NCBI GenBank assembly: GCA_002898315.1 | Contig: BEHV01000007.1 | Span: 1-64,000, forward strand | Origin: a bacterium HR19 | GTDB taxonomy: Bacteria; Calescibacteriota; Calescibacteriia; Calescibacteriales; Calescibacteriaceae | Length of the DNA: 64,000 nucleotides | Direction of reading: 5' to 3' | Shown: positions 1 through 64,000 of the stretch, piece after piece | How the letters are laid out: each line of letters begins with the position of its first letter | Position numbering within the stretch: the first letter of the stretch is position 1 | The notes under the pieces: model-generated | Seen by the model: only the letters and a program-made list of their open reading frames with translations | Databases searched by the model: none | Told to the model about the DNA's origin: nothing | Program-made: the position numbers and the translations under genes

Positions 1-2
1 CA

Positions 3-823
3 TTACTTAAAACAATTCTTCATAGTTTCCCTACTATTACTTATTATTTATATTTGGGACGGGAATTGATAGACTTGAATCAACCCGCTAAAATTACTCC
101 TTGGGGATTCACTCTGGTGGGAAATAATGATATGGCAAGCGGTAATTATGAACCAGAAGAAACGATGATTATTAGAAAGTTACTTAAGAAGGTTGATATA
201 TTCATAAATATTGGGGCAAATGTAGGATATTATTGCTGTCATGCTTTAAGTATGGGAAAATCAGTTGTAGCTATTGAACCTGTGGCTCGCAATTTGCATT
301 ATTTACTTAAAAATTTCAAAAATAATGGCTGGGAAAAGAAAGTTGAAGTATTTCCAGTTGCTGTAGGTAGTGAAAATAATATTTTAGAAATGTATGGGGG
401 GGGACGGGAGCTTCGCTTATTAAAGGTTGGGCCAAAATTCCAGAAAGTTATGTACGACTGGTTCCTGTTTTAACTCTTGATAGGATTTTAGGAGATACCA
501 TAAATGGTAAAAAATCTTTGATTTTAATAGATGTTGAAGGAGCAGAATTTATGGTATTACAAGGAGCTCAAAAAACTCTTTTAAATAACCCAGCTCCCAT
601 TTGGTTTATGGAAATTAGTTTATCAGAGCACTGGCCGAGTGGTAGGAATCCTTATTTTATCCGAACTTTTGAGATCTTTTTCGAGAAAGGATATTATGCT
701 TTTACAGCATCATTACAGCCCGAAATTGTTACTCTTACTTTTATTAAGGAGGTTATGGAAGGTAAACGCGACTTAAGTACTCATAACTTTATCTTTACAA
801 AAAATGAATTTTTTGAACTGTAA
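3..823 (+). pseudogene. FkbM-family SAM methyltransferase, 5' partial and frameshifted in a G8 tract
   Basis: FkbM-family enzymes are class I SAM-dependent methyltransferases that O-methylate sugars of surface glycans and secondary metabolites. The frame is open to the left edge of the window, so the true start is probably outside; TTG at 54 is only an internal candidate. The first frame carries the SAM-binding motif INIGANVGYY and the acidic IEP motif and stops at 471-473. A second frame, in register from about 401 to 823, continues with GTGASLIKGWA, TLDRILGD and the family signature LIDVEGAEF. Reading across the junction with nine (or six) instead of eight G at 396-403 restores one normal FkbM protein. 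The gene is therefore broken, phase-variable or mis-sequenced at the homopolymer. It heads a glycan cluster, which fits sugar methylation. Family call confident; functional state unknown. Confidence 0.8.
396..403 (+). repeat. Homopolymeric G8 tract inside the FkbM gene
   Basis: Eight consecutive G lie exactly where the FkbM reading frame shifts. Restoring the frame needs nine or six G. In other bacteria, for example Campylobacter, poly-G tracts of this length in glycan genes change length by slipped-strand mispairing and switch the gene on and off; whether that happens here cannot be seen from one sequence. Confidence 0.75.
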
Positions 824-877
824 GTTTAACTTAACATAATTACTAATAATAAAACTATAAAAAATAAATATAGCTCT

Positions 878-1669
878 ATGAATTTAAGTGTTTTAATTTC
901 CAGCCATGCTAAAGCTTTTGATTTATGGAATATAACACATTTCTTTTTTAAAAAAAACTGGCCAAATTGCCCCTATGCAGTGTATTTAGGTGCTAATGGA
1001 GAAAACAGAATAAAATATTGTCCTGAAGACTGGATTTACTTAAATAAAGGAGAAGATGTAAGTTGGGCAAAAAGTATGAAAAGTTATTTGGAATCAATTC
1101 CTGCCGATTATATTTTGCTTTTTTTGGATGATTTTATTATACTCCGTCCTGTTAACCAAAAACTTATTGATGAGGCATATGAGTTCTTAGTTGCTAACAA
1201 TGGCGTGATGCTACGGTTAGTTCCATCTCCTAAAGGAACCATCTATTTAAACGAGAATTTCCGAAGGATTGATGTAAAAAATAGAGTACCATACGTTACC
1301 AGTTTACAAGTAGCCATATGGAAAAAAAGTTTTTTAATTAAGTTACTCAAATATGATTTTGATCCATGGGAATTCGAAATCAAAGCAGGGAAAGTTAAAG
1401 AAAGTATGGAATGTTATGATAAATTTTTTGTAACTACAAAGCCACTAATATTTTATAAGCATTTTGTTGAAAAGGGTAAGTTCTATCCCTTTATTCGTAA
1501 ACTTATAAAGGAATATAATATTCCATTGATTGACACTAACCGTGAAACACTAAATAAAAATGAACTTATAAAACTTTATATATCCAAACTGAGAGCCACA
1601 ATGTTTTCTATAATTCCTGAAAAAGATAAAAATAAAATTAGAAAGTATTTTGGTAAGCATGAATTATAA
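878..1669 (+). CDS. Glycosyltransferase-like protein of unknown specificity
   Basis: A 263-residue soluble protein whose N-terminal half reads like a GT-A fold: a first strand MNLSVLISSHAKA, and a strand ending in acidic residues, YILLFLDDFIILRP at about residues 78-91, in the place of the metal-binding DxD motif. The C-terminal 60 residues are Lys-rich and probably helical. No signal peptide or clear membrane segment is visible. It lies between the FkbM methyltransferase and a GT2 enzyme in a strongly AT-rich polysaccharide cluster, so transfer of a sugar to a membrane-linked glycan is inferred. I do not recognise a characterised family. The start is the ATG at 878, with no Shine-Dalgarno site. 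Confidence 0.55.
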   Translation: MNLSVLISSHAKAFDLWNITHFFFKKNWPNCPYAVYLGANGENRIKYCPEDWIYLNKGEDVSWAKSMKSYLESIPADYILLFLDDFIILRPVNQKLIDEAYEFLVANNGVMLRLVPSPKGTIYLNENFRRIDVKNRVPYVTSLQVAIWKKSFLIKLLKYDFDPWEFEIKAGKVKESMECYDKFFVTTKPLIFYKHFVEKGKFYPFIRKLIKEYNIPLIDTNRETLNKNELIKLYISKLRATMFSIIPEKDKNKIRKYFGKHEL

Positions 1670-1740
1670 ACATTAAAATATAACTAAAATATAACTAAAG
1701 AATATTCGAAAAACAAAAGGAGAGATTGGATAATTTTATT

Positions 1741-2718
1741 ATGAGCCAAATAACAACAAAACATAATTATTCCCAAATAAAGGTTTCTGTTATAGTTCCT
1801 ACTATAGGAAGACCTACTTTAGAAGAAACTTTAAAAAGTGTTTTGAGCCAAACTTATTCAAACATAGAAATTATTGTCACTGATGATAATTCAAATGGTG
1901 TAGCGTATGAAATTGTTAAAAAATTCAACACGAATAAAATAAAATATGTAAAAAACAAAAAATATAAAAAGGGACCTAGCGGAAATAAAAATAATGGATT
2001 AGATTACATGACAGGGGACTATTTCACTTTTATAGATGATGATGACCTTTTAGTACCAGAGAGTATAAAAACTTTTGTAGATATTGCCAGTTTAGGATAC
2101 GATGTTGTGATAGCAAATTGTTTAAATTCATTAACTGGAACCTTTACAGGGATTTCTCCAGGTAAAGATATTGAGTTTACTTACGAGGATTTTTTAAGGG
2201 GATTTTTAGATGGAGAGTATATTATTTTTAGTAAATCAAGTTTAGTTGGAAATGAGAGATTTTATGATGATTGCTGGGGTGGAGAACATTTATTGTGGTG
2301 GAAAATTTTAAAAAAAATGAAAAAGGGTTATTATATTGATAAACCTTTAAGAATTTATAATGTTCAAACCCCCGATAGAGTAACTTTTCAGATGGAAAAG
2401 TACCCGGAAAGGCAGATGTTAAGTTATTATTACACAATTATCGAGTTTGGAGCTGATCTTTTAAATATTAGCCCTAATAAGCAGTTTATTAGATATTTAT
2501 TAAGAGGCATATATTTTTCAAAATTGGCTAATGATACAAAAATGTTGAAATTTTTTAGAAAATCTATTGATAAAGTGCCAAATATTAGTCTAAAAATTTT
2601 ATCTTTAATTTATTACTTTATAGTGAAATATTCATCTAAAACGAATTTAATTAAATTTAATTCTTTTTTATATAAAATTTTAATTCCCAAAATAAAAGCT
2701 TGGTTTAAACAGATTTAG
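1741..2718 (+). CDS. GT2 family glycosyltransferase
   Basis: A family 2 glycosyltransferase that would transfer a nucleotide-activated sugar to a growing glycan at the cytoplasmic face of the inner membrane. Near the N terminus VSVIVPTIGRPTLEETLKSV is the classic GT2 opening, followed by IIVTDDNS (nucleotide binding) and YFTFIDDDDLLVP containing the DxD-type metal site. The C-terminal third is hydrophobic and basic (KILSLIYYFIVKYSS) and may associate with the membrane. The start is ambiguous: ATG 1741 is preferred, but a TTG at 1726 is in frame, with AGGAGA at 1718-1723 too close to it and rather far from the ATG. The gene is extremely AT-rich, like its upstream neighbours. Confidence 0.85.
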   Translation: MSQITTKHNYSQIKVSVIVPTIGRPTLEETLKSVLSQTYSNIEIIVTDDNSNGVAYEIVKKFNTNKIKYVKNKKYKKGPSGNKNNGLDYMTGDYFTFIDDDDLLVPESIKTFVDIASLGYDVVIANCLNSLTGTFTGISPGKDIEFTYEDFLRGFLDGEYIIFSKSSLVGNERFYDDCWGGEHLLWWKILKKMKKGYYIDKPLRIYNVQTPDRVTFQMEKYPERQMLSYYYTIIEFGADLLNISPNKQFIRYLLRGIYFSKLANDTKMLKFFRKSIDKVPNISLKILSLIYYFIVKYSSKTNLIKFNSFLYKILIPKIKAWFKQI

Positions 2719-2818
2719 ATAGAAAAATAATAACTATGCAAGAAATTTTTTATACCTTTTTGTTTTCTTATAAATTTACTTATTGAAGGCGAGAATATTG
2801 AAAGAGAGCTTAGATATA

Positions 2819-4027
2819 ATGGGTAAGTTTATTCTAATTAATTCTCTCTCTGGCGGTGGAGCTGAGAAAGTAGCAGTAAATCTTTTTAAAGCTTTAATTT
2901 TTGAAAAATTTTTTCTATTAGAAAAAGAAGTGAAGTATGATATTCCAGAGGAAAAGACTATTTTTTTGTCAAATCATGGTTTAAAGACAAGTGCCATTTT
3001 TAAAACGCTTTTCATTCCTTTTTATTCTTTAAAACTCAAAAACTTTGTTAATTCAGGTAATATTGTTCTTTCTTTTTTAGAAAGAGCCAATTATGTAAAT
3101 ATATTGGCTTCAATGTTTACCAAACATAAGACTTTCATTTCCATTCGTATGTCCCAAATTTCAGGAAGATCTAAAGTTCATCCTTATAATTTACTTTCTA
3201 AATTTTTATATCCCAAATCACATTTGATTATAGCGGTATCACGGGGGATTAAAGCAGAGCTTGTGAAATTTTATGGAATACCTCAAGAAAAAATAGGAGT
3301 GATTTACAATCCTATTTATCTTGAAGAAATCCAAGTATTAAAGGGGGAAGAATTAGGAGAATATGAAACAATTTTTAGAAACTCAAAAGTTCTTATAACC
3401 GCAGGTAGGCTAACTAAACAAAAAGGGCAGTGGTATTTGATAAGGATTTTTAAGGAGTTAAAGAATGATTTTCCAGAGTTAAAGCTTGTTATTCTTGGGG
3501 AAGGAGAACTTAAAGATTATCTGGTAAAGCTTTCAGAGGATTCGGGATTAAGAACCTTTGTATGGGATAGGGACAAAATTTCAGATAGCTTTGATGTTTA
3601 TTTTTTAGGATTTCAAAAGAATCCATTTAAATTTATAGCAAGATCTGAACTATTTGTTTTTCCGAGTTTATGTGAAGGATTCCCGAATGCTTTGGTAGAA
3701 GCTATGTCCTGTGGAGTTCCTGTTATAGCCGCAGATTGCAGGACAGGCCCAAGAGAGATTTTAGCCCCCTATACAGACTTTGAGTATCAGACAGACAAGC
3801 CCGAATTTGCAGAATACGGAATCCTTATGCCACCCTTTGAGGTAAAATATAAAAATGCCAATGAACCTCTTGAAGATAAAGAAAAAATGTGGGTTAATGT
3901 ACTTGAAAAACTTTTGCAGGACGAATCTTTAAGAAAGAGTTATGGGGAAAAAGCCCTTTTTAGGGCTAAAGATTTTGAAATAGAAAAAATTGTTGAAGAG
4001 TGGAAAAGAATATTAGAGAGGGATTAA
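2819..4027 (+). CDS. GT4-type glycosyltransferase
   Basis: A retaining glycosyltransferase of the GT-B fold (GT4 group), 402 residues from ATG 2819. The N-terminal acceptor domain begins FILINSLSGGGAEKVAVNL, the usual glycine-rich opening of this family. The donor domain shows VLITAGRLTKQKGQ, VILGEGELK and the conserved E-x7-E region CEGFPNALVEAMSCGVPVIA, followed by DCRTGPREIL, as in poly(glycerol-phosphate)- and N-acetylgalactosamine-transferase-like members. An in-frame TTG at 2783 could add 12 residues, but the protein family starts at the ATG. The next gene starts 3 bases after the stop codon, so the two are co-transcribed. Confidence 0.88.
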   Translation: MGKFILINSLSGGGAEKVAVNLFKALIFEKFFLLEKEVKYDIPEEKTIFLSNHGLKTSAIFKTLFIPFYSLKLKNFVNSGNIVLSFLERANYVNILASMFTKHKTFISIRMSQISGRSKVHPYNLLSKFLYPKSHLIIAVSRGIKAELVKFYGIPQEKIGVIYNPIYLEEIQVLKGEELGEYETIFRNSKVLITAGRLTKQKGQWYLIRIFKELKNDFPELKLVILGEGELKDYLVKLSEDSGLRTFVWDRDKISDSFDVYFLGFQKNPFKFIARSELFVFPSLCEGFPNALVEAMSCGVPVIAADCRTGPREILAPYTDFEYQTDKPEFAEYGILMPPFEVKYKNANEPLEDKEKMWVNVLEKLLQDESLRKSYGEKALFRAKDFEIEKIVEEWKRILERD

Positions 4028-4030
4028 TCA

Positions 4031-4870
4031 ATGAAGATGTTTCATTTTGGTAGAAACTGGAAAAATTATGTTAAAAATGTAGTTAATGAGCAAGTGCTTA
4101 GAGAGGCTCAAGAAAATCTTTTAAATTACTTACCTAAAGAAGTTTACAAAGATGCTCAATTTATTGATATAGGTTGTGGATCTGGCTTATTTTCTCTATC
4201 TGCCCTATTATTGAATTGTAGAAAAGTTGTAAGTTTTGATATCGATGAAAATTCCTTAAATGCTTTTAAACTTTTAATTCAGAAATTTAAAGAAAAACTA
4301 CCAGTTGATTATGAAAGCAGATTAAAGATTTTTAAAGGAAGTATACTTGATCCTGAACTTGTGAGAAACCTATCCCAAAATCCATTTGATATTGTATATT
4401 CCTGGGGAGTTTTACATCATACGGGAAATATGTGGGAGGCTATTAAAAATGCTTCTAAACTAACAAAAAGGGGTGGCTATTTTATAATAGCTATTTATAA
4501 CCATGCTCCCACAAGTCCTTATTGGCAGAAAATTAAAAAGTTTTACAATGATCATAAATTAATTCAACCTATTATGGAACTTCTCTATGCTACTTATGTT
4601 TCTATTGGATTTATAGTTCGAAGAAGAACTTTTAAACTTAGAAGAGAAAGGGGAATGTCTGTATGGTATGATGCAATTGACTGGATTGGTGGTTATCCCT
4701 ATGAATTTGCATGTTTTGATGAAGTAAAGAATTTTGTTGAAAGTTTGGGGTTTAAATTAATCAAAGCTCCTACAGTTTTACCTTGTGGAAAAAATATGAA
4801 ACCAAAAATCTGGGAAATATTCAGAGCTCCTAATACTGGATGTAACGAATTTGTTTTTAAGAGATTTTGA
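4031..4870 (+). CDS. Class I SAM-dependent methyltransferase
   Basis: A 279-residue methyltransferase with motif I FIDIGCGSGLFSL (about residues 44-56), the acidic residue after strand 2 in VVSFDIDENSL, and motif IV FDIVYSWGVLHHTGNMWEA, which resembles UbiE/COQ5-type enzymes. The C-terminal half (RRRTFKLRRERG, YEFACFDEVKNFVE) is typical of methyltransferases in glycan and polyketide clusters. It sits 3 bases after a GT4 gene and 3 bases before an amidotransferase, so one transcript is likely and the substrate is probably a sugar or uronic acid of the same glycan. The substrate cannot be told from sequence. Confidence 0.85.
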   Translation: MKMFHFGRNWKNYVKNVVNEQVLREAQENLLNYLPKEVYKDAQFIDIGCGSGLFSLSALLLNCRKVVSFDIDENSLNAFKLLIQKFKEKLPVDYESRLKIFKGSILDPELVRNLSQNPFDIVYSWGVLHHTGNMWEAIKNASKLTKRGGYFIIAIYNHAPTSPYWQKIKKFYNDHKLIQPIMELLYATYVSIGFIVRRRTFKLRRERGMSVWYDAIDWIGGYPYEFACFDEVKNFVESLGFKLIKAPTVLPCGKNMKPKIWEIFRAPNTGCNEFVFKRF

Positions 4871-4873
4871 TTC

Positions 4874-6799
4874 ATGTGTAGGATAGCAGGATTTTGGGAT
4901 TTTAATTATAAGAGAGATTACAACTTAAAAGAAGTAGCTCTGCAGATGCGGGAAACTCTTACCCATGGAGGACCAGATGATGCAGGGCTTTATTTAGAGC
5001 CTACAAATGGCTTAGCCCTCACTCACAGAAGACTTGCCATTATAGACCTCTCACCAGCAGGTCATCAACCCATGAAATTTGAAAATCTGGTAATTTCCTA
5101 CAACGGTGAGGTCTATAACTTTAAGGAAATAAGAGAAGAACTCATAAAAGAGGGATATTCCTTTTTTTCCAACTCGGATACTGAAGTTATTCTTAAAGCC
5201 TTTTACAGGTGGGGATTTGATGCTGTGCACAGATTTAGAGGGATGTTTGCCTTTGCCATATGGGATAAAAGGTCTTACAAATTAATACTTTGTAGAGACA
5301 GAATCGGAATTAAACCCCTTTACTGGTATTTTAGAGATGGACTTTTTATGTTTGCTTCAGAACTCAAAGCTTTCCACAAACATCCAAAATTTAAAAAAGA
5401 ACTTAATGAATTGGCTCTTTGTTTATTTTTACAATACGGATATATCTGTTCACCTTATACTATTTTCAAAGATACTTATAAACTTGAACCCGGCCATTTT
5501 CTCGTAATAGATCAAAAAGGCCAGATTGAAAAGATGAAATATTGGGATGTAGAGGAGTTTTTCAAAAAGGGCGTAGAAGAAAAAGAAAAGTGGCTCAAAA
5601 GGTCAGAAGAGGAACTCACGGGGGAACTCGAAAATCTACTTACAGAAAGTTTTAAACTAAGACTGGTTTCCGATGTGCCAGTTGGAATGTTTCTAAGCGG
5701 TGGGATTGATTCCAGTACCGTTAGCGTACTTCTCACCAAAGAAGGTATAAAGCTTAAAACCTTTACTATAGGTTTTTACGAAAAAGACTATAATGAAGCC
5801 GAATATGCTAAAAAGATAGCCCAATATCTTGGAACGGACCACACAGAGTTTTACTGTACTCCTAAAGAAGCTTTTGAGGTAATTCCAAAACTTCCCGAGA
5901 TTTATGACGAACCTTTTGGAGATTCTTCAGCTATTCCTACTTACCTTGTTTCAAAACTTGCTAAAACCCAGGTGAAGGTTTCCCTTTCCGCAGATGGAGG
6001 AGATGAACAGTTCTGTGGATATGCAAGGTACTGGATTGTAGGTGAGATAATCAGAAAACTATCTTCTATTCCAATGCTTTCTGCTCTTGCTAAAATTCTT
6101 GATTTGGTAAGTCCAGAAATAGCTTTTAATCTTTACAAAATTTTCAAACCATTTCTTCCCAAGTGGAAAAATTTTAGAGATAAGTATATAAAGCTCAGAA
6201 ATGTTTTAATGCACAGAAGAGATATAAAAACTCTATATGACCTTTCTAACAAATTTTTTCTTGAAGATGATTTGAAAAGTCTTGGATTAGATAACCTTTC
6301 CCCTTCCCAGCTTAATTTATTAAAATGGGATTCTTCAGATGTGTTAAGTTTTATGATGTATTACGATTTCAAAACTTACCTACCAGATGATATACTCGTT
6401 AAGGTAGATAGAGCTACTATGAGTGTGGCTCTTGAAGGGCGGGAGCCCTTCTTGGACCATAAAATAGTTGAATGGACAAGTAGTCTCCCTTATGAATTTA
6501 AATACAGAAATGGTAAAAGCAAATATTTAGTAAGAGAGATTCTATATAAATATATTCCTAAGGAACTTGTTGAAAGACCTAAAATGGGGTTCGGGGTTCC
6601 TATTTACGAGTGGTTCAAAAGTGATTTGAAGAGTATGTATTTGGATTACCTGGACTCTGATAAAATAAAAAAAGACGGGATTTTCAATTACGTTGAAGTA
6701 AACAGGATTTTAAGGGATTACTTATCGGATAGAGGAGTTAATCACAATAAACTTTGGCTTCTTTTTGTTTTTCAACTTTGGAAAGAAAAATGGTTGTGA
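4874..6799 (+). CDS. asnB: Asparagine synthase (glutamine-hydrolysing) family amidotransferase
   Basis: A class II glutamine amidotransferase fused to an ATP-pyrophosphatase synthetase domain, 641 residues, normal for AsnB. Cys2 (MCRIAGF) is the N-terminal nucleophile after Met removal, which fixes the start. RRLAIIDLS and NGEVYN (about 52-60 and 77-82) bind glutamine, and SGGIDSS (275-281) is the PP-loop. It hydrolyses glutamine and transfers ammonia to an adenylated carboxylate. In polysaccharide clusters such homologues, for example WbpS-like proteins, often amidate uronic acids instead of making asparagine. Its place here between a SAM methyltransferase and a membrane protein supports that alternative, but plain asparagine synthesis cannot be excluded. 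This gene is less AT-rich than the first three genes of the cluster. Confidence 0.9.
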   Translation: MCRIAGFWDFNYKRDYNLKEVALQMRETLTHGGPDDAGLYLEPTNGLALTHRRLAIIDLSPAGHQPMKFENLVISYNGEVYNFKEIREELIKEGYSFFSNSDTEVILKAFYRWGFDAVHRFRGMFAFAIWDKRSYKLILCRDRIGIKPLYWYFRDGLFMFASELKAFHKHPKFKKELNELALCLFLQYGYICSPYTIFKDTYKLEPGHFLVIDQKGQIEKMKYWDVEEFFKKGVEEKEKWLKRSEEELTGELENLLTESFKLRLVSDVPVGMFLSGGIDSSTVSVLLTKEGIKLKTFTIGFYEKDYNEAEYAKKIAQYLGTDHTEFYCTPKEAFEVIPKLPEIYDEPFGDSSAIPTYLVSKLAKTQVKVSLSADGGDEQFCGYARYWIVGEIIRKLSSIPMLSALAKILDLVSPEIAFNLYKIFKPFLPKWKNFRDKYIKLRNVLMHRRDIKTLYDLSNKFFLEDDLKSLGLDNLSPSQLNLLKWDSSDVLSFMMYYDFKTYLPDDILVKVDRATMSVALEGREPFLDHKIVEWTSSLPYEFKYRNGKSKYLVREILYKYIPKELVERPKMGFGVPIYEWFKSDLKSMYLDYLDSDKIKKDGIFNYVEVNRILRDYLSDRGVNHNKLWLLFVFQLWKEKWL

Positions 6800-6828
6800 A
6801 AATTTATCTTTATGATTAATTTTTAACC

Positions 6829-8007
6829 ATGGAACTATTATTAATATCTGTCTGTTCCATAGTAATATGGTTATTATATGAAAAATTTCTGAAGGGTATA
6901 AAAGATGTTTTTATTTTATCAATTCCTATTTTTCTTTTATGGATATATATTTTTATGCCTGTTACATTTTACTTTTTTTTTAATGGTTTCCTACCAGGCA
7001 AACCTGATCAGGATTTATATTATGAGTTTGCATCAAATTATAATATCAATTCTTTAACTGACACAGTAAATATTGCTTTTGAGAGAAACTTCCATAATTT
7101 TCTCTACTGGCAGATAGCTACTATTGCATATAATTTATCATTTTTTAGCCCTGTATTATCTTTATGCCTCATTAACTTCGTAGCTCATTTGTTTATTTCA
7201 ATTTTTGCGTATTATTCAATTTATTTAATCTTAGGTAGCAAAAGGAAAGCAAAAATAGGAATGCTTTTCTTTCTTTTTTCTCCTACGTTTATTTCTTTCG
7301 GTTTGTATATTATAAGAGATATACTGATAGTTCTGGCATTTGCAGGAATGTTCCTTTCTCTATTATTCATTTATAAAAGAGGATTTTCAGTAAAATATGT
7401 TTTTCTGCTGATTATATTTTCTTTTTTCGCATTTTCATTAAGAGGACAGCTTATCCTTGTTATTTCCCTATTGAGTTTTCAAATATTTTTGACCAGATTT
7501 TTCAGAGATAGAAGTTTTTTATTCTACTCTATACTTCAGGTTGTATTTCTAATTCAGGTATATATCATCATAAAAATTTTCAATTTGAATTTTGCAGGTT
7601 CGGGAGTTTTAGTTGATTTTCTAATCCATCTTATCAGTTGGGACTTACTCAAAACAATTCTGATTAAATTTCCTATTTATATTTTAGGTATAGGTTTTCT
7701 TGATCCTCAAGTAGGAAAAACATTTTCTTTGCAGGTAATTTTGCTAACTAGGTTATTAGCGATAGATTCCTTAGTAATTCCTTTCATCTTTGTTTATTTC
7801 TACATAAAAAAGTGGAGAAAAGATGTTTTTGTTAACCTGATTATTTTTGCTCTCTTCCTTTATTTTGCTCTTTATATGTACGCGCAAAATTTTTTTGAGG
7901 GAGGATATGGCTTCCATTTCAGAGCAATGCTACCTTTCTTTTATGTGTTTTATTTATTAGTTATTAGCGAATTTTTAAAAAAAGACAAAGTAAGTATGGT
8001 GAATTGA
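6829..8007 (+). CDS. Polytopic membrane protein, candidate glycan polymerase
   Basis: A 392-residue integral membrane protein with about ten hydrophobic segments, starting with LLISVCSIVIWLLYEKFL and ending with MLPFFYVFYLLVISEFL. A charged segment containing SLRGQL and a conserved-looking GGYGFHFRAM near the C terminus resemble the Arg-containing loops of O-antigen polymerases (Wzy/EpsG-like). It lies between an amidotransferase and a GT4 gene, where a polymerase or oligosaccharide-unit processing protein is expected. No flippase (Wzx) is visible in the window. Family assignment is inference from topology and context; Wzy proteins share little sequence. Confidence 0.55.
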   Translation: MELLLISVCSIVIWLLYEKFLKGIKDVFILSIPIFLLWIYIFMPVTFYFFFNGFLPGKPDQDLYYEFASNYNINSLTDTVNIAFERNFHNFLYWQIATIAYNLSFFSPVLSLCLINFVAHLFISIFAYYSIYLILGSKRKAKIGMLFFLFSPTFISFGLYIIRDILIVLAFAGMFLSLLFIYKRGFSVKYVFLLIIFSFFAFSLRGQLILVISLLSFQIFLTRFFRDRSFLFYSILQVVFLIQVYIIIKIFNLNFAGSGVLVDFLIHLISWDLLKTILIKFPIYILGIGFLDPQVGKTFSLQVILLTRLLAIDSLVIPFIFVYFYIKKWRKDVFVNLIIFALFLYFALYMYAQNFFEGGYGFHFRAMLPFFYVFYLLVISEFLKKDKVSMVN

Positions 8008-8023
8008 ATTATAAACTTAAACT

Positions 8024-8028
8024 GGAGG
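8024..8028 (+). promoter_or_regulatory. Shine-Dalgarno site deciding the start of the GT4 gene at 8037
   Basis: GGAGG eight bases before ATG 8037. It selects this ATG over the in-frame TTG at 8004, which overlaps the end of the preceding membrane-protein gene. Strong sites like this are rare in the window. Confidence 0.7.
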
Positions 8029-8036
8029 TTAGAAAA

Positions 8037-9164
8037 ATGATTTTCAGAATAGTTTTATCTTCAAATACTGCCTTTTCTATTTATAATTTCCGTCTTGGAT
8101 TGATGAAAAAGCTCAAAGAAATCGGTTTTGATGTAATAGCTGTATCTCCATATGACAAGTATGCAAAAAAAATTGAAAAAGAGGGTTTTCAGTTTTTCCA
8201 AGTTAAAAACCTTGATAGAAAGGGGAAAAATCCTCTGAAAGACATAAAACTTATGTTTGAATACTATAATATTTTCAAAAAAATTGAACCTGATTTGGTT
8301 ATAAACTATACTATAAAGCCCAATATATATGGTTCTCTGGCTTGTGGAATTTTGGGAATAAAATCTATTAGTGTAATAACTGGACTCGGATATATCTTTG
8401 TTAAAGGTGGACCGCTTAAATTCTTGGTTAAAACTCTTTATAAACTGGCATTAAGGAAAAATAAATTTGTAATTTTTCTAAATAAAGAGGATATGAATGA
8501 GCTTCTCACGCTGATAGAAAAAGATAAAGCTGTCTTGATAGGTAGTAGTGGAGTTAACCTTAGATATTTTTCCAAGTATTCATGTGAGAATCTTGAAAAA
8601 CCTAAAAAAAGAAATTTTACCTTTCTTTTTGTGGGTAGATTTTTGAAAGATAAAGGAATTTATGAGCTTATAGAGGCAGGAAAAAGATTATATCACGAAG
8701 GTTATCTATTTGAAATCTGGCTTCTTGGAGATATAGATAAAGGAAATCCTGCCTCCCTTACAGAAAATGAGATTACAGAATTGTCAAAATTACCTTTTAT
8801 TAGAGTTTTCTCGTTTGCGGAAGATGTTCGTCCTTATCTTTGTGTAAGTGATTGTGTGGTATTACCATCTTATAGAGAAGGTATGCCGAGAGTTCTTCTT
8901 GAAGCTATGGCTATGGAAAACCCCATAATTACAACAGATGCTCCGGGATGCAGAGATGTATGTATTGATGGGGAAAATGGCTTTCTGGTAAAACCAAAAG
9001 ATGTAGAAAGTTTGTATACTGCTATGAAGAAAATGATTGAAATCCCATACGAAAAGAGAGTATCTATGGGGGTTGCAGGTAGAAAAATTGTTCAGGAAAG
9101 TTTCAGCGAAGACATAATAATTAAAAGGTATATTGAATTAATCAAAGAAGTTATAAATTCGTAG
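8037..9164 (+). CDS. GT4-type glycosyltransferase (PglA/WbnK-like)
   Basis: A 375-residue retaining GT-B enzyme. The N-terminal domain reads RIVLSSNTAFSIYNFRLGLM and VINYTIKPNIYGSLACGILG, then VITGLGYIFVKGG, the pattern of the PglA/WbnK/CapM group that transfers GalNAc or related sugars to undecaprenyl-diphosphate-linked acceptors. The donor domain has FLFVGRFLKDKGIYELIEA and the E-x7-E site REGMPRVLLEAMAMENPIITT. The start at ATG 8037 is set by GGAGG upstream. It is the last gene of the glycan cluster and probably shares its transcript with the membrane protein before it. The exact sugar is unknown. Confidence 0.87.
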   Translation: MIFRIVLSSNTAFSIYNFRLGLMKKLKEIGFDVIAVSPYDKYAKKIEKEGFQFFQVKNLDRKGKNPLKDIKLMFEYYNIFKKIEPDLVINYTIKPNIYGSLACGILGIKSISVITGLGYIFVKGGPLKFLVKTLYKLALRKNKFVIFLNKEDMNELLTLIEKDKAVLIGSSGVNLRYFSKYSCENLEKPKKRNFTFLFVGRFLKDKGIYELIEAGKRLYHEGYLFEIWLLGDIDKGNPASLTENEITELSKLPFIRVFSFAEDVRPYLCVSDCVVLPSYREGMPRVLLEAMAMENPIITTDAPGCRDVCIDGENGFLVKPKDVESLYTAMKKMIEIPYEKRVSMGVAGRKIVQESFSEDIIIKRYIELIKEVINS

Positions 9165-9170
9165 TCATTT

Positions 9171-9287
9171 ATGGAATTTGCCAAAAATTTATCAGACCAC
9201 AGCATACTAAAATTCAAAAATCTCAAAGATTTCTCAAACTTTTTGCTTGAAAATCTCAATTCTTTTGAGAAAGGAAAGAAAAAATGA
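9171..9287 (+). CDS. Possible 38-residue small ORF at the cluster boundary
   Basis: ATG 9171 opens a 38-codon frame (MEFAKNLSDHSILKFKNL at its start, ending in FEKGKKK and TGA) a few bases after the GT4 stop. It is basic and amphipathic with no signal peptide and no recognised motif. It could be a small protein, the remnant of a larger gene, or chance. It marks the boundary between the AT-rich glycan cluster and the core region. Confidence 0.2.
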   Translation: MEFAKNLSDHSILKFKNLKDFSNFLLENLNSFEKGKKK

Positions 9288-9331
9288 TAAAGCCATCAGA
9301 CGAAAGGTAGAATAAATAAAATTTTTTCAGA

Positions 9332-9985
9332 ATGGAGAGCGAAGGGGAAGAAATTTTAGTGATAAAAAATCAAAACGAACTTTTTATGAGTGCAAACAAA
9401 ATAAAAGAAGCATGGGAAGAAGGAAAACCGATAATTGCAAGAGATAAATCAATCTTTACCCTCTATGCCTCCCCCTTCAACAGAAAAGCTGTTGAAAGCA
9501 CAATTGAACTCACACTCAAACAATCAGAAAAAAAATACTACCTATACCCCTACATCATATCAGACGAAAAATTCGTAGAAAAATTCGTCTATATAGCTTA
9601 TCCTTCGGAAAGATTTTTCCTCAACCTCACAAAGACAGAAAACCTCATCATGCTCGCCAAAGCGTTCTTCAACTTCCACCCAAAATTACTCCTCAACGGA
9701 AAAATCGGAGTAAAACTCGCTGATGAAAACAATAAACTCATAAAAATCATCGGAGGAATAACCCTCGCTTTCCCATATATAAAGAACGGAACTCCCGTCT
9801 TCCATTCCTCACAAATTGAAATCGGAGATATAATCGTTGACATCAGCCCAGAGTTATCATCTTTCAAACCTCCAAGCTACATTGAAATCACAGAAGGATA
9901 TGTCGTAAAATTCATATTTGAAGGTGAAATCAGCCGATATGATTTTAAAAACAAATTTGAAGTTTTTGGACTCAAAGTCATCTGA
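9332..9985 (+). CDS. Divergent YrdC/Sua5-like protein
   Basis: A 217-residue soluble protein that I align by eye with the YrdC/Sua5 fold (threonylcarbamoyl-AMP synthase, tRNA t6A pathway). IKEAWEEGKPIIARDKSIFTLY matches the usual opening of a helix, GKPVIFPTDTVYGL-like strand and loop; LLNGKIGVKLADENNKL matches the VGVRIP strand region; and DIIVDISPELSSFKPPSYIEI followed by KFIFEGEIS matches the DLVIDGGP..GVPSTVVDL...LREGAI region. The Lys/Arg and Ser residues that bind ATP and bicarbonate in true YrdC are largely missing (no KxRP, no PSTVVD). Function is therefore doubtful; it may be a degenerate or repurposed member. It lies about 50 bases before the reductase gene at 10036, on the same strand. 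Confidence 0.4.
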   Translation: MESEGEEILVIKNQNELFMSANKIKEAWEEGKPIIARDKSIFTLYASPFNRKAVESTIELTLKQSEKKYYLYPYIISDEKFVEKFVYIAYPSERFFLNLTKTENLIMLAKAFFNFHPKLLLNGKIGVKLADENNKLIKIIGGITLAFPYIKNGTPVFHSSQIEIGDIIVDISPELSSFKPPSYIEITEGYVVKFIFEGEISRYDFKNKFEVFGLKVI

Positions 9986-10035
9986 AAAATCCTGCTCTTT
10001 CCAAGAAATTGCTACAAAAACAAAACCTTCTTAAT

Positions 10036-11136
10036 ATGATTTTTGTATACGGAGCATACGGATTTACAGGAAGAAAAATCTTTGACATCCTCTCCTCTGA
10101 ATTCTCGCAGACATCCCCCGGTATTACAAAAACTCACTTTACAATATCTGGAAGGAATAAGCAAAAACTTGAAAAACTATATAGCACCTTGAAAAATAAC
10201 TTCAAGAACCTCACATTGCTCTCCGCAGAACCACCCGACCTCAAAGATATGAAAATCAGAGATTTAAAACTTGTTGTCAATACCGCAGGTCCTTTTTCTG
10301 ATTTCGGTCATCATGTTGTGGAGTTCGCTCTTTTGAACAACGCTAACTACATTGATTGCTCGGGAGAGTGGGTATGGGTTGAAAATCTCATATCAAACTA
10401 CTCGGGAAAATTTCAGGAGAAAAAACTTTTTCTTTCATCAGGTGTTGCGTGGGAAACCGTGTCAGGCGAACTTTCTACGAAAAAACTTGTTCAAAAACTC
10501 CAAGAAGAGAAAAAGATAAACTCACTTTCAAGAATTTTTCTCGTATACCTTGCGGAGTTCAATATGTCTCCCGGAACTCTCCAATCATCGCTCAACATAA
10601 TCAAAAACGGCTCAATAACATGGGAAAACGGCAAGGTCAGGAAAGTGAAATCTGGTTTTGAGAGGTTCTCATTTGAACTTCGCGGAAGAAAGTTTTTGGC
10701 GACAAATATATCTACATCAGATGTTTTTAACTCTCCGCTCTCTCTCGGCGAGATTTCAAAAAAGATAAAATTTGATGTCCTTTTCGCTACAACCTATGAG
10801 AAAGCCAAACTCTTCTTTCCTGCTATCAGATACCTGAATTTGATTCTCAAAATGCCTTTCGCTCTTTCGGTTTTGAAGCGCGTTGCAGATAGAATTCCTG
10901 AACCTGATGAGAACAAAAACCGACTCGCATCAGCAATAGCTTTCGGACTTGACTCAAACCAAACCGAAATCGGAAGATACGAAATCCACGCAAAAAAACC
11001 ATACCACATAACATCAAAGATTTTAGCTCATGCGATTTGTGAGTTTTTGACTGATAAATACAGCAAAGAAAAATTCGGATACCAACCTCCTACATCTCTT
11101 TTCAAATTCAACGAAAATCAAATCTTTTCAGAGTAG
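10036..11136 (+). CDS. Saccharopine dehydrogenase-like NAD(P)-binding protein
   Basis: A 366-residue protein with an N-terminal Rossmann fold, MIFVYGAYGFTGRKI (GxxGxxG), followed by HFTISGRNKQKLEKL, LVVNTAGPFSDFG and NANYIDCSGEWVWVE, the order found in the saccharopine dehydrogenase/SCCPDH and trans-acting enoyl reductase group. This group includes reductases for unsaturated lipids as well as uncharacterised proteins; true lysine-pathway enzymes differ in length and C terminus. The ATG at 10036 is preferred to TTG at 10009, because the Rossmann strand begins there. Substrate unknown. It follows the YrdC-like gene on the same strand and is probably co-transcribed. Confidence 0.7.
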   Translation: MIFVYGAYGFTGRKIFDILSSEFSQTSPGITKTHFTISGRNKQKLEKLYSTLKNNFKNLTLLSAEPPDLKDMKIRDLKLVVNTAGPFSDFGHHVVEFALLNNANYIDCSGEWVWVENLISNYSGKFQEKKLFLSSGVAWETVSGELSTKKLVQKLQEEKKINSLSRIFLVYLAEFNMSPGTLQSSLNIIKNGSITWENGKVRKVKSGFERFSFELRGRKFLATNISTSDVFNSPLSLGEISKKIKFDVLFATTYEKAKLFFPAIRYLNLILKMPFALSVLKRVADRIPEPDENKNRLASAIAFGLDSNQTEIGRYEIHAKKPYHITSKILAHAICEFLTDKYSKEKFGYQPPTSLFKFNENQIFSE

Positions 11137-11212
11137 CTCAGAAAACAAAGAAATTCAGGTTTTTGTTTCAATAAATACTCTACAATAGCAATGCAAGATT
11201 AATTTAAAAATT

Positions 11213-11725
11213 ATGATAGAGATAGAGGTTCAGAAGGGCAGTATAATTGAAGTCCCTGCCGATGCAGTGGTCAACGCTGCAAACTCACTTGGATATATGG
11301 GTGGTGGTGTTGCGGGATTTTTGAAAAGGGTCTGCGGAGATGAAGTTGAAAAGGAAGCTATAGAAAAAGCTCCAATACCCGTCGGAAAAGCTATAACAAC
11401 ATCTGCTGGGAAACTCAAAGATAAATTCAAAGGAATAATACACGCTCCAACTATGGAAAGACCTGCGATGAGAATAGATGTTCAAAATGTCATAAAAGCA
11501 ACGCAAGGCGCATTAGAAGAAGCAGATAAGATGGGATTTAAAGTTATCGCCATACCGGGAATGGGAACAGGAGTGGGTGGAGTCAGCAAAAAAGATGCAG
11601 CAAGAGCGATGGTAAAAACTATAAAAAATTTCAAACCGAAAAATCTTGCCAAAGTTATACTCGTTGATATAGACGATGAGATGGTGGAGGAGTTCAGAAA
11701 AGCCCTTGAAGAGAAAGACCTCTGA
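11213..11725 (+). CDS. Macrodomain (ADP-ribose-binding) protein
   Basis: A 170-residue single-domain macrodomain protein. ADAVVNAANSLGYMGGGVAG gives the Asn-containing ADP-ribose distal-ribose loop and the glycine-rich loop, and IPGMGTGVGGV is the phosphate-binding loop near residues 117-127. Family members bind ADP-ribose and often hydrolyse ADP-ribosyl groups or O-acetyl-ADP-ribose in the cytoplasm. It stands between the reductase and thyX on the same strand with gaps of 76 and 71 bases. TACAAT at 11181-11186 may serve as its -10 box. No ADP-ribosyltransferase or sirtuin gene is adjacent, so its substrate is open. Confidence 0.88.
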   Translation: MIEIEVQKGSIIEVPADAVVNAANSLGYMGGGVAGFLKRVCGDEVEKEAIEKAPIPVGKAITTSAGKLKDKFKGIIHAPTMERPAMRIDVQNVIKATQGALEEADKMGFKVIAIPGMGTGVGGVSKKDAARAMVKTIKNFKPKNLAKVILVDIDDEMVEEFRKALEEKDL

Positions 11726-11796
11726 AAATCAGTTTCGTTTTTTCAACTTTCTTGACTTTGAAAAAATCTTTCTTTTCATCCCATAACTTTTTTGCT

Positions 11797-12585
11797 ATGA
11801 CAATTTGCAACAGGTGTAAAAAAGGTTTCACAATTGACATCACTTTTGGGGAAAGAAGGTGGGATTTTTGTGGGAACTGCTATTCTTTCAATGTTCTTGA
11901 CAGTGGTTTTATTGCTCTTATAGAATTTGGTGGTGGAGATGAGATGGTTGTCAAAGCTGCGAGAATATCATACGGCAAAGAACTCAAAGGAAAAGAACAA
12001 GATAAAAAGCTTATAAACTATATGATGAGGCATAATCACGGGACTCCTTTTGAGCATTCGTTTTTCATTTTTCATGTGAAAGCACCGATTTTTGTCGCCC
12101 GTCAGTGGTTCAGACACAGAATCGGCTCTTTTAATGAAATCTCCGGAAGATATGTTGAGTATCCCGAAGAGTTTTACATCCCGCAGAAGCTGAGGGTTCC
12201 GCATCCTCAAAACAAACAGGCGAGCGTTGAAGCCGAGATAGAAGGAGAAAAAGAACTCATCCAGCTTTATGAGAACTCCATAAAATCAAGTTATGAGAGC
12301 TATAAAAAACTCATTCAAAGTGGAGTAGCAAGAGAGATAGCAAGAGCAGTCCTTCCATTGGCTCTTTATACCCAGTTTTACTGGACTGTAAATCCTCGCT
12401 CTCTTATGAACTTTATAAACCTGCGTGTATCGGAGGACGCTCAGTGGGAGATTCGGCAGTATGCTGAAAGAATCGTCTTTTTCTTCAAAGATAAAATGCC
12501 GTGGACCTTTTCTGCCTTCGTTCAGTATGGGTTCAACGGAAAAAGCGATTTTATGGAAAATCTCAAAAAATCAGAAGATTTATAA
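11797..12585 (+). CDS. thyX: FAD-dependent thymidylate synthase ThyX with N-terminal zinc-ribbon-like prefix
   Basis: ThyX makes dTMP from dUMP using methylene-tetrahydrofolate, FAD and NADPH. The signature RHRIGSFNEISGRY (about residues 106-119) matches the RHRxxSxNExSxRY motif, and FEHSFFIFHVKAPIFVARQW and the C-terminal ARAVLPLALYTQFYW complete the family pattern. ATG 11797 gives 262 residues; an upstream in-frame TTG at 11752 is less likely. Unusually, the protein begins with four cysteines in two CxxC pairs (C4, C7, C25, C28), which looks like a zinc ribbon, before the normal ThyX start at about residue 33. No thyA is in the window. ilvC follows 28 bases downstream with its own strong Shine-Dalgarno site. 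Confidence 0.93.
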   Translation: MTICNRCKKGFTIDITFGERRWDFCGNCYSFNVLDSGFIALIEFGGGDEMVVKAARISYGKELKGKEQDKKLINYMMRHNHGTPFEHSFFIFHVKAPIFVARQWFRHRIGSFNEISGRYVEYPEEFYIPQKLRVPHPQNKQASVEAEIEGEKELIQLYENSIKSSYESYKKLIQSGVAREIARAVLPLALYTQFYWTVNPRSLMNFINLRVSEDAQWEIRQYAERIVFFFKDKMPWTFSAFVQYGFNGKSDFMENLKKSEDL

Positions 12586-12599
12586 AAAATCAAATTTGT

Positions 12600-12607
12600 G
12601 GAGGTGA
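12600..12607 (+). promoter_or_regulatory. Strong Shine-Dalgarno site of ilvC
   Basis: GGAGGTGA, a full anti-16S match, ends six bases before the ilvC ATG at 12614. It shows that the organism uses canonical SD initiation for some genes although most genes here lack such a site. Confidence 0.8.
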
Positions 12608-12613
12608 GCTGAA

Positions 12614-13615
12614 ATGAAGCAGGTGAATATCTACTACGATTCCGACGCAGATATATCACACATAAAGGGTAAGAAGATTGCGATAATAGGATTTGGTAGT
12701 CAGGGATACGCTCACGCTCTGAACCTCAAAGATTCAGGTATGAATGTCGTTGTCGGACTGAGAAAAGGAGGAAAATCATGGGAACTCGCTCAAAAAATCG
12801 GAATTGAGACGATGGAAGTAGAAGATGCTTCAAGATGGGCTGACATAATAATGATACTCATACCAGACGAAGAACAACCGGAGGTCTATGAGAAGAAGAT
12901 AAAAGATGGTCTTTCTGAGGGCAAATATTTAGCTTTCGCTCACGGCTTCAACATACACTTCAAGCAGATAGTCCCACCAGAATATGTCAATGTCTTTATG
13001 GTCGCTCCGAAAGGTCCCGGGAAACTCGTCAGAGAAGAGTTCTTGAAGGGTAGAGGGGTTCCGGCTCTTTTAGCGGTGTATCAGGACCCATCGGGAGATA
13101 CGAAATCAGTAGCTCTCGCATACGCAAAGGGAATAGGAGCAACTCGTGCGGGAGTGATAGAGACAACTTTCAAAGACGAGACAGAAACAGACCTTTTCGG
13201 AGAGCAGGTGGTTTTGTGCGGAGGGCTTACATCTCTTATGCGCTCTGCTTTTGAAACTCTCGTTTCCGCCGGATACCCGCCAGAGCTCGCATACTTTGAG
13301 TGCATTCACGAAATGAAACTTATCGTAGACCTCATATACGAGGGCGGATTTAAGATGATGAGAAAATACATCTCAAACACCGCAAAATACGGCGACCTGA
13401 CGCGCGGTCCAAGAATAATAGACGAAAAAGTAAAAGAAAAAATGAAAAAAATACTGCAAGAAATACAATCAGGAAAATTTGCAAAGGAATGGATTTTAGA
13501 AAATATGGCTGGCAGACCCGTTTTCAACGCTATGCTACAAGAATGGGAAAACATAGAAGCAGAAAAGGTCGGCGAAAAACTCAGAAAAATGATGCCCTGG
13601 CTCAAAAAAGAATAA
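12614..13615 (+). CDS. ilvC: Ketol-acid reductoisomerase
   Basis: Class I (short form, 333 residues) ketol-acid reductoisomerase, the second step of valine, leucine and isoleucine synthesis: alkyl migration and NADPH reduction of acetolactate or acetohydroxybutyrate. Visible are the dinucleotide-binding [25 protein letters not shown] in the substrate-binding region, [13 protein letters not shown] with the Mg-binding Asp and Glu, and [19 protein letters not shown] in the knotted helical domain. The start is fixed by GGAGGTGA. ilvB, ilvN and ilvD are not in the window. It ends 36 bases before the convergent radical SAM gene. Confidence 0.97.
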
Positions 13616-13650
13616 TAAGAAAAAACTCCGACATATTCAAAAACATTATT

Positions 13651-14604
13651 TTAAACCAAGACCTGTGAAGGAGCGTATATTTTTCTCTCCGAAAACTTTT
13701 TCCCCTGAAATGTGTTCAGCTCCTCCATTAGTTTATTTATCTTGTTAAGGACGTTGAATTTATTCCTGCACCACTCGGGAGCTACAAGAAATTTATCGGG
13801 AGCTTCTCCCGTGAGCCGAGCTACATATATTGAATCAGAAAGATGCTCCAGAAATTCAACAGCGTACTTCGCATATTCTTCAAGTGTAAGAGGAGTGTAT
13901 TTTCCTTCTCTATACCAGACCTCAAGCAAAGTGAATCTCACAACATGAAGAGGATGAATTTTGACTGCGAAGACCCCTAATTCAGAAAGATACTCGGCTG
14001 TTTTGATGTAATCTTCTTCCGAATCCCCCGGAAGACCTATTATGACGTGTGCGAGAACTCTTATTCCTTTTTCTTTGAGTTTCAGTGTCGCTTCTGTGAA
14101 ATCTTCAACAGTGTGCCCCCTTTGTATTATTTCAAGGGTTCTGGGATTTGCGGTCTGTAATCCGAGTTCAACTACCAGAAACGTCTTTTTGTTTATTTCT
14201 TCAAGAAGTTCTATCACATCATCTGGCAGACAATCAGGTCTTGTGCCGATGAACATTCCAACTATGCTCTCATCTGCTCCAAGAGCTTCGTAATAAAGCT
14301 CTCTCAACTTTTCAACTTCTCCGTATGTATTTGTGTACGGCTGGAAATACACTGCAAATTTTTTTGCCTTCTTATAAACTCTTGCTTTTTCTATTCCCTC
14401 TTTTATCTGGTCTTTTATGCTTTTCCACCTTTCAGCGTTCGGTGGAGTAAAACTCTTTACATTGCAGAATATACAACCCCTCCACCCCTTCGTCCCATCT
14501 CTTACGGGACATGTGAAACCACCATCAACCGAAATTTTATAAACTTTCTCTCCAAAATACTCTCTCAAAAAGGTGTTGAATGATTTATATCTTATTTTTG
14601 TCAT
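13651..14604 (-). CDS. YhcC/YtqA-type radical SAM protein (TIGR01212 family)
   Basis: A 317-residue radical SAM protein. The N-terminal cysteines are spaced C32-x11-C44-x2-C47 (TCPVRDG...GCIFC), the unusual iron-sulfur-ligating pattern of the YhcC/YtqA family, followed by NTYGEVEKLRELYYEAL, IGTRPDCLPDDVIELL and ELGLQTANPRTLEIIQRGH, all family hallmarks, and VLAHVIIGLPGDSEEDY. Its chemistry is unknown; the family is related to the elongator-like Elp3 radical SAM proteins. It is a single gene transcribed towards ilvC. The start ATG (complement of 14602-14604) is preceded by an AT-rich stretch without a Shine-Dalgarno site. Confidence 0.9.
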   Translation of the reverse strand: MTKIRYKSFNTFLREYFGEKVYKISVDGGFTCPVRDGTKGWRGCIFCNVKSFTPPNAERWKSIKDQIKEGIEKARVYKKAKKFAVYFQPYTNTYGEVEKLRELYYEALGADESIVGMFIGTRPDCLPDDVIELLEEINKKTFLVVELGLQTANPRTLEIIQRGHTVEDFTEATLKLKEKGIRVLAHVIIGLPGDSEEDYIKTAEYLSELGVFAVKIHPLHVVRFTLLEVWYREGKYTPLTLEEYAKYAVEFLEHLSDSIYVARLTGEAPDKFLVAPEWCRNKFNVLNKINKLMEELNTFQGKKFSERKIYAPSQVLV

Positions 14605-14694
14605 TAAATATAAAGATTAGTTTCAGTCCTCTACTGCTTTTTATTTTTCTTGAAATTTAAGTTGAGCGACTTTTTATTCAGAGAATTTTCTCAT

Positions 14695-14700
14695 TAAAAT
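14695..14700 (+). promoter_or_regulatory. TAAAAT box close to the start of the HerA-like gene
   Basis: TAAAAT nine bases before ATG 14710, with no Shine-Dalgarno site between. The spacing fits a -10 box whose transcript starts at or near the ATG (leaderless). No convincing -35 element. Confidence 0.4.
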
Positions 14701-14709
14701 TTGTTATGT

Positions 14710-16530
14710 ATGGATTTGGCGAATGATTCTTTTGCGGAATATCATATTGGGGTGGTTTTGGGTACGAAGCCGGCAACTCCTGTTGAGTTCTGGATAGCTG
14801 TTGAAAGGTCTTACCCGCTTCAACTTGACGATACCGTCTGGACCTCTACAAAAATAAAAATCAACGGAAAAGAAGAGGAGGTGAAGTTCTACGGAATTGT
14901 TGACCTCGTTGAGAAAAGCTATGAAGGACTTAACTTTGATTCAGATATGTATCACATAAGAGATATACCTGTTGAAGAAAGGCATGTTGCGCATGTGAAG
15001 ATAACAAGAATAGAGCCGGAGTATTTTATTCCGCCTCAACCGAATGCCCCCGTATTTCTCGCACGCGGAGACAAATTCCAAAAAACAATCGGAGCAGATA
15101 CGATGAAGAGAAAGGTTCCAGCTGGATTATCTCTTGCTACTCACGATGTGGTTTATATAGACCTTGATTACATTGATGGAGAAAAAGGGGCGCATGTTTC
15201 TATTTCTGGGATTTCAGGTGTCGCTACCAAAACATCATACGGAATATTTTTGCTCCACGAGATAATGCGTCTGAAAGCTAAGGAAGGAGATAGAACTTTT
15301 TGCGCCCTTATCTTCAATGTGAAAGGTGAAGACCTCCTTTTTTTAGACAAACCCAACAGAAAACTCTTTGAGCTTTACAAAGATAGTATTGAACTGTGGG
15401 AGGAAATATCTCCTGAAATAAAAAGTGAGTTCATAGATGTAAGGAGAGGTTTTTCTGTTTTTCCTGTGAATTTTTATGCTCCGCCACGCAAAAACACAAA
15501 AGAGTTAAAACCAGATGTCTCGCAGAGAGATGAGTCAAGTGTTTCAGTTCTCGCGTTCAATTTTTTTGACTTCGCAAAGTATGGTTTTTTAGATTTTGTC
15601 ATATCTGATGAGGAGAACGAAAATGTCAAAGCCCTTGCATACTTCATTTCAGAAGGTCTTCAAGCAATGGCTCAAAGAACTGAACAGAAATACAAAAACC
15701 TCGCATCAGAAAAAAAGCTCAACTTCGTAGAAACAGAAGAGGTTGCCGTCAAAAAAGATGAAGATAGAAAAATAAAAAATATCTACGACTTTATAAGATA
15801 CCTTGAAAGGATTTTTTCGGGAACTTCAAGAGATAATCTCATAAGGCATGAGGATATTGCAAAACATCTTCATCCTCAGACAATGCAGGCATTCCTGAGA
15901 CGGCTCAACAATATGAAAACATTTTTCGGAAATATAATAAGAGAAGATGTTGACGGAGATATATTTGAACGCGTTGTCAAAATAAAACCGGGAACAATAA
16001 ATGTGATTCATATAGGAAACCTTCCGGAACCAGCTCAAAGATTTGTTGTCGGATCAATTTTGAAAACCATTTTCAGAGACCAAGAGATGGAAGGTTCATC
16101 AAAAAGAAAGGTAATTGTTTTTCTTGACGAGCTTTCAAAGTACGCCCCACGAGAGGGAAGATCTCCCATAAAAGATATACTTGAAGATATAGCCGAGCGA
16201 GGGAGAAGTTTGGGAGTTATTCTTATAGGTGCTCAGCAGAGTGCATCAACGGTCAGCAAAAAAATAATAATGAACTCATCAATAAAGATAATCGGAAGAA
16301 TGTCCCCAGAAGAGGTAGAAAAATCAGAATATGATTTTTTATCAACTGAGATGAAAAAAAGATTGATAACCGCTCGTCCAGGGAGAGTAATAATAAGCCA
16401 ACCCGAAGTTTTTGCTCCTATTCCTGTTCTTTTTCCGTTCCCGTTCTGGGCTACAAAAAAAGATGAAGTTTTTGAACCGCAAGATAAAAAATCAGATTTG
16501 GGAAACTTCTCTTATGTTCAGGAAGAGTGA
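14710..16530 (+). CDS. HerA-like (DUF87) hexameric ATPase
   Basis: A 606-residue ATPase of the HerA/FtsK superfamily. An N-terminal beta-barrel (HAS-barrel-like) region of about 150 residues precedes the P-loop, which reads SISGISGVATKTSYG: the residue before the catalytic Lys is Thr, not Gly, so the loop departs from GxxxxGK[ST]. Walker B is KVIVFLDELSKYAP, and DILEDIAERGRSLGVILIGAQQSAS carries the arginine and sensor residues typical of HerA. HerA proteins pump or remodel DNA, usually with the nuclease NurA; no NurA is adjacent. ATG 14710 is preferred to TTG 14701. Cytoplasmic. Role in repair, segregation or defence cannot be decided. Confidence 0.8.
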   Translation: MDLANDSFAEYHIGVVLGTKPATPVEFWIAVERSYPLQLDDTVWTSTKIKINGKEEEVKFYGIVDLVEKSYEGLNFDSDMYHIRDIPVEERHVAHVKITRIEPEYFIPPQPNAPVFLARGDKFQKTIGADTMKRKVPAGLSLATHDVVYIDLDYIDGEKGAHVSISGISGVATKTSYGIFLLHEIMRLKAKEGDRTFCALIFNVKGEDLLFLDKPNRKLFELYKDSIELWEEISPEIKSEFIDVRRGFSVFPVNFYAPPRKNTKELKPDVSQRDESSVSVLAFNFFDFAKYGFLDFVISDEENENVKALAYFISEGLQAMAQRTEQKYKNLASEKKLNFVETEEVAVKKDEDRKIKNIYDFIRYLERIFSGTSRDNLIRHEDIAKHLHPQTMQAFLRRLNNMKTFFGNIIREDVDGDIFERVVKIKPGTINVIHIGNLPEPAQRFVVGSILKTIFRDQEMEGSSKRKVIVFLDELSKYAPREGRSPIKDILEDIAERGRSLGVILIGAQQSASTVSKKIIMNSSIKIIGRMSPEEVEKSEYDFLSTEMKKRLITARPGRVIISQPEVFAPIPVLFPFPFWATKKDEVFEPQDKKSDLGNFSYVQEE

Positions 16531-16541
16531 TAAAGAATTTT

Positions 16542-16991
16542 TCAGTGTTTTTTCTTTTCTGACTTTTTCTCGCAATCTGAGCATACTCCCTTTATGATGA
16601 CAGAAAATTTCTCTTTTTTCCCGGGAATGCTTTTTACGAAATTGACCTTTATTGATTTTTCTTCAATATCTTCTATTTTCCCGCATACTCTGCATATAAA
16701 ATGGTGATGAGGTGAGGTGTTGGTATCAAAAACTGTAAGCCCGTAATCTTTTGACGCCATCATAGAGTTTATTATTCCTTTTTCTTCAAAATACCTTAAA
16801 GTTCTGTACACGGTGCTTAAAGATAGTGATGGAATTTCGTCTTTTATTTTTTGGTATATTTCCTCTGCTGTGAGGTGCCCGTGCATTTCTTTGACTTTCT
16901 TGTAAATATAAATTCTCTGAGGGGTGGATTTTATCCCTTTTTCTTTCAGAGCGAGAACTATACTCTCTACTGATGTCTTTGATTCATTCAT
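16542..16991 (-). CDS. Fur/PerR-family metal-responsive repressor
   Basis: A 149-residue Fur-superfamily regulator. Residues 8-75 form the winged helix (KGIKSTPQRIYIYKKVKEMHG, LSTVYRTLRYFEEKGII), and the C-terminal half carries the dimerisation and metal region with SPHHHFICRVCGKIEDIEE. Two CxxC pairs (C100/C103, C137/C140) form the structural zinc site found in PerR, Fur and Zur. The His and acidic pattern fits PerR or Fur; the metal or peroxide specificity cannot be assigned from sequence. It is divergently transcribed from the large lipoprotein gene at 17139 across a 147-base gap with a TTAGAAAA...TTTTCTAA dyad, a possible operator. Confidence 0.88.
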   Translation of the reverse strand: MNESKTSVESIVLALKEKGIKSTPQRIYIYKKVKEMHGHLTAEEIYQKIKDEIPSLSLSTVYRTLRYFEEKGIINSMMASKDYGLTVFDTNTSPHHHFICRVCGKIEDIEEKSIKVNFVKSIPGKKEKFSVIIKGVCSDCEKKSEKKKH

Positions 16992-17009
16992 ACTAAAAAT
17001 TTATTGCTT

Positions 17010-17044
17010 TTAGAAAAAATTTCTCATATATCAAAATTTTCTAA
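17010..17044. promoter_or_regulatory. Inverted repeat between the fur-like gene and the lipoprotein gene
   Basis: TTAGAAAA at 17010-17017 and its exact reverse complement TTTTCTAA at 17037-17044, 19 bases apart, in the divergent intergenic region. Its location suggests an operator for the adjacent Fur-family repressor, though arm spacing is wider than a typical 19-bp Fur box. Confidence 0.35.
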
Positions 17045-17045
17045 T

Positions 17046-17069
17046 AGTTTAAAAATAAGTTTAAAAATG
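17046..17069 (+). repeat. Tandem 12-bp direct repeat
   Basis: AGTTTAAAAATA at 17046-17057 is followed at once by AGTTTAAAAATG at 17058-17069, differing only in the last base. It lies next to the TTAGAAAA dyad in the same divergent promoter region. Confidence 0.6.
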
Positions 17070-17124
17070 TTAGGAGATTTTTGAGTTTTTGGGTGAAATC
17101 TGAAACTTTATCGCAGAAACAACC

Positions 17125-17130
17125 TAAAAT
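17125..17130 (+). promoter_or_regulatory. TAAAAT box close to the start of the 832-residue lipoprotein
   Basis: TAAAAT eight bases before ATG 17139 without any Shine-Dalgarno site between, compatible with a -10 element of a leaderless transcript. Confidence 0.4.
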
Positions 17131-17138
17131 TTATTAAT

Positions 17139-19637
17139 ATGAGACGCGGTTTTGGAACTATTTTTTTCTCTTCAATATACCTTTTATTGCTTTGTCTTTA
17201 TTCCCTCTCCTCGTCTTGTGGCAGGAAAGGAAAACTCGTTTCAGAAGGAAACTTTTTTGAGGGTCTCGTGATAAAAGAAGGTAAAGGAGAGGCAGATGTT
17301 GATGTTTTCAATCTCACGAACTTTGAGCAAGCTAAATCAGATTATCAAGGAAAATTTAGAATCAAGCTGAACTCTCAAAACGATAAACTCCTTCTCTTGA
17401 AAGATGGCTATGGCACAATTACAAACCCACAAAAGGTCATAGAACTCAAACCTCTCATAAGAAAAACCTTTTACTTCAAAAACTTTGAAAAGTATATGCT
17501 TGACGGAAATGTTATTTTAGCATTACTTCAAGATACCAAATTTTTATCCCCGGTTCTATCAAACGGTCAGGTGATTTTGTACTATCCAGAAGGAACATCA
17601 GAGATTTTTTTTGTATCGCAGAACTGGTTCTTTACGATGAACCCAAACGCAGTAGAGGACTACTCGGTCTTAGATATAGACCAATACGAAAAGGTGAATT
17701 TTCCAGATTACATAACGGTTGTGTCAGACGATCCGATGGAGTTTGTGAAAATTCCAGAAGGAAAAACATTTTTTTCGAAAGGTATAACTCAAATCCCCTC
17801 TGGCATATACACTCTGAAGTTCGGAGAGAAAACGAGAAGGAATGTCTTTTTGTATGGGAACACAAATATTATATCGGGAGGATTTATCTTTCCTGAAAAG
17901 ACAAAAATCATTTCAAGAGGTAAAGCTTTTGACCTGTCTTATGCGTCGGGAGTTCTTATATGGATTGAAGGAGAAGATGAAATTACTTTCTCCAAGCCGG
18001 AGTTCTCAGTAGGCATACCAGAGGGCTCAAAAAGAATTGTTTTCTCAAAATTCGGATTTTTCCCTTACGTTGTAGATGTTGAGAATCCAGAATCCGTAAG
18101 GAACATTGAAATCACTCTTGATTATTCATCTTATGTTACCGGAAAAGTTATAGGTCAGCAGAACTACTTTGTTCAGGTTCCTTCCGAAAAAGGCATTCTA
18201 GAGATAAAGTATAGTTTTAAAGGAAGCGACTTTCTCATTCAGCTACCTGCTATGCGTAGATTCCAGCTGGTTTTGACAGCAGAAAATGCGATCCCAAAAC
18301 TCATCAATATCTTTACATCTCAATATTTTTCAGATTTAGGTGAGATATATCTTTGCTCAAAAGATGATGAAAACTGCATAATTGGTGAGGGAATGAGCTT
18401 TTTGAAGTATAATCTCTTTGACTTTGCAAGGCAGGTGTTCTCATTCTCTAATTCTGTCTCAGGAAAAATAGGACTTGCTATTGCAGATATGAACATTCTT
18501 TTCTCTCTCCCCATTTTTGAGAGAGAAAAAAGTTCTGAGATAATTTTTGAGTTGCAGAAAATTTTTGATGTTGTCAAGCTCTCGGGCGATGTTAAACTCT
18601 GCGGAGAAATTCCTCTGAATATCCCGCTTTTGTTTTTCTTTTCTTTGCCAAGGGCAACAGGTTGTGTCGGAGAAAACTCTTTTGAGTTCTTAAAATCAAT
18701 CTTCAAAATAGCAGAAGCTTTCAAAATCTATATTTCCTCTCATCACTACTCCGAAAAATTATCAAACGTAGTATTTGCTTTTGACATAGAATACCTGAGG
18801 AATTTAGGCGAGGTCTTTTATAACGATGAGAAGATTTTAACTTTTGAGAGCTGGTTTGACCCCGCAACCTCTATTTCAGACATAAAACAGGGAATAGAGA
18901 TTTTATCGGTTTCTGTTCAGCAGAGTAAATCTTGTAGTGAGACAGACGAGATTTTCTGCAAGAAAGATGAGCATATAGTTTTGAAAATCAAAGGTGGTTT
19001 TTCCTTCCCTATATTATCGCAGAATGCAAATTTAGATGCTCTGAAAAAATCTCTGGAAGATGAAAATTACTATGCAGATTTGACCGAGATAGTTTCTCTT
19101 CTCCCGTTTGACATAAAACTGCCTCAATCTATTGATATGAATTTCATAAAAATCAACTTGAAAAGATTACTTCAAAATAATCTGAGGAAGTTTTTACCGA
19201 AAGTCGTTTTTTATGAGGGAAGACCCGTTTTAGCGATAGAAGTTGAGGTTCCGATTGGATTCAGAGGTGTAAAGGAGAATTCATTTTTACCTCCTATGTT
19301 TGCTGTTGGAGATATGCCACATTTTAGGTACTCAGGATTTCCGGAGTTAGAAAAAGATGGAGTTTTTCCTGAATCAACGACAGATAATTTTGAAGATTGG
19401 ACGAGACAAGAAAGGATTTTTTACTTTCTTTTTGACGACCCTACATTCAATTCAGCGGTTCTTTTATCTCCGTGCAAGGTTGCTATTTCAGATGAGTTGA
19501 GGCAGAGGTGGTGCGGTAAAACTGATGGCTTTTCGCTTCCCACAAATCAGATGCTCAGCGATGTTTTTGCTGTGGCTCAAAAACTTCTCCGGCTTTACTC
19601 ATTTTTCCCTCCAACATCTGTTCTTCCAAGCTTCTGA
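17139..19637 (+). CDS. Large putative lipoprotein of unknown function
   Basis: An 832-residue exported protein. The N terminus is a signal peptide (MRRGFGTIFFSSIYLLLLCL) ending at LSSSC with Cys27 as the likely lipidated residue. Residues about 40-110 (ADVDVFNLTNFEQAKSDYQG...LLLLKDGYGTI) resemble a carboxypeptidase-regulatory-like beta domain. The rest is rich in beta strands, with Cys pairs such as YLCSKDDENC and KLCGEIP that could form disulfides. I do not recognise a characterised family; a cell-surface role is inferred from export only. Divergent from the Fur-like gene, so it may be metal or stress regulated. Its last 83 bases overlap the 3' end of the convergent cobyrinate synthase gene. 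Confidence 0.75.
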   Translation: MRRGFGTIFFSSIYLLLLCLYSLSSSCGRKGKLVSEGNFFEGLVIKEGKGEADVDVFNLTNFEQAKSDYQGKFRIKLNSQNDKLLLLKDGYGTITNPQKVIELKPLIRKTFYFKNFEKYMLDGNVILALLQDTKFLSPVLSNGQVILYYPEGTSEIFFVSQNWFFTMNPNAVEDYSVLDIDQYEKVNFPDYITVVSDDPMEFVKIPEGKTFFSKGITQIPSGIYTLKFGEKTRRNVFLYGNTNIISGGFIFPEKTKIISRGKAFDLSYASGVLIWIEGEDEITFSKPEFSVGIPEGSKRIVFSKFGFFPYVVDVENPESVRNIEITLDYSSYVTGKVIGQQNYFVQVPSEKGILEIKYSFKGSDFLIQLPAMRRFQLVLTAENAIPKLINIFTSQYFSDLGEIYLCSKDDENCIIGEGMSFLKYNLFDFARQVFSFSNSVSGKIGLAIADMNILFSLPIFEREKSSEIIFELQKIFDVVKLSGDVKLCGEIPLNIPLLFFFSLPRATGCVGENSFEFLKSIFKIAEAFKIYISSHHYSEKLSNVVFAFDIEYLRNLGEVFYNDEKILTFESWFDPATSISDIKQGIEILSVSVQQSKSCSETDEIFCKKDEHIVLKIKGGFSFPILSQNANLDALKKSLEDENYYADLTEIVSLLPFDIKLPQSIDMNFIKINLKRLLQNNLRKFLPKVVFYEGRPVLAIEVEVPIGFRGVKENSFLPPMFAVGDMPHFRYSGFPELEKDGVFPESTTDNFEDWTRQERIFYFLFDDPTFNSAVLLSPCKVAISDELRQRWCGKTDGFSLPTNQMLSDVFAVAQKLLRLYSFFPPTSVLPSF

Positions 19638-20940
19638 AAACTCTTAAAATTCCAGAGGGATTAGAAGGGAAATATAGGTGTGTCCAACTTCCGAGGAACT
19701 TACCTCTCAGAAATCCATCTTCGCCTTTTGGGTTTCCGTAAATATCGTAGAGCCGAAATATTTTTGTTATTTTCTCTTTTTGGTTGAGAATTTTTCCGTA
19801 GTGGAACTCGTGTCCCTTCAATTCATCACCGCTTGGCAGAATTATTTTTCTCCATCCAAGTGCTTGAAGTTTTTTTTCAATTTTTATTGAGAGTGGAAAT
19901 ACATTCAGCATGGGCATTTCATTTTCTTCATATATCAGTTTTTCAGAGAGGATTTCAAGTCCCCCGCATTCGGCTATTACAGAACACGAATTACCTATAA
20001 GTTCTGATATTTCTCTTTTTATTTCTTCTATTTCTTTTCCGTAGAGTTCAGGGTATCCGCCCGGTATTATGAGGAAATCAAACCTTTGTTTTTTGCTCTG
20101 ACTTATAGTATTTTCGTCTATTATATGGCTCTCCGCTCCCATTATGTCAAGAATTTTTACATTCTCGGGATAGATAAATTGAAGGTATTTCAATTTCAGG
20201 AAAGCGAACTTTTTACCTTTGAGTTTGTTTTTCACTGGACCGAAAAATTTTTCATACCAGCCGGGGTCTGTATCAATTTCATTTTCTTTTGATTTTTCAA
20301 ATATATCAAGGATTTTTTTTGTATCAAAGAAGTTGAAGAAAGCGGACTCAAATTTTTCTTTTTCTGTTTCTAATTCATCGGCAAGATATAGTCCGAGATG
20401 TCTTGATGGGAATTGAAATTCGGCAGATTTCGGTATTGCGGAAAGAAGTTCAATACCTTCTTTTTCAAGGGCTTTTTTTATTATTTCTTTGTGTGCCTGA
20501 GATGATATTTTTGTTGCTACAACTCCTTTTATATCAATCTCTTTGAGGAATCCCTTTACTATTCCTCTTATGCTTTCGCCTAGCTTTTCTGCATCAACAC
20601 ATAAGATAATCGGGGAGGAGAGGATTTGAGACATTTTGGCTGTGCTTACTCCTGCGGTTTCTCCGTCAAACACGCCCATCACTCCCTCTATGACATTAAA
20701 ATCTGCTGATTCGCTCAGGAATAGAAATTTGACGAACTCTTCTGAGCTCATGACGGGGTCTAAATTGAAAGACCTTGTGAATTTTCTGTGGTGAGTTGGG
20801 TCTATGAAGTCTGGACCTATCTTGAAAGCTGATACACTTTTATTTAGGGATTTTAATCCAGCTATTAAGCAAAGGGTTGTTATGGTTTTTCCGGAATCTG
20901 AGGATACGCCAGAGATTATGACTCTTGCTGGGTTTCTCAC
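19555..20940 (-). CDS. cobB: Cobyrinate a,c-diamide synthase
   Basis: CobB/CbiA, 461 residues, amidates the a- and c-side chains of cobyrinate (or hydrogenobyrinate) with glutamine and ATP in cobalamin synthesis. The N-terminal dethiobiotin-synthetase-like domain has VIISGVSSDSGKTITTLCLI (P-loop) and FKIGPDFIDPTHH; the C-terminal class I-like glutaminase has FLIIPGGYPELYG, the nucleophile region IAECGGLEILSE and GHEFHYGKI with the catalytic His. The last 20 residues extend beyond the usual end and run antisense through the lipoprotein gene for 83 bases. No other cobalamin gene is in the window. The symbol is used in the cobB/cbiA sense, not for the sirtuin. Confidence 0.93.
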   Translation of the reverse strand: MRNPARVIISGVSSDSGKTITTLCLIAGLKSLNKSVSAFKIGPDFIDPTHHRKFTRSFNLDPVMSSEEFVKFLFLSESADFNVIEGVMGVFDGETAGVSTAKMSQILSSPIILCVDAEKLGESIRGIVKGFLKEIDIKGVVATKISSQAHKEIIKKALEKEGIELLSAIPKSAEFQFPSRHLGLYLADELETEKEKFESAFFNFFDTKKILDIFEKSKENEIDTDPGWYEKFFGPVKNKLKGKKFAFLKLKYLQFIYPENVKILDIMGAESHIIDENTISQSKKQRFDFLIIPGGYPELYGKEIEEIKREISELIGNSCSVIAECGGLEILSEKLIYEENEMPMLNVFPLSIKIEKKLQALGWRKIILPSGDELKGHEFHYGKILNQKEKITKIFRLYDIYGNPKGEDGFLRGKFLGSWTHLYFPSNPSGILRVFRSLEEQMLEGKMSKAGEVFEPQQKHR

Positions 20941-20979
20941 ACAGAAAAATTATTTTTTGAGCGGACTTTTTATTGATTT

Positions 20980-22332
20980 TTAGGCATTTTGTTTTTCTAA
21001 TGCTGATATGAAGAATTCAATGTATTCTTTTGCTTTTTCTTTTATGTCAAATTTTTTTGAGTTTTCAATTCCTTTTTCTCTTATTGAGTTATAAAGCTTT
21101 TCATCTTTGAGGACTTTTTTGATTTTTTCGTATAGTTCTTTTATGTCTGAAAATATTATTCCGTTTTCCATATCTTTTATGATTTCGGGTATTGCTCCGA
21201 CTTTTCTTCCTGACGCAACTGCTCCGCACGCCTGAGATTCAAGAGTGGTGAGAGAAAAGGTTTCTGCCACCGACGGCTGAACATAAAAATCGCTCGCAGA
21301 GTAAAAATCCCTTACTCTTAAATGATTCTGCTCAAACGGAAGATAAAAGATAAAGTTCCCTTCTTTTCTACCTATTTTTTCTACTTCTTTTTTTTGTGAT
21401 GCTCCAAGACCAATAAAAACAAGATTCTCAAACTCGTCGCTCAGAATTTTGGCAAAACTGATAAAATCTGCAAAACCTTTCCATCTATTTGTTTTGAGCG
21501 ATTTTCCTGCTGTGAGAAATATTTTTGAGTTTTCAGGGAGTTCAAGCTCTTTTCTCTTTTTTTCTTTGTTCTGAGGATAGAAGGTTTTGAGGTCTATTCC
21601 GTTATGTATAACTCTTATTTCAATCGCTCCTTCTTTCAAGATGGACTTTTCTACCATGTTTCTCATCCACTCAGAAGGGCATACGACATAGTATCTGCTT
21701 TTTCTGTAAATATCTCTTTTTATTTCCCAGTTTTTGTGTGATAGGTCTCTTCTTATTTGTGGTGGGAGAGAGAGGTCGGGACATTTTCCACATCCTGTTT
21801 GCCACTTTTCACAGTTAAGCGAATACGAGCAGTGCCCTGTAAAAAGCCACATATCGTGTAAAGTCAAAAATAGTTTTGCTCTTTGGGATATGAATGGTAT
21901 GGCTCGGAGGTCAAAAAAACCTCTGTCATATAGCCAGAATCCGTGAAGGGCATGGCATAAAATTATATCTGGCTTTTTCGGGGCAATATCAAATATTTTC
22001 CATGTTCCCGGGAATTCAAAATCCTCATATCCGAGCCAAACTTTAAGTATTCTTTTAGGTTCAGCAATAAACTTTATGAGTTCTCTAATTCTCCATCCGC
22101 CCCTGAAATTAAGATGGTTTGATATTTTCCTTTCAACAGAGAGTATTTTTCTTGCCCAGAGAGTTCTGCTTTCAAAGTTGGGAATTTCAAAAATGTGATT
22201 CCCATTTGAGTGCTTTTCCCCAACGAGCATAAAAGATTCAAAGCCGTTTTTTAAGAACTCTTTATGAAGGTACTCGGGAATCCTTTCAGCTCCTCCATCT
22301 CTATCTTCTGGAAGAACCTGATATATAACCAT
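20980..22332 (-). CDS. GT4 glycosyltransferase with a WcaC-like cysteine motif
   Basis: A 450-residue GT-B enzyme. The N terminus starts QVLPEDRDGGAERIPEYL (glycine loop of the acceptor domain). A middle motif LTLHDMWLFTGHCSYSLN followed by CEKWQTGCGKCP is typical of a subgroup related to colanic-acid WcaC-like transferases and probably binds a metal through its cysteines. The donor domain shows IFLTAGKSLKTNRWKGFADF, PSVAETFSLTTLESQACG (E-x7-E) and VASGRKVGAIPEII. It is a lone glycosyltransferase 11 kb from the main cluster and points to a further glycan. A 40-base gap separates it from cobB on the same strand. Confidence 0.88.
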   Translation of the reverse strand: MVIYQVLPEDRDGGAERIPEYLHKEFLKNGFESFMLVGEKHSNGNHIFEIPNFESRTLWARKILSVERKISNHLNFRGGWRIRELIKFIAEPKRILKVWLGYEDFEFPGTWKIFDIAPKKPDIILCHALHGFWLYDRGFFDLRAIPFISQRAKLFLTLHDMWLFTGHCSYSLNCEKWQTGCGKCPDLSLPPQIRRDLSHKNWEIKRDIYRKSRYYVVCPSEWMRNMVEKSILKEGAIEIRVIHNGIDLKTFYPQNKEKKRKELELPENSKIFLTAGKSLKTNRWKGFADFISFAKILSDEFENLVFIGLGASQKKEVEKIGRKEGNFIFYLPFEQNHLRVRDFYSASDFYVQPSVAETFSLTTLESQACGAVASGRKVGAIPEIIKDMENGIIFSDIKELYEKIKKVLKDEKLYNSIREKGIENSKKFDIKEKAKEYIEFFISALEKQNA

Positions 22333-22377
22333 CTTCTTATATATTTTGATTTACATATTTTCGTTTTGGTTTTTGAT

Positions 22378-22383
22378 TAGAAT
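22378..22383 (+). promoter_or_regulatory. TAGAAT box close to the dxs start
   Basis: TAGAAT nine bases before the dxs ATG at 22393, with only AT-rich sequence between and no Shine-Dalgarno site: a candidate leaderless promoter. Confidence 0.4.
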
Positions 22384-22392
22384 TTTTAAGTT

Positions 22393-24270
22393 ATGCTTAT
22401 TGACAGGGTTAATTTTCCATCTGATATAAAGGGTTTGACTTTTGAGGAGCTTGAGAAACTTGCTCTTGAATTGAGGCAGAGGATACTTGAGGTTGTATCA
22501 AGGAATGGTGGTCATCTTTCTCCGTCTCTTGGTATGGTGGAACTTGTGCTTGCTCTCCACTACGTCTTTGACATGCCAAAAGATAGGATTGTGTTTGATG
22601 GGGGTTATCAGGCGTATTCTCATAAACTCATCACAGGCAGGAAGGAGTATTTTGACACGCTGAAAGTGTGGGGAGGGCTCGGAGGTTTTTTAAGACGAGA
22701 TGAATCTCCTTACGATATTTTCGGAGCGGGACATGTTGGAACATCTATTTCTTCTGCCCTTGGTATAAGAGAAGCGTTGAGATTGAAAAATGAAGATGGA
22801 AAAGTTATAGCTGTTATAGGAGATGGAGCGATGACTTGTGGAATGGCTTATGAAGCACTTAACCACGCGGGAGAACTCAAATCTGACCTCATAGTTGTTC
22901 TCAACGATAACGGTATGTCAATAGCTCCAAATAGAGGTGCGATAGCAACCTACTTTTCAAAAATAATGGCTGAACCACTATTTTACAGAGCAAGAGAGAT
23001 TACAAAACGACTTATCGGAGAAATTATGGTTGGGAAAGGACAAGATGTGATACGAAAGGTGAGAAAATTTGAGGAGTCGCTTATTTCTCTTTTCACGCCC
23101 GGAATTCTCTTTGAAGGTCTCGGATTTTACTATTTCGGTCCAATAGATGGTCATAATATAAGAGAGCTCGTTGATATTTTCAGGAAGGTGAAGGAGTGGC
23201 ACGGTCCTATTCTTGTTCATGTGAAGACGAAAAAGGGTAGGGGGTATAAGCCAGCAGAAGATGATCCTGAGATGTTTCACAGGATTCCCCCTTTTGACAT
23301 AAAGACGGGTAAGGTTTTATCTAAGTCAAAGACGCCGAGCTTTTCTTCGGTTTTTGCCAATTTCCTTGTCAATCTTGCAGAAAAAGATAAAAGAATAGTT
23401 GCTATCACCGCTGCTATGGCTCTCGGGACAGGTCTGGATATATTCCAGAAGAGGTTCCCTGACAGGTTTTTTGATGTAGGAATAGCAGAACAGCATGCGA
23501 TAACTATGGCTGCGGGATTAGCAGTGGAGGGTATGAGACCTTTTCCTGCGATTTACTCAACATTTCTGCAAAGAGCTTACGACCAGATAATTCACGATGT
23601 CGCTTTACAGAACCTGCCTGTTACTATATGCATAGATAGAGCGGGAATAGTTGGTGAAGATGGACCGACTCATCATGGTGTGTTTGATATAGCGTATTTG
23701 CGTCCAATTCCGAACATGGTTCTTATGGCTCCTGCTGATGAGAACGAGTTCAGAGATATGATTTTGACATCTCTTGAGCTTGGCAGACCATGTGCTATAA
23801 GGTATCCGAGAGATAACGCTTTTGGTTTTCCTGAGAGGGAGCCGAAAGTTCTGCGTGTAGGAGAAGCAGAAATCAAAAAAGACGGGAAAGACCTTGTGAT
23901 AATAGTTTATGGGACTTTGTTATGGGAAGCTCTGAAAGCAGTTGAGGAGGCGGAAAAAGAGCTTGGAGCGAAAATAGCAGTTATAAACGCAAGGTTTGCA
24001 AAACCACTTCACACGGAACTCATATGCGATTACGCTGAAATGACTGGGCGGGTTATAACAATTGAAGAAGCAAGAAGAGACGGAGGTTTTGGTTCCGCTG
24101 TGCTTGAGCTCCTTGCAGACAAAAACATAAAAGCTCAGGTCATAAGAATGGGAACTCCTGATGAGTTCGTAGAGCAGGGATCGCGAAAACAGCTCCTTCA
24201 ACTCATAGGTTTAGATAAAGACGGAATAAAAAGAACAATAGAGAAAATCCTTCTCGGAGCAAATTTCTAA
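22393..24270 (+). CDS. dxs: 1-deoxy-D-xylulose-5-phosphate synthase
   Basis: DXS condenses pyruvate and glyceraldehyde-3-phosphate with thiamine diphosphate, the first step of the MEP isoprenoid pathway. 625 residues, full length. Visible are NGGHLSPSLGMVELVLALHYVFD (His near the active site), IFGAGHVGTSISSALGI, the TPP motif AVIGDGAMTCGMAYEALNHAG...DLIVVLNDN, the transketolase region FFDVGIAEQHAITMAAGLA, and DRAGIVGEDGPTHHG. It supplies isoprenoid units for the polyprenyl synthase encoded 1.6 kb downstream on the other strand. It overlaps the convergent mpl gene by four bases. The other MEP genes are absent from the window. Confidence 0.97.
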   Translation: MLIDRVNFPSDIKGLTFEELEKLALELRQRILEVVSRNGGHLSPSLGMVELVLALHYVFDMPKDRIVFDGGYQAYSHKLITGRKEYFDTLKVWGGLGGFLRRDESPYDIFGAGHVGTSISSALGIREALRLKNEDGKVIAVIGDGAMTCGMAYEALNHAGELKSDLIVVLNDNGMSIAPNRGAIATYFSKIMAEPLFYRAREITKRLIGEIMVGKGQDVIRKVRKFEESLISLFTPGILFEGLGFYYFGPIDGHNIRELVDIFRKVKEWHGPILVHVKTKKGRGYKPAEDDPEMFHRIPPFDIKTGKVLSKSKTPSFSSVFANFLVNLAEKDKRIVAITAAMALGTGLDIFQKRFPDRFFDVGIAEQHAITMAAGLAVEGMRPFPAIYSTFLQRAYDQIIHDVALQNLPVTICIDRAGIVGEDGPTHHGVFDIAYLRPIPNMVLMAPADENEFRDMILTSLELGRPCAIRYPRDNAFGFPEREPKVLRVGEAEIKKDGKDLVIIVYGTLLWEALKAVEEAEKELGAKIAVINARFAKPLHTELICDYAEMTGRVITIEEARRDGGFGSAVLELLADKNIKAQVIRMGTPDEFVEQGSRKQLLQLIGLDKDGIKRTIEKILLGANF

Positions 24271-25673
24271 AAATTAGCTCTTCTCAGCTTCATTATGAAT
24301 TTTTCTTTTTCTCCGTAGAAATCTCCACTTGACATAAATATAACCGCTATCTTTTTTTCTTCTTTCTCTCTGCTTTTTGTGTTGAGTATAAATTCTGCCA
24401 ATCTTTCTGATACACTTTGATTATACTCTGCGCATATTCCTTTCTTTTTGAGGTGGCTCACTATCTCTTCAACTTTCAGTTTTTTGTTTTCTGGAATTTT
24501 TTCTTCTCTGTATATTTTTCCTATGAAGACCGCATCTGCTTTTTCAAAAGCGTTTTTGAATCCTTCTTGGTGTATGCTTGTGCGCGATGTGAAAGACCTT
24601 GGCTCAAAAGCAAGTATTACTTTATCAAAAAATTCTCTTGCTGATTTTATTCCAGATTCTATCTCTGTGGGGTGATGTGCGAAATCATCAATCACATATA
24701 TGTTTTTGATTGAAAATATTATTTCAAGTCGCCTTCTTACTCCTTCAAATCCCTCAAGATACTCTGAAAAATTCTCTGGGCTTATCATGTCTTCAAGCAG
24801 TAAAAAGCTTGCTATTGTATTGATGATGTTATGTCTTCCGAGAATGTTTATGCGAAACCTCTGGGAAATTTTTGAGATAGAGAATTCATATCCTATTTCG
24901 GTCTTCGTTATGTTTTCGGGGAAGAAATCTACCCCATCATTTTCGTATCCGTAAGAAACTTTATGTTTTGCCTTTGAGTTTTCAGATATTATGTTTCCTG
25001 CTTTGTTTCCTCCGAAAAAGACGAGTTTTTCTTCTACTTTTTTGCTGAACTCCACAAACGCTGAAAGATAGCTTTCAAAGTCGGGATATATATCTGCGTG
25101 GTCGTATTCCACCTGACCTATGATTGCTCTTTTGGGTTTGAAGTGCCAGAACTTTGGTTTTTTATCAAAGAAAGCGGTATCGTATTCGTCACCTTCTATG
25201 ACGAAAATATCGCCTTTTCCTACTCTTGCACTGACACCGAAGTTTTTTGGTATTCCGCCGATAAGAAATGAAGGGTCGTATCCCGCTTTGTTGAGGATGT
25301 AAGAGATTATAGATGTTGTTGTGGTTTTCCCGTGAGTTCCTGCGACGACAAAGAATGTTTTATCTCCAAAGAACTCATTTATCGCTTCGGGATATGACAT
25401 TATTTTTTTCCCAAGAGATATTGCTGATTGGACTTCAATGTTATCTTTTGATATTGCGTTTCCAACAATTATGAGGTCCTTATCTTTCACATTTTCGGGA
25501 GAAAATTGAAATAGTTTTATGCCGAACCTTCTGAGCTGGTCTGGCATGGGGGGGTAGAACATTGAGTCGGAACCAGAGACATCAAATCCGATGCTTTTGA
25601 GCAGAGCTGCTACTCCTGCCATCGCTGTCCCACATACTCCAATTATATGAACCTTCCCCTTTGTTCCGCTCAT
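24267..25673 (-). CDS. mpl: UDP-N-acetylmuramate:tripeptide ligase (Mpl-type Mur ligase)
   Basis: A 468-residue Mur ligase. The N-terminal part VHIIGVCGTAMAGVAALLKS and GFDVSGSDSMFYPPMPDQL, and the stretch GDEYDTAFFDKKPKFWHFKP followed by VEYDHADIYPDF, are specific to Mpl, which attaches recycled L-Ala-gamma-D-Glu-meso-DAP to UDP-MurNAc, rather than MurC. VVAGTHGKTTTTSIISYIL is the ATP-binding loop and VIDDFAHHPTEIES the third-domain motif. No murC is in the window, so it could also do the MurC step; that would be inference. Convergent with dxs, four-base overlap. A C7 run (G7 on the + strand, 25548-25554) lies near the N terminus. Confidence 0.88.
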   Translation of the reverse strand: MSGTKGKVHIIGVCGTAMAGVAALLKSIGFDVSGSDSMFYPPMPDQLRRFGIKLFQFSPENVKDKDLIIVGNAISKDNIEVQSAISLGKKIMSYPEAINEFFGDKTFFVVAGTHGKTTTTSIISYILNKAGYDPSFLIGGIPKNFGVSARVGKGDIFVIEGDEYDTAFFDKKPKFWHFKPKRAIIGQVEYDHADIYPDFESYLSAFVEFSKKVEEKLVFFGGNKAGNIISENSKAKHKVSYGYENDGVDFFPENITKTEIGYEFSISKISQRFRINILGRHNIINTIASFLLLEDMISPENFSEYLEGFEGVRRRLEIIFSIKNIYVIDDFAHHPTEIESGIKSAREFFDKVILAFEPRSFTSRTSIHQEGFKNAFEKADAVFIGKIYREEKIPENKKLKVEEIVSHLKKKGICAEYNQSVSERLAEFILNTKSREKEEKKIAVIFMSSGDFYGEKEKFIMKLRRANF

Positions 25674-25916
25674 AACTCTTTTAAGATTTTACTCTCTGAA
25701 CATAGTTATTTCTCTTCTTCTTTAATTTTGAAAGTTTTAAGTTTAACCTTTTGGTAGCAGTGGAAGTTTATTTGCAGAAATTGCAAAAAAACCTTTTCTA
25801 TTACTTATCTAATGCTGGACAAATTGCCATGCTGAATTAAGAAAAGTTGGAGCACTTTTTGGTTGAAGTTCTAACGAATTATCTTTATTTTAAAAGTTTT
25901 CTGAATTTTGCCATTT

Positions 25917-26894
25917 TTATGTCAATCTTTCTTTTGATAATTCAAGGAGTTCAAGGAGATTTTGTTTTTTGTTTTCGGGTACATCAATACTTCTAAAAAT
26001 AGATAGAGTTTTTTCGTATATCTTGTTGAGTTGTTCTTCTGCCCTCTCAATTCCACCACCAGATATAACGAGTCCCTGTATTAAATCTAACGCCCCATCA
26101 GATAAATTTTTCTCTTCTTTCATTATCTCAACTATTTTGTGGAAGTTATCAGAGAGTATGACGGGCAGAGTTATTTTTCCCTCTTTTACATCGTTCATTT
26201 TGGGTTTTCCTGTTTTGTCTGAAATGAAATCTAAAATGTCGTCTCTTATCTGAAAGATGGTTCCAAAGTATCTTCCAAAGTCAGAAAAAACATGTTTTAG
26301 TTCGGTTGAATTTCCTTTGAGAATAAGCGGGATTGATGAGCTGAGGGAGAATAAAGATGCGGTTTTTTTATCTATGACATCAAAGTAAAGTTTTTCGAGT
26401 TGTTCTCTATAAATGGTGTTCAAAGAGATGTTATTTATCATCAGGTTAAGCTCTATCACTTCTCCTTCTGCCATAACTTTTGCTGTGTGGGAGAAAGTTC
26501 TTACAAGTTCTAAGTTTCCTATTTTTGCCAGTTCATCTGACATCACTCCGAGAAGGAAAGATGCTGAAATGACTGCAATTTTGTTCCCAAATAGAGCATT
26601 TACAGATGGTTTTCCTCTTCTTGTGTCTGAGTTATCTATGACATCATCTAACATCAGCGAAGCGCCGTGAAGGAGTTCTACGCAAGACGCCGAAGTTATG
26701 AGATTATATTCTTCTTCCTCTGTTTTCCCGTAATCAACTATATCTGATATGATGAGAGAGAGCAGTGGTCTTATTCTCTTCCCGCCAGCACTGAAATGGT
26801 AGAGTATTGCAGAGTATATTTTCTCATTTCTTTGAGAATTTTTTATGATTTCTTCTATCCTCTTTTCAACTTTTGATATTTTCTGATTTATCAC
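25917..26894 (-). CDS. All-trans polyprenyl diphosphate synthase (IspA/IspB family)
   Basis: A 325-residue trans-isoprenyl diphosphate synthase. GGKRIRPLLSLIISD is the Lys/Arg substrate-binding region; LLHGASLMLDDVIDNSDTRRG contains the first DDxxD motif and FQIRDDILDFISDKTGKPKM the second. It condenses isopentenyl diphosphate with allylic diphosphates. Length and motif spacing fit medium- or long-chain synthases (quinone side chains) better than FPP synthase, but chain length cannot be read reliably. A 243-base AT-rich gap separates it from mpl; I see nothing coding there. Confidence 0.88.
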   Translation of the reverse strand: MINQKISKVEKRIEEIIKNSQRNEKIYSAILYHFSAGGKRIRPLLSLIISDIVDYGKTEEEEYNLITSASCVELLHGASLMLDDVIDNSDTRRGKPSVNALFGNKIAVISASFLLGVMSDELAKIGNLELVRTFSHTAKVMAEGEVIELNLMINNISLNTIYREQLEKLYFDVIDKKTASLFSLSSSIPLILKGNSTELKHVFSDFGRYFGTIFQIRDDILDFISDKTGKPKMNDVKEGKITLPVILSDNFHKIVEIMKEEKNLSDGALDLIQGLVISGGGIERAEEQLNKIYEKTLSIFRSIDVPENKKQNLLELLELSKERLT

Positions 26895-26977
26895 TGAAAA
26901 AATTTATAAACAGGAGTATTTGAGAAGGGTAAAATTGGGATTTTTTTCATCTGAATTTTTCTTCTGTGAGTTTGACT

Positions 26978-27175
26978 TTATCTTTTCAGAGATAGTTTTA
27001 CTATTTTTTCAAAACCTTTGTGTTCTATAATTTCTGGTCTTCTCATTTGCCTTTTCCATTTTGAAGATTTGCCCGTTTTGTAGTGGCTCCATCCCGAGTG
27101 CCAGATTTTTATCTTTCCGCTCTTTGTTATCTTTATTCTCTTTGCCAATGTCTTTGATGTTTTGAGCTTTCCCAT
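26978..27175 (-). CDS. rpmI: Ribosomal protein bL35
   Basis: A 65-residue basic protein, the size of bL35. KLKTSKTLAKRIKITKSGKI matches the family opening; the central HYKTGKSSKWKRQMRR and the end are typical, with GKIKIWHSGWSHYKTGKS in place of the usual GKxKRxxAxxxHxLxxKS. In most bacteria rpmI lies in infC-rpmI-rplT; here neither infC nor rplT is adjacent. It lies between gatB and the polyprenyl synthase gene on the same strand, with a 67-base gap to gatB. Confidence 0.9.
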   Translation of the reverse strand: MGKLKTSKTLAKRIKITKSGKIKIWHSGWSHYKTGKSSKWKRQMRRPEIIEHKGFEKIVKLSLKR

Positions 27176-27242
27176 AATTTCTACTACATATAATTCTTTT
27201 GCCTCTCTTTTTTAAAAATTCAGGAATAATTTTTATGTTTTT

Positions 27243-28691
27243 TTACTCTTGAAGTTTTTTTTCCAGCAGTTCCTTTATTATTTTTGGGTCCCCTTTTTTC
27301 TCTATTTTCTTCATAACTTCTCCTATGAAGAATCCGATGAGTTTTTTCTCACCTTTTTTGAACCTCCCAACCTCTTTCGGATTTTCCTTCATCACATCAT
27401 CAATAGCTTTGATTATCTTATCTTCTTCGGATTCTACTTTTCTTTTTTCAATTGATTCAGCTATGTCTATGTTTTGTGATATAGCTTCTCTGAACGCCTC
27501 TTTTGCTGAATTTCTCGTTATTATTCCTTTTTCCTGTGCCTTTATCACCTCATAAACATATTTTTTCACTTTCTCTCTATCTTCTGGGTTCTTTATATTT
27601 ATCAATCCTTCATTCTGACATCTCATAACTTCTTCAAGAATGAAGCTTGCGAGAAGATTTGCGTTTTCAACTTTGTCTGCCAATTCCTCAAAAAACTCCG
27701 CTAACTCCCTTTCAGATGAAAGAACATCTGCTGAATACTCTGAAATTTTATATTTTTCTATCATTTTTCTCCTTTTCTCTTCTGGAAGTTCATAAATTCC
27801 TTTTCTTGCATTTTCAATAATTTCATTATCTACTACGATAGGCAAAAGGTCTGGTTCAGGGAAATACCTGTAATCGTGAGCATACTCTTTTGTTCTCATC
27901 TGAAAAGTTTTTTTGGCTATCGGGTCGTATCCCCGTGTCTCCTGAACGATTTTTCCTCCATCCTTTATTATCCCGATCTGCCTTCTCATCTCGTACTCAA
28001 TTGCTTCTCTGATGAACCTGAACGAGTTTACATTTTTTATCTCAACTTTTGTCCCGAGCGTAGGGGAATTTTTCGGCTTTACCGATACATTCACATCGCA
28101 TCTTAAATGTCCCTCTTCCATATTACCTTCTGTGACATCACACCAGACCATTATTTTGTGGAGTTTTGTCAGGAATTCGTACGCCTCTTCGGGTGAAGAT
28201 ATATCGGGATATGTGACTATTTCAATTAGAGGGACTCCGCTTCTTGAAAAATCAACTAAACTTATGTTTTCAAGATGAATCATTTTTCCGGCATCTTCTT
28301 CAATGTGCAATCTCTGTATTCTTATTTTTTTCCCGCCGTTTATTTCAAGGTAGCCGTTTTGAGCAAGCGGGATTCTATACTGCGATATCTGATAGTTTTT
28401 CGGTAGGTCGGGGTAGAAATAGTTTTTTCTCTCAAAATAGCTTTTTTTGTTTATCTGCATGTTAAGAAGTAGCGAAGCTCTTACTGCAAGCACTAATGCG
28501 TTTTTGTTGAGGACAGGAAGAACTCCGGGAAGTCCAACACATATAGGGCATATGTTTGAATTCGGTATCCCTCCTGAATCCCTCGGGCATGAGCAGAAAA
28601 GTTTTGTCTTTGTTTTGAGCTGGATGTGAATTTCAAGTCCGCATACAAGTTCGTAATCGCTATCTTGAACTCCAACAAATCCCTCTTCCAT
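27243..28691 (-). CDS. gatB: Aspartyl/glutamyl-tRNA amidotransferase subunit B
   Basis: GatB is the kinase/transamidase subunit of GatCAB, which converts Asp-tRNA(Asn) and Glu-tRNA(Gln) to the amide forms. 482 residues, full length. VCGLEIHIQLKTKTKLFCSC, the Zn-site cysteines with NICPICVGLPGVLPVLN, YFYPDLPKNYQISQY, LEEDAGK-type HIEEDAGKMIH and VEIKNVNSFRFI are family hallmarks; the C-terminal YqeY-like tail domain binds tRNA. gatA and gatC are not adjacent, so the complex is encoded at scattered sites. The start is ATG at the complement of 28689-28691, without a Shine-Dalgarno site; it is divergent from rfbF. Confidence 0.96.
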   Translation of the reverse strand: MEEGFVGVQDSDYELVCGLEIHIQLKTKTKLFCSCPRDSGGIPNSNICPICVGLPGVLPVLNKNALVLAVRASLLLNMQINKKSYFERKNYFYPDLPKNYQISQYRIPLAQNGYLEINGGKKIRIQRLHIEEDAGKMIHLENISLVDFSRSGVPLIEIVTYPDISSPEEAYEFLTKLHKIMVWCDVTEGNMEEGHLRCDVNVSVKPKNSPTLGTKVEIKNVNSFRFIREAIEYEMRRQIGIIKDGGKIVQETRGYDPIAKKTFQMRTKEYAHDYRYFPEPDLLPIVVDNEIIENARKGIYELPEEKRRKMIEKYKISEYSADVLSSERELAEFFEELADKVENANLLASFILEEVMRCQNEGLINIKNPEDREKVKKYVYEVIKAQEKGIITRNSAKEAFREAISQNIDIAESIEKRKVESEEDKIIKAIDDVMKENPKEVGRFKKGEKKLIGFFIGEVMKKIEKKGDPKIIKELLEKKLQE

Positions 28692-28777
28692 ATTGAGAAA
28701 TTTTTATTTCTTTTTTGCCTTTTATTTTATTTTTTGGTTTGTCTTGCTTTGATTGATGAAATTTTATTACGCAGAAT

Positions 28778-28783
28778 TAAAAT
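28778..28783 (+). promoter_or_regulatory. TAAAAT box close to the rfbF start
   Basis: TAAAAT seven bases before ATG 28791, with TTGATG at 28753-28758 (19-base spacer) as a possible -35 element and no Shine-Dalgarno site. The spacing predicts a transcript beginning at or near the ATG. Confidence 0.45.
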
Positions 28784-28790
28784 TCAAATT

Positions 28791-29573
28791 ATGAAGGTTG
28801 TAATTTTAGCAGGGGGTAGGGGAACTCGTCTTTCAGAAGAAACTGTGGTTAAACCGAAACCTATGGTTGAGATAGGAGATAAACCAATTTTATGGCACAT
28901 AATGAAAATTTACTCCGCCCAAGGGTTTAACGAGTTCATAATAGCCCTTGGATACAAAGGAGAAGTGATAAAAAGATTCTTCCTTGAGTATTATTCTATC
29001 AACTCAAATGTTTTTGTTGACCTGAAAACCGGGGAGACAAGATTTTTTGAGGGAGATAAAGAAGATTGGAGGGTCTGGCTCATAGATACAGGACTTGATA
29101 CAAATACTGGTGGAAGGGTTCTGCGACTCAGAAAATATATAGGAGATGAGACATTTATGCTAACTTATGGAGATGGGGTAGCCAACATAAACATACGAGA
29201 TCTCCTTGAATTTCACAGGAAGCAGGGAAAGATAGCTACGATAACTGCTGTCAGACCTCCTGCGAGGTTCGGTGGAATAATTTTCTCAGACGGGAAGACA
29301 GATGAAATCGTCGGGTTTATTGAAAAACCTCAGACCGGTGAAGGATGGATAAATGGCGGATTTATGGTCTTTGAGCCAGAAGTTTTCGACTACATAAAAG
29401 ATGATAGCACAAGCTTAGAGTTTGACGTCCTCGCTCGTCTTGCGAGAGAGGGAAAGCTTACTGCATATAGACACTACGATTTCTGGCAGTGCATGGATAC
29501 TCTGCGCGATAAGATTATTCTTGAAGAACTATGGTCAAAAGGTAAGGCACCGTGGAAAATATGGGAGATTTGA
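28791..29573 (+). CDS. rfbF: Glucose-1-phosphate cytidylyltransferase
   Basis: Makes CDP-glucose from CTP and glucose-1-phosphate, the entry to CDP-3,6-dideoxyhexoses and related sugars. 260 residues from ATG 28791. MKVVILAGGRGTRLSEET and KPKPMVEIGDKPILWHIMKI form the nucleotide-binding loop; LTYGDGVANINI has the metal-binding Asp; ARFGGIIF, FIEKPQTGEGWINGGFMVFE and YDFWQCMDTLRDK are specific for the RfbF family. The frame is open further upstream, but alignment starts at this ATG. The usual partner rfbG (CDP-glucose 4,6-dehydratase) is not next to it; rfbC is convergent seven bases downstream. Confidence 0.95.
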   Translation: MKVVILAGGRGTRLSEETVVKPKPMVEIGDKPILWHIMKIYSAQGFNEFIIALGYKGEVIKRFFLEYYSINSNVFVDLKTGETRFFEGDKEDWRVWLIDTGLDTNTGGRVLRLRKYIGDETFMLTYGDGVANINIRDLLEFHRKQGKIATITAVRPPARFGGIIFSDGKTDEIVGFIEKPQTGEGWINGGFMVFEPEVFDYIKDDSTSLEFDVLARLAREGKLTAYRHYDFWQCMDTLRDKIILEELWSKGKAPWKIWEI

Positions 29574-29580
29574 AATTTAT

Positions 29581-30123
29581 TTATTCAATTTCATAGATTT
29601 GCTTGAATACTTCTTTTAGCGTTGGTAGGTTTTTATCCCTCTCAGAGATGACTTTTGGTTCTGCTGGCCAGGGTATTCCTATATCTCTATCATTCCATAC
29701 TATGCCTCTGCTCTCTTCGGGTCTATACGGCTCATCTATAAGGTATATTACCTCAGTTTCTTCTTCAAGTGTTAAGAAACCGTGGGCAAATCCCTTTGGT
29801 ATAAAGAGCATATCCCACTTTTCAAGCGTTCTTCCGACCCATTTACCAAAGTATTTGCTTCCTTTTCTTATATCTACTGCAACATCAAATATTTTTCCTT
29901 TTGCGCATATCACAAGCTTTGCTTCCCAGTGTGGGAACTGAAAATGTAGCCCCCTTAGTGTGAATTTTTCTCTGTTGTAAGATAAGCTTATTTGAGCCGG
30001 CTTGAAGCTTTTTTCAAAAAAATCATTCTGGGAAAACAACCGTGCGAAAAAACCTCTTTTGTCCTCCTTTCTCTCAATCTTTATCTTGAATACTCCTTCT
30101 ATCTCTGTTTTTTCAAATATCAT
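29581..30123 (-). CDS. rfbC: dTDP-4-dehydrorhamnose 3,5-epimerase family protein
   Basis: A 180-residue RmlC-like cupin sugar epimerase. FKPAQISLSYNREKFTLRGLHFQ contains the signature with the catalytic His, followed by KLVICAKGKIFDVAVDIRKGS, MLFIPKGFAHGFLTLEEETEVIYLIDEPY and RGIVWNDRDIGIPWP. RmlC inverts C3 and C5 of dTDP-4-keto-6-deoxyglucose; in CDP- or dTDP-branched sugar pathways relatives act as 3- or 5-epimerases only. ATG at the complement of 30121-30123 is chosen because the family starts at MIFEKTEIEGVF; GTG 18 bases upstream is an alternative. With rfbF and the C-methyltransferase at 31.6 kb it suggests a modified deoxysugar. Confidence 0.9.
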   Translation of the reverse strand: MIFEKTEIEGVFKIKIERKEDKRGFFARLFSQNDFFEKSFKPAQISLSYNREKFTLRGLHFQFPHWEAKLVICAKGKIFDVAVDIRKGSKYFGKWVGRTLEKWDMLFIPKGFAHGFLTLEEETEVIYLIDEPYRPEESRGIVWNDRDIGIPWPAEPKVISERDKNLPTLKEVFKQIYEIE

Positions 30124-30327
30124 ATTTTTGATAAGTACCACATGTTTTTTTGATGGTGCTATGTATGTAATTTTATTACCTTTGCTTTTTGTTTTTAAGT
30201 TATTTCATTTTTGTTTTAAATTGTTTCATCTTCGTTGCATAATTTGAGCCGAAACTCTGCCTTTCTGATGGAACATTTTTTTCTGTAATTTTTCGGGTTA
30301 AGTTTTTGTGAGGGGGGGTAAAGAGCG

Positions 30328-31620
30328 ATGTCTGATAGGGAAAGGAAAGATGTGTGGTGGAGGAATGAGGATTGGGTAGCTGTCTGGCTCGGCTTCATCA
30401 TTATAGCTCTTATTCTCGCTGGCGTTCGCTTTTCATTTCCAAAATTCTCGTGGACTGGGACGGAGCAATTACTTGGCTCAATTCTTACATGGAAAAACAT
30501 ATTGAGTTCAATAATAATTGGGCTTTTATATCTTGTTCTATCCGCATTAGGGGTTTGGCTGACCGGAGGAAATATATTGAGATACATCTTGGGTTTCCCG
30601 ATAATTTTTGCATTGTCGTGGCTTTCTCTTCTCGTCGCCGGCAACTCAGCGATGAACAATTTAGGACTTGAATATGTCATCTTTGCTCTATTAATTGGAC
30701 TTTTTATAAGCAATGTTATCGGTGTTCCTTCTTGGCTTAAAGAGGCAATAAGAACTGAGTACTATATAAAGACAGGGCTTGTGATACTTGGAACGAGCAT
30801 TCTTTTTTATGAGATTCTTCAGGCGGGTGTTTTAGGAATTATTCAGGCGTTGCTCGTTGTTTTTGTCGTCTGGCATTTCAGCTATGGTTTGAGCAAAAGG
30901 CTAAGGATAGATGATGAGTTTGCTGTTATGCTTTCTACTGCGGTGTCTATTTGTGGGGTTTCAGCAGCTATTGCGGCGTGCGGAGCGATAAAAGGCGATA
31001 GGAAAAAACTTTCTTATGTCACATCGCTTGTTCTTATCGTTGCAATTCCCATGATGATTTTTATGCCGTGGATTGGCAAAACTCTTGGATTATCTGATAT
31101 GGTTATCGGAGCATGGCTTGGTGGGACAATTGATACAACAGGTGCTGTTGTGGCAGCTGGTGCGCTTGTGAGCGAGACGGCGATGAAATCAGCTACAATA
31201 GTCAAGTTCTCACAAAATGTTCTCATCGGTGTTGCCGCATTTATTATATCAGTTTGGTGGACGCTCTCAAAAACTTCTCAATCCCCAACAGATGAAAAAC
31301 CAAGCTTGAAGGTTATATGGGAGCGATTCCCAAAATTCGTTATCGGGTTCATGATAGCTTCTTTTATCTTCTCTTTCTTAGTTGATCCCGCAACAGTTAA
31401 GGGAATTAAGGGACTTCTCGGTGGGTTGAGAAATTTATGGTTTGCTCTTGCTTTTGTGTCTATTGGGCTTGAGACACGTTTTTCTGAGCTTGTGAAAATG
31501 GAGCAGGGAAGACCTGCTCTTGCTTTTATTTTAGCCCAAACTTTTAATATTTTCTGGACTCTTGCGATTGCTTACCTGCTTTTTGGTGGAGTTTTCTTCC
31601 CGCCTCCATCAATACAGTAA
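30328..31620 (+). CDS. YeiH/PSE-family (UPF0324) membrane transporter
   Basis: A 430-residue membrane protein with about ten to twelve hydrophobic segments. GLVILGTSILFYEILQAG, VSICGVSAAIAACGAIKGDRKK, GAWLGGTIDTTGAVVAAGAL and ATIVKFSQNVLIGVAAFIIS are characteristic of the putative sulfate-exporter (PSE) family, including YeiH. Substrates in this family are poorly known; sulfonate or sulfite export is proposed for some. A hydrophilic N terminus of about 18 residues precedes the first segment. A G7 run at 30312-30318 ends nine bases before the ATG and could act as a Shine-Dalgarno substitute. It converges on the C-methyltransferase with a six-base gap. Confidence 0.88.
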   Translation: MSDRERKDVWWRNEDWVAVWLGFIIIALILAGVRFSFPKFSWTGTEQLLGSILTWKNILSSIIIGLLYLVLSALGVWLTGGNILRYILGFPIIFALSWLSLLVAGNSAMNNLGLEYVIFALLIGLFISNVIGVPSWLKEAIRTEYYIKTGLVILGTSILFYEILQAGVLGIIQALLVVFVVWHFSYGLSKRLRIDDEFAVMLSTAVSICGVSAAIAACGAIKGDRKKLSYVTSLVLIVAIPMMIFMPWIGKTLGLSDMVIGAWLGGTIDTTGAVVAAGALVSETAMKSATIVKFSQNVLIGVAAFIISVWWTLSKTSQSPTDEKPSLKVIWERFPKFVIGFMIASFIFSFLVDPATVKGIKGLLGGLRNLWFALAFVSIGLETRFSELVKMEQGRPALAFILAQTFNIFWTLAIAYLLFGGVFFPPPSIQ

Positions 31621-31626
31621 AATTTT

Positions 31627-32832
31627 TTATACAACCTGGGGAGATGGTATGGGGATTATAAACTTCCCTCCCATTTTTCTGTATTCTTCTTGTTGTTTCA
31701 GTACCTCTTCTTTTATATTCCAGACAAGAAGCAATGTGTATTCTGGTTTTCTTTCAATGAGCTTTTTAGGGCTTTCTATTGGCACCTTAACTCCCGGAAC
31801 GAATTTTCCCTGCTTTATGGGGTTTATATCTGCGACAAATTCAGGTTTTATATCGCAGAAGTTCAGAAGAACTGTTCCTTTTGCCGATGCGCCGTATCCG
31901 GCAAGAGTTTTCCCTCTATCTTTTATCTCCGCCACTAAATTTCTGAGCGTTTCTTTTATTTTTTCTACCCTTGCCTTAAAATCTCTGTAGTATTCAATTT
32001 TCTGCATACCTGCTCTTTTTTCTTCTTCAAGCATTTTGAGGACATTTTGACCTGTTTCACCTTTTGGGCTGGCAAATATTCTCAGAGAACCACCGTGAAT
32101 GTTTGGAAGATACTCTATATCAACGATTTTAAACCCTCTGCTTTCAAATATGTTTTTGAGAGATGAGACAGAAAAATATGAGAGGTGTTCGTGATATATT
32201 GTATCAAACTCGTTTTTGTCTATCAGGTCTTTTGCGTATGGAACCTCTCCGACGAATAAACCATCTTCTTTGAGAATCTGTGCTATACCTTTTATTGTCC
32301 CGTCTATATCAGGAATATGTGCGAGAACATTGTTTGCTATTACCACATCTGCCCTTTGAGTTTTTGAAAGATTTATTGCGAGTTCAAGAGAAAAAAATTC
32401 TGGAAGAGTTCTGACGCCTTTTTTTATGGCTATTTCTGCTACATTTTTTGCTGGTTCAATCCCCAAGACACTTATTCCTTTTTCAACGAAGTACTGGAGA
32501 AGATAACCATCGTTGCTTCCTATTTCTACGACGAATGAATTTTGGTTTAAGTTTTTGAGGTTTATGAGTTTTTGGGCGAGTTCTTTTGCGTTCCTCAAAG
32601 TTGTCTCACAGCAAGATGATAAATACACATACTCAGAAAACATCTTCTCTGGTGGGACTATTTCTGTGAGTTGAAGGAGATAGCAATCTTCACAGAAGAC
32701 GACTTCCAGAGGGAATTTTTCTTCGGCTTCGTCTTTGCTTTTGAGAAGGGAATTTGCAAGAGGCATTCTGCCGAGGTTTATCACTTCTTTGAGCAGTTGG
32801 CTCCCACAGTTTCTGCATGCGGTTATCTTCAT
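31627..32832 (-). CDS. Sugar C-methyltransferase (NDP-hexose C-methyltransferase family)
   Basis: A 401-residue enzyme of the TylC3/NovU type. The N-terminal zinc domain has [22 protein letters not shown] and [10 protein letters not shown]; the SAM domain has [16 protein letters not shown] (motif I) and [13 protein letters not shown]; the C-terminal domain has [16 protein letters not shown], as in the family. These enzymes add a methyl group to C3 (or C5) of a nucleotide-bound keto-deoxysugar. ATG overlaps the rplI stop codon (ATGA, 32829-32832), so it is translationally coupled to ribosomal protein L9, an odd pairing. With rfbF and rfbC it points to a branched-chain sugar in the surface glycan. 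Confidence 0.9.
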
Positions 32833-33284
32833 TTTTGCTCACTCTTTGCCCTTACTATAACTTTAATTTTTGCAGTATATTTTTTCATGAAAACGACTTC
32901 AACCTCGTATCTACCCGTTGATTTTATGGGTTCTGGAAGCTTTACTTCAAAGATTGACTTGAAATTGAAACGGCTTTTTATTTTCTCTTCTATATCTTCT
33001 TTTCTTACTGAACCGTACAGTTCTCCTCCTTCTTTTGCTTTTTCATAAAACTCAAATGTTTTGCCATCAAGCTCATTTGATTCCTTCTCTGCTATCTTCT
33101 CTAACCTCTGATATTTTTTCTCCTTTTCTTCTTCTATATATTTTATGTGTTTTTCTAACCCTTCATCTACTTTTACTGCTAATCCTTTTCTTATGAGGAA
33201 ATTCCTCGCAAGCCCATCAGAAACAATTTTTATCTCGCCTTTTTTCCCGATGTTTTCAACATCTTGCAGAAGATAAACCTTCAT
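32829..33284 (-). CDS. rplI: Ribosomal protein bL9
   Basis: A 151-residue bL9. [23 protein letters not shown] and [16 protein letters not shown] form the N-terminal 23S-binding domain; a long helical linker rich in Glu and Lys leads to a C-terminal domain ending [20 protein letters not shown]. The reverse-strand leader carries GGGAGG about 12 bases before the ATG. rpsF, ssb and rpsR, its usual neighbours, are missing; instead its stop codon overlaps the start of a sugar C-methyltransferase gene. Confidence 0.95.
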
Positions 33285-33386
33285 AATTTTTCGGTCCTCC
33301 CTTGCTCAAACTTACCTATAACACAAATTAATGATACTATTTGATGAACTTGAATTATTTTTCAGCAATTTTTTGTGTATGTTTTT

Positions 33387-33803
33387 TTAAAGGAGTTCAT
33401 ATTCCGAGAAGAAAAATTTTATTTCAAATTCAGCAGATTGAGGGGAATCGGAGCCGTGAATTGAGTTTTTCTCTATATCTATACCGAAGAGATTTCTTAT
33501 CGTTCCTTTTTCAGCTTTTTTCGGGTCTGTTGCTCCCATTATCTTTCGTACTCTTTCTATTGCGTTTTCTCCTTCAAAGACCGCAACCACAACCTTTCCT
33601 GAAGACATATAATTTGTCAGCGATTCAAAGAAGGGTTTGTCTCTGTGGACATAGTAGAATTTTCCCGCTTCATCTTTTGATAACCTCACGGACTTCACAG
33701 CAATGGGTTTTAATCCTTCCTTCTCTATCATTGAAAGAATCTGAAAAGTGATGTTCCTTCCCACAGCATCTGGTTTTATAATCACAAGAGTCCTTTCTAA
33801 CAT
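33387..33803 (-). CDS. ndk: Nucleoside-diphosphate kinase
   Basis: Transfers the gamma-phosphate of ATP to (d)NDPs through a phosphohistidine. 138 residues from ATG at the complement of 33801-33803; upstream in-frame codons are less likely. ERTLVIIKPDAVGRN is the opening, KIMGATDPKKAEKGTIR the nucleotide-binding Kpn loop region, and NSIHGSDSPQSAEFEI holds the catalytic His. Single gene, divergent from pilB across an 87-base gap. Confidence 0.96.
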   Translation of the reverse strand: MLERTLVIIKPDAVGRNITFQILSMIEKEGLKPIAVKSVRLSKDEAGKFYYVHRDKPFFESLTNYMSSGKVVVAVFEGENAIERVRKIMGATDPKKAEKGTIRNLFGIDIEKNSIHGSDSPQSAEFEIKFFFSEYELL

Positions 33804-33890
33804 GCTTATATCATTTAACAAGATGAAACTAAATATGTGATTTTACTTGATTTTTTTGGCTGTGAATGATTAAATTGAAAGTAAAGCGTT

Positions 33891-35576
33891 ATGAAAAGAA
33901 TAGGAGAGATACTTTTGGAACTCGGGGTTGAGAGAGAAAAGATAGATTCTGCTCTTGAAATCCAGAAAGAGAAGGGTGGAAAGATAGGAGAAGTACTTTT
34001 GAAAATGGGAGCTATAAACGATGAAGTTCTCGCAAATGCCTTATCTATACAGTTTGGAATTCCTTTGAAAAGAAAGATAGCTCTTGAAGAAGTTTCCGAA
34101 TCTATGGCTAAGGAAATTCCATCTCACTATGCAAAGGAGAAGCAATTTGTTATACTGAGAGAGCCAAACTTAAATTGCGTCTCGGTTGCAGTTTCTGACC
34201 CGAGAAACTTTGAACTTCTGTTCTATCTCCAAAAAGTTTTCAAAAAACCCGTCAAGCTTTTCTGCTCCCCGCAGAGTGAAATAGAAAAAGTGATAAATGA
34301 AATATACGGCACGAGTGGCACAATAGAGGTTGCAAAAGAAGTTGAAAAAGCAGAAGAAATCTTCGCAACAGAAATAGAAGAGACAACAAAAGATATTCTT
34401 GAGGAAAAAGGAGAAGCACCAATAATAAGATTTGTTAATGCTCTGTTTTTTCAAGCGGTCAAAGAAAGAGCATCAGATATTCACATAGAACCCGCAGAAA
34501 GAGAAACGGTGATAAGAATGAGAATTGATGGCGTCCTTCACGAAATAATAAGAATAAATAAAACCCTGCACGAGCCAATAGTTTCAAGAATAAAAGTTAT
34601 GTCCCGACTTGACATAGCAGAAAAAAGAATACCACAAGACGGAAAAATAAAGCTCAAAGTTGCAGGAAGAGATATAGATGTGAGGGTCTCTACTCTTCCA
34701 ACTGTTTTCGGAGAGAGGGTCTCTTTGCGAATACTTGATAGAACTGCTACCATACTGAAACTTGAGGAAATCGGGATGGAGGAAGATGTTTTGCGCAAGA
34801 TGAAAGAGCTAATAAGGAAAACCTACGGCATGATTTTGATAACAGGTCCAACGGGTTCTGGAAAAACAACAACGCTGTACGCTTGTCTCTCTGAAATAAA
34901 TTCTCCAGAGATAAACATAATAACCATAGAGGATCCAATAGAGTATCAGCTCAAAGGCATAAATCAGATTCAGGTTAATCCGAAGGTTGGACTTACATTT
35001 GCAACGGGACTTCGTTCTATTTTGAGGCAAGACCCTGATGTTGTGATGGTTGGGGAGATAAGAGATAGCGAGACCGCATCTATTGCGATTCACGCTGCGC
35101 TTACGGGGCATCTTGTCCTCTCAACATTGCATACCAACGATGCTCCAAGTGCAATAGCGCGACTTATAGACATGGGAATAGAGCCATATCTCATTTCTTC
35201 TGCTGTATTTGCTACACTCGCTCAACGGCTTGTCAGAAAAATCTGCCAGAACTGCAAAACACCATATACGCCAGATCAAAAAGAACTTGAACTCGTCGGT
35301 CTCACACCAGATAAAATCCCAGAAAGAGTTTTGTTCAAAGGTCAAGGTTGTAAAGAATGCTTCGGAACAGGTTTTAAAGGAAGAACGGGAATATTTGAGC
35401 TCTTCTTAATAGATGATGAGATACGAGAACTTATAAACTCAAAGGTTGATTCTATGAAACTGAAAATGGTCGCTATATCAAAGGGAATGAGAACTCTGAG
35501 AGAAGATGGTTTGCTCAAAGTTCTCAAAGGAATAACCACTATTCAAGAGCTCGCAAGAGTAATACAAGAAGAGTGA
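33891..35576 (+). CDS. pilB: Type IV pilus / type II secretion assembly ATPase (PilB/GspE)
   Basis: A 561-residue secretion ATPase. Residues 1-140 form the MshEN/GspE N-terminal domain (IGEILLELGVEREKIDSAL, then the repeat KIGEVLLKMGAINDEVL). The motor domain has GPTGSGKT (319-326, Walker A), IEDPIEY (Asp box), PDVVMVGEIRD (Walker B) and GHLVLSTLHTNDA (His box). A tetracysteine zinc site lies at C452, C455, C487 and C490, typical of PilB/GspE and absent from PilT. It powers pilus or pseudopilus assembly at the inner membrane. No pilC, pilM-Q or pilT gene is adjacent, so assignment to pilus or secretion is open. Downstream it converges with the aspartokinase gene. Confidence 0.93.
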   Translation: MKRIGEILLELGVEREKIDSALEIQKEKGGKIGEVLLKMGAINDEVLANALSIQFGIPLKRKIALEEVSESMAKEIPSHYAKEKQFVILREPNLNCVSVAVSDPRNFELLFYLQKVFKKPVKLFCSPQSEIEKVINEIYGTSGTIEVAKEVEKAEEIFATEIEETTKDILEEKGEAPIIRFVNALFFQAVKERASDIHIEPAERETVIRMRIDGVLHEIIRINKTLHEPIVSRIKVMSRLDIAEKRIPQDGKIKLKVAGRDIDVRVSTLPTVFGERVSLRILDRTATILKLEEIGMEEDVLRKMKELIRKTYGMILITGPTGSGKTTTLYACLSEINSPEINIITIEDPIEYQLKGINQIQVNPKVGLTFATGLRSILRQDPDVVMVGEIRDSETASIAIHAALTGHLVLSTLHTNDAPSAIARLIDMGIEPYLISSAVFATLAQRLVRKICQNCKTPYTPDQKELELVGLTPDKIPERVLFKGQGCKECFGTGFKGRTGIFELFLIDDEIRELINSKVDSMKLKMVAISKGMRTLREDGLLKVLKGITTIQELARVIQEE

Positions 35577-35593
35577 GAAGCTTTTATCACATT

Positions 35594-36361
35594 TCAGAGG
35601 ATTTTTTGTATTTCTCTGAGATGCTTTGGGTTTTCTGCTACGATTGTCCCCGGCTCATCTGAAAAAGTGCTTCTCACGTGAATCGGCACTTTGAACCTTG
35701 CTGCTATCTCAACACTTCGGATTTGCAGAACCTTTGCGCCAAGTGATGCGAGTTCCATCATCTCCTCATAAGATATAAACTCTATTTTTTTTGCGCTGGG
35801 CACTAAGTTTGGGTCTGCGGTGAATATCCCGGGAACGTCTGTGTAAATTTCGCATATACCGGCTTTGAGAGCGCAGGCAAGAGCAACAGCAGTTGTATCT
35901 GACCCTCCTCTCCCAAGAGTTGTTATTCTTCCATCTCTTGTCACACCCTGAAAACCCGCAACGACAGGAACCACTCCGTTTTTTATCTCTTTGATGAGTT
36001 TCTCTGTCTCTATCTCAATTATTCTTGCATTGCCGAACCTGTCATCTGTTATTATTCTTATCTGAAAGCCGAGGAAAGATTTTGCTTTAATCCCTTTTGC
36101 CCTGAGTATCATAGATACGAGTGCTACTGATACCTGCTCTCCCGTTGATGCAAGTACATCAAGCTCATCTTCTGGTGGATTTTCAACTGCGCTCTTCCCT
36201 AAGTTCAGGAGCCTATCTGTCTCCCCAGCCATAGCTGACACCACCACGACAACACCTCTCCTTTTCCTGTACTCCCTCTCTACATGAGAAGCAACTTTGT
36301 ACATTCTCTCTATTGTCCCGACAGACGTCCCTCCAAATTTCTGAACAATTATATCCCTCAT
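35594..36361 (-). CDS. lysC: Aspartokinase, catalytic domain only (no ACT domains)
   Basis: Phosphorylates aspartate, the first step towards Lys, Thr, Met and [18 protein letters not shown] (Lys8 and loop), [48 protein letters not shown] and [18 protein letters not shown] are all present, so the kinase core is complete. At 255 residues it stops just after [14 protein letters not shown], where the two ACT domains (about 150 residues) of normal enzymes would begin. The pilB gene ends 17 bases beyond its stop codon, so there is no room for a frameshifted remainder. Allosteric feedback inhibition by Lys or Thr is therefore probably lost or provided by another protein. Confidence 0.92.
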
Positions 36362-36488
36362 TTTTCTGTAAGGTAAAATTTATATTTTTTTGTTTCATTA
36401 ATTTCAAGATTACATAAGTGATGTTTGAGTTTTCTGGACTATTTGAAAAAATGCAAAACTTGTTCTTTTATTTTTAACCTATAAAGCT

Positions 36489-38033
36489 ATGAAAGTTTTT
36501 ACTGAATCGCTTTTTACTCTCCCCGAGGTAGAGGTGGCAGATGATTTTCTGGCTTATCCCGCTGTGGTTATAGGTGTATTTGAAGATAAAGTTGCAGATT
36601 CTGAGTTCATCAGGAAGATAAAAGAAAAGAAAAAAATTGATATATTTAGGGCATTACAGAGGAAAAATTTCACGGGCAAAGAAAAGCAGGTTTTTTCATT
36701 TGATCTATCGGAGGAACAGAAAGTGATATTTGTTGGTCTTGGGAGAGAAGATGCGAAGGAATGGGAGAAGAAGGAGAATATTCGCCGAGCAAGCGGTAAC
36801 GGAGTAGTTCTCGCAAGAGATTCGGGATACGAAGAGGTTTGCCTATGCGGATTTGAAGGATACGAGAGAGAAGCCCTTGAAGGTGCTTTGTTGGGACTTT
36901 ACAGGTTCAAAAAATATAAACTCCACTCTGATTCCGAAAAAGACGAAGACAGAGAAACAGAAGATGAAAAACTGGAAAAAGAAGTCAAAAAGATTTTTCT
37001 TTACACGCAGAAAAAGAAAGACGAAGTGAAAAATATCATTGATTTCACAAGAGTTATTTGTGAAGCTCAGAATTTTGCCAGAGATATAGTCAACGAGCCG
37101 GGGAATGTTATAAATCCTCTCACTCTATCGGAGATAGCTTCTGCTGTTGCAGAAAAATATGGACTCGGTTGTGAGATATTTGACATAGAAGAGATAAAGA
37201 AGATGGGAATGGGAGGGGTGGTAGCTGTTGGGCAGGGAAGTTCAATACCTCCGAAGGTTGTTCATATCTGGTGGAAACCATCGGGGAAACCAAAAGATAG
37301 CATAGCTTTCATAGGGAAGGCGATAACATTTGACTCTGGAGGTCTATCTCTCAAACCCCAGAACAGTATGGTCACGATGAAGTTAGATAAAGCTGGAGCG
37401 TGTGCTGTTTTGGGAGCTATGAAATCTATTGCGATTTTGAAACCTCAGGTTGAAGTCCACGGACTTTTTGCAGCGTGTGAAAATATGCCGTCCGGAACCG
37501 CTCAAAGACCAGATGATATAATAAAGATTATGGATGGTAAAGCCGTTGAGGTGATAAATACAGACGCCGAAGGCAGATTAACCCTTGCTGATATGCTCGT
37601 TTTCGCAGGGCGTCTCGGCGTCTCAAAAATCGTAGACCTCGCTACTCTAACCGGTGCCTGCATGGTCGCCCTCGGAGAATTTACAGCGGGGCTTATGGGC
37701 AACTCCGAAAAGTTCAACGAGTTCATATTCAAACTTGCAAGAGACCTCGGCGAAAAGGTCTGGATTCTCCCACTTGACAAAGACCTTGAAGAAAAACTCA
37801 AAAGCGACTTTGCTTTTATAAAAAATGTCGGAGATGGATACGGAGGAGCTATAACAGCAGCTATATTCCTCTCAAAGTTCGTTCCAAAAGGTGTAGAGTG
37901 GGTCCATCTTGATATAGCCGGCCCCGCCTTCCTCAATAAAAAATTGGGATACTTCACCGTAAAAGGAGGAACAGGATTTGGAGTCAGAACTCTTGTAGAA
38001 CTCACAAGAAAAATTGAAAACGGTGAATACTGA
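36489..38033 (+). CDS. pepA: Leucyl aminopeptidase (M17)
   Basis: A 514-residue M17 metallo-aminopeptidase, a cytosolic hexamer that removes N-terminal residues with two divalent metals. The C-terminal catalytic domain contains IAFIGKAITFDSGGLSLKP, MVTMKLDKAGACAVLG (Lys and Asp ligands), the signature VINTDAEGRLTLADML and LATLTGACMVALGE, and ends with WVHLDIAGPAF. The N-terminal macro-like domain is present with a Glu/Lys-rich insert (DEDRETEDEKLEKEVKK) around residue 155. It is divergent from lysC and followed by the cupin gene 26 bases downstream, probably on the same transcript. Confidence 0.96.
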   Translation: MKVFTESLFTLPEVEVADDFLAYPAVVIGVFEDKVADSEFIRKIKEKKKIDIFRALQRKNFTGKEKQVFSFDLSEEQKVIFVGLGREDAKEWEKKENIRRASGNGVVLARDSGYEEVCLCGFEGYEREALEGALLGLYRFKKYKLHSDSEKDEDRETEDEKLEKEVKKIFLYTQKKKDEVKNIIDFTRVICEAQNFARDIVNEPGNVINPLTLSEIASAVAEKYGLGCEIFDIEEIKKMGMGGVVAVGQGSSIPPKVVHIWWKPSGKPKDSIAFIGKAITFDSGGLSLKPQNSMVTMKLDKAGACAVLGAMKSIAILKPQVEVHGLFAACENMPSGTAQRPDDIIKIMDGKAVEVINTDAEGRLTLADMLVFAGRLGVSKIVDLATLTGACMVALGEFTAGLMGNSEKFNEFIFKLARDLGEKVWILPLDKDLEEKLKSDFAFIKNVGDGYGGAITAAIFLSKFVPKGVEWVHLDIAGPAFLNKKLGYFTVKGGTGFGVRTLVELTRKIENGEY

Positions 38034-38059
38034 AAAATGCTTTTTATTTATTTTTTGCT

Positions 38060-38356
38060 ATGCTTGTTGAATTAGGAAAATATAAAAACCTTTCAGAAAA
38101 AGATATATCTGAAATTCTTATGAAAGAAGGTTTCAAAAGGGTCTATGTATGGGAAGATTATCCAGGGAGCTACTATCCAGAACACTCTCACGAGTTCTAC
38201 TCCGCTCATATTGTTCTTGAAGGTGAGATAAAGATAAAGACATCTGAGGGAGAGTTCGTCTTCAGAAAAGGTGATAGATTTGATGTTGAGAAAGGTGAAA
38301 TTCACTCAGCTAAAATCGGACCAAAAGGGTGTAGATACATAGTAGGAGAAAAATAG
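38060..38356 (+). CDS. Small cupin-domain protein
   Basis: A 98-residue single cupin barrel. The first cupin motif is YYPEHSHEFYSAHIVLEGEI (two His and a Glu as metal ligands), and the second motif is FRKGDRFDVEKGEIHSAKIG with a further His. Such mini-cupins range from sensors to sugar or keto-acid-binding enzymes; the function is unknown. It follows pepA by 26 bases on the same strand and precedes the zinc-ribbon membrane protein by 57 bases. Confidence 0.8.
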   Translation: MLVELGKYKNLSEKDISEILMKEGFKRVYVWEDYPGSYYPEHSHEFYSAHIVLEGEIKIKTSEGEFVFRKGDRFDVEKGEIHSAKIGPKGCRYIVGEK

Positions 38357-38413
38357 AAAAAATCTTTTGAATTTTGATAAAAAGCTTTCTTATCATTTAA
38401 GGAATTTTCAGAT

Positions 38414-38800
38414 ATGATGGAGTACAAGAAGAGGAAGGAGACGAAGTTTTTGTCAGAGGGTTGGAAGAGACCTGCGAAAATTCTCGCTCTTTCCGTTCTC
38501 CTTACATTATATCTCTTTTTCTTCATCTGGGCTCTGGTGTCGCCTTTTTTGAGTTCTGACACGAAAATCTCTCCTGATACTTTGAGGTTTTCTGTCGCAA
38601 TATTCTTCTCATTCGCTCTGATATTTGTCACTCTTATCTACTCCGGTTATCGGGTCGGTCCCTGTCCATACTGTGATAAAAAACTCTTCTTCGCAAAAGG
38701 TAGAGAAGGAATAAGGTGTTTCAGATGTGGAAGATACATAAAGATTGACTGGCAAAACAAACTTCTTGTAGACGAGGAAATAGAAAAAAAGATTGAATGA
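38414..38800 (+). CDS. Small membrane protein with C-terminal zinc ribbon
   Basis: A 128-residue protein of unknown function. Two transmembrane segments (about residues 22-46 and 57-78: ILALSVLLTLYLFFFIWALV and FSVAIFFSFALIFVTLIYSG) form a hairpin. The cytoplasmic C-terminal part has C84-x2-C87 and C102-x2-C105 (CPYCDKK...CFRCG), a rubredoxin-knuckle zinc ribbon. The N terminus is strongly basic. I do not recognise a family. It follows the cupin gene and converges with ctaA at a gap of 18 bases. Confidence 0.7.
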   Translation: MMEYKKRKETKFLSEGWKRPAKILALSVLLTLYLFFFIWALVSPFLSSDTKISPDTLRFSVAIFFSFALIFVTLIYSGYRVGPCPYCDKKLFFAKGREGIRCFRCGRYIKIDWQNKLLVDEEIEKKIE

Positions 38801-38818
38801 CTTTTTTCTTCTCTTGTC

Positions 38819-39913
38819 TTACTCTCTCTTTTTACCCACAAAATTGCTTATAACTCTATAAGATAGCACAGATTCAAAAAGTATTGTGATTATTGATGTG
38901 TAAAGCAACCAAGCCGTAACTTGGTGTGTTGCTCCAAGAAGAACGGGGACTTCTCCCTTTGATTTCAAAAGGGTTATTATTCCGAGGACAAACTGAAAAA
39001 TCCATATAATAAGAGGTAGAACTTTTCTCTCAATTGCGAGAAAAATAAAAGGTATGAGCAGTACGAATGAAAAATGCCTGTGTACGAAATTCACAAAAAA
39101 TGGGTTTTCTAAAATAAATCCTTCAAACAAATTGGGAGGTATGAGTTTTCCGTTTATATCAGGATATGTTGGTGCAAAAACTGCTCCTTTTGTTCCCGCA
39201 AGGAGCGTCCCAAAGAAAAACTGAACAAAAAATAGAAAAATTGAAATGAGAGAAAGCTTTTTTAATTTTGAGATTTTCCGAGATAAATCTTCCAGATTTT
39301 GAAGCTCAAAATCTCTGGCAACTTCTTTTTCTTTCGCTCTCGCAATATATATGCCAAGTATCACAAACGAATACACTATTAGGGCAAAGGTGTGGTGTCC
39401 CGCAAGTGCAAGAGGTGATACGAAAACTCTCTCTCCTTCTACGCCTGTTTTTACCATCAGCCACCCGATTACTCCTTGTAAAAAGAAAAGAAACGAAAGG
39501 AGAAGAACATATTTTATCATAAAACCGCTTATCTTCTTTTTTACCGCAAAGATTATCGCAGGTATTATGAGCGAAAGTCCAACTATCCTTCCCCATAATC
39601 TATGTATATACTCTATGAGATATATTTTTTTGAAGTCATCAATGCTCATCCAGTTATGTAAAACCCTATACTGCGCTATCTTTTTGTACTTTTCAAACTC
39701 TCTCTCCCAATCTTTTTCTGATATAGGAGGGATTATGCCTGTTATTGGCTTCCACTCAACGATTGAAAGTCCAGCTCTTGAAAGCCGCGTTATCCCGCCG
39801 ATACCAACCATTATTATTATCATCACCGCAACTATTTCAAACCATAACTTTACCAAACCAGCTTCTCCCATTGCTGATTTTTTCTCCATACTCCCTTCAA
39901 ATTTTATCCTCAT
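38819..39913 (-). CDS. ctaA: Heme A synthase (CtaA/Cox15)
   Basis: Oxidises heme O to heme A for aa3-type cytochrome oxidases in the inner membrane. 364 residues with eight predicted membrane spans. The four heme-ligand histidines sit in EYIHRLWGRIVG, AGHHTFALIVYSF, VHRHFSFVLLIP and GATHQVTAWLLY. GGITRLSRAGLSIVEWKPITG and WEREFEKYKKIAQYR match the Cox15-like, alphaproteobacterial/mitochondrial type of CtaA rather than the Bacillus type. It implies an aerobic or microaerobic respiratory chain with heme A, although no oxidase genes or ctaB are nearby. The start could be the ATG here or at residue 9. Confidence 0.92.
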   Translation of the reverse strand: MRIKFEGSMEKKSAMGEAGLVKLWFEIVAVMIIIMVGIGGITRLSRAGLSIVEWKPITGIIPPISEKDWEREFEKYKKIAQYRVLHNWMSIDDFKKIYLIEYIHRLWGRIVGLSLIIPAIIFAVKKKISGFMIKYVLLLSFLFFLQGVIGWLMVKTGVEGERVFVSPLALAGHHTFALIVYSFVILGIYIARAKEKEVARDFELQNLEDLSRKISKLKKLSLISIFLFFVQFFFGTLLAGTKGAVFAPTYPDINGKLIPPNLFEGFILENPFFVNFVHRHFSFVLLIPFIFLAIERKVLPLIIWIFQFVLGIITLLKSKGEVPVLLGATHQVTAWLLYTSIITILFESVLSYRVISNFVGKKRE

Positions 39914-39988
39914 TCTTTAAAAAAACTGGATTAAAGAAAGATTTGCCAGAAGGAGATTAACTTTATATTAATACCAAAACGATTTTAT

Positions 39989-42595
39989 ATGAGTATGAGA
40001 GTAAAAGAGATAAGAGAGATTTTCCTTGATTTTTTTGAAAAAAGAGGACACAAGATTTTGCCGTCTTCTTCACTTATACCGCAAGCCGACCCAACCCTGC
40101 TATTTACAAATGCCGGAATGGTTCAGTTCAAAAAATACTTTCTCGGTGAAGAAGAACCGGAACATATAAATGTTGCTACTGTTCAAAGGTGCCTCAGAGC
40201 AGGAGGAAAACATAACGACCTTGAAAATGTTGGCAGAACAACAAGACACATGACATTTTTTGAAATGCTCGGAAATTTCTCTTTCGGCGGATACTTCAAG
40301 AAAGAAGCGATATCTATGGCATGGGAGTTTGTAACCGAGTACCTGAAAATACCAAAAGAGAAAATATTTGCGACGGTCTATGAAGAAGATGAGGAGGCAG
40401 AAAAAATATGGAGAAGCGAAACAGATGTCAGAGATGTTTTCAAGCTCGGTAAAAAAGATAACTTCTGGACTATGGGAGATGAAGGTCCTGCCGGACCCTG
40501 CTCAGAAATAATCATAGATAGAGGAGAAGAGTATTCAAAAGACCACAACTGCTCAGGGGTAATATGCGGGTGCGATAGGTATCTTGAAATTTGGAACCTC
40601 GTTTTTATGCAGTACAACCTTTTGAAAGATGGCTCACTCCAACCCTTGAAGAGAAAAAACATAGATACAGGAATGGGGCTTGAGAGGGTCGCAAGTGTTG
40701 TTCAAAATGTACCTTCTGTCTTTGATACCGATGTCTTTCAACCTTTGAGAAAAGTTCTGGAATCGGAAGTTCCGGGCATCTCAAAAGATATAGTTGCTGT
40801 GAGAGTTATTCTTGATTCCGCACGCGCATCTGCTTTCTCTATCGCAGACGGTATAATGCCATCAAACGAATCACGAGGATATGTCATAAGAAGGATAATA
40901 AGGAGAGCTTTGAGATTTGCCCTGAACTACAAAGATGAGCCATTCCTTCACAAGATAGCTGTTGAAGTCGCAACATCTATGAGTGATTTTTGGACTCACC
41001 TGAAAGATAAAATAGAAACAATAGAAAAAGCTGTCAGAGCGGAGGAGGAAAGATTCTTTGAAACCATCTCACGTGTGCTCCCGATATTCGTCAAAGAGGT
41101 TTCTGACTTGAAATCTGCGGGAGAAAAAGAGATACCAGCAGAAATGGTCTTTACCTTCTGGGATACTCATGGACTCCCCATAGACCTTATGAAAGAGATA
41201 GCGCAAGAAAATTCTCTTTTTATAGATGAGCAAAAACTTGAAAAAATAATAGAGCAGAAAAAATCACTTTCAAGAAAAAAGAGAGAAGAAGAAGAAAACA
41301 TAAAGAAAAGGTTATTTTATTTTGTAGGCAGGGATTTTACTTCTGAGTTTATAGGGTATAGCACATTGCAATCTGAGTTGCAGGTCATTTATATTTTTGA
41401 CAATAAGTTTGAGAGAGTATCTTATGCAAAGCAGGGCAATGAATATTTCATAGTCACCGAGGAGACGCCTTTTTATCCAGAGGGGGGAGGACAGGTTGGA
41501 GATAAAGGGGAAATATTGGGTAGAAATGGTTTTGCCCGTGTCTCCGATACAAAAAAACTGGGAAATGTAATCCTTCACAGAGTTAAGGTTGAAAAGGGAG
41601 AAATATCTTTGGGAGACAAAGTTCTGCTCAGAGTTGATGAAAAGAAAAGAGAGCAGAGCGCAAGGCATCACACTACAACTCACCTGCTTCACTCAGCTTT
41701 GAGAAGAATACTCGGAACTCATGTGAGACAGATGGGGTCCCTCGTTGAGCCAAAACGGCTCAGGTTTGATTTCTCCCATCACTCCCCGCTTTCGCTCCAA
41801 CAGCTTGAAGATATAGAACACATGATAAACGAGTGGATAATGATGAACATGCCGGTTGAACACGAAAACATGAAACTTGAAGAAGCGTTGAAAAAAGGAG
41901 CGCTCGCCTTCTTCGGAGATAAATACGGAAAAATCGTTAGAGTTGTTAAGATAGGCGAGGTCTCGCTTGAACTCTGCGGAGGAACTCACCTTAGAAAAAC
42001 GGGAGAAGCAGGAATCCTCAAAATAATAAAAGAGACATCTTCCGCTTCTGGTATAAGGAGAGTTGAAGCGGTTGCCGGATGGGAACTTCTCAACTACATA
42101 AGAGAAAAAGAAAAATTTGTTGAGGAAATAGCAAATGTCCTCAAGGTCTCTCCACAAGATATTATCCCTCGCCTCATCACTATAATTGACGAAAAGAAAA
42201 AACTTGAATCGGAAGTTGAATCTTTGAGGAAAAAGCTACTCTTTAAAATTTCAGAACCCGTCATAAAAGAAGTGAACGGTTTAAAGCTCGTTTTTGATCT
42301 TCTGGAAGGTGTTGGAAGAAAGGAACTCGGAGATATGGTAGATAATCTGAGGTCAAAATTTGCAGATTCTGTTGTAATACTTTTAAGCTATAAAGATGAT
42401 AGAATTTCAATAGTTTGTGGCACTTCTGACGGTGGAAAATTAGATGCTTCAGAGATAGTGAAAGAACTTGCAAGGTTTCTCGGTGGAAGCGGAGGAGGAA
42501 GAAGAGATTTCGCAGAAGGAGCAGGGAAAATTAAAAAATCAAAAGAAGAGATTTTATCTTATATTCAGAAAATAATCTCTGAAATGTCAAGGTGA
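39989..42595 (+). CDS. alaS: Alanyl-tRNA synthetase
   Basis: Charges tRNA(Ala). 868 residues, full length. The aminoacylation core has REIFLDFFEKRGHKILPSSS, LLFTNAGMVQFKKYFLG and TRHMTFFEMLGNFSFGGYFK; the editing domain has HHTTTHLLHSALR (HxxxH) and LELCGGTHLRKTG (Cys and His zinc ligands); the C-Ala domain ends GGSGGGRRDFAEGAGK. Two ATG codons six bases apart (39989 and 39995) could both serve as starts. There is no Shine-Dalgarno site at a normal distance. Convergent with the methyltransferase/ATP-grasp fusion gene, eight bases apart. Confidence 0.97.
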   Translation: MSMRVKEIREIFLDFFEKRGHKILPSSSLIPQADPTLLFTNAGMVQFKKYFLGEEEPEHINVATVQRCLRAGGKHNDLENVGRTTRHMTFFEMLGNFSFGGYFKKEAISMAWEFVTEYLKIPKEKIFATVYEEDEEAEKIWRSETDVRDVFKLGKKDNFWTMGDEGPAGPCSEIIIDRGEEYSKDHNCSGVICGCDRYLEIWNLVFMQYNLLKDGSLQPLKRKNIDTGMGLERVASVVQNVPSVFDTDVFQPLRKVLESEVPGISKDIVAVRVILDSARASAFSIADGIMPSNESRGYVIRRIIRRALRFALNYKDEPFLHKIAVEVATSMSDFWTHLKDKIETIEKAVRAEEERFFETISRVLPIFVKEVSDLKSAGEKEIPAEMVFTFWDTHGLPIDLMKEIAQENSLFIDEQKLEKIIEQKKSLSRKKREEEENIKKRLFYFVGRDFTSEFIGYSTLQSELQVIYIFDNKFERVSYAKQGNEYFIVTEETPFYPEGGGQVGDKGEILGRNGFARVSDTKKLGNVILHRVKVEKGEISLGDKVLLRVDEKKREQSARHHTTTHLLHSALRRILGTHVRQMGSLVEPKRLRFDFSHHSPLSLQQLEDIEHMINEWIMMNMPVEHENMKLEEALKKGALAFFGDKYGKIVRVVKIGEVSLELCGGTHLRKTGEAGILKIIKETSSASGIRRVEAVAGWELLNYIREKEKFVEEIANVLKVSPQDIIPRLITIIDEKKKLESEVESLRKKLLFKISEPVIKEVNGLKLVFDLLEGVGRKELGDMVDNLRSKFADSVVILLSYKDDRISIVCGTSDGGKLDASEIVKELARFLGGSGGGRRDFAEGAGKIKKSKEEILSYIQKIISEMSR

Positions 42596-42603
42596 TAGTT
42601 AAG

Positions 42604-44550
42604 TTATAAGATTTTTGATGCTGTCTGGTAGTTGAAGTCGCGTATTTTTAACCTTATCTCAGCTGCTTCAAGAATATCTTTGAGCATATCTACATAGGTT
42701 TTACCTGATACATAGTACATTTTTGCGAGGTGTCCATCCCAGCACCAGCCGGGGTTGGGATTCACTTCAAGGAGGTATGGGTTCCCATCATCATCAAGTC
42801 GCCAATCAAATCTTGCGTAATCTCTGCATTCCAATCTCTCAAAAAGCTTTATACAGCACTCCACTATGAATTTTTCAACTTCCTCGGGAATTTCGGCTTT
42901 GACCGACTTTATGTTCCAGTATGGGGAATCGGGGAGCCATTTTGCTTCATACCCGCATATCCTCGGAAGTTCTGGCGGAAGGCAAGAATAATCTTCTTCA
43001 ATTATCGGCAAGACCTTGTAGTTTTCAGGAGGGTTCCCAATTATACCAACCGATAGATCTTTTCCTGCGAGGAATTTTTCAACCAGGATGGGTTTGTCGT
43101 ATCCGAACTTTTCTCTTATTTCGCTTATAGCGTTTACGAGGTCCTCAGCGTTGAACACGACACTTTTTTGGGTTATCCCAAAGCTTGAATCGCCGAAATT
43201 TGGTTTGACTATTGCCGGGAAAGAGAAGGGAAGTTCAAAAGTCGTATCTTCTGGTTTTATGAAAACCGCAGGGGGGACGGGAATTCCCATCTCTTTCGCT
43301 ATTCCGCGAACGAGGGACTTATCGTAGCAGTGTGCAAGGCATTGCGGTCCAGCTCCTGTATAAGGTATTCCCAGAATCTCAAGCAGAGCGGGAATGTGAA
43401 GCTCTTTTCTCGGGTCGTTGAAAAATCCCTCATCGCATAAGTTAAACACATAATCTATTTTCCCCTTCAGCTTTTCAAGGTCTTCTATCAGTGTATTGTG
43501 ATTTGTCAGGTATATGAAGTTATAACCTTTTATCTCTTTCAAAGCTGAGACGAGTTTATTTATGGTGAAAAAGTCATCTTCATCAAAGTATCCGTTTGGC
43601 TTCAATTTATCTGGCTTTTTTGGGTCTCCCATCACTACTGCAATCTGTCTTGTTGAGCTCTTATTCTTGATTCTTATGGTTGTCCAATCTTTTTTAGCGA
43701 CTGCTGATACTATTATTCTCCTTTCCATCATTCCTAAATCCTGATTTCTTTTTGATAGAGGAGATATTTCTTCACAGAACCTTATGTTATCAAACCCAGC
43801 TTTTTCTAAAATATCGTAAAGCTCTTTTGAGCCGTATAATCTCTCTGCGTAAAATTGGTCTGCTATAACTCCTTTTTCAGTATGGGTTACTACTTCTCTT
43901 GTGATGAGCCGTGTTCCGTCTTTTGAAAGAGACCTCTCTCTACATACAAAGTATTTTTTATCTATCCACTCCCACGAGCGTTTCTGAAAGTTATTCTTTA
44001 TATATTCTCCATCTGCAACATCTATCAGAACTCTTCCCCATGGTTTCAGAACTCGGAGAACCTCTTTGAGAACTCTTATATCGTCTTCAATTGTATCAAA
44101 GTATCCGAAGCTGTTGCCAAGAATTAAGACCACATCAAATTCATCTGGTGGATAAGGTAATTTTCTCGCATCTCCTTCTCTGAATTTCACATTCAGCCCT
44201 TCTTTTTTAGCTTGCGCTTTTGCTCTCTGTATGAGATAGTGTGAGCGGTCAAGCCCTTCTACAAACTGAAAACCTCTCCTTGCTAACTCAAGCGAATGCC
44301 TCCCATGACCACAGCATAAATCAAGAATCTTCTCATCCTGCCTGAGTTTCAGAATATCAATAAAAAGGTCTATCTCCATCTTTGTTATTTCCTGATCATC
44401 TACTACATCTCCGTCTGTTTTGAGATATATTGAGTTGAATATCTTACGCCACCAGTCAGGTGGAACATATTCCTCAAGGTTTGAGACAGGACCGAGACAG
44501 CTTATCCTTACCCTACTTAAAGTTTTTCTTTCTGTATGTGTTTTTGCCAT
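42604..44550 (-). CDS. Fusion of a SAM methyltransferase and a D-Ala-D-Ala-ligase-like ATP-grasp enzyme
   Basis: A 648-residue two-domain protein. Residues about 30-285 are a class I methyltransferase with motif I ILDLCCGHGRHSLELA (75-90), EGLDRSHYLI and FDVVLILGNSFGYF. Residues about 303-648 are an ATP-grasp ligase of the Ddl type: AVVMGDPKKPD, IDYVFNLCDEGFF, IPYTGAGPQCLAHCYDKSL, the ATP-binding FPAIVKPNFGDSSFGI (444-459), and the Mg site FDWRLDDDGNPYLLEVNPNP (581-600). Ddl-like enzymes form amide or ester bonds from an acyl phosphate; the joined methyltransferase suggests that substrate or product is also methylated. Substrates unknown. It has one of the strongest Shine-Dalgarno sites here (GGGAGGAGGGG) and a long leader with hairpins. 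Signal peptide and membrane segments are absent. Confidence 0.88.
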   Translation of the reverse strand: MAKTHTERKTLSRVRISCLGPVSNLEEYVPPDWWRKIFNSIYLKTDGDVVDDQEITKMEIDLFIDILKLRQDEKILDLCCGHGRHSLELARRGFQFVEGLDRSHYLIQRAKAQAKKEGLNVKFREGDARKLPYPPDEFDVVLILGNSFGYFDTIEDDIRVLKEVLRVLKPWGRVLIDVADGEYIKNNFQKRSWEWIDKKYFVCRERSLSKDGTRLITREVVTHTEKGVIADQFYAERLYGSKELYDILEKAGFDNIRFCEEISPLSKRNQDLGMMERRIIVSAVAKKDWTTIRIKNKSSTRQIAVVMGDPKKPDKLKPNGYFDEDDFFTINKLVSALKEIKGYNFIYLTNHNTLIEDLEKLKGKIDYVFNLCDEGFFNDPRKELHIPALLEILGIPYTGAGPQCLAHCYDKSLVRGIAKEMGIPVPPAVFIKPEDTTFELPFSFPAIVKPNFGDSSFGITQKSVVFNAEDLVNAISEIREKFGYDKPILVEKFLAGKDLSVGIIGNPPENYKVLPIIEEDYSCLPPELPRICGYEAKWLPDSPYWNIKSVKAEIPEEVEKFIVECCIKLFERLECRDYARFDWRLDDDGNPYLLEVNPNPGWCWDGHLAKMYYVSGKTYVDMLKDILEAAEIRLKIRDFNYQTASKIL

Positions 44551-44553
44551 TTT

Positions 44554-44564
44554 CCCCTCCTCCC
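44554..44564 (-). promoter_or_regulatory. Purine-rich Shine-Dalgarno site of the methyltransferase/ATP-grasp fusion
   Basis: On the minus strand GGGAGGAGGGG ends three bases before the ATG at 44550; its GGAGG core lies at a good distance for initiation. It fixes the start and suggests efficient translation. Confidence 0.7.
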
Positions 44565-44642
44565 TTTTTTATAAGTCAAAATTTCTCTGATTTCAAAAGA
44601 ACTGATGGAAAAAAACTCCCTTTTCTCTATTTTGAGATTTTT

Positions 44643-44668
44643 CGGGATATGAGAAAAAAAACTCACCC
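44643..44668 (-). promoter_or_regulatory. Hairpin in the leader of the methyltransferase/ATP-grasp gene
   Basis: CGGG and TGAG (44643-44646, 44650-44653) pair with CTCA and CCCG (44661-44668) around a loop of seven A, with a 3-base bulge. It is the only GC-containing stem in the region and lies about 95 bases before the fusion gene on the minus strand. Regulatory role inferred from position only. Confidence 0.35.
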
Positions 44669-44806
44669 GAAACGATCCTTCCATTACTCGCCCTCTTACT
44701 CAAAAACTATAAAAAACTTTTAAATAAAAAGTTAAAAATTCCATTTTTCTTTTTCAATTTCTTTTTCCAAAATTTTTTTCTATTTTTTTAAATCGGAAGT
44801 ATTTTC

Positions 44807-44832
44807 AATTATAGTTAATCTACCAACTTTTG
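44807..44832 (+). repeat. 26-bp dyad motif, copy 1
   Basis: Begins AATTATAGTTAAT and ends CCAACTTTTG. It matches the reverse complement of copy 3 (48877-48902) at 23 of 26 positions and copy 2 (48751-48775) almost as well. AGTT and AACT arms within it form a short dyad, and the motif runs into TTGACA, which could be a -35 element. Confidence 0.65.
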
Positions 44833-44909
44833 ACACTTATATCATGTTATTTTGAATTTGTGCTGTTTTGAGAGCAATACTAAGAATTTCAAGATAAGAT
44901 GATTATTTT

Positions 44910-44963
44910 GCTCCTTCAAACCTACTAGTATATACTACGATACGAAAAGAAAGGTTGAGGAGC
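44910..44963 (+). promoter_or_regulatory. Imperfect stem-loop upstream of the lipoprotein operon
   Basis: GCTCC, TCAA and CCT at 44910-44923 pair with AGG, TTGA and GGAGC at 44952-44963, a 12-bp stem with two single-base bulges. The loop contains the palindrome TAGTATATACTA. It lies about 100 bases before ATG 45061, so it could be a 5'-UTR structure or a protein-binding site. Confidence 0.4.
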
Positions 44964-45060
44964 AGAAATAAAAGACAGAGAAAAAGTGCAACAAAATCTT
45001 GACTTCATGGGAAAATGTGATTAAATCATATATGGTAAGGAAAATAGGGGGTGAGCAGAA

Positions 45061-45351
45061 ATGAATGGCAGGAAAGGGTTGGAATTTATCTTTTTCTTTC
45101 TTTTTGCGGTGCTTTTCAATGTGTGTCTTGAAAAGGGAAGTCAGAAGGAAGAAAGTAGAAAAACAGATGTAGTAAAGTTAGTAAGCGATACTGAAAGAAG
45201 GCTTGTAGAAAAGAGCGAAAAAGTTATATCAAATGGTTTTATTTCCGGGAAGTTAAGGGATGAGGGATTCAGAGAAGTGAGGGCATATATTCCCGAGTAT
45301 GCTATTTTGGGTTGCGATAAGGTAAAGCTTGAGAGCAAATTTAAGAGATGA
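45061..45351 (+). CDS. Small putative lipoprotein
   Basis: A 96-residue exported protein of unknown function. The N terminus MNGRKGLEFIFFFLFAVLFN leads to Cys22 with a lipobox-like LFNVC whose -1 residue is Val instead of Gly, Ala or Ser. The mature part is charged and mostly helical (KTDVVKLVSDTERRLVEKSE). GGGGGTGA eight bases upstream sets the start. The stop codon overlaps the ATG of the next gene (ATGA, 45348-45351), so the two are translationally coupled. No recognised domain. Confidence 0.6.
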   Translation: MNGRKGLEFIFFFLFAVLFNVCLEKGSQKEESRKTDVVKLVSDTERRLVEKSEKVISNGFISGKLRDEGFREVRAYIPEYAILGCDKVKLESKFKR

Positions 45352-46206
45352 GCATGAGGGTTAAATTAAAATGTTTTGTTATACCTTTTGCTTTCGTTTT
45401 GTTTTCGTTGTGTGCAAAGAATGACTCTCATGTGAATAGCCATTTCGGGATATTTGAACAGTATTAACTGGTCAGTCACATATTATGTTATAAACTCTGC
45501 CGATGAGCTGAATGAACTGTGCAAGAACACAAGTTATGGTGCGGACGATTTTGAAAAATATGTTGATTTTGCAACTCAAACAATTATTGTTTTTGTCTCT
45601 TCGGCAACAGTGCCAATTGTTTCTGTAGAGCTCTGTTGGGCAAAAGTCTTTAATCTTATCGGGTATGTGGGGAGGATAGGAGATAACATATTTGTTAAAT
45701 GGAATGGATATATGTTTTTTATATATCAACAGCCTGCTTCTGGTGTGTGTCCTCTTGTTATTTATCAACCTGTTCAACTTCCTCCTCCGTATTACAATGC
45801 AATTATAACTCACAAGAAGATTTATTCCAGATCTTTGATAGTAAAGTATGTTGATAGCATTTTATATATTGGTGGTAGTTTAGATATAGACAAAGGTTTT
45901 GTGGGAATATATAATATTGACCGGCTATTAGAAGATTATTGTTCTGCAAGTCCTGAGTCAAGAGTACTACCGGAAGAATGTGTGATATGTTTGAGAAAGA
46001 TGAGGGAAAGCGGGGGTCTCCCGAGCGACTGTACTATGGAGCTGAAAGATCATAAAATCTCTCAGGATAACTGTCCATTGAGTTCAGAAATTCCCGAATG
46101 CACCACATGTAAAAATAAACTTGTGGAGTTGGAGAAAATGAAGAAGTATGGGGGGTATCCTGCGGGTGAGAAAATGGAAAACATAGGGGTTGTAATGATG
46201 GAATAA
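45348..46206 (+). pseudogene. Frameshifted Cys-rich lipoprotein gene
   Basis: ATG 45348 (or 45354) encodes a lipoprotein-type signal peptide (FVIPFAFVLFSLCAKND) in a 39-codon frame that stops at 45465-45467. A second frame, open from 45436 and continuing to 46206, carries the rest of a plausible protein starting near SINWSVTYYVINSADELNEL. The frames overlap at about 45436-45467, so a single +1 shift would join signal peptide and body. The C-terminal part has two copies of a motif CxxC...KM(R/K)xxGG(L/Y)P (CVICLRKMRESGGLP and CTTCKNKL...MKKYGGYP), perhaps metal binding or disulfide linked. Alternatively the second frame starts at TTG 45454 as a separate cytoplasmic protein. No family recognised. 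Confidence 0.55.
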
Positions 46207-46229
46207 GGTTTTAATTTTTCTGGTCATAC

Positions 46230-47726
46230 ATGTTGTTTTTAACTTCTTTGTTTTTAGTACTTTCTCAGCCACCATTTTTAGTGCCTTTTATACCTTCACT
46301 TTTTGTTCTCTCGCTCATAAGAAAAAAGACAGATTTTTTGTTCTGGTTTTTATCGGGTCTGATTTTCTGGGCTGTGACGCTGAACTGGATTCCAAAAGCA
46401 GTAAAAACAGGGGGATTCCCAATACCTCTTGGCTTTCTCGCACTTATTTTGCTCTCCTCAATCCTCTCTCTTATCTCCACAACTCCATTTGGACTTCTTT
46501 CTGAAAAATTCAAAAGCAAGAACAAAATCCCTTTTTCTATTTCAGTTCCAATAATATGGACAGCGATTGAGTTTTTGAGGTTCAAGATTTTCCCGTGGGC
46601 TCCCTTTGGAATACAGCTTATCAACACCCCTTTTTCCCAGATTTCCGAGTTCACAGGTATTTTTGGTTTGAGCTTCCTTTCTCTTTTCCCTGCATCAGTA
46701 GTGCTTGACGCAATAGAAAGAAGAAAACCCAAACTCCTTTTTATCATTCCTCTTATACTCATACCTTTGTTTTTTATGGGGATTTTGAGGGAAAATCAGG
46801 TTGAGAGAGTTCTTGCAAGCCAAAAAGAGAAACTCAAGGTTATCTTATTGAGGACTGATTTTTCAAGACAGCAAAAGTGGCTTGAATTCAGAAGGACGAT
46901 AGAGAGGGAGTTTGAGACAACTGAAGAAGCCATAGGCAAAGTGGGAGGAGAGGGTTCTCTTGTTGTGTGGCCTGAGACATCAATATCAGCACTCTTTGAC
47001 CTTCTCAACACAAAGACATTATCATTTGTGAGAGAGAGGATGGAAGGAATTATTGAAAGATATGGGGTTGGGATGATAGTTGGGTCAATAGAGGGAGAAA
47101 AAAGTGGAGAGAAAGGGGTAATCTACGAGAACACAAGGTTTTTCAATTCAGCTTTTTTCATCACAGAAGGTGGTATATGGGTTCAGAGGAAGGAAAAACT
47201 TGTCCCTTTTGGAGAGTTCATACCTGCAAGAAGCATAATAAAGAAGATTGGATTTTTAGAGAGGGTTATAAGGAGGGTGAAATTAAGTGTGGAGCTTTCA
47301 AGCTGGGGAAGGAGGGAGATATTTGACTGGAGGGGTTTGAAATTTTCAGCTTTCATATGCTGGGAGATTTTGTTTCCGTCTTATGTGAGGGAGGCAGTGA
47401 AAGAAGGGGCGGACTTTATTGTGAACATATCAAACGATGTGTGGTTTGGCGGGGAATGGGGGGTAAAACAGCACTTTTACTATGCTGTGGCAAGAGCCAT
47501 AGAGAACAGGGTATACATTGTAAGGAGTGTGAATAAGGGGATTGCCGGGATAGTGAGTCCATCAGGGAAAGTCATTTCTACATCTAATAAAGAAGGATAT
47601 GTATGGGGAGAGGTGGGGAGAGGGCAAAAATCTTTCTACTCTGTGTATGGAGATGTTTTCCTTTACCTTGTCTCCTTTTTTGCTTTTGTTTTTTTATTCT
47701 TTGCTTCATCAAAAAAAATTGATTAG
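46230..47726 (+). CDS. lnt: Apolipoprotein N-acyltransferase
   Basis: Adds the third acyl chain to the N-terminal Cys of lipoproteins in the inner membrane of diderms. 498 residues: six to seven N-terminal membrane spans, a periplasmic nitrilase domain and a C-terminal span (SVYGDVFLYLVSFFAFVFLF). The catalytic triad is visible: Glu249 in VVWPETSIS, Lys323 in KEKLVPFGEFIP and Cys377 in AFICWEILFPSY; FIVNISNDVWFG and HFYYAVARAIENRVYIVRS are family motifs. It lies amid three putative lipoprotein genes, two of them damaged. Lnt itself looks intact, which argues against poor sequence quality in the region. Confidence 0.93.
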   Translation: MLFLTSLFLVLSQPPFLVPFIPSLFVLSLIRKKTDFLFWFLSGLIFWAVTLNWIPKAVKTGGFPIPLGFLALILLSSILSLISTTPFGLLSEKFKSKNKIPFSISVPIIWTAIEFLRFKIFPWAPFGIQLINTPFSQISEFTGIFGLSFLSLFPASVVLDAIERRKPKLLFIIPLILIPLFFMGILRENQVERVLASQKEKLKVILLRTDFSRQQKWLEFRRTIEREFETTEEAIGKVGGEGSLVVWPETSISALFDLLNTKTLSFVRERMEGIIERYGVGMIVGSIEGEKSGEKGVIYENTRFFNSAFFITEGGIWVQRKEKLVPFGEFIPARSIIKKIGFLERVIRRVKLSVELSSWGRREIFDWRGLKFSAFICWEILFPSYVREAVKEGADFIVNISNDVWFGGEWGVKQHFYYAVARAIENRVYIVRSVNKGIAGIVSPSGKVISTSNKEGYVWGEVGRGQKSFYSVYGDVFLYLVSFFAFVFLFFASSKKID

Positions 47727-47753
47727 AATTCAAAGCAACTTCTTCCGAACTGG

Positions 47754-48613
47754 TCAAGACCTCTGATACTCTTCCCCCCATCCCGTTTGAACCACCTTTA
47801 TTATGAAGTTTTTGAAATAGGCGGAAAAACTTGTGTCAAAAGATGAGCTTTGTGAATTTATTCTGCCATCAAATTTGGTTTGAGTTATCACATTTTTGCA
47901 AGCGGAGAAGAAAAACTCAATTTCCACCTCTCCTGTTATACCCACGGAATAATCTTCCATGAAGTTTTTTTATTTTGAGAGATTTTGAGAATGAGATGCT
48001 GGAATTTGTTTTTATTTTTTGTGGCTCTGAGCAAGTTTCATTCATTTTGATGATTTGCGCTTCAAGCTTTCCGTTTATTGAGAAAGTGTAAGAGGAGAAA
48101 ATGGAATTTCTTTTGGCATTGAAGTTTTCTGCAAAAAGGTATGCTTTTTCATCGGATAGTTTGAAAGTTATTTTTCCGTGAATTGAATTTGTAATTTTTT
48201 CGTTCCACTTTCCTGTGCACAGATTTTCGCAATTTGAGAAATCAAGTGATATGAAGTTCTGGCTGACAGATATTGAGAAGTATCCAGAGATGTTGCATTT
48301 TGCGCTTGTGGTTTTTTCCTTGGAACTTGAGATATGGTTTTTCATTATCTGAGATGCAGGGTTCGGGGAGAGTGGATTGAGCGAAGTAAGAAAACCATGA
48401 GATTGATGATTTTAGGATTTGGTCTGGCTGTGGAGCTTTTATGATGAGGGAAATTCCTTTTATGATTTTGGGTGTTGCGGTTATTTATGAGGCTGCGGGA
48501 TTTCCAAATGGAGGTTCAAGGATTTTTCTTTTTTCGTTCTGTCCGCAGAAAATGAGGAGGAAAGAGAGAGCGAACAAAAGAGCAATTCCTCTGTGCTTTC
48601 TGACTTTTTTCAT
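47754..48613 (-). pseudogene. Decayed lipoprotein gene (in-frame stop and two frameshifts)
   Basis: Minus-strand remnants read as one protein. ATG at the complement of 48611-48613 starts a lipoprotein signal peptide (HRGIALLFALSFLLIFCGQN), which meets TAA at 48485-48487. The same frame continues with protein-like sequence (KIIKGISLIIKAPQPDQIL, LPEPCISDNEKPYLKFQGK) to about 48310, where a poly-A run shifts the frame into the piece that contains KCNISGYFSISVSQNFISL and KITFKLSDEKAYLF. A second shift, at the A run before FMEDYSVGITGEVEIEFFF near 47960, leads to the end at 47754. Function unknown; the mature part looks beta-rich. Three separate lesions make a true pseudogene likelier than a sequencing error. 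Confidence 0.6.
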
Positions 48614-48951
48614 TTTTTATTAATTTTATGATTTTTTACTGATTGAGGCAATCCGTTGATTTTTGCTGTTTTATTTTTTATTTGTTTTTTAGTTTTATGA
48701 GTTTGAAGGTTTTGCTCTTTATTTTTTTGGTTTTTGTCCTGCTTGAGATTGATTATAGTTAATTTACCAATTTTGCTTTTGATTTGGTTCTACCCTTTAT
48801 AATCCCTAACCTTTTCTCCTCCCGCATTATAATATAATCTTAAAATAGTTTTGTTAAAACGGAGTGGTAAATAGTTCAAAAGTTAGTCAATTAACTATAA
48901 TTTTCCTTATTCCTCAACTTTTTCGGAATGTTATAAATTTTTTAGTTTATA
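48614..48951. other. 338-base T-rich intergenic region with inverted-repeat element
   Basis: No gene seen. The left part (48614-48750) is T-rich and would be the leader of the decayed lipoprotein gene on the minus strand. The right part holds two copies of the 26-bp dyad motif facing each other (48751-48775 and 48877-48902) with a perfect TATAAT at 48798-48803 between them, then an AT-rich leader for the GT9 gene at 48952. Confidence 0.6.
48751..48902. mobile_element. MITE-like element bounded by inverted copies of the dyad motif
   Basis: Copy 2 (48751-48775, starts GATTATAGTTAATTTACC) and copy 3 (48877-48902, reverse strand, starts AATTATAGTTAATTGAC) are inverted repeats enclosing 101 bases without coding capacity, the layout of a miniature inverted-repeat element. 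No target-site duplication is obvious, and a third copy stands alone at 44807, so a pair of regulatory sites is an equal alternative. Confidence 0.35.
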
Positions 48952-49986
48952 ATGAAGATTGTTGTTGTTCAGACCGCTTTTTTGGGAGACCTTGTTTTAA
49001 CTACACCCGTTTTCAGATTCCTTTCTGAAAGCTATGGTAGAGACAAAGTTTTTGTCGTCGCGCGACCTTTTGCACGGGATTTGCTCCTCAACAAAGTTAT
49101 TCCGTTTGACAAAGATAAAAATAAAATTTTGAACTTTTTTGGGGTTATAAAATCTCTTGGAGATATAAAACCACAAATCGCTCTTGTTCCTCATCTTTCA
49201 TCTACATCTGCCCTTATACCTTTTTTAGCCCGCATCCCACAGAGAATCGGATTTGAAGAAAACCCTCTCAGTATGCTCTTTGATAAAAAGGTGAAAAAAT
49301 ACTCCAAACACTTTGAACATGAAGCCGAAAGGATTTTCAAAATCCTTGACCCAATAAGAAAGAAAACAAAAAACGAAATCAATTCAAAATTGCTCCCCGA
49401 AATACATATAGAACAATCTCGCATTGATAAATGGAAAAAATTTTTTTCACATATAGGTGTAGAGCTTGAAAATAAAAGTAGTGAGAGAAAAAAAACGAAG
49501 AAAATAGTAGCTTTTGCTCCGTTTTCTAATTGGGGAACTAAATCTTGGTTCTGGTGGAGAGAATTTCTCGCTTGTTCAGATGAATTTAAAGACTTCATAT
49601 TTGTTCTTATCGGCAAAGATAAAGTAGATGGAGATTTTCCACGAAATGTTGTAAATCTTTCTGGAAAAACAGACCTTCGTGATGTTGTTGCCATACTCAA
49701 AATCTCCAATATCTTTTTCGGTGTAGATAACGGACTTTCTCACATTGCATCAGCTCTCGGAAAAGCTTGCTTTGTTGTTTTCGGACCAACAGTCCCCGAG
49801 TTCGGTTTCTTCCCGTTTTTTTCTGATTTTCAGGTTGTTGAGGTCTCTGACCTCAAATGCAAACCATGCTCTCTACACGGTCCCAATTCTTGCCCGATGC
49901 AGCACTTCAAATGTATGAAAGAGCTCACCCCAAAAATAGTCGCAGAGCTATTTTTTGATTTTGTCAAAAGATTTGAAAAAAGTTAA
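48952..49986 (+). CDS. waaF: GT9 family heptosyltransferase-like protein
   Basis: A 344-residue GT-B enzyme of family 9, which adds heptose from ADP-heptose to the LPS inner core at the cytoplasmic face. KIVVVQTAFLGDLVLTTPVF is the WaaC/WaaF opening with the catalytic Asp; VAFAPFSNWGTKSWFWW is the ADP-binding start of the second domain; FFGVDNGLSHIASALGKACFVVFGPTVPEFGFFPF is the family signature; and a Cys cluster (LKCKPCSLHGPNSC, HFKC) near the C terminus is usual for WaaF. WaaF and other GT9 members cannot be separated firmly by eye. An inverted copy of the dyad motif lies 50 bases before the start. Confidence 0.85.
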   Translation: MKIVVVQTAFLGDLVLTTPVFRFLSESYGRDKVFVVARPFARDLLLNKVIPFDKDKNKILNFFGVIKSLGDIKPQIALVPHLSSTSALIPFLARIPQRIGFEENPLSMLFDKKVKKYSKHFEHEAERIFKILDPIRKKTKNEINSKLLPEIHIEQSRIDKWKKFFSHIGVELENKSSERKKTKKIVAFAPFSNWGTKSWFWWREFLACSDEFKDFIFVLIGKDKVDGDFPRNVVNLSGKTDLRDVVAILKISNIFFGVDNGLSHIASALGKACFVVFGPTVPEFGFFPFFSDFQVVEVSDLKCKPCSLHGPNSCPMQHFKCMKELTPKIVAELFFDFVKRFEKS

Positions 49987-50016
49987 ACTTTCTCCTTCGT
50001 TTTAAGAGTTTTTGGT

Positions 50017-50979
50017 ATGGAAGTGTTTATAACGGGAGCTTCAGGATATATCGGCAAAAGCATTCTCAAAATCCTCAAAGACGAGAAAAAGAAAGTGAGC
50101 GTCAGAGCGATTGACATAAAAGAACCACCTGATGAGTTCAGAGATTTTCTCTCCTTCCAGAATTTAGATGTTCGTTCTACTGATGTTGAAGGTTTTATGA
50201 AAGGTGTAGACGCGGTCATTCACCTCGCTTTCGTTCTCAACCCCCCACGCGATAGAGAGTCCGCTCGCTCAATAAATATAGACGGAACAAGGAATATACT
50301 CCTTGCCGCAAAGAAAAATAAAGTCAAAAAAGTTATCGTCCTGACATCAGCTACCGTTTACGGTGCTCATCCCGATAACCCCCTCTTTATGAAAGAAGAC
50401 CAACCAATAAGAGGAGACCTAAATGTTGGCTTCTGGTATTCAGAAGATAAGGCAGTTCAAGATAGATTGGTTCAAGCTTTTGCCAGAGAAAACGAAGATA
50501 TTTCCGTCTGCATAGTAAGACCTGTGATAGTTTTCGGAGAGAATGTAGAAAATTACATAGCTCAGGGGTTTTTCAACCCGCCAATCGTCAGCATACTCAC
50601 AAAAAATATCCCGTTCCAGTTCATTCATGAGTTAGATGTTGCGAAAGCAATCGTTATGATGCTTGAAGATAATGCCTCAGGTCCTTTCAATCTCGCAGGA
50701 GATGGAGTTGTAACTCTGAAAAGAGCAGCAGAGATTATGAGAAAACCATGTATGAAAATTCCTAGCATTCTTCAAGTGCCTCTTGTGAACCTTATGAAAA
50801 AGTTCGGTATATTAGACCCAAATACTCCAATTGCTATTTTAGACTTTTTCAGGTATCCGTGGACGCTTGATACAACAAGAGCAAGGGAAGTCCTCGGGTT
50901 CAGACCAAAATACTCATCAGAAGAAACATTCTCAATCGCTTGGAAAGCTTACAGAGCAAAGAAAAAATCAAAAAAATAA
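50017..50979 (+). CDS. NAD(P)-dependent epimerase/dehydratase (extended SDR)
   Basis: A 320-residue extended short-chain dehydrogenase. VFITGASGYIGKSIL is the dinucleotide loop, LDVRSTD the Asp-containing loop, VDAVIHLAFVLNPP and VKKVIVLTSATVYGAHPDN the core strand with the catalytic Ser/Thr, and WYSEDKAVQDRL carries YxxxK. FQFIHELDVAKAIVMML and GPFNLAGDGVVTLKRAAEI are typical of sugar-nucleotide epimerases and related reductases. Substrate not identifiable. It follows the GT9 gene by 30 bases, so action in LPS sugar metabolism is a reasonable guess, and precedes the folB-folK gene by 85 bases. Confidence 0.85.
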   Translation: MEVFITGASGYIGKSILKILKDEKKKVSVRAIDIKEPPDEFRDFLSFQNLDVRSTDVEGFMKGVDAVIHLAFVLNPPRDRESARSINIDGTRNILLAAKKNKVKKVIVLTSATVYGAHPDNPLFMKEDQPIRGDLNVGFWYSEDKAVQDRLVQAFARENEDISVCIVRPVIVFGENVENYIAQGFFNPPIVSILTKNIPFQFIHELDVAKAIVMMLEDNASGPFNLAGDGVVTLKRAAEIMRKPCMKIPSILQVPLVNLMKKFGILDPNTPIAILDFFRYPWTLDTTRAREVLGFRPKYSSEETFSIAWKAYRAKKKSKK

Positions 50980-51064
50980 ACTGACAGAAATTTTTACCTT
51001 TATAGGAGCTTTGCTGTTTGTTAATTCTTCGGCTTTTTTGTTCTGTTCCTTTAAGAAATCCGTT

Positions 51065-51928
51065 ATGGATAGAATAAGAATAAAAGACCTTCTTTTAAGA
51101 TGTGTTGTTGGAATAAACGATTGGGAAAGAAAAGAAAAACAAGATGTACTGATAAATGTTGAGCTCTTCATTGATTTAAAAAAAGCTTCGTCAAAAGATG
51201 ATATTTCCCTTACCCTTGACTATAAAAAACTGAAAAAAGAGATAGTAGAATATGTTGAAAAATCATCTCCGTATCTTATAGAAAAAATTGCAGGAGATGT
51301 TGCCCTTATATGTATAAATTATGAGCAGGTGAGAAAAGTAGTAGTTGAAGTTGATAAACCTTATGCGCTGAGGTTTGCAAGAAGTGTCTCTGTTGTTCTG
51401 GAAAGAGAGAAATCAGAAGTTTATATCGGACTTGGTTCAAACATAGAACCTGAAAAAAATTTAGAAAATGCGCTGAAATTGCTCTCTTCTTTCAAAGAGA
51501 TAAAAATCAAAAAGGTCTCTTCTTTTTACATTACTCCTTCTATAAACGAGTGGGGAGAAGAGATGAGAAACCTTCCTTATTTTCTGAACGGAGCAATAAA
51601 AGTCCAAACATACTTTACTTTTGATGAGATGTCAGAAGTTTTAAAAGATATAGAAGTTAAGCTCGGGAGGATAAGAAGTGGCAAAAGCTTTGACCCGAGA
51701 CCAATAGATATAGATATACTAATCTGGAAGGACTCCGAAGGTGTGGTGAAATTTTTGCATAAGGATTTGCTTGAAAGGAATTTTGTATCGTCGTGTGTAT
51801 TTGAGCTTGAGCCAAACCTTCTTTTGGGAGAAAAACACATTCTGGAAATTGTGGAAAATCCGAAAATTAAAGTTGAGATGAAAAAAGCAGAAAACCTTGA
51901 ATTTCTCAAAAGATTTGAAAGCGTATGA
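51065..51928 (+). CDS. folBK: Dihydroneopterin aldolase / HPPK fusion (FolB-FolK)
   Basis: A 287-residue bifunctional folate enzyme. Residues 1-118 are dihydroneopterin aldolase (FolB): MDRIRIKDLLLRCVVGINDWERK, LTLDYKKLKKEIVEYVEKSS and SPYLIEKIAGDVALICINY. Residues about 119-287 are 6-hydroxymethyl-dihydropterin pyrophosphokinase (FolK): EVYIGLGSNIEPEKNLENAL and the signature GKSFDPRPIDIDILIW. The two catalyse consecutive steps from dihydroneopterin. The frame is open upstream, but ATG 51065 is where FolB homology starts. It works with ThyX (folate user) elsewhere in the window. folP is absent here. murF follows 75 bases downstream. Confidence 0.93.
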   Translation: MDRIRIKDLLLRCVVGINDWERKEKQDVLINVELFIDLKKASSKDDISLTLDYKKLKKEIVEYVEKSSPYLIEKIAGDVALICINYEQVRKVVVEVDKPYALRFARSVSVVLEREKSEVYIGLGSNIEPEKNLENALKLLSSFKEIKIKKVSSFYITPSINEWGEEMRNLPYFLNGAIKVQTYFTFDEMSEVLKDIEVKLGRIRSGKSFDPRPIDIDILIWKDSEGVVKFLHKDLLERNFVSSCVFELEPNLLLGEKHILEIVENPKIKVEMKKAENLEFLKRFESV

Positions 51929-51987
51929 GTGTATGAAACTTCTTTGATTCCTTTTTCAGAACTATATTTTGTGTGCGGACTGAATAG

Positions 51988-51993
51988 TAAAAT
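51988..51993 (+). promoter_or_regulatory. TAAAAT box close to the murF start
   Basis: TAAAAT ten bases before ATG 52004 with a T-rich spacer and no Shine-Dalgarno site, a candidate -10 box for a leaderless murF transcript. Confidence 0.35.
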
Positions 51994-52003
51994 TATTTTT
52001 TGT

Positions 52004-53545
52004 ATGATAGAACTTCCTTTTGAACTTACGCTTCGTGAAATTTCTCAAATCTGTGAAGGAAAAATCTTTCAACCGAGAAACGATTCACAAAGTTCTGACG
52101 AGCTGAAAATAAAGTATTTATCTCTTGACACGCGAGAGCAGGTTTCAGAATGTCTCTTTGTCCCTATAAAGGGTTCAAGGTTTGATGGACACGATTTTAT
52201 AGAAGAAGCGCAGAAAAAAGGAGCAAAAGCCACAATCTTTTCAGATTACGAAAAAATCAAAAAGCTCAATCTATCTATACCATGCATCTTCGTTGAAGAT
52301 ACAAAGGAAGCTTTCTTGAAACTATCTTCTTATATAAGAAAAAGGGTTAATCCTCTTGTTATAGCAGTTGGGGGAAGTGCGGGAAAAACAACAACGAAAG
52401 AGCTCATCTATTTTATGCTGAACTGCTCGGGACTTTCTGTGCATAAAAGCAAAAAAAGCTTCAACAATGAGATCGGGGTTTCAATATCTATGTCTTCTTT
52501 AAAGAAAGATACCGAAATCGCGGTCTTTGAAATAGGAACTTCATCTCTCGGTGAGATAGAGAAACTTACAAAGTTCGTTGAACCAGATTTTGGAGTTCTC
52601 GTTTCCTACGGAAAGGAACATCTTGAAGGTCTGAGGTCTCCCGAATTCATCCTCAAAGAAGAAACATATCTTACTGACTTTGTTGCAGGGAAGGATGGGG
52701 CGGTCTTTATCAACATAGGAATAGAAGAACTGAAAGATTACTTTCTCAGATTGAATTTTCACAAAAAGGTCGGTTTCCTGATGCCACTTCAGAAAAATCA
52801 GAAGAAAATTTCAAAAGAGAAATTTTTCGGCTTCATAGAACCAGAACTTTTGAAAATGCCCAGATTTGATTTCGTATTGGTTTATCCTTGTAATGTTTCC
52901 AGAAAGTTTGAGACAGAATTTGGTATCTATGTGTCATTTTCGGGTGAGAAGAAAGAGTTCCATATAAGAACAAATCTTGCTCCTCACTTTGGTTCTAATC
53001 TTGCGTCAGCTCTATCTGTTTTCATTTTCTTCTTCCATTACGTAAAGGGAGAGAACTTTGAGCGTATAATAAATGAGAGGATTCAGAAGATAAACTTTTT
53101 TGATTTTAAAAATGAGTCAAGCAGGTTCAATGTTTTTGATTTAGGAAAATTTGTTGTTGTAGATGATTCGTATAATTCAAATCCTCTTTCGCTTTCTGCT
53201 TTGTTCTATTCTGCGGGATTTCAGAAAGGAAAAAAGGTCTTTGTTATAGGAGATATGCTGGAACTCGGAGAATTCTCTGCCACAGAACACCTCAAAATAG
53301 GTGAGGTCGCAGATATGTATCTTGAAAAAGATAGCTCTTTCTTTTTCATCTCTGGTGAGTTTGAAAAATATATGGAAGAAGGATTGAGGAGAAAAGGGTT
53401 TCAGGTCAGTGTTTTCAAGAAAAACGATGAACTTTTTGAAAGTTTGAGGAAAATTGATTTTGATTTTATTTTCTTCAAGGCATCAAGAGCAAGAAAGTTT
53501 GACCTCATCGCACGAGATTTTATAAATAACTTCAAACCAAGTTAG
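52004..53545 (+). CDS. murF: UDP-N-acetylmuramoyl-tripeptide--D-Ala-D-Ala ligase
   Basis: Last cytoplasmic Mur ligase; adds D-Ala-D-Ala to the UDP-MurNAc tripeptide. 513 residues from ATG 52004 (an upstream GTG at 51929 in the same frame is unlikely). The N-terminal domain has LSLDTREQVSECLFVPIKGSRFDGHDF, the ATP loop is VIAVGGSAGKTTTKELIYFML, and the C-terminal part has VVDDSYNSNPLSLSALFYSAG and VIGDMLELGEFSATEH, both diagnostic for MurF. NNEIGVSISM is also conserved. The other mur genes are not adjacent apart from mpl at 24 kb. Convergent with plsC, 14 bases apart. Confidence 0.95.
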   Translation: MIELPFELTLREISQICEGKIFQPRNDSQSSDELKIKYLSLDTREQVSECLFVPIKGSRFDGHDFIEEAQKKGAKATIFSDYEKIKKLNLSIPCIFVEDTKEAFLKLSSYIRKRVNPLVIAVGGSAGKTTTKELIYFMLNCSGLSVHKSKKSFNNEIGVSISMSSLKKDTEIAVFEIGTSSLGEIEKLTKFVEPDFGVLVSYGKEHLEGLRSPEFILKEETYLTDFVAGKDGAVFINIGIEELKDYFLRLNFHKKVGFLMPLQKNQKKISKEKFFGFIEPELLKMPRFDFVLVYPCNVSRKFETEFGIYVSFSGEKKEFHIRTNLAPHFGSNLASALSVFIFFFHYVKGENFERIINERIQKINFFDFKNESSRFNVFDLGKFVVVDDSYNSNPLSLSALFYSAGFQKGKKVFVIGDMLELGEFSATEHLKIGEVADMYLEKDSSFFFISGEFEKYMEEGLRRKGFQVSVFKKNDELFESLRKIDFDFIFFKASRARKFDLIARDFINNFKPS

Positions 53546-53559
53546 AGAAAACCTTCTCC

Positions 53560-54327
53560 TTATTTTGTGTGTGATTCTATTAGGTTCTTTAAATTTCTCT
53601 CCAGAGCTGTTGTGATGATCTTTCTCTTTTCTCTTCTGTCTCTCGTCTCAATGTTTGAAAAATCAAGAGGTTCCCCGATTATAACCTCTATCTTCCCTCT
53701 CCTTGGTATTATTGTTTTCGGAGGATAAACCTTGTGAGTTCCTATAATTCCAACCGGCACAACAGGTAAGTTCAGAATATCAACTATAAATCCAATTCCC
53801 TCCTTGAAAGGTAAGAGTTCGTTGGGTTTCCTTCCAGGCTCACCTCTTGTCCCCTCCGGAAATATGCAGAGTATATCGGGTTTTTCTTCATCTAAAACTC
53901 TTATTATATCTTTTATTGAAGATACGGGAGAACTTGCTTTGACTATTGGATGGTTCTGGATTTTCAGTCCCCATCCTATTACAGGAATTTTCAGAACATC
54001 TTCTTTTGCAAAAAACTTTATCTTTCTGTTTTTGAATGCGAGAGTTAGTGCAGGAATGTCAAGGAAACTTATGTGATTTGAGCATATTATGAACTTTTCT
54101 AAATTCAGATTTTTTTCTCCAAATACTTCAAGCTTTATGTTGAAGATTTTGAAGAGTAGTTCAAACCATTTTTTTGTATGTTTTTCTGAAAGCTCTCTCA
54201 TCCGTCTATTCCTGATGAAAAATGGAATGGCTATTATGGTGAAGAAGAAGGGTATAGATACCCCAATAAAAACAGATGATTTGAAGATTCTTTCAGCGTA
54301 ATTTACTTTTTCTTCATATGCTTCCAT
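53560..54327 (-). CDS. plsC: 1-acyl-sn-glycerol-3-phosphate acyltransferase (PlsC family)
   Basis: A 255-residue inner-membrane acyltransferase. One N-terminal membrane span (FIGVSIPFFFTIIAIPFFI) precedes the domain with ICSNHISFLDIPAL (HX4D catalytic motif), FFAKEDVLKIPVIGWGL, ILCIFPEGTRGEPGRK (substrate-binding motif III) and LPVVPVGIIGTHKV. It converts lysophosphatidic acid to phosphatidic acid in phospholipid synthesis; members of this family can also act on other lysolipids. Single gene, divergent from pstC with an 81-base gap. Confidence 0.92.
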   Translation of the reverse strand: MEAYEEKVNYAERIFKSSVFIGVSIPFFFTIIAIPFFIRNRRMRELSEKHTKKWFELLFKIFNIKLEVFGEKNLNLEKFIICSNHISFLDIPALTLAFKNRKIKFFAKEDVLKIPVIGWGLKIQNHPIVKASSPVSSIKDIIRVLDEEKPDILCIFPEGTRGEPGRKPNELLPFKEGIGFIVDILNLPVVPVGIIGTHKVYPPKTIIPRRGKIEVIIGEPLDFSNIETRDRREKRKIITTALERNLKNLIESHTK

Positions 54328-54408
54328 CTTTTAAGATTTTTTATCTTTGATATTTTCTTTTTTTGCAAATGCTGTTTCTTTATATTAATTTGAAAGATTA
54401 AGTTTTTT

Positions 54409-55293
54409 ATGGGTTTGAGGAGGATAAGTGATTTATTCTGGTCTGCTATTATAACAATATGCGGTTTTTTTTCGATATTTATTTCGTTTGCGATAGTTTT
54501 TGTTCTTGTTAAAGATTCAATTCCCTTTTTTTCTCATGTTGATATTTTTGAGTTTTTGACAGGCAGGGAGTGGACTCCTCTTTTTGCGACAAAGAAGTTT
54601 GGAATTTTACCTCTTGTGAGTGGGACTTTGCTTACTACCTCTATTGCACTGCTTGTTGCAGTTCCAGTAGGTATTACCATCTCCATATTTTTGAGTGAGT
54701 TTTCGTCTTCAAGGTTAAGGGAATTTTATAAGCCCGTTCTTGAATTCCTTTCTGCTATTCCAACTGTTGTTTATGGATATTTTGCTCTTTTATGGCTTAC
54801 TCCTTTTCTGCAAAAGTTTATCCCCAAATTGCAGTCCTTCAACGCTTTGTCTCCCGGAATAGTGATAGGGATAATGATTTTACCTTATGTCTCCTCAATT
54901 AGTGAAGATGTTATGAGAGCTGTCCCTCATAGTTTAAGAGAGGCATCTTATGCTCTTGGGGCATCGCGAATTTACACCGCTTTCAAGGTGGTTATACCTG
55001 CTTCATTTTCCGGAATATCTTCTGCATATATTTTGGGAATTTCAAGAGCAATAGGGGAGACGATGATAGTCGCGATTGCAGCTGGTATGCTTCCTCAATT
55101 CACTTTCAATCCTCTTGAACCAATTCAAACAATGACCGCATATATAGTTCAGGTATCTTTGGGAGATGTCCCTTACGGGACGATTGAATACTCAACAATT
55201 TTTGCTGTCGGACTTTCTCTTATTGTTATCACGCTTATCTTCAACACATTGGCTTTTATTCTCAAAGAAAGATTCACTCAAAAAATTAGGTAA
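54409..55293 (+). CDS. pstC: Phosphate ABC transporter permease PstC
   Basis: One of the two channel subunits of the high-affinity phosphate importer. 294 residues, six membrane spans. FLTGREWTPLFATKKFGILPLVSGTLL, FLSAIPTVVYGYFALLWLTPFL, LPYVSSISEDVMRAVPHSLREASYALGASRI (EAA loop) and ISRAIGETMIVAIAAGM identify PstC rather than PstA. pstS, pstA, pstB and phoU do not flank it, although in most bacteria they form an operon. The start is an ATG preceded by T-rich sequence. The 129-base gap to hemA is AT-rich with nothing clear. Confidence 0.92.
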   Translation: MGLRRISDLFWSAIITICGFFSIFISFAIVFVLVKDSIPFFSHVDIFEFLTGREWTPLFATKKFGILPLVSGTLLTTSIALLVAVPVGITISIFLSEFSSSRLREFYKPVLEFLSAIPTVVYGYFALLWLTPFLQKFIPKLQSFNALSPGIVIGIMILPYVSSISEDVMRAVPHSLREASYALGASRIYTAFKVVIPASFSGISSAYILGISRAIGETMIVAIAAGMLPQFTFNPLEPIQTMTAYIVQVSLGDVPYGTIEYSTIFAVGLSLIVITLIFNTLAFILKERFTQKIR

Positions 55294-55422
55294 TCTATAA
55301 GCAAAATCAAAACTTCCGGAAAATAAAAATATAAAAAAAGATTTTCTTCTGAAAAATTCTGAAATACAATAAAATTCTGTATAAATAGAAAAATTATATT
55401 TGTGGTTTTAGCTATTTAGAGT

Positions 55423-56565
55423 ATGGATATAAGTTTCATAGAGAGTTTAAAGATTGAATCATACAATTTTCTCACATATAATGTAAATGAGAGAGAGAAA
55501 TTCCTCTGCGGTGTTGATATATACAAAGATATAACTCACGAGTATTTCAGAAAGGAGAAAGGAGAAGAGAAAAACATAGTTCCTCTGATAACATGTGGAA
55601 GAATTGAGTTCATCTATACCTCTTTTGATTTTTTGGGATTAGACGGATTTGAAAAGTTGAGCGGTTGGGATGCTTTCTCTCACCTTGTAAAACTATCTGC
55701 GGGAATAAACACCATGATTTTCGGTGAAACACATATAGTAAATCAGATAAAAAATGCCTTCTTTTCCGCAAGAAAAAACGGTCTTTGCACCGATAAGATG
55801 ATAAACTTGCTCGGAGAGATCATCAGAATATCAAACTCGCTCAGAAAAAAGCTCAATATAGAAGAGAAAAACTTCTCAACTTTTGTTCTGAGCAAAGCAG
55901 AAGAAACTTTTGGCTCTCTTGAAGATAAAAATTTGTTCGTTGTCGGTACAGGGGCTGTTGCACACGATGTCTTCAAAATCGCACCAAAATTCAAAAAACT
56001 CATAATCTACTCCCATAGCAGAGAAAAAGCAGAAGAAAGAATAAGAAGGTTAAAGCAGTTTTTAGATACTGAAATTGAGTTTGTCTCCTCTGTACAGGAG
56101 GGACTGGAAAAGGGAGATGTTGTTGTTCTTGCAACCCGTCATCCCGGCTTCCTCGTGAAAAAAGAAAACTTTGAAAAACTCAGCAGAGATGGAGTATTAA
56201 AGCATGGGAAGAAGTTTTTGATAATAGATTTTTCTTTCCCACGCAATGCAGACCCAGAAATAGAGAAATTTGAAAATGTCCGACTTTTCAATGTTGATTC
56301 AACGGCTATCTTGAAGATAAATCCTGAAAAGCTTGAACTTGCGGAAAAATTCATAAACGATGAAATAGAAAAAATCAGATCAAGATATGAATACAGAAAA
56401 AGCGTCTCATATCTTTCTGAGATGAAAGTAGATTTTGAAAGCATAATATTTGAACACCTGATGAAATATACAGACCTCCCGCAAGACGAAATATTTACAA
56501 TAGCAAAGTCGCTTTCTAAAAAACTTCTCGCAAGATTCTTTGAAAAAGAAAAAACAAAAATGTAA
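55423..56565 (+). CDS. hemA: Glutamyl-tRNA reductase, divergent
   Basis: Reduces Glu-tRNA(Glu) to glutamate-1-semialdehyde, the first step of C5-pathway tetrapyrrole synthesis. The family order is kept: catalytic Cys58 in PLITCGRIEFIY, HLVKLSAGINTMIFGETHIVNQIKNAFFSA, FVVGTGAVAHDVFKIA (NADPH loop), LIIYSHSREKAEER, and IIDFSFPRNADPEIEKFENVRLFNVD, then a long dimerisation helix. Several normally strict positions differ: the active-site STCNR is ITCGR (Asn to Gly) and GExQIxGQVK is GETHIVNQIK. 380 residues is slightly short. It supplies precursors for heme A (ctaA) and cobalamin (cobB) in the same window. hemB, hemC and hemL are absent here. Confidence 0.85.
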   Translation: MDISFIESLKIESYNFLTYNVNEREKFLCGVDIYKDITHEYFRKEKGEEKNIVPLITCGRIEFIYTSFDFLGLDGFEKLSGWDAFSHLVKLSAGINTMIFGETHIVNQIKNAFFSARKNGLCTDKMINLLGEIIRISNSLRKKLNIEEKNFSTFVLSKAEETFGSLEDKNLFVVGTGAVAHDVFKIAPKFKKLIIYSHSREKAEERIRRLKQFLDTEIEFVSSVQEGLEKGDVVVLATRHPGFLVKKENFEKLSRDGVLKHGKKFLIIDFSFPRNADPEIEKFENVRLFNVDSTAILKINPEKLELAEKFINDEIEKIRSRYEYRKSVSYLSEMKVDFESIIFEHLMKYTDLPQDEIFTIAKSLSKKLLARFFEKEKTKM

Positions 56566-56710
56566 GAGCAATTGAAATCAAACCTATTCGGCACCTTGTA
56601 AGAATAAAAGATAATCAGTATAGCATAATTTATTGAATGAAATTTAAAATCATTGAAAACAAGTTAAACAATTTTTCACACTTTTTTTATAAAGTGATTA
56701 AATTAGATTC

Positions 56711-59700
56711 GTGCGAGAAAGAAAGAGAAGCAAACAAACTATTTATCGCACCATCACACTATTTATAACATCACTATTTTTTATAACCTTATCTATGTCT
56801 TATGGACAGAGAATAGGAGAGAAAGCCGAAAATTCTTTCTCATGTTCATTCGGTAAAAAAACAGCAGGAGGAGGTGGCTCACCTAATCCACCACCACCCC
56901 CACCACCGCCAGAACAAAAAGGATATGTGATTTTGAGAGTGAAAAATGCTAACTCCGGCTCACCTGTTGAAAATGCATCAGTATATGCAAACGGAGTCCT
57001 CGTTTCTCAAACGTCGCCCGGTGGAGTTGCTTACTTCCCTCTGAACCAAGACCAATATAACATCAAAATTGAAGCGCCGGGATTTTCCCCAACTTTCTAC
57101 AAAATAGATGTCCAAAAAGATACAATAACATCTCTTGAAGCAAACCTCCTGCCTTACAGGTTCTCCACCGATTTTGATACATCTTCTCCAACAGTGATAA
57201 CAGATAGAGCATCGGGAGTGAAAATTTCTCTTCCGGGCGGGGGACTGAAAAAGCAAGATAACTCCCTGTACTTCGGAAAAGCTTACATAAGTATCGCTTA
57301 TCTTAATCCGTACGACCCATTGCAGATTTCTTCTTTCCCCGGGAATTTCGTTGCGGAAAGAACTAATGGAGAAAAAGTCCTTCTTGAAACATTCGGACCA
57401 ATAGAGGTCAGAATAACCTCTGAATCCGGGGAAATTTTGAACCTTCCTGATGGTGTATCAAGTGAAGTTATTTTCCCTATCCAACCAGATAAAGTTGATT
57501 CTGTTCCAGATATTGTCCCTCTCTGGTATTTTGATGAATCAAAAGCAGAGTGGAAAGAGGAGGGTGTTCTTGTAAAACAGGTTGTAGATGGTAGATATGT
57601 TCTGAAAGGTTATGTCTATCATTTTTCTTGGTGGAATCCAGATATTCCTTCTGATACGACTTGCATAAAAGGGGTTCTGAAAGATGAAAATGGGAACTAT
57701 GTTGTTGGTGCTCAGGTATGGTCGGAGGGAGTTGATTATCAGGGAGCAGATTGGTCGGGAAAATCAAGAAGAACTGATTCGCAGGGTAGATTTTTCACCT
57801 TTGTCAGAAAGAACTCAAAAGCAAATGTGTTTGTATATCTTGCAGATGGAAGAAAATTTTTGCTCTCACAGGTTAATACTCCTTCTTCTCCTTCATACTA
57901 TTACAAAGATTGGCTCCAAAATCCTGACTCTGCTTGGACAATATGCCAAGATATAGGAGAATTCACAATAGGCAGTATAAAAGTTATTTTGAGGTGGGGT
58001 AATAAAAGTTGCGACCTTGATTTACATATAACAGGTCCGAACGGTTCGGGTGGTAGATTCCATGTTGCAACAAAACTCTGGGGTAGAAAAATAGTTTCTC
58101 CTTATGTTGAGATTTTAGGAGATGATTATCCGGAGGTTGTATCTATATCTCCTTACTTTCAGGGTGTGTATAGGGTTTCTGTTTTTCATAATAATCCGAA
58201 TGATACTAATTGTGGAAGGTTGCTCAAAGATTCAGGTGCTTTGATTCAGGTGTGGAAGAATCATAAGGTTATAGCTACGGTAAGTCCGCCTTCGTCTGGT
58301 TCAGGGAACCTCTGGAAGGCATTTGATATGCTTGTTTGGAGCGGGGGGATAACGATAACACCGATCGGAGAAATTGTAAATGGAGATTATTGCAGTCCGT
58401 ATCATCCTGACCCGAGCTTTGAGAGTGCCTGTCCCTCAAATAGTCCACCGACATTTTCTGCAAGTGTTCCTTCATCTGTTGAGGGTGGAAGTATTGTTTT
58501 CATTCCGTTGACAGTAAATGACCCGGATGGAGATAATCCAGAGATAAAAGTTTTAGCTTCTGGTGATTTCGGGAGGTTTATGGTCTCTCAGGAAAATAAG
58601 GTTATTGGTTGGGAGGTTGCCGATGTTTATAAATCTAAGACCGTTTCTTTCACCATAGTTGTAGATGATCTACGGGGTGGAGTAATATCGCAGACATATA
58701 ATGTTTCTGTTATCCCGACAAAATCATTCAAGATATGGGAGTTTGCTTCTTATGACCCATCTTTTGGCAGGTCTTTGTTTGATATTGCTATGGCATCAGA
58801 TAGCTTTTTTACTGTTCTTATAGGTTCTGGTGCAGATTATGTTGTCAAATTCAGCAAGGAGGGTAAGGTTTTGGCTCGCAAAGCGTTCTCTCATATATAT
58901 GATATAGCTCTTGGAGATAACGGAGTTTATATCGCATGGGATGCCGGTGGAGGGATATTTGTTCTCAGCAAGTATAATCTTGACCTATCATCTGCTATAT
59001 GGGAAGTTGTTGCTACTACATCTGGAAGAAGTTTTATGGCTGTTGATACTTTGTCTGACGGAGTTGTTGTGGCTTTTGTAGAAGGTGGAAACTATGTTGT
59101 AAGAAAGTACACTCACTCTGGAAGTGTTGTGTGGGCGACATCTTTCCCGAAAGCGGGCAACTATCAGCTGTGCTGGGTAAATTGTCTCAGAACAGAAAAA
59201 ACAACCGGAGAAACTTTCTTATCTATTTATGAAGATTATTTGTCAGGGCAGGACTATCAGAAGATTTTCAGAGTTTCCTCTTCTGGTGTTCTTCTTGGGA
59301 GCAAAACATTTTCAAACTGGGCTCTCGTTCCAATATATCCGCTTGGTACTTCAATATATGTGATAAGGAATTGGACATACCTTGAAATCTACGATCTCAA
59401 TTTCAACCTTGTGAGGTCTTTGAATATATGCTCTGATTTTTCTATGTGTGAATACTGGATAGTTGACCTTCATGTTTCAGGAGACAAAATTTTTGCTCTG
59501 GGTCAGTATAGTATATATAACGACAACTTTGAATGGGTAAAAGATTCTCTTGCCTTTTTAGTTTTTGACCTTGGATTTGGACTTAAATACTACAAGAATA
59601 TAGGTGTTTCTTTGGAGAACATTGCAGAATATGGGTATGGAATATATTATTCGGTTGATTCTGTTTTCGTTGTTGGTGAATATCATCCTTCTTCTTCTGT

Positions 59701-59737
59701 GAGGTATCCGTTTGCTTTGAGGTATTACTTCAAGTAA
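56711..59737 (+). CDS. Large secreted multidomain protein
   Basis: A 1008-residue exported protein starting at GTG 56711. A basic N terminus and hydrophobic segment (TITLFITSLFFITLSMSYG) form a signal peptide or anchor; residues 60-67 are eight prolines in a Gly/Pro linker. Residues about 70-148 look like a carboxypeptidase-regulatory/PEGA-type domain, 150-310 resemble FAM171-like surface domains (ASGVKISLPGGGLKK...FGKAYISIAYLNP), 315-380 form a second regulatory-like domain, 420-560 contain SCDLDLHITGPNG as in DUF2135/YfaP-like proteins, 575-660 form an Ig or cadherin-like domain (VNDPDGDNPEI), and the rest forms a repetitive beta-propeller-like region. A surface or extracellular role is inferred; adhesion or sensing is possible. 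It overlaps argC by eight bases. Confidence 0.75.
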   Translation: MRERKRSKQTIYRTITLFITSLFFITLSMSYGQRIGEKAENSFSCSFGKKTAGGGGSPNPPPPPPPPEQKGYVILRVKNANSGSPVENASVYANGVLVSQTSPGGVAYFPLNQDQYNIKIEAPGFSPTFYKIDVQKDTITSLEANLLPYRFSTDFDTSSPTVITDRASGVKISLPGGGLKKQDNSLYFGKAYISIAYLNPYDPLQISSFPGNFVAERTNGEKVLLETFGPIEVRITSESGEILNLPDGVSSEVIFPIQPDKVDSVPDIVPLWYFDESKAEWKEEGVLVKQVVDGRYVLKGYVYHFSWWNPDIPSDTTCIKGVLKDENGNYVVGAQVWSEGVDYQGADWSGKSRRTDSQGRFFTFVRKNSKANVFVYLADGRKFLLSQVNTPSSPSYYYKDWLQNPDSAWTICQDIGEFTIGSIKVILRWGNKSCDLDLHITGPNGSGGRFHVATKLWGRKIVSPYVEILGDDYPEVVSISPYFQGVYRVSVFHNNPNDTNCGRLLKDSGALIQVWKNHKVIATVSPPSSGSGNLWKAFDMLVWSGGITITPIGEIVNGDYCSPYHPDPSFESACPSNSPPTFSASVPSSVEGGSIVFIPLTVNDPDGDNPEIKVLASGDFGRFMVSQENKVIGWEVADVYKSKTVSFTIVVDDLRGGVISQTYNVSVIPTKSFKIWEFASYDPSFGRSLFDIAMASDSFFTVLIGSGADYVVKFSKEGKVLARKAFSHIYDIALGDNGVYIAWDAGGGIFVLSKYNLDLSSAIWEVVATTSGRSFMAVDTLSDGVVVAFVEGGNYVVRKYTHSGSVVWATSFPKAGNYQLCWVNCLRTEKTTGETFLSIYEDYLSGQDYQKIFRVSSSGVLLGSKTFSNWALVPIYPLGTSIYVIRNWTYLEIYDLNFNLVRSLNICSDFSMCEYWIVDLHVSGDKIFALGQYSIYNDNFEWVKDSLAFLVFDLGFGLKYYKNIGVSLENIAEYGYGIYYSVDSVFVVGEYHPSSSVRYPFALRYYFK

Positions 59738-60839
59738 AAATTGGTGGAAGTTCCAGTCCCGCTTTTTCATCGTATCCGAATTTTATGTTCAAGTTCTGGA
59801 CCGCCTGTCCGCTTGCTCCTTTGATAAGATTGTCTAAAACGCTCACAAGCATGATTATGTTGTCTTTGCATCTTATTCCAACTCTTATGAAGTTTGTCCC
59901 TGTTACAGAGTAAATGTCTGGAAGTTCCTCGCCCCAGAAATCAAAGAAGAAGTTTTTCAGCGAGAAATTCTGATACTCTTCAAGTACTTTGTCGGGTTCG
60001 GGTTTTTCATCAAGTTTTATCCATATTGTTTCAAGAATTCCTCTTTTTGCTGGTATAAGTTGAGCTGTGAAATTTAAAGGTGGTGATATATCAAAAAGTT
60101 CTTTTAATTTTTCCTGCATTTCTGGCACGTGTCTGTGTTCAGACCATGCGTAGACCTTTATGTTTTCGGAAAGGTATGCGAGTGTAAGGTGTGGGAGCGC
60201 CTTTCTACCTGCCCCTGTGACTCCGCTTTTTGCATCAACTATAATCCACTCAATGATTAAACCTTGTTTTTTTGCGTAGTTAATAAGTGGTGCTGTTGCA
60301 AGAAGCGTGGCTGTTGGATAGCATCCCGGATTTGCTACGATTTCACTTCCCTTTATTTTTTCTCTGTAAAGCTCGGTAAGTCCATAAGCTGTTTTCTGTA
60401 TAGCAGATGGTATTGCATGGTCAAAACTATAAACTTTTTTATACTGTTCTACATCTTTGAACCTGAAATCTGGTGAGAGGTCTATGATAAAGCTTGATAT
60501 TCCAAGCTCAACGATTCTTGATACTATTTTGTGAGCTTTGTTTTGTTCTGTGCAGAAAAATATGGCGTCAGAACCTTCTAATCTCTCTTCTGAAAATTTC
60601 TCTATTTTTGAAACTTTTTGAAGGTATTTTCTGAAAGAGGGTATTGCTCTGGTTATTTCAAGTTCTGTTTGCTCTTCTTTTTGTTTATCATCTTCTGATA
60701 GGGTGAGGAGTTGTATTTCATCAACGCATGGGTGGAGTGAAAGAATTTTTATCGTTTCTGCTCCTGTATATCCTCTTGGTCCAACGACCGAAATTTTCAG
60801 TTTATTTTTCTTTTCCTTGTTTTCATCTCCTTTTCCCAT
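59730..60839 (-). CDS. argC: N-acetyl-gamma-glutamyl-phosphate reductase
   Basis: Third step of arginine synthesis, NADPH-dependent reduction of N-acetylglutamyl phosphate. 369 residues from ATG at the complement of 60837-60839; an in-frame ATG further upstream is possible but would add an unusual tail. KISVVGPRGYTGAETIKILSLHP is the NADP loop, FIIDLSPDFRF and SEIVANPGCYPTATLLATAPL hold the catalytic Cys, VDAKSGVTGAGR is the family motif and SEHRHVPEMQEKL carries the catalytic His. Between the Rossmann motifs it has an acidic insert (SEDDKQKEEQTELE). argG lies 2 kb away on the other strand; other arg genes are missing from the window. Confidence 0.94.
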   Translation of the reverse strand: MGKGDENKEKKNKLKISVVGPRGYTGAETIKILSLHPCVDEIQLLTLSEDDKQKEEQTELEITRAIPSFRKYLQKVSKIEKFSEERLEGSDAIFFCTEQNKAHKIVSRIVELGISSFIIDLSPDFRFKDVEQYKKVYSFDHAIPSAIQKTAYGLTELYREKIKGSEIVANPGCYPTATLLATAPLINYAKKQGLIIEWIIVDAKSGVTGAGRKALPHLTLAYLSENIKVYAWSEHRHVPEMQEKLKELFDISPPLNFTAQLIPAKRGILETIWIKLDEKPEPDKVLEEYQNFSLKNFFFDFWGEELPDIYSVTGTNFIRVGIRCKDNIIMLVSVLDNLIKGASGQAVQNLNIKFGYDEKAGLELPPIFT

Positions 60840-60969
60840 AAAACAAAAGGTAATTTTCTCTGTTGCTTCTTGCGGATTCATCAAAAAGGTATGGTGATTT
60901 TTTGGCAAATTTTTCTAAAACTTCGGTATTTTCCCATCTGCAAGAATAATTGTGAGGTTGTACTTTTGA

Positions 60970-61407
60970 TTATCTTTTCTTCCACTGTTGGGTTTTTCTT
61001 GCTTTTCTTCTTCCGTACTTTTTCCTTTCAACTTCTCTCGGGTCGCGAGTCAGGAGCCCGTGTAGCTTCAAAATTTTTCTCAGGTCCGGCTCCTTTTTGA
61101 CAAGAGCTTTTGCTATTCCGTGAGCGACTGCCTGTGCTTGTGCAGATGGACCTCCACCCTCTACTGTTGCAAAAACAACATATTTTTCAGTTCTCTGTGT
61201 CAGTTCAAAAGGTCTTCTGACTACAATTTGCAGATACTTATCTTGAAAATATTTATCGTAAGGAATCCTGTTTATAAATATTTCATGGGTGGGATTAGGA
61301 TTATTTTTTTGCCATATCCAGACCCTTGCAACCGCTCTTTTTCTTGCTCCTCGTTCCGGAACTTCTCCTTTCGGAACCTTAACTTCAACTTTCTGAACTC
61401 CTATCAT
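60970..61407 (-). CDS. rpsI: Ribosomal protein uS9
   Basis: A 145-residue uS9. GARKRAVARVWIW opens the conserved fold, FINRIPYDKYF and VEGGGPSAQAQAVAHGIAKAL follow, and the basic tail LLTRDPREVERKKYGRRKARKTQQW reaches the P site. The last residues are QQWKKR where most bacteria have QFSKR; the terminal Arg that contacts P-site tRNA is kept. ATG at the complement of 61405-61407 is preferred to the TTG nine bases upstream. rplM, the almost universal partner gene, is not adjacent. Confidence 0.95.
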   Translation of the reverse strand: MIGVQKVEVKVPKGEVPERGARKRAVARVWIWQKNNPNPTHEIFINRIPYDKYFQDKYLQIVVRRPFELTQRTEKYVVFATVEGGGPSAQAQAVAHGIAKALVKKEPDLRKILKLHGLLTRDPREVERKKYGRRKARKTQQWKKR

Positions 61408-61485
61408 ATCTTTCAATTTAAAATTGAATTCGCCTGAATTTTTATTTTTTCAGGTTTTTTATTGCGTTGCCTTGCGATTAAAAAA

Positions 61486-62352
61486 TCACTCAAGTGAAAT
61501 TTTAATGTTCTGTCTTTTCCCCTCTCTTAATATTTCAAACTCAACTGATTTCGCCTTTGATATTTCTTCTTGAAGTATTTCTATTCCCTTTTCGTTCTGA
61601 GTGCTTTTCCCGTTTACAGATATTATTATATCTCCCCTTTTTAATTTACCGTCTGATGGAGAACCTTTCCTGACATCAGATATTACTATTCCTTTTGATT
61701 TGAAAAACTCTTCAAGTTCGGGAGTTATAAGCTGGACAGAAAGTCCTGCCTTACCCCATATATCTTTTTCTGCTTCTGATTCAGGAACCTTTATTGATGC
61801 TTCAAGTATCTCTTTGCTTATGAATATTTTTGATCCTGCTATCAGCGCAAGCGCTATTGCATCAGAAGGTCTTGAATCTATATATATAAATTTGTTCCCC
61901 TGTTTCAGTTTTATGAACGCATAATATGTGTTATTTTTTATTTTGGTTATTTTGATTTTCTCTATTTTTCCTCCCAGCTTTTCAATGACAGATTTTGTCA
62001 GGTGGTGCGTGAGAGGTCTTGGAGGTTTTTCACCTCTTAATGCCATATCAATTGACATCGCCTCTGCAAAACCTATCCATATAGGAACAAACCTGTTTCT
62101 GTTCTGAGTTGAAAGTATAACAACCGGTGTTCTTGAGAATCTGTCTAAAATCAAACCTTCTATCTTTGCCTCATATTCTTCTCCGCCTTCTTCTTTTTCT
62201 ATGTCTCTCTCTTCTTGTTTTTCATCGCCCGTTTTTTCTGCTGATACATACGAGAACTTTTCTGCGCTTATACACGGACTCCTTATGATTGCCGAGATTG
62301 AAAATACATAGAAAGCTATTACTGCTGTGAGCTTAAATCTTGATTTTCTCAT
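61486..62352 (-). CDS. Secreted DUF151 (bifunctional nuclease domain) protein with C-terminal PDZ domain
   Basis: A 288-residue protein with three parts. Residues 1-30 are a signal peptide (KSRFKLTAVIAFYVFSISAI, likely cut after CISA). After an acidic linker, residues 62-185 are a DUF151/bifunctional-nuclease domain: GLILDRFSRTPVVILSTQN, FVPIWIGFAEAMSIDMALRG, PRPLTHHLTKSVIEKLGG and FIYIDSRPSDAIALAL. Residues about 203-286 are a PDZ domain (IVISDVRKGSPSDGKLKRGD, IIISVNGKSTQNEKGIEIL). DUF151 proteins are normally cytoplasmic and have reported nuclease activity in plants and bacteria; an exported version tied to a peptide-binding PDZ domain suggests an envelope role. The PDZ lacks a protease partner domain. 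Confidence 0.85.
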   Translation of the reverse strand: MRKSRFKLTAVIAFYVFSISAIIRSPCISAEKFSYVSAEKTGDEKQEERDIEKEEGGEEYEAKIEGLILDRFSRTPVVILSTQNRNRFVPIWIGFAEAMSIDMALRGEKPPRPLTHHLTKSVIEKLGGKIEKIKITKIKNNTYYAFIKLKQGNKFIYIDSRPSDAIALALIAGSKIFISKEILEASIKVPESEAEKDIWGKAGLSVQLITPELEEFFKSKGIVISDVRKGSPSDGKLKRGDIIISVNGKSTQNEKGIEILQEEISKAKSVEFEILREGKRQNIKISLE

Positions 62353-62394
62353 ATCTAAAAAAATTTAATGCGTGAGGAGAATTTTTGTTGTTTT

Positions 62395-62688
62395 TTAACG
62401 TTGTAAGATTTTACCCATAAAATTCTCTAAATCTTTTGCGAGTTTAATATCTTTCTCGGTTATTCCGTTTTCGGAATGTGTCATCAGTTTTATCTTTATT
62501 CTTTTGTATCCAAATTCAACATCTGGATGATGAAAATGCGCCTCCGATATTCCTGCAATAAGATTTACAATAATCATCGTTTCTTTGAAGTTCTTCGTTT
62601 CTATATCTCTTACTATGTGTTTCCCATCATAATACCAGTTCTTTATCTGCGATAACTCTTTTTCTATCTCCTCTTTTGTCATCACCAT
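62395..62688 (-). CDS. Pterin-4a-carbinolamine dehydratase
   Basis: A 97-residue PCD/DCoH protein. The active-site motif is SEAHFHHPDVEFGYKRIKIKL with the two His and the Asp-containing loop, followed by THSENGITEKDIKLAKDL. It dehydrates 4a-hydroxy-tetrahydropterin, recycling the cofactor of aromatic-amino-acid hydroxylases; in bacteria lacking those, PCD can support folate or molybdopterin functions. No hydroxylase gene is in the window. Two ATG codons (62688 and 62682) are possible starts. Divergent from argG. Confidence 0.93.
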   Translation of the reverse strand: MVMTKEEIEKELSQIKNWYYDGKHIVRDIETKNFKETMIIVNLIAGISEAHFHHPDVEFGYKRIKIKLMTHSENGITEKDIKLAKDLENFMGKILQR

Positions 62689-62808
62689 AACAGATTTAAT
62701 GTATTCAAGTTGTTTTTGAATTTTTGAATTTCATTTTTGTTTCCTGCTTTTGCGGACTAAATTTCTGTGCTTCTCAACAATATCTCCTTATAAATTACTT
62801 TTCAGCTT

Positions 62809-63981
62809 ATGAAGAAGGTTGTTTTGGCTTATTCTGGGGGACTTGACACTTCTGCGGTTTTAGTTTACCTCAGGAAAAAAAATTACAAAGTTATAGCTTT
62901 TTGCGCAGATATAGGACAGAATGAAAACTTTGAAGAAGTTAAAAAAAGAGCTATTGAGTTAGGAGCAGAAAAAGTTATAGTGGAGGACCTGAAAAACATC
63001 TTCGCAAAAGAATACATCTTCCCCATGCTCAGAGCAAATGCTGAATATGAGGGATACCTTCTTGGAACCGCAATAGCAAGACCTCTGATAGCGAAAAGGC
63101 AGGTTGAAATAGCTCTTGAAGAAAAAGCCGACGCATTAGCTCACGGAGCAACAGGAAAAGGAAATGACCAGATAAGGTTTGAACTCACATATATGAGGTT
63201 CGCTCCTCATCTTGAAATCATAGCTCCTTGGAGAGAGTGGAACTTCAAATCAAGAAAAGACCTCGTTGAATTCCTGAAAAAAGAAGGTTTTGAAATAAGC
63301 TACGAAGAAAAACAGTATAGTGTAGATGAAAATCTCATGCATACAAGCTTTGAGGGAGGAATAATAGAAGATATTGAAAAGCCATATCCAGACCATATCT
63401 TCAAAAAGGTTGTGCCTCCCGAAAAAGCAAAAGATGATGGAGATATTGTTGAAATATTCTTTCAGAACGGAGACCCCATATATTTGAACGGTGAAAAATA
63501 CGAACCCTATGAGCTGATAGCACACCTTAACGATATAGCAGGAAAAAATGGAATAGGAATAAGAGATGTTGTGGAAACACGAGCAAACGGTCTCAAATCA
63601 AGAGGAATTTATGAGACACCAGGAGTGGAAACAATAATCTTTGCAAGAAAATCTCTTGAAGCAATCTGCCTTGACTACAATGTAAGAAGAATATCTCAGA
63701 TTTTAGCTCCTCTTTACTCCGAACTTGTTTATAAAGGATTCTGGTTCTCCCCAGAAAGAGAAATGCTCCAGTTTTTCTTTGATAAAGTTTCTGAAAGAAT
63801 AACCGGAAAAGTAGTCCTCAAGCTATATAAAGGGAATTTCAAAATTCTTTCAAGGAACTCTCCTTACTCTCTTTATAAAAAAGAAGCGGTGAGCTTTGAG
63901 ACATCTGGAGAACTCGTTAAATGGGCAGAAGGTTTTATAAGAACGATGGGACTTCGTTTTCTGGTAAATCCAGAAAGATAA
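62809..63981 (+). CDS. argG: Argininosuccinate synthase
   Basis: Condenses citrulline and aspartate with ATP to argininosuccinate. 390 residues, full length, ending 19 bases before the window edge. VVLAYSGGLDTSAVLVYLRK is the PP-loop, LLGTAIARPLIAKRQVEIAL, ADALAHGATGKGNDQIRFEL and IAPWREWNFKSRKDLVEFL are family hallmarks, and YSVDENLMHTSFEGGIIED is the citrulline-binding region. TATAAA at 62789-62794 is a possible -10 element. Pairs functionally with argC on the other strand. Confidence 0.97.
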   Translation: MKKVVLAYSGGLDTSAVLVYLRKKNYKVIAFCADIGQNENFEEVKKRAIELGAEKVIVEDLKNIFAKEYIFPMLRANAEYEGYLLGTAIARPLIAKRQVEIALEEKADALAHGATGKGNDQIRFELTYMRFAPHLEIIAPWREWNFKSRKDLVEFLKKEGFEISYEEKQYSVDENLMHTSFEGGIIEDIEKPYPDHIFKKVVPPEKAKDDGDIVEIFFQNGDPIYLNGEKYEPYELIAHLNDIAGKNGIGIRDVVETRANGLKSRGIYETPGVETIIFARKSLEAICLDYNVRRISQILAPLYSELVYKGFWFSPEREMLQFFFDKVSERITGKVVLKLYKGNFKILSRNSPYSLYKKEAVSFETSGELVKWAEGFIRTMGLRFLVNPER

Positions 63982-64000
63982 GTTTTCATCTTCACCTTGT

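Follow-up and report, generated by a model that had tools for sequence, protein, structure and literature searches.

A recurrent fusion of a SAM methyltransferase with a Ddl-type ATP-grasp ligase in bacteria and archaea, a candidate one-gene route to an N-methylated peptide-type metabolite

The window, a stretch of 64,000 nucleotides of contig BEHV01000007.1 of bacterium HR19, was found to contain a gene in which a SAM methyltransferase is joined to an ATP-grasp ligase resembling D-Ala-D-Ala ligase (Ddl). The encoded protein is read as a bifunctional enzyme and, with about an even chance (0.5), as a single gene that suffices for making a small N-methylated peptide or pseudopeptide; this reading is supported by the presence of the full-length fusion across phyla and by invariant catalytic and pocket residues in both halves. 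The wider statement, that this one gene would encode a whole pathway to an N-methylated metabolite or cofactor of peptide type not described so far, and that transfer would have spread it to Asgard archaea, Aigarchaeota, methanogens and numerous bacterial phyla, carriers mostly of anoxic and hot habitats, is put forward tentatively, at somewhat less than even odds.

Both domains belong to known superfamilies, and the conserved fusion as one family is undescribed within the libraries searched, as no named family for it was found in Pfam, NCBIfam, PADLOC or PHROGs and no such fusion in the PDB. A published description was not found in the literature searched, the scope of which excluded most subscription papers and preprints, and the ATP-grasp and methyltransferase passages of a catalogue of archaeal fusions were found to be without it; a paper on archaeal pseudomurein had no bearing on the fusion. 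The PADLOC match mad2 spanned only the generic methyltransferase core, and a defence system was rejected. The first-pass annotation had proposed an undescribed bifunctional activity; its premise of a widespread and constrained fusion with conserved catalytic residues, lacking both a family model and a paper in the searches made, was borne out, and the activity itself is a prediction from sequence.

Results

Gene and domain composition

The ATG of the gene was found at position 44550 of the minus strand, followed by 648 codons without an internal stop. The N-terminal half matched Methyltransf_25/31 of Pfam at residues 71-184 (E to 5e-22; 78.9 bits against a cut-off of 27) and contained a class I Rossmann core with motif I DLCCG.G, whereas the C-terminal half matched Dala_Dala_lig_C at residues 418-628 (E 7e-28, above the cut-off). 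The uninterrupted reading frame and the Pfam matches of both halves agree with the earlier description of one protein joining the two activities, and the motifs given with that description (ILDLCCGHG, VKPNFGDSSFGI and LLEVNPNP) were found to occupy largely invariant or near-invariant columns in 41-84 homologues. The AlphaFold2 model, built from a 41-sequence alignment, contained two mostly confident domains and a low-confidence hinge at residues 291-297 (mean pLDDT 83.5, pTM 0.58). In Foldseek, the ligase half matched Ddl structures (E 5e-21) and the methyltransferase half matched 3d2l, a class I methyltransferase. The coordinates of the features are given in Table 1.

Table 1. Features of the fusion gene, with positions counted in the window
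Feature	Position	Strand	Evidence
Fusion gene, 648 aa, SAM methyltransferase and ATP-grasp ligase	42604..44550	minus	80 full-length homologues
Shine-Dalgarno GGGAGGAGGGG, core GGAGG 5 or 8 nt from ATG	44554..44564	minus	Present in L002, L003, L031
Class I SAM methyltransferase domain and Cap strands, residues 19-288	43687..44496	minus	Pfam; NmbA 9RI2 alignment; AF2 model
SAM-binding motif DLCCG, residues 77-81	44308..44322	minus	D77, C80, G81 invariant
Linker after methyltransferase domain, residues 289-300	43651..43686	minus	W289 invariant
Ddl-type ATP-grasp ligase domain, residues 301-633	42652..43650	minus	Pfam, phmmer, Foldseek top matches all Ddl
ATP-grasp motif KPNFGDSSFGIT, residues 449-460	43171..43206	minus	Mostly invariant or near-invariant
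Mg/acyl-phosphate and acceptor-site motif NPNPGWCWDGH, residues 597-607	42730..42762	minus	Replaces Ddl NT.PG...S[LM]

The region upstream of the gene was AT-rich. The strong Shine-Dalgarno site claimed there was recovered and was found to be retained in a same-genus relative. The structured 5′ leader claimed with it was not supported, as the fold had a z-score of 0.18 and 106 of 200 dinucleotide shuffles folded as well; with no match in Rfam and no conservation of the leader within the genus, a riboswitch or other structured leader was rejected. The gene and alaS run towards each other, and mur genes were not among the neighbours, as had been noted. A CtaA/Cox15 heme A synthase gene at 38819-39913 of the window suggests a terminal oxidase that uses oxygen in the host, though many carriers of the fusion belong to groups known as anaerobes.

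The ligase half in comparison with Ddl

The best PDB matches of the ligase half by sequence (phmmer) were Ddl/VanA, and the ATP-grasp fold with its ATP and Mg residues is common to Ddl and the fusion. In the alignment with the host Ddl and 3R23, residues K449, K537, R580, D582, E595 and N597 were kept, and these were invariant or near-invariant among the homologues, which places this half in the Ddl-like ATP-grasp fold. Its score remained below the curated Ddl cut-offs, with 130.5 bits against 245.65 for TIGR01205 and 123.8 bits against 243 for NF002378, whereas the separate true Ddl of the host (G000:C4) passed both, with 290.9 bits against the cut-off of 243. PF01820 matched the host Ddl, and neither the fusion protein nor the fusion locus in the host genome search contained a match. 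The ligase half is not a D-Ala-D-Ala ligase, as judged by these scores and alignments.

The second D-Ala is bound in Ddl through its carboxylate, by a serine and the residue next to it. In the alignment with the host Ddl and 3R23, the fusion was found to have NPNPGWCWDGHLAK where Ddl has its acceptor motif (..PGMTERSLLPK), with WCWDGH at the place of S-[LM], and NPNPGWCWDGH was invariant in 41 aligned homologues, with a single substitution (W602L) among 84. Because the carboxylate-binding serine motif is replaced, the acceptor is probably different from D-Ala; the two tryptophans, the aspartate and the histidine of the motif might accommodate an amine that is cationic or larger.

The methyltransferase half in comparison with NmbA

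The best PDB match of the methyltransferase half by sequence was 9RI2, the NmbA of Chlorobaculum tepidum (E 6e-27), in which residues 16-264 align with residues 33-282 of the fusion across the entire domain, Cap included, at ~30% identity. NmbA is a free protein that N-methylates the cysteine amine of bacillithiol (PMC12719100), whereas the fusion also carries the ligase domain. The SFGYF motif was found to be common to NmbA, the fusion and other free methyltransferases, whereas the GN before it (GNSFGYF) and the motifs SWEW, RER and QDLGMM were specific to the fusion in the comparison made with NmbA and free relatives. The bacillithiol marker BshC (PF10079) was absent from 23 of 26 carrier genomes and present in the other three; it was not found in the host genome (G000, 82% complete). 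Because of this absence the fusion was rejected as an NmbA, and its substrate would differ from bacillithiol. With Ddl set aside by the curated cut-offs, the fusion thus falls into neither characterised family. Amine N-methylation would be the most economical reading for the methyltransferase half.

Distribution of the fusion

A scan of GTDB contigs returned at least 584 stretches encoding relatives of the fusion, from which 80 loci were kept, all from metagenome-assembled or uncultured genomes. All 80 were found to carry the full-length fusion at 65-97% identity. Besides others, the carriers included Atribacterota, Planctomycetota, Aminicenantes, Zixibacteria, Chloroflexota and Thermotogota among the bacteria and Lokiarchaeota, Jordarchaeia, Aigarchaeota, Altiarchaeota and Methanophagales among the archaea. 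This recurrence across phyla excludes the artificial join of two genes that the first-pass annotation had considered, and the join is natural. No relative was confirmed on viral contigs, and no full-length copy was found on plasmids.

In the whole-genome sample, the fusion was present in 5 of 5 genomes of its own genus and family and in one of 55 other genomes. By phylum, and with contig-end fragments and truncated or broken copies included, matches were found in 26 of 148 genomes for the phylum of a Lokiarchaeon, 31 of 50 for that of an Atribacterium, 4 of 199 for that of a Planctomycete, 28 of 197 for that of a Methanophagales archaeon and 7 of 149 for that of an Aminicenantes bacterium, one of these seven being an unfused homologue. 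The copy number was usually one per genome, with two copies in a single genome from the Asgard sample. The distribution is patchy over bacteria and archaea, and it covers one sixth of the sampled Asgard-phylum genomes, most of the sampled Atribacterota and complete methanogen genomes. For the last, methyl-coenzyme M reductase (Mcr) was found in 15 of the 16 Methanophagales-phylum sample genomes from which fusion loci, intact or truncated, were retrieved, and in most of the Mcr-bearing genomes the gene lies on a 2-4 Mb contig, so that complete methanogen genomes hold the fusion.

Broken, N-terminally truncated or frameshifted copies were observed at L147:5394-6476, L143:5094-6653, L145 and L146, which suggests occasional loss or assembly error. 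L145 and L146 were rejected as ancestral separate genes; the homology crosses the frame change in L145, and both read as frameshifted fusions.

Constraint and transfer

The mean column identity of 41 fusion homologues was 76%. Between the window gene and a 97%-identical relative, dN was 0.014 and dS 0.30 (dN/dS ~0.05), and 101 of the 122 differences were at third positions. Alanyl-tRNA synthetase of the same genomes was 61-68% identical in G001, G003 and G004, where the fusion was 69-80% identical, and 38-47% identical in other bacteria, followed by 28-31% in archaea, where the fusion was ~70% identical. In the fusion tree some phyla were intact (Promethearchaeota formed one clade), others were split and archaea were placed among bacteria, although many deep branches were weakly supported and such a transfer signal can be mimicked by binning errors in metagenome-assembled genomes. 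The fusion identity of ~70% across domains against 28-31% for alanyl-tRNA synthetase, together with the dN/dS of 0.05, indicates probable cross-domain horizontal transfer and strong purifying selection. As the fusion outdoes alanyl-tRNA synthetase in conservation between archaea and bacteria, it must do something valuable.

Gene neighbourhood

No co-directional neighbour was found within 120 bp at 45 of 84 fusion loci, some contigs ending near the gene. Among 101 flanking genes and 126 Pfam families, none was found in more than three members; a conserved gene neighbourhood, which had been suggested as a source of clues, was thus not found in the other genomes examined. An operon reading was rejected, as the co-directional aldo-keto reductase, CorA, Y-family polymerase, radical SAM/OGG and pirin genes were lineage-specific (Atribacterota, methanogens), and no transporter, precursor or degradation gene consistently accompanied the fusion at these loci. 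In four loci of one methanogen group (L133, L134, L135, L143), a radical SAM protein and an OGG_N-domain protein come after the fusion, always in one order. CitMHS/ArsB-type transporters were observed near the fusion in Lokiarchaeota, Altiarchaeota and one methanogen locus (L093:7891-9183, L064:6827-8119, L048:5003-6244, L141:7112-8383). The copies of L048 and L141 were 51% identical, and the Loki ones were ~22-25% identical to these, giving at least two unrelated versions; the link of this transporter type to the fusion is a weak lead.

Proposed function and alternatives

Going by its family, the ATP-grasp half would hold an amino-acid-like substrate by the free amine and phosphorylate its carboxylate with ATP, followed by the attack of an amine acceptor other than D-Ala on the acyl phosphate. 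By likeness to NmbA, the methyltransferase half would then methylate the free amine of the ligated product with SAM. Ddl-type ligases bind the free ammonium of their first substrate. Because of this, and because NmbA acts on a finished molecule, ligation would come before methylation. We infer this order, a small-molecule product and nitrogen as the methyl acceptor, the last from the ~30% identity to NmbA. A single, transferable gene without accessory genes suggests common precursors and a soluble product that serves by itself, for example as a protectant, a redox agent or a solute, and a patchy single-gene spread without partners is as expected of an enzyme for a self-sufficient metabolite. 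Among the product ideas of the first-pass annotation, the N-methylated dipeptide or peptide-like metabolite fits NmbA, whereas a modified murein is unlikely, since Asgard archaea, Aigarchaeota and methanogens carry the fusion, the host possesses a Ddl of its own and the acceptor motif for D-Ala is replaced.

RimK-type ATP-grasps attach amino acids to proteins, and the ligase half might likewise load a protein, RNA or glycan with an amino acid, to be capped by the methyltransferase half. The very slow evolution relative to alanyl-tRNA synthetase, the extensive conserved motifs (SWEW, RER, QDLGMM) and the absence of pathway partners are in favour of such a macromolecule modifier, of which the strong conservation is equally expected. 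It is nevertheless considered unlikely, given that the ligases nearest in sequence and in fold are all Ddl enzymes acting on small amino acids, the nearest methyltransferase works on a small thiol and an enzyme modifying a conserved macromolecule would not usually show patchy cross-domain transfer. A Ddl/Van-like variant of the cell-wall D-Ala-D-X ligases that has gained a methyltransferase domain would account for the Dala_Dala_lig_C and Ddl/VanA matches, but the low TIGR01205 score, the separate host Ddl, the replaced acceptor motif and the presence of the fusion in archaea without murein, Asgard archaea and methanogens among the carriers, largely refute it and leave it very improbable.

Two further readings were considered. 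The N-methylation and ligation of part of a bacillithiol-like low-molecular-weight thiol would agree with the similarity to NmbA, SFGYF included, and with several near-invariant cysteines of the fusion; it is nevertheless quite improbable, as the motif also occurs in other free methyltransferases, BshC is mostly absent from the carriers and these include archaea, which are reported to be without BshA/B/C homologues (PMC12719100). Alternatively, the methyltransferase half might O-methylate a carboxylate that is thereby protected or activated, either ahead of ligation or following it. A precedent is given by the beta-lactone peptides cystargolide and belactosin, in which CysG/BelI and the ATP-grasp CysD/BelU bring both activities into one small-peptide pathway, although as separate clustered proteins with O-methylation of a carboxylate and a need for more enzymes (PMC11427300). 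This reading is rather improbable, since the nearest solved relative is an N-methyltransferase, methyl esters are scarce according to the same source and a recurrent hydrolase partner was not found near the fusion. For the preferred one-gene route to an N-methylated peptide or pseudopeptide, a partnerless gene in complete Mcr-bearing genomes means that the product could be traceable experimentally; if the reading is true, a new N-methylated compound of wide occurrence, whether a metabolite, an osmolyte, a redox agent or a cofactor, would be of broad interest.

Unfused relatives

An unfused ATP-grasp protein of 333 aa was found at L144:5001-6002 (G735, Aminicenantes phylum), with 40.6% identity to residues 302-630 of the fusion. 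It shares NFCDTG..ND, CYDK, SPYW, DYARFDWR and NPNP.W..DG with the fusion, but is without a methyltransferase domain and contains NPNPAWANDG, with WANDGK where the fusion has WCWDGH. It is a possible free sister of the fusion's ligase. A second unfused ligase of this level of similarity was not found among 396 genomes of its phylum, and inspection of looser relatives showed no methyltransferase and ligase lying side by side as unfused genes. The free ATP-grasp ligases found in rhizobia, Aliarcobacter and others, in some genomes as tandem pairs, were ~30% identical over the ligase half and contained GYESKW/NPNP-like features in the aligned examples, but were unfused, with no methyltransferase gene annotated beside two inspected plasmid examples. 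A divergent Amidase gene was found to adjoin the L144 ligase, and tandem pairs of distinct Ddl-like ATP-grasp genes were observed in unrelated bacteria (L007, L008, L024).
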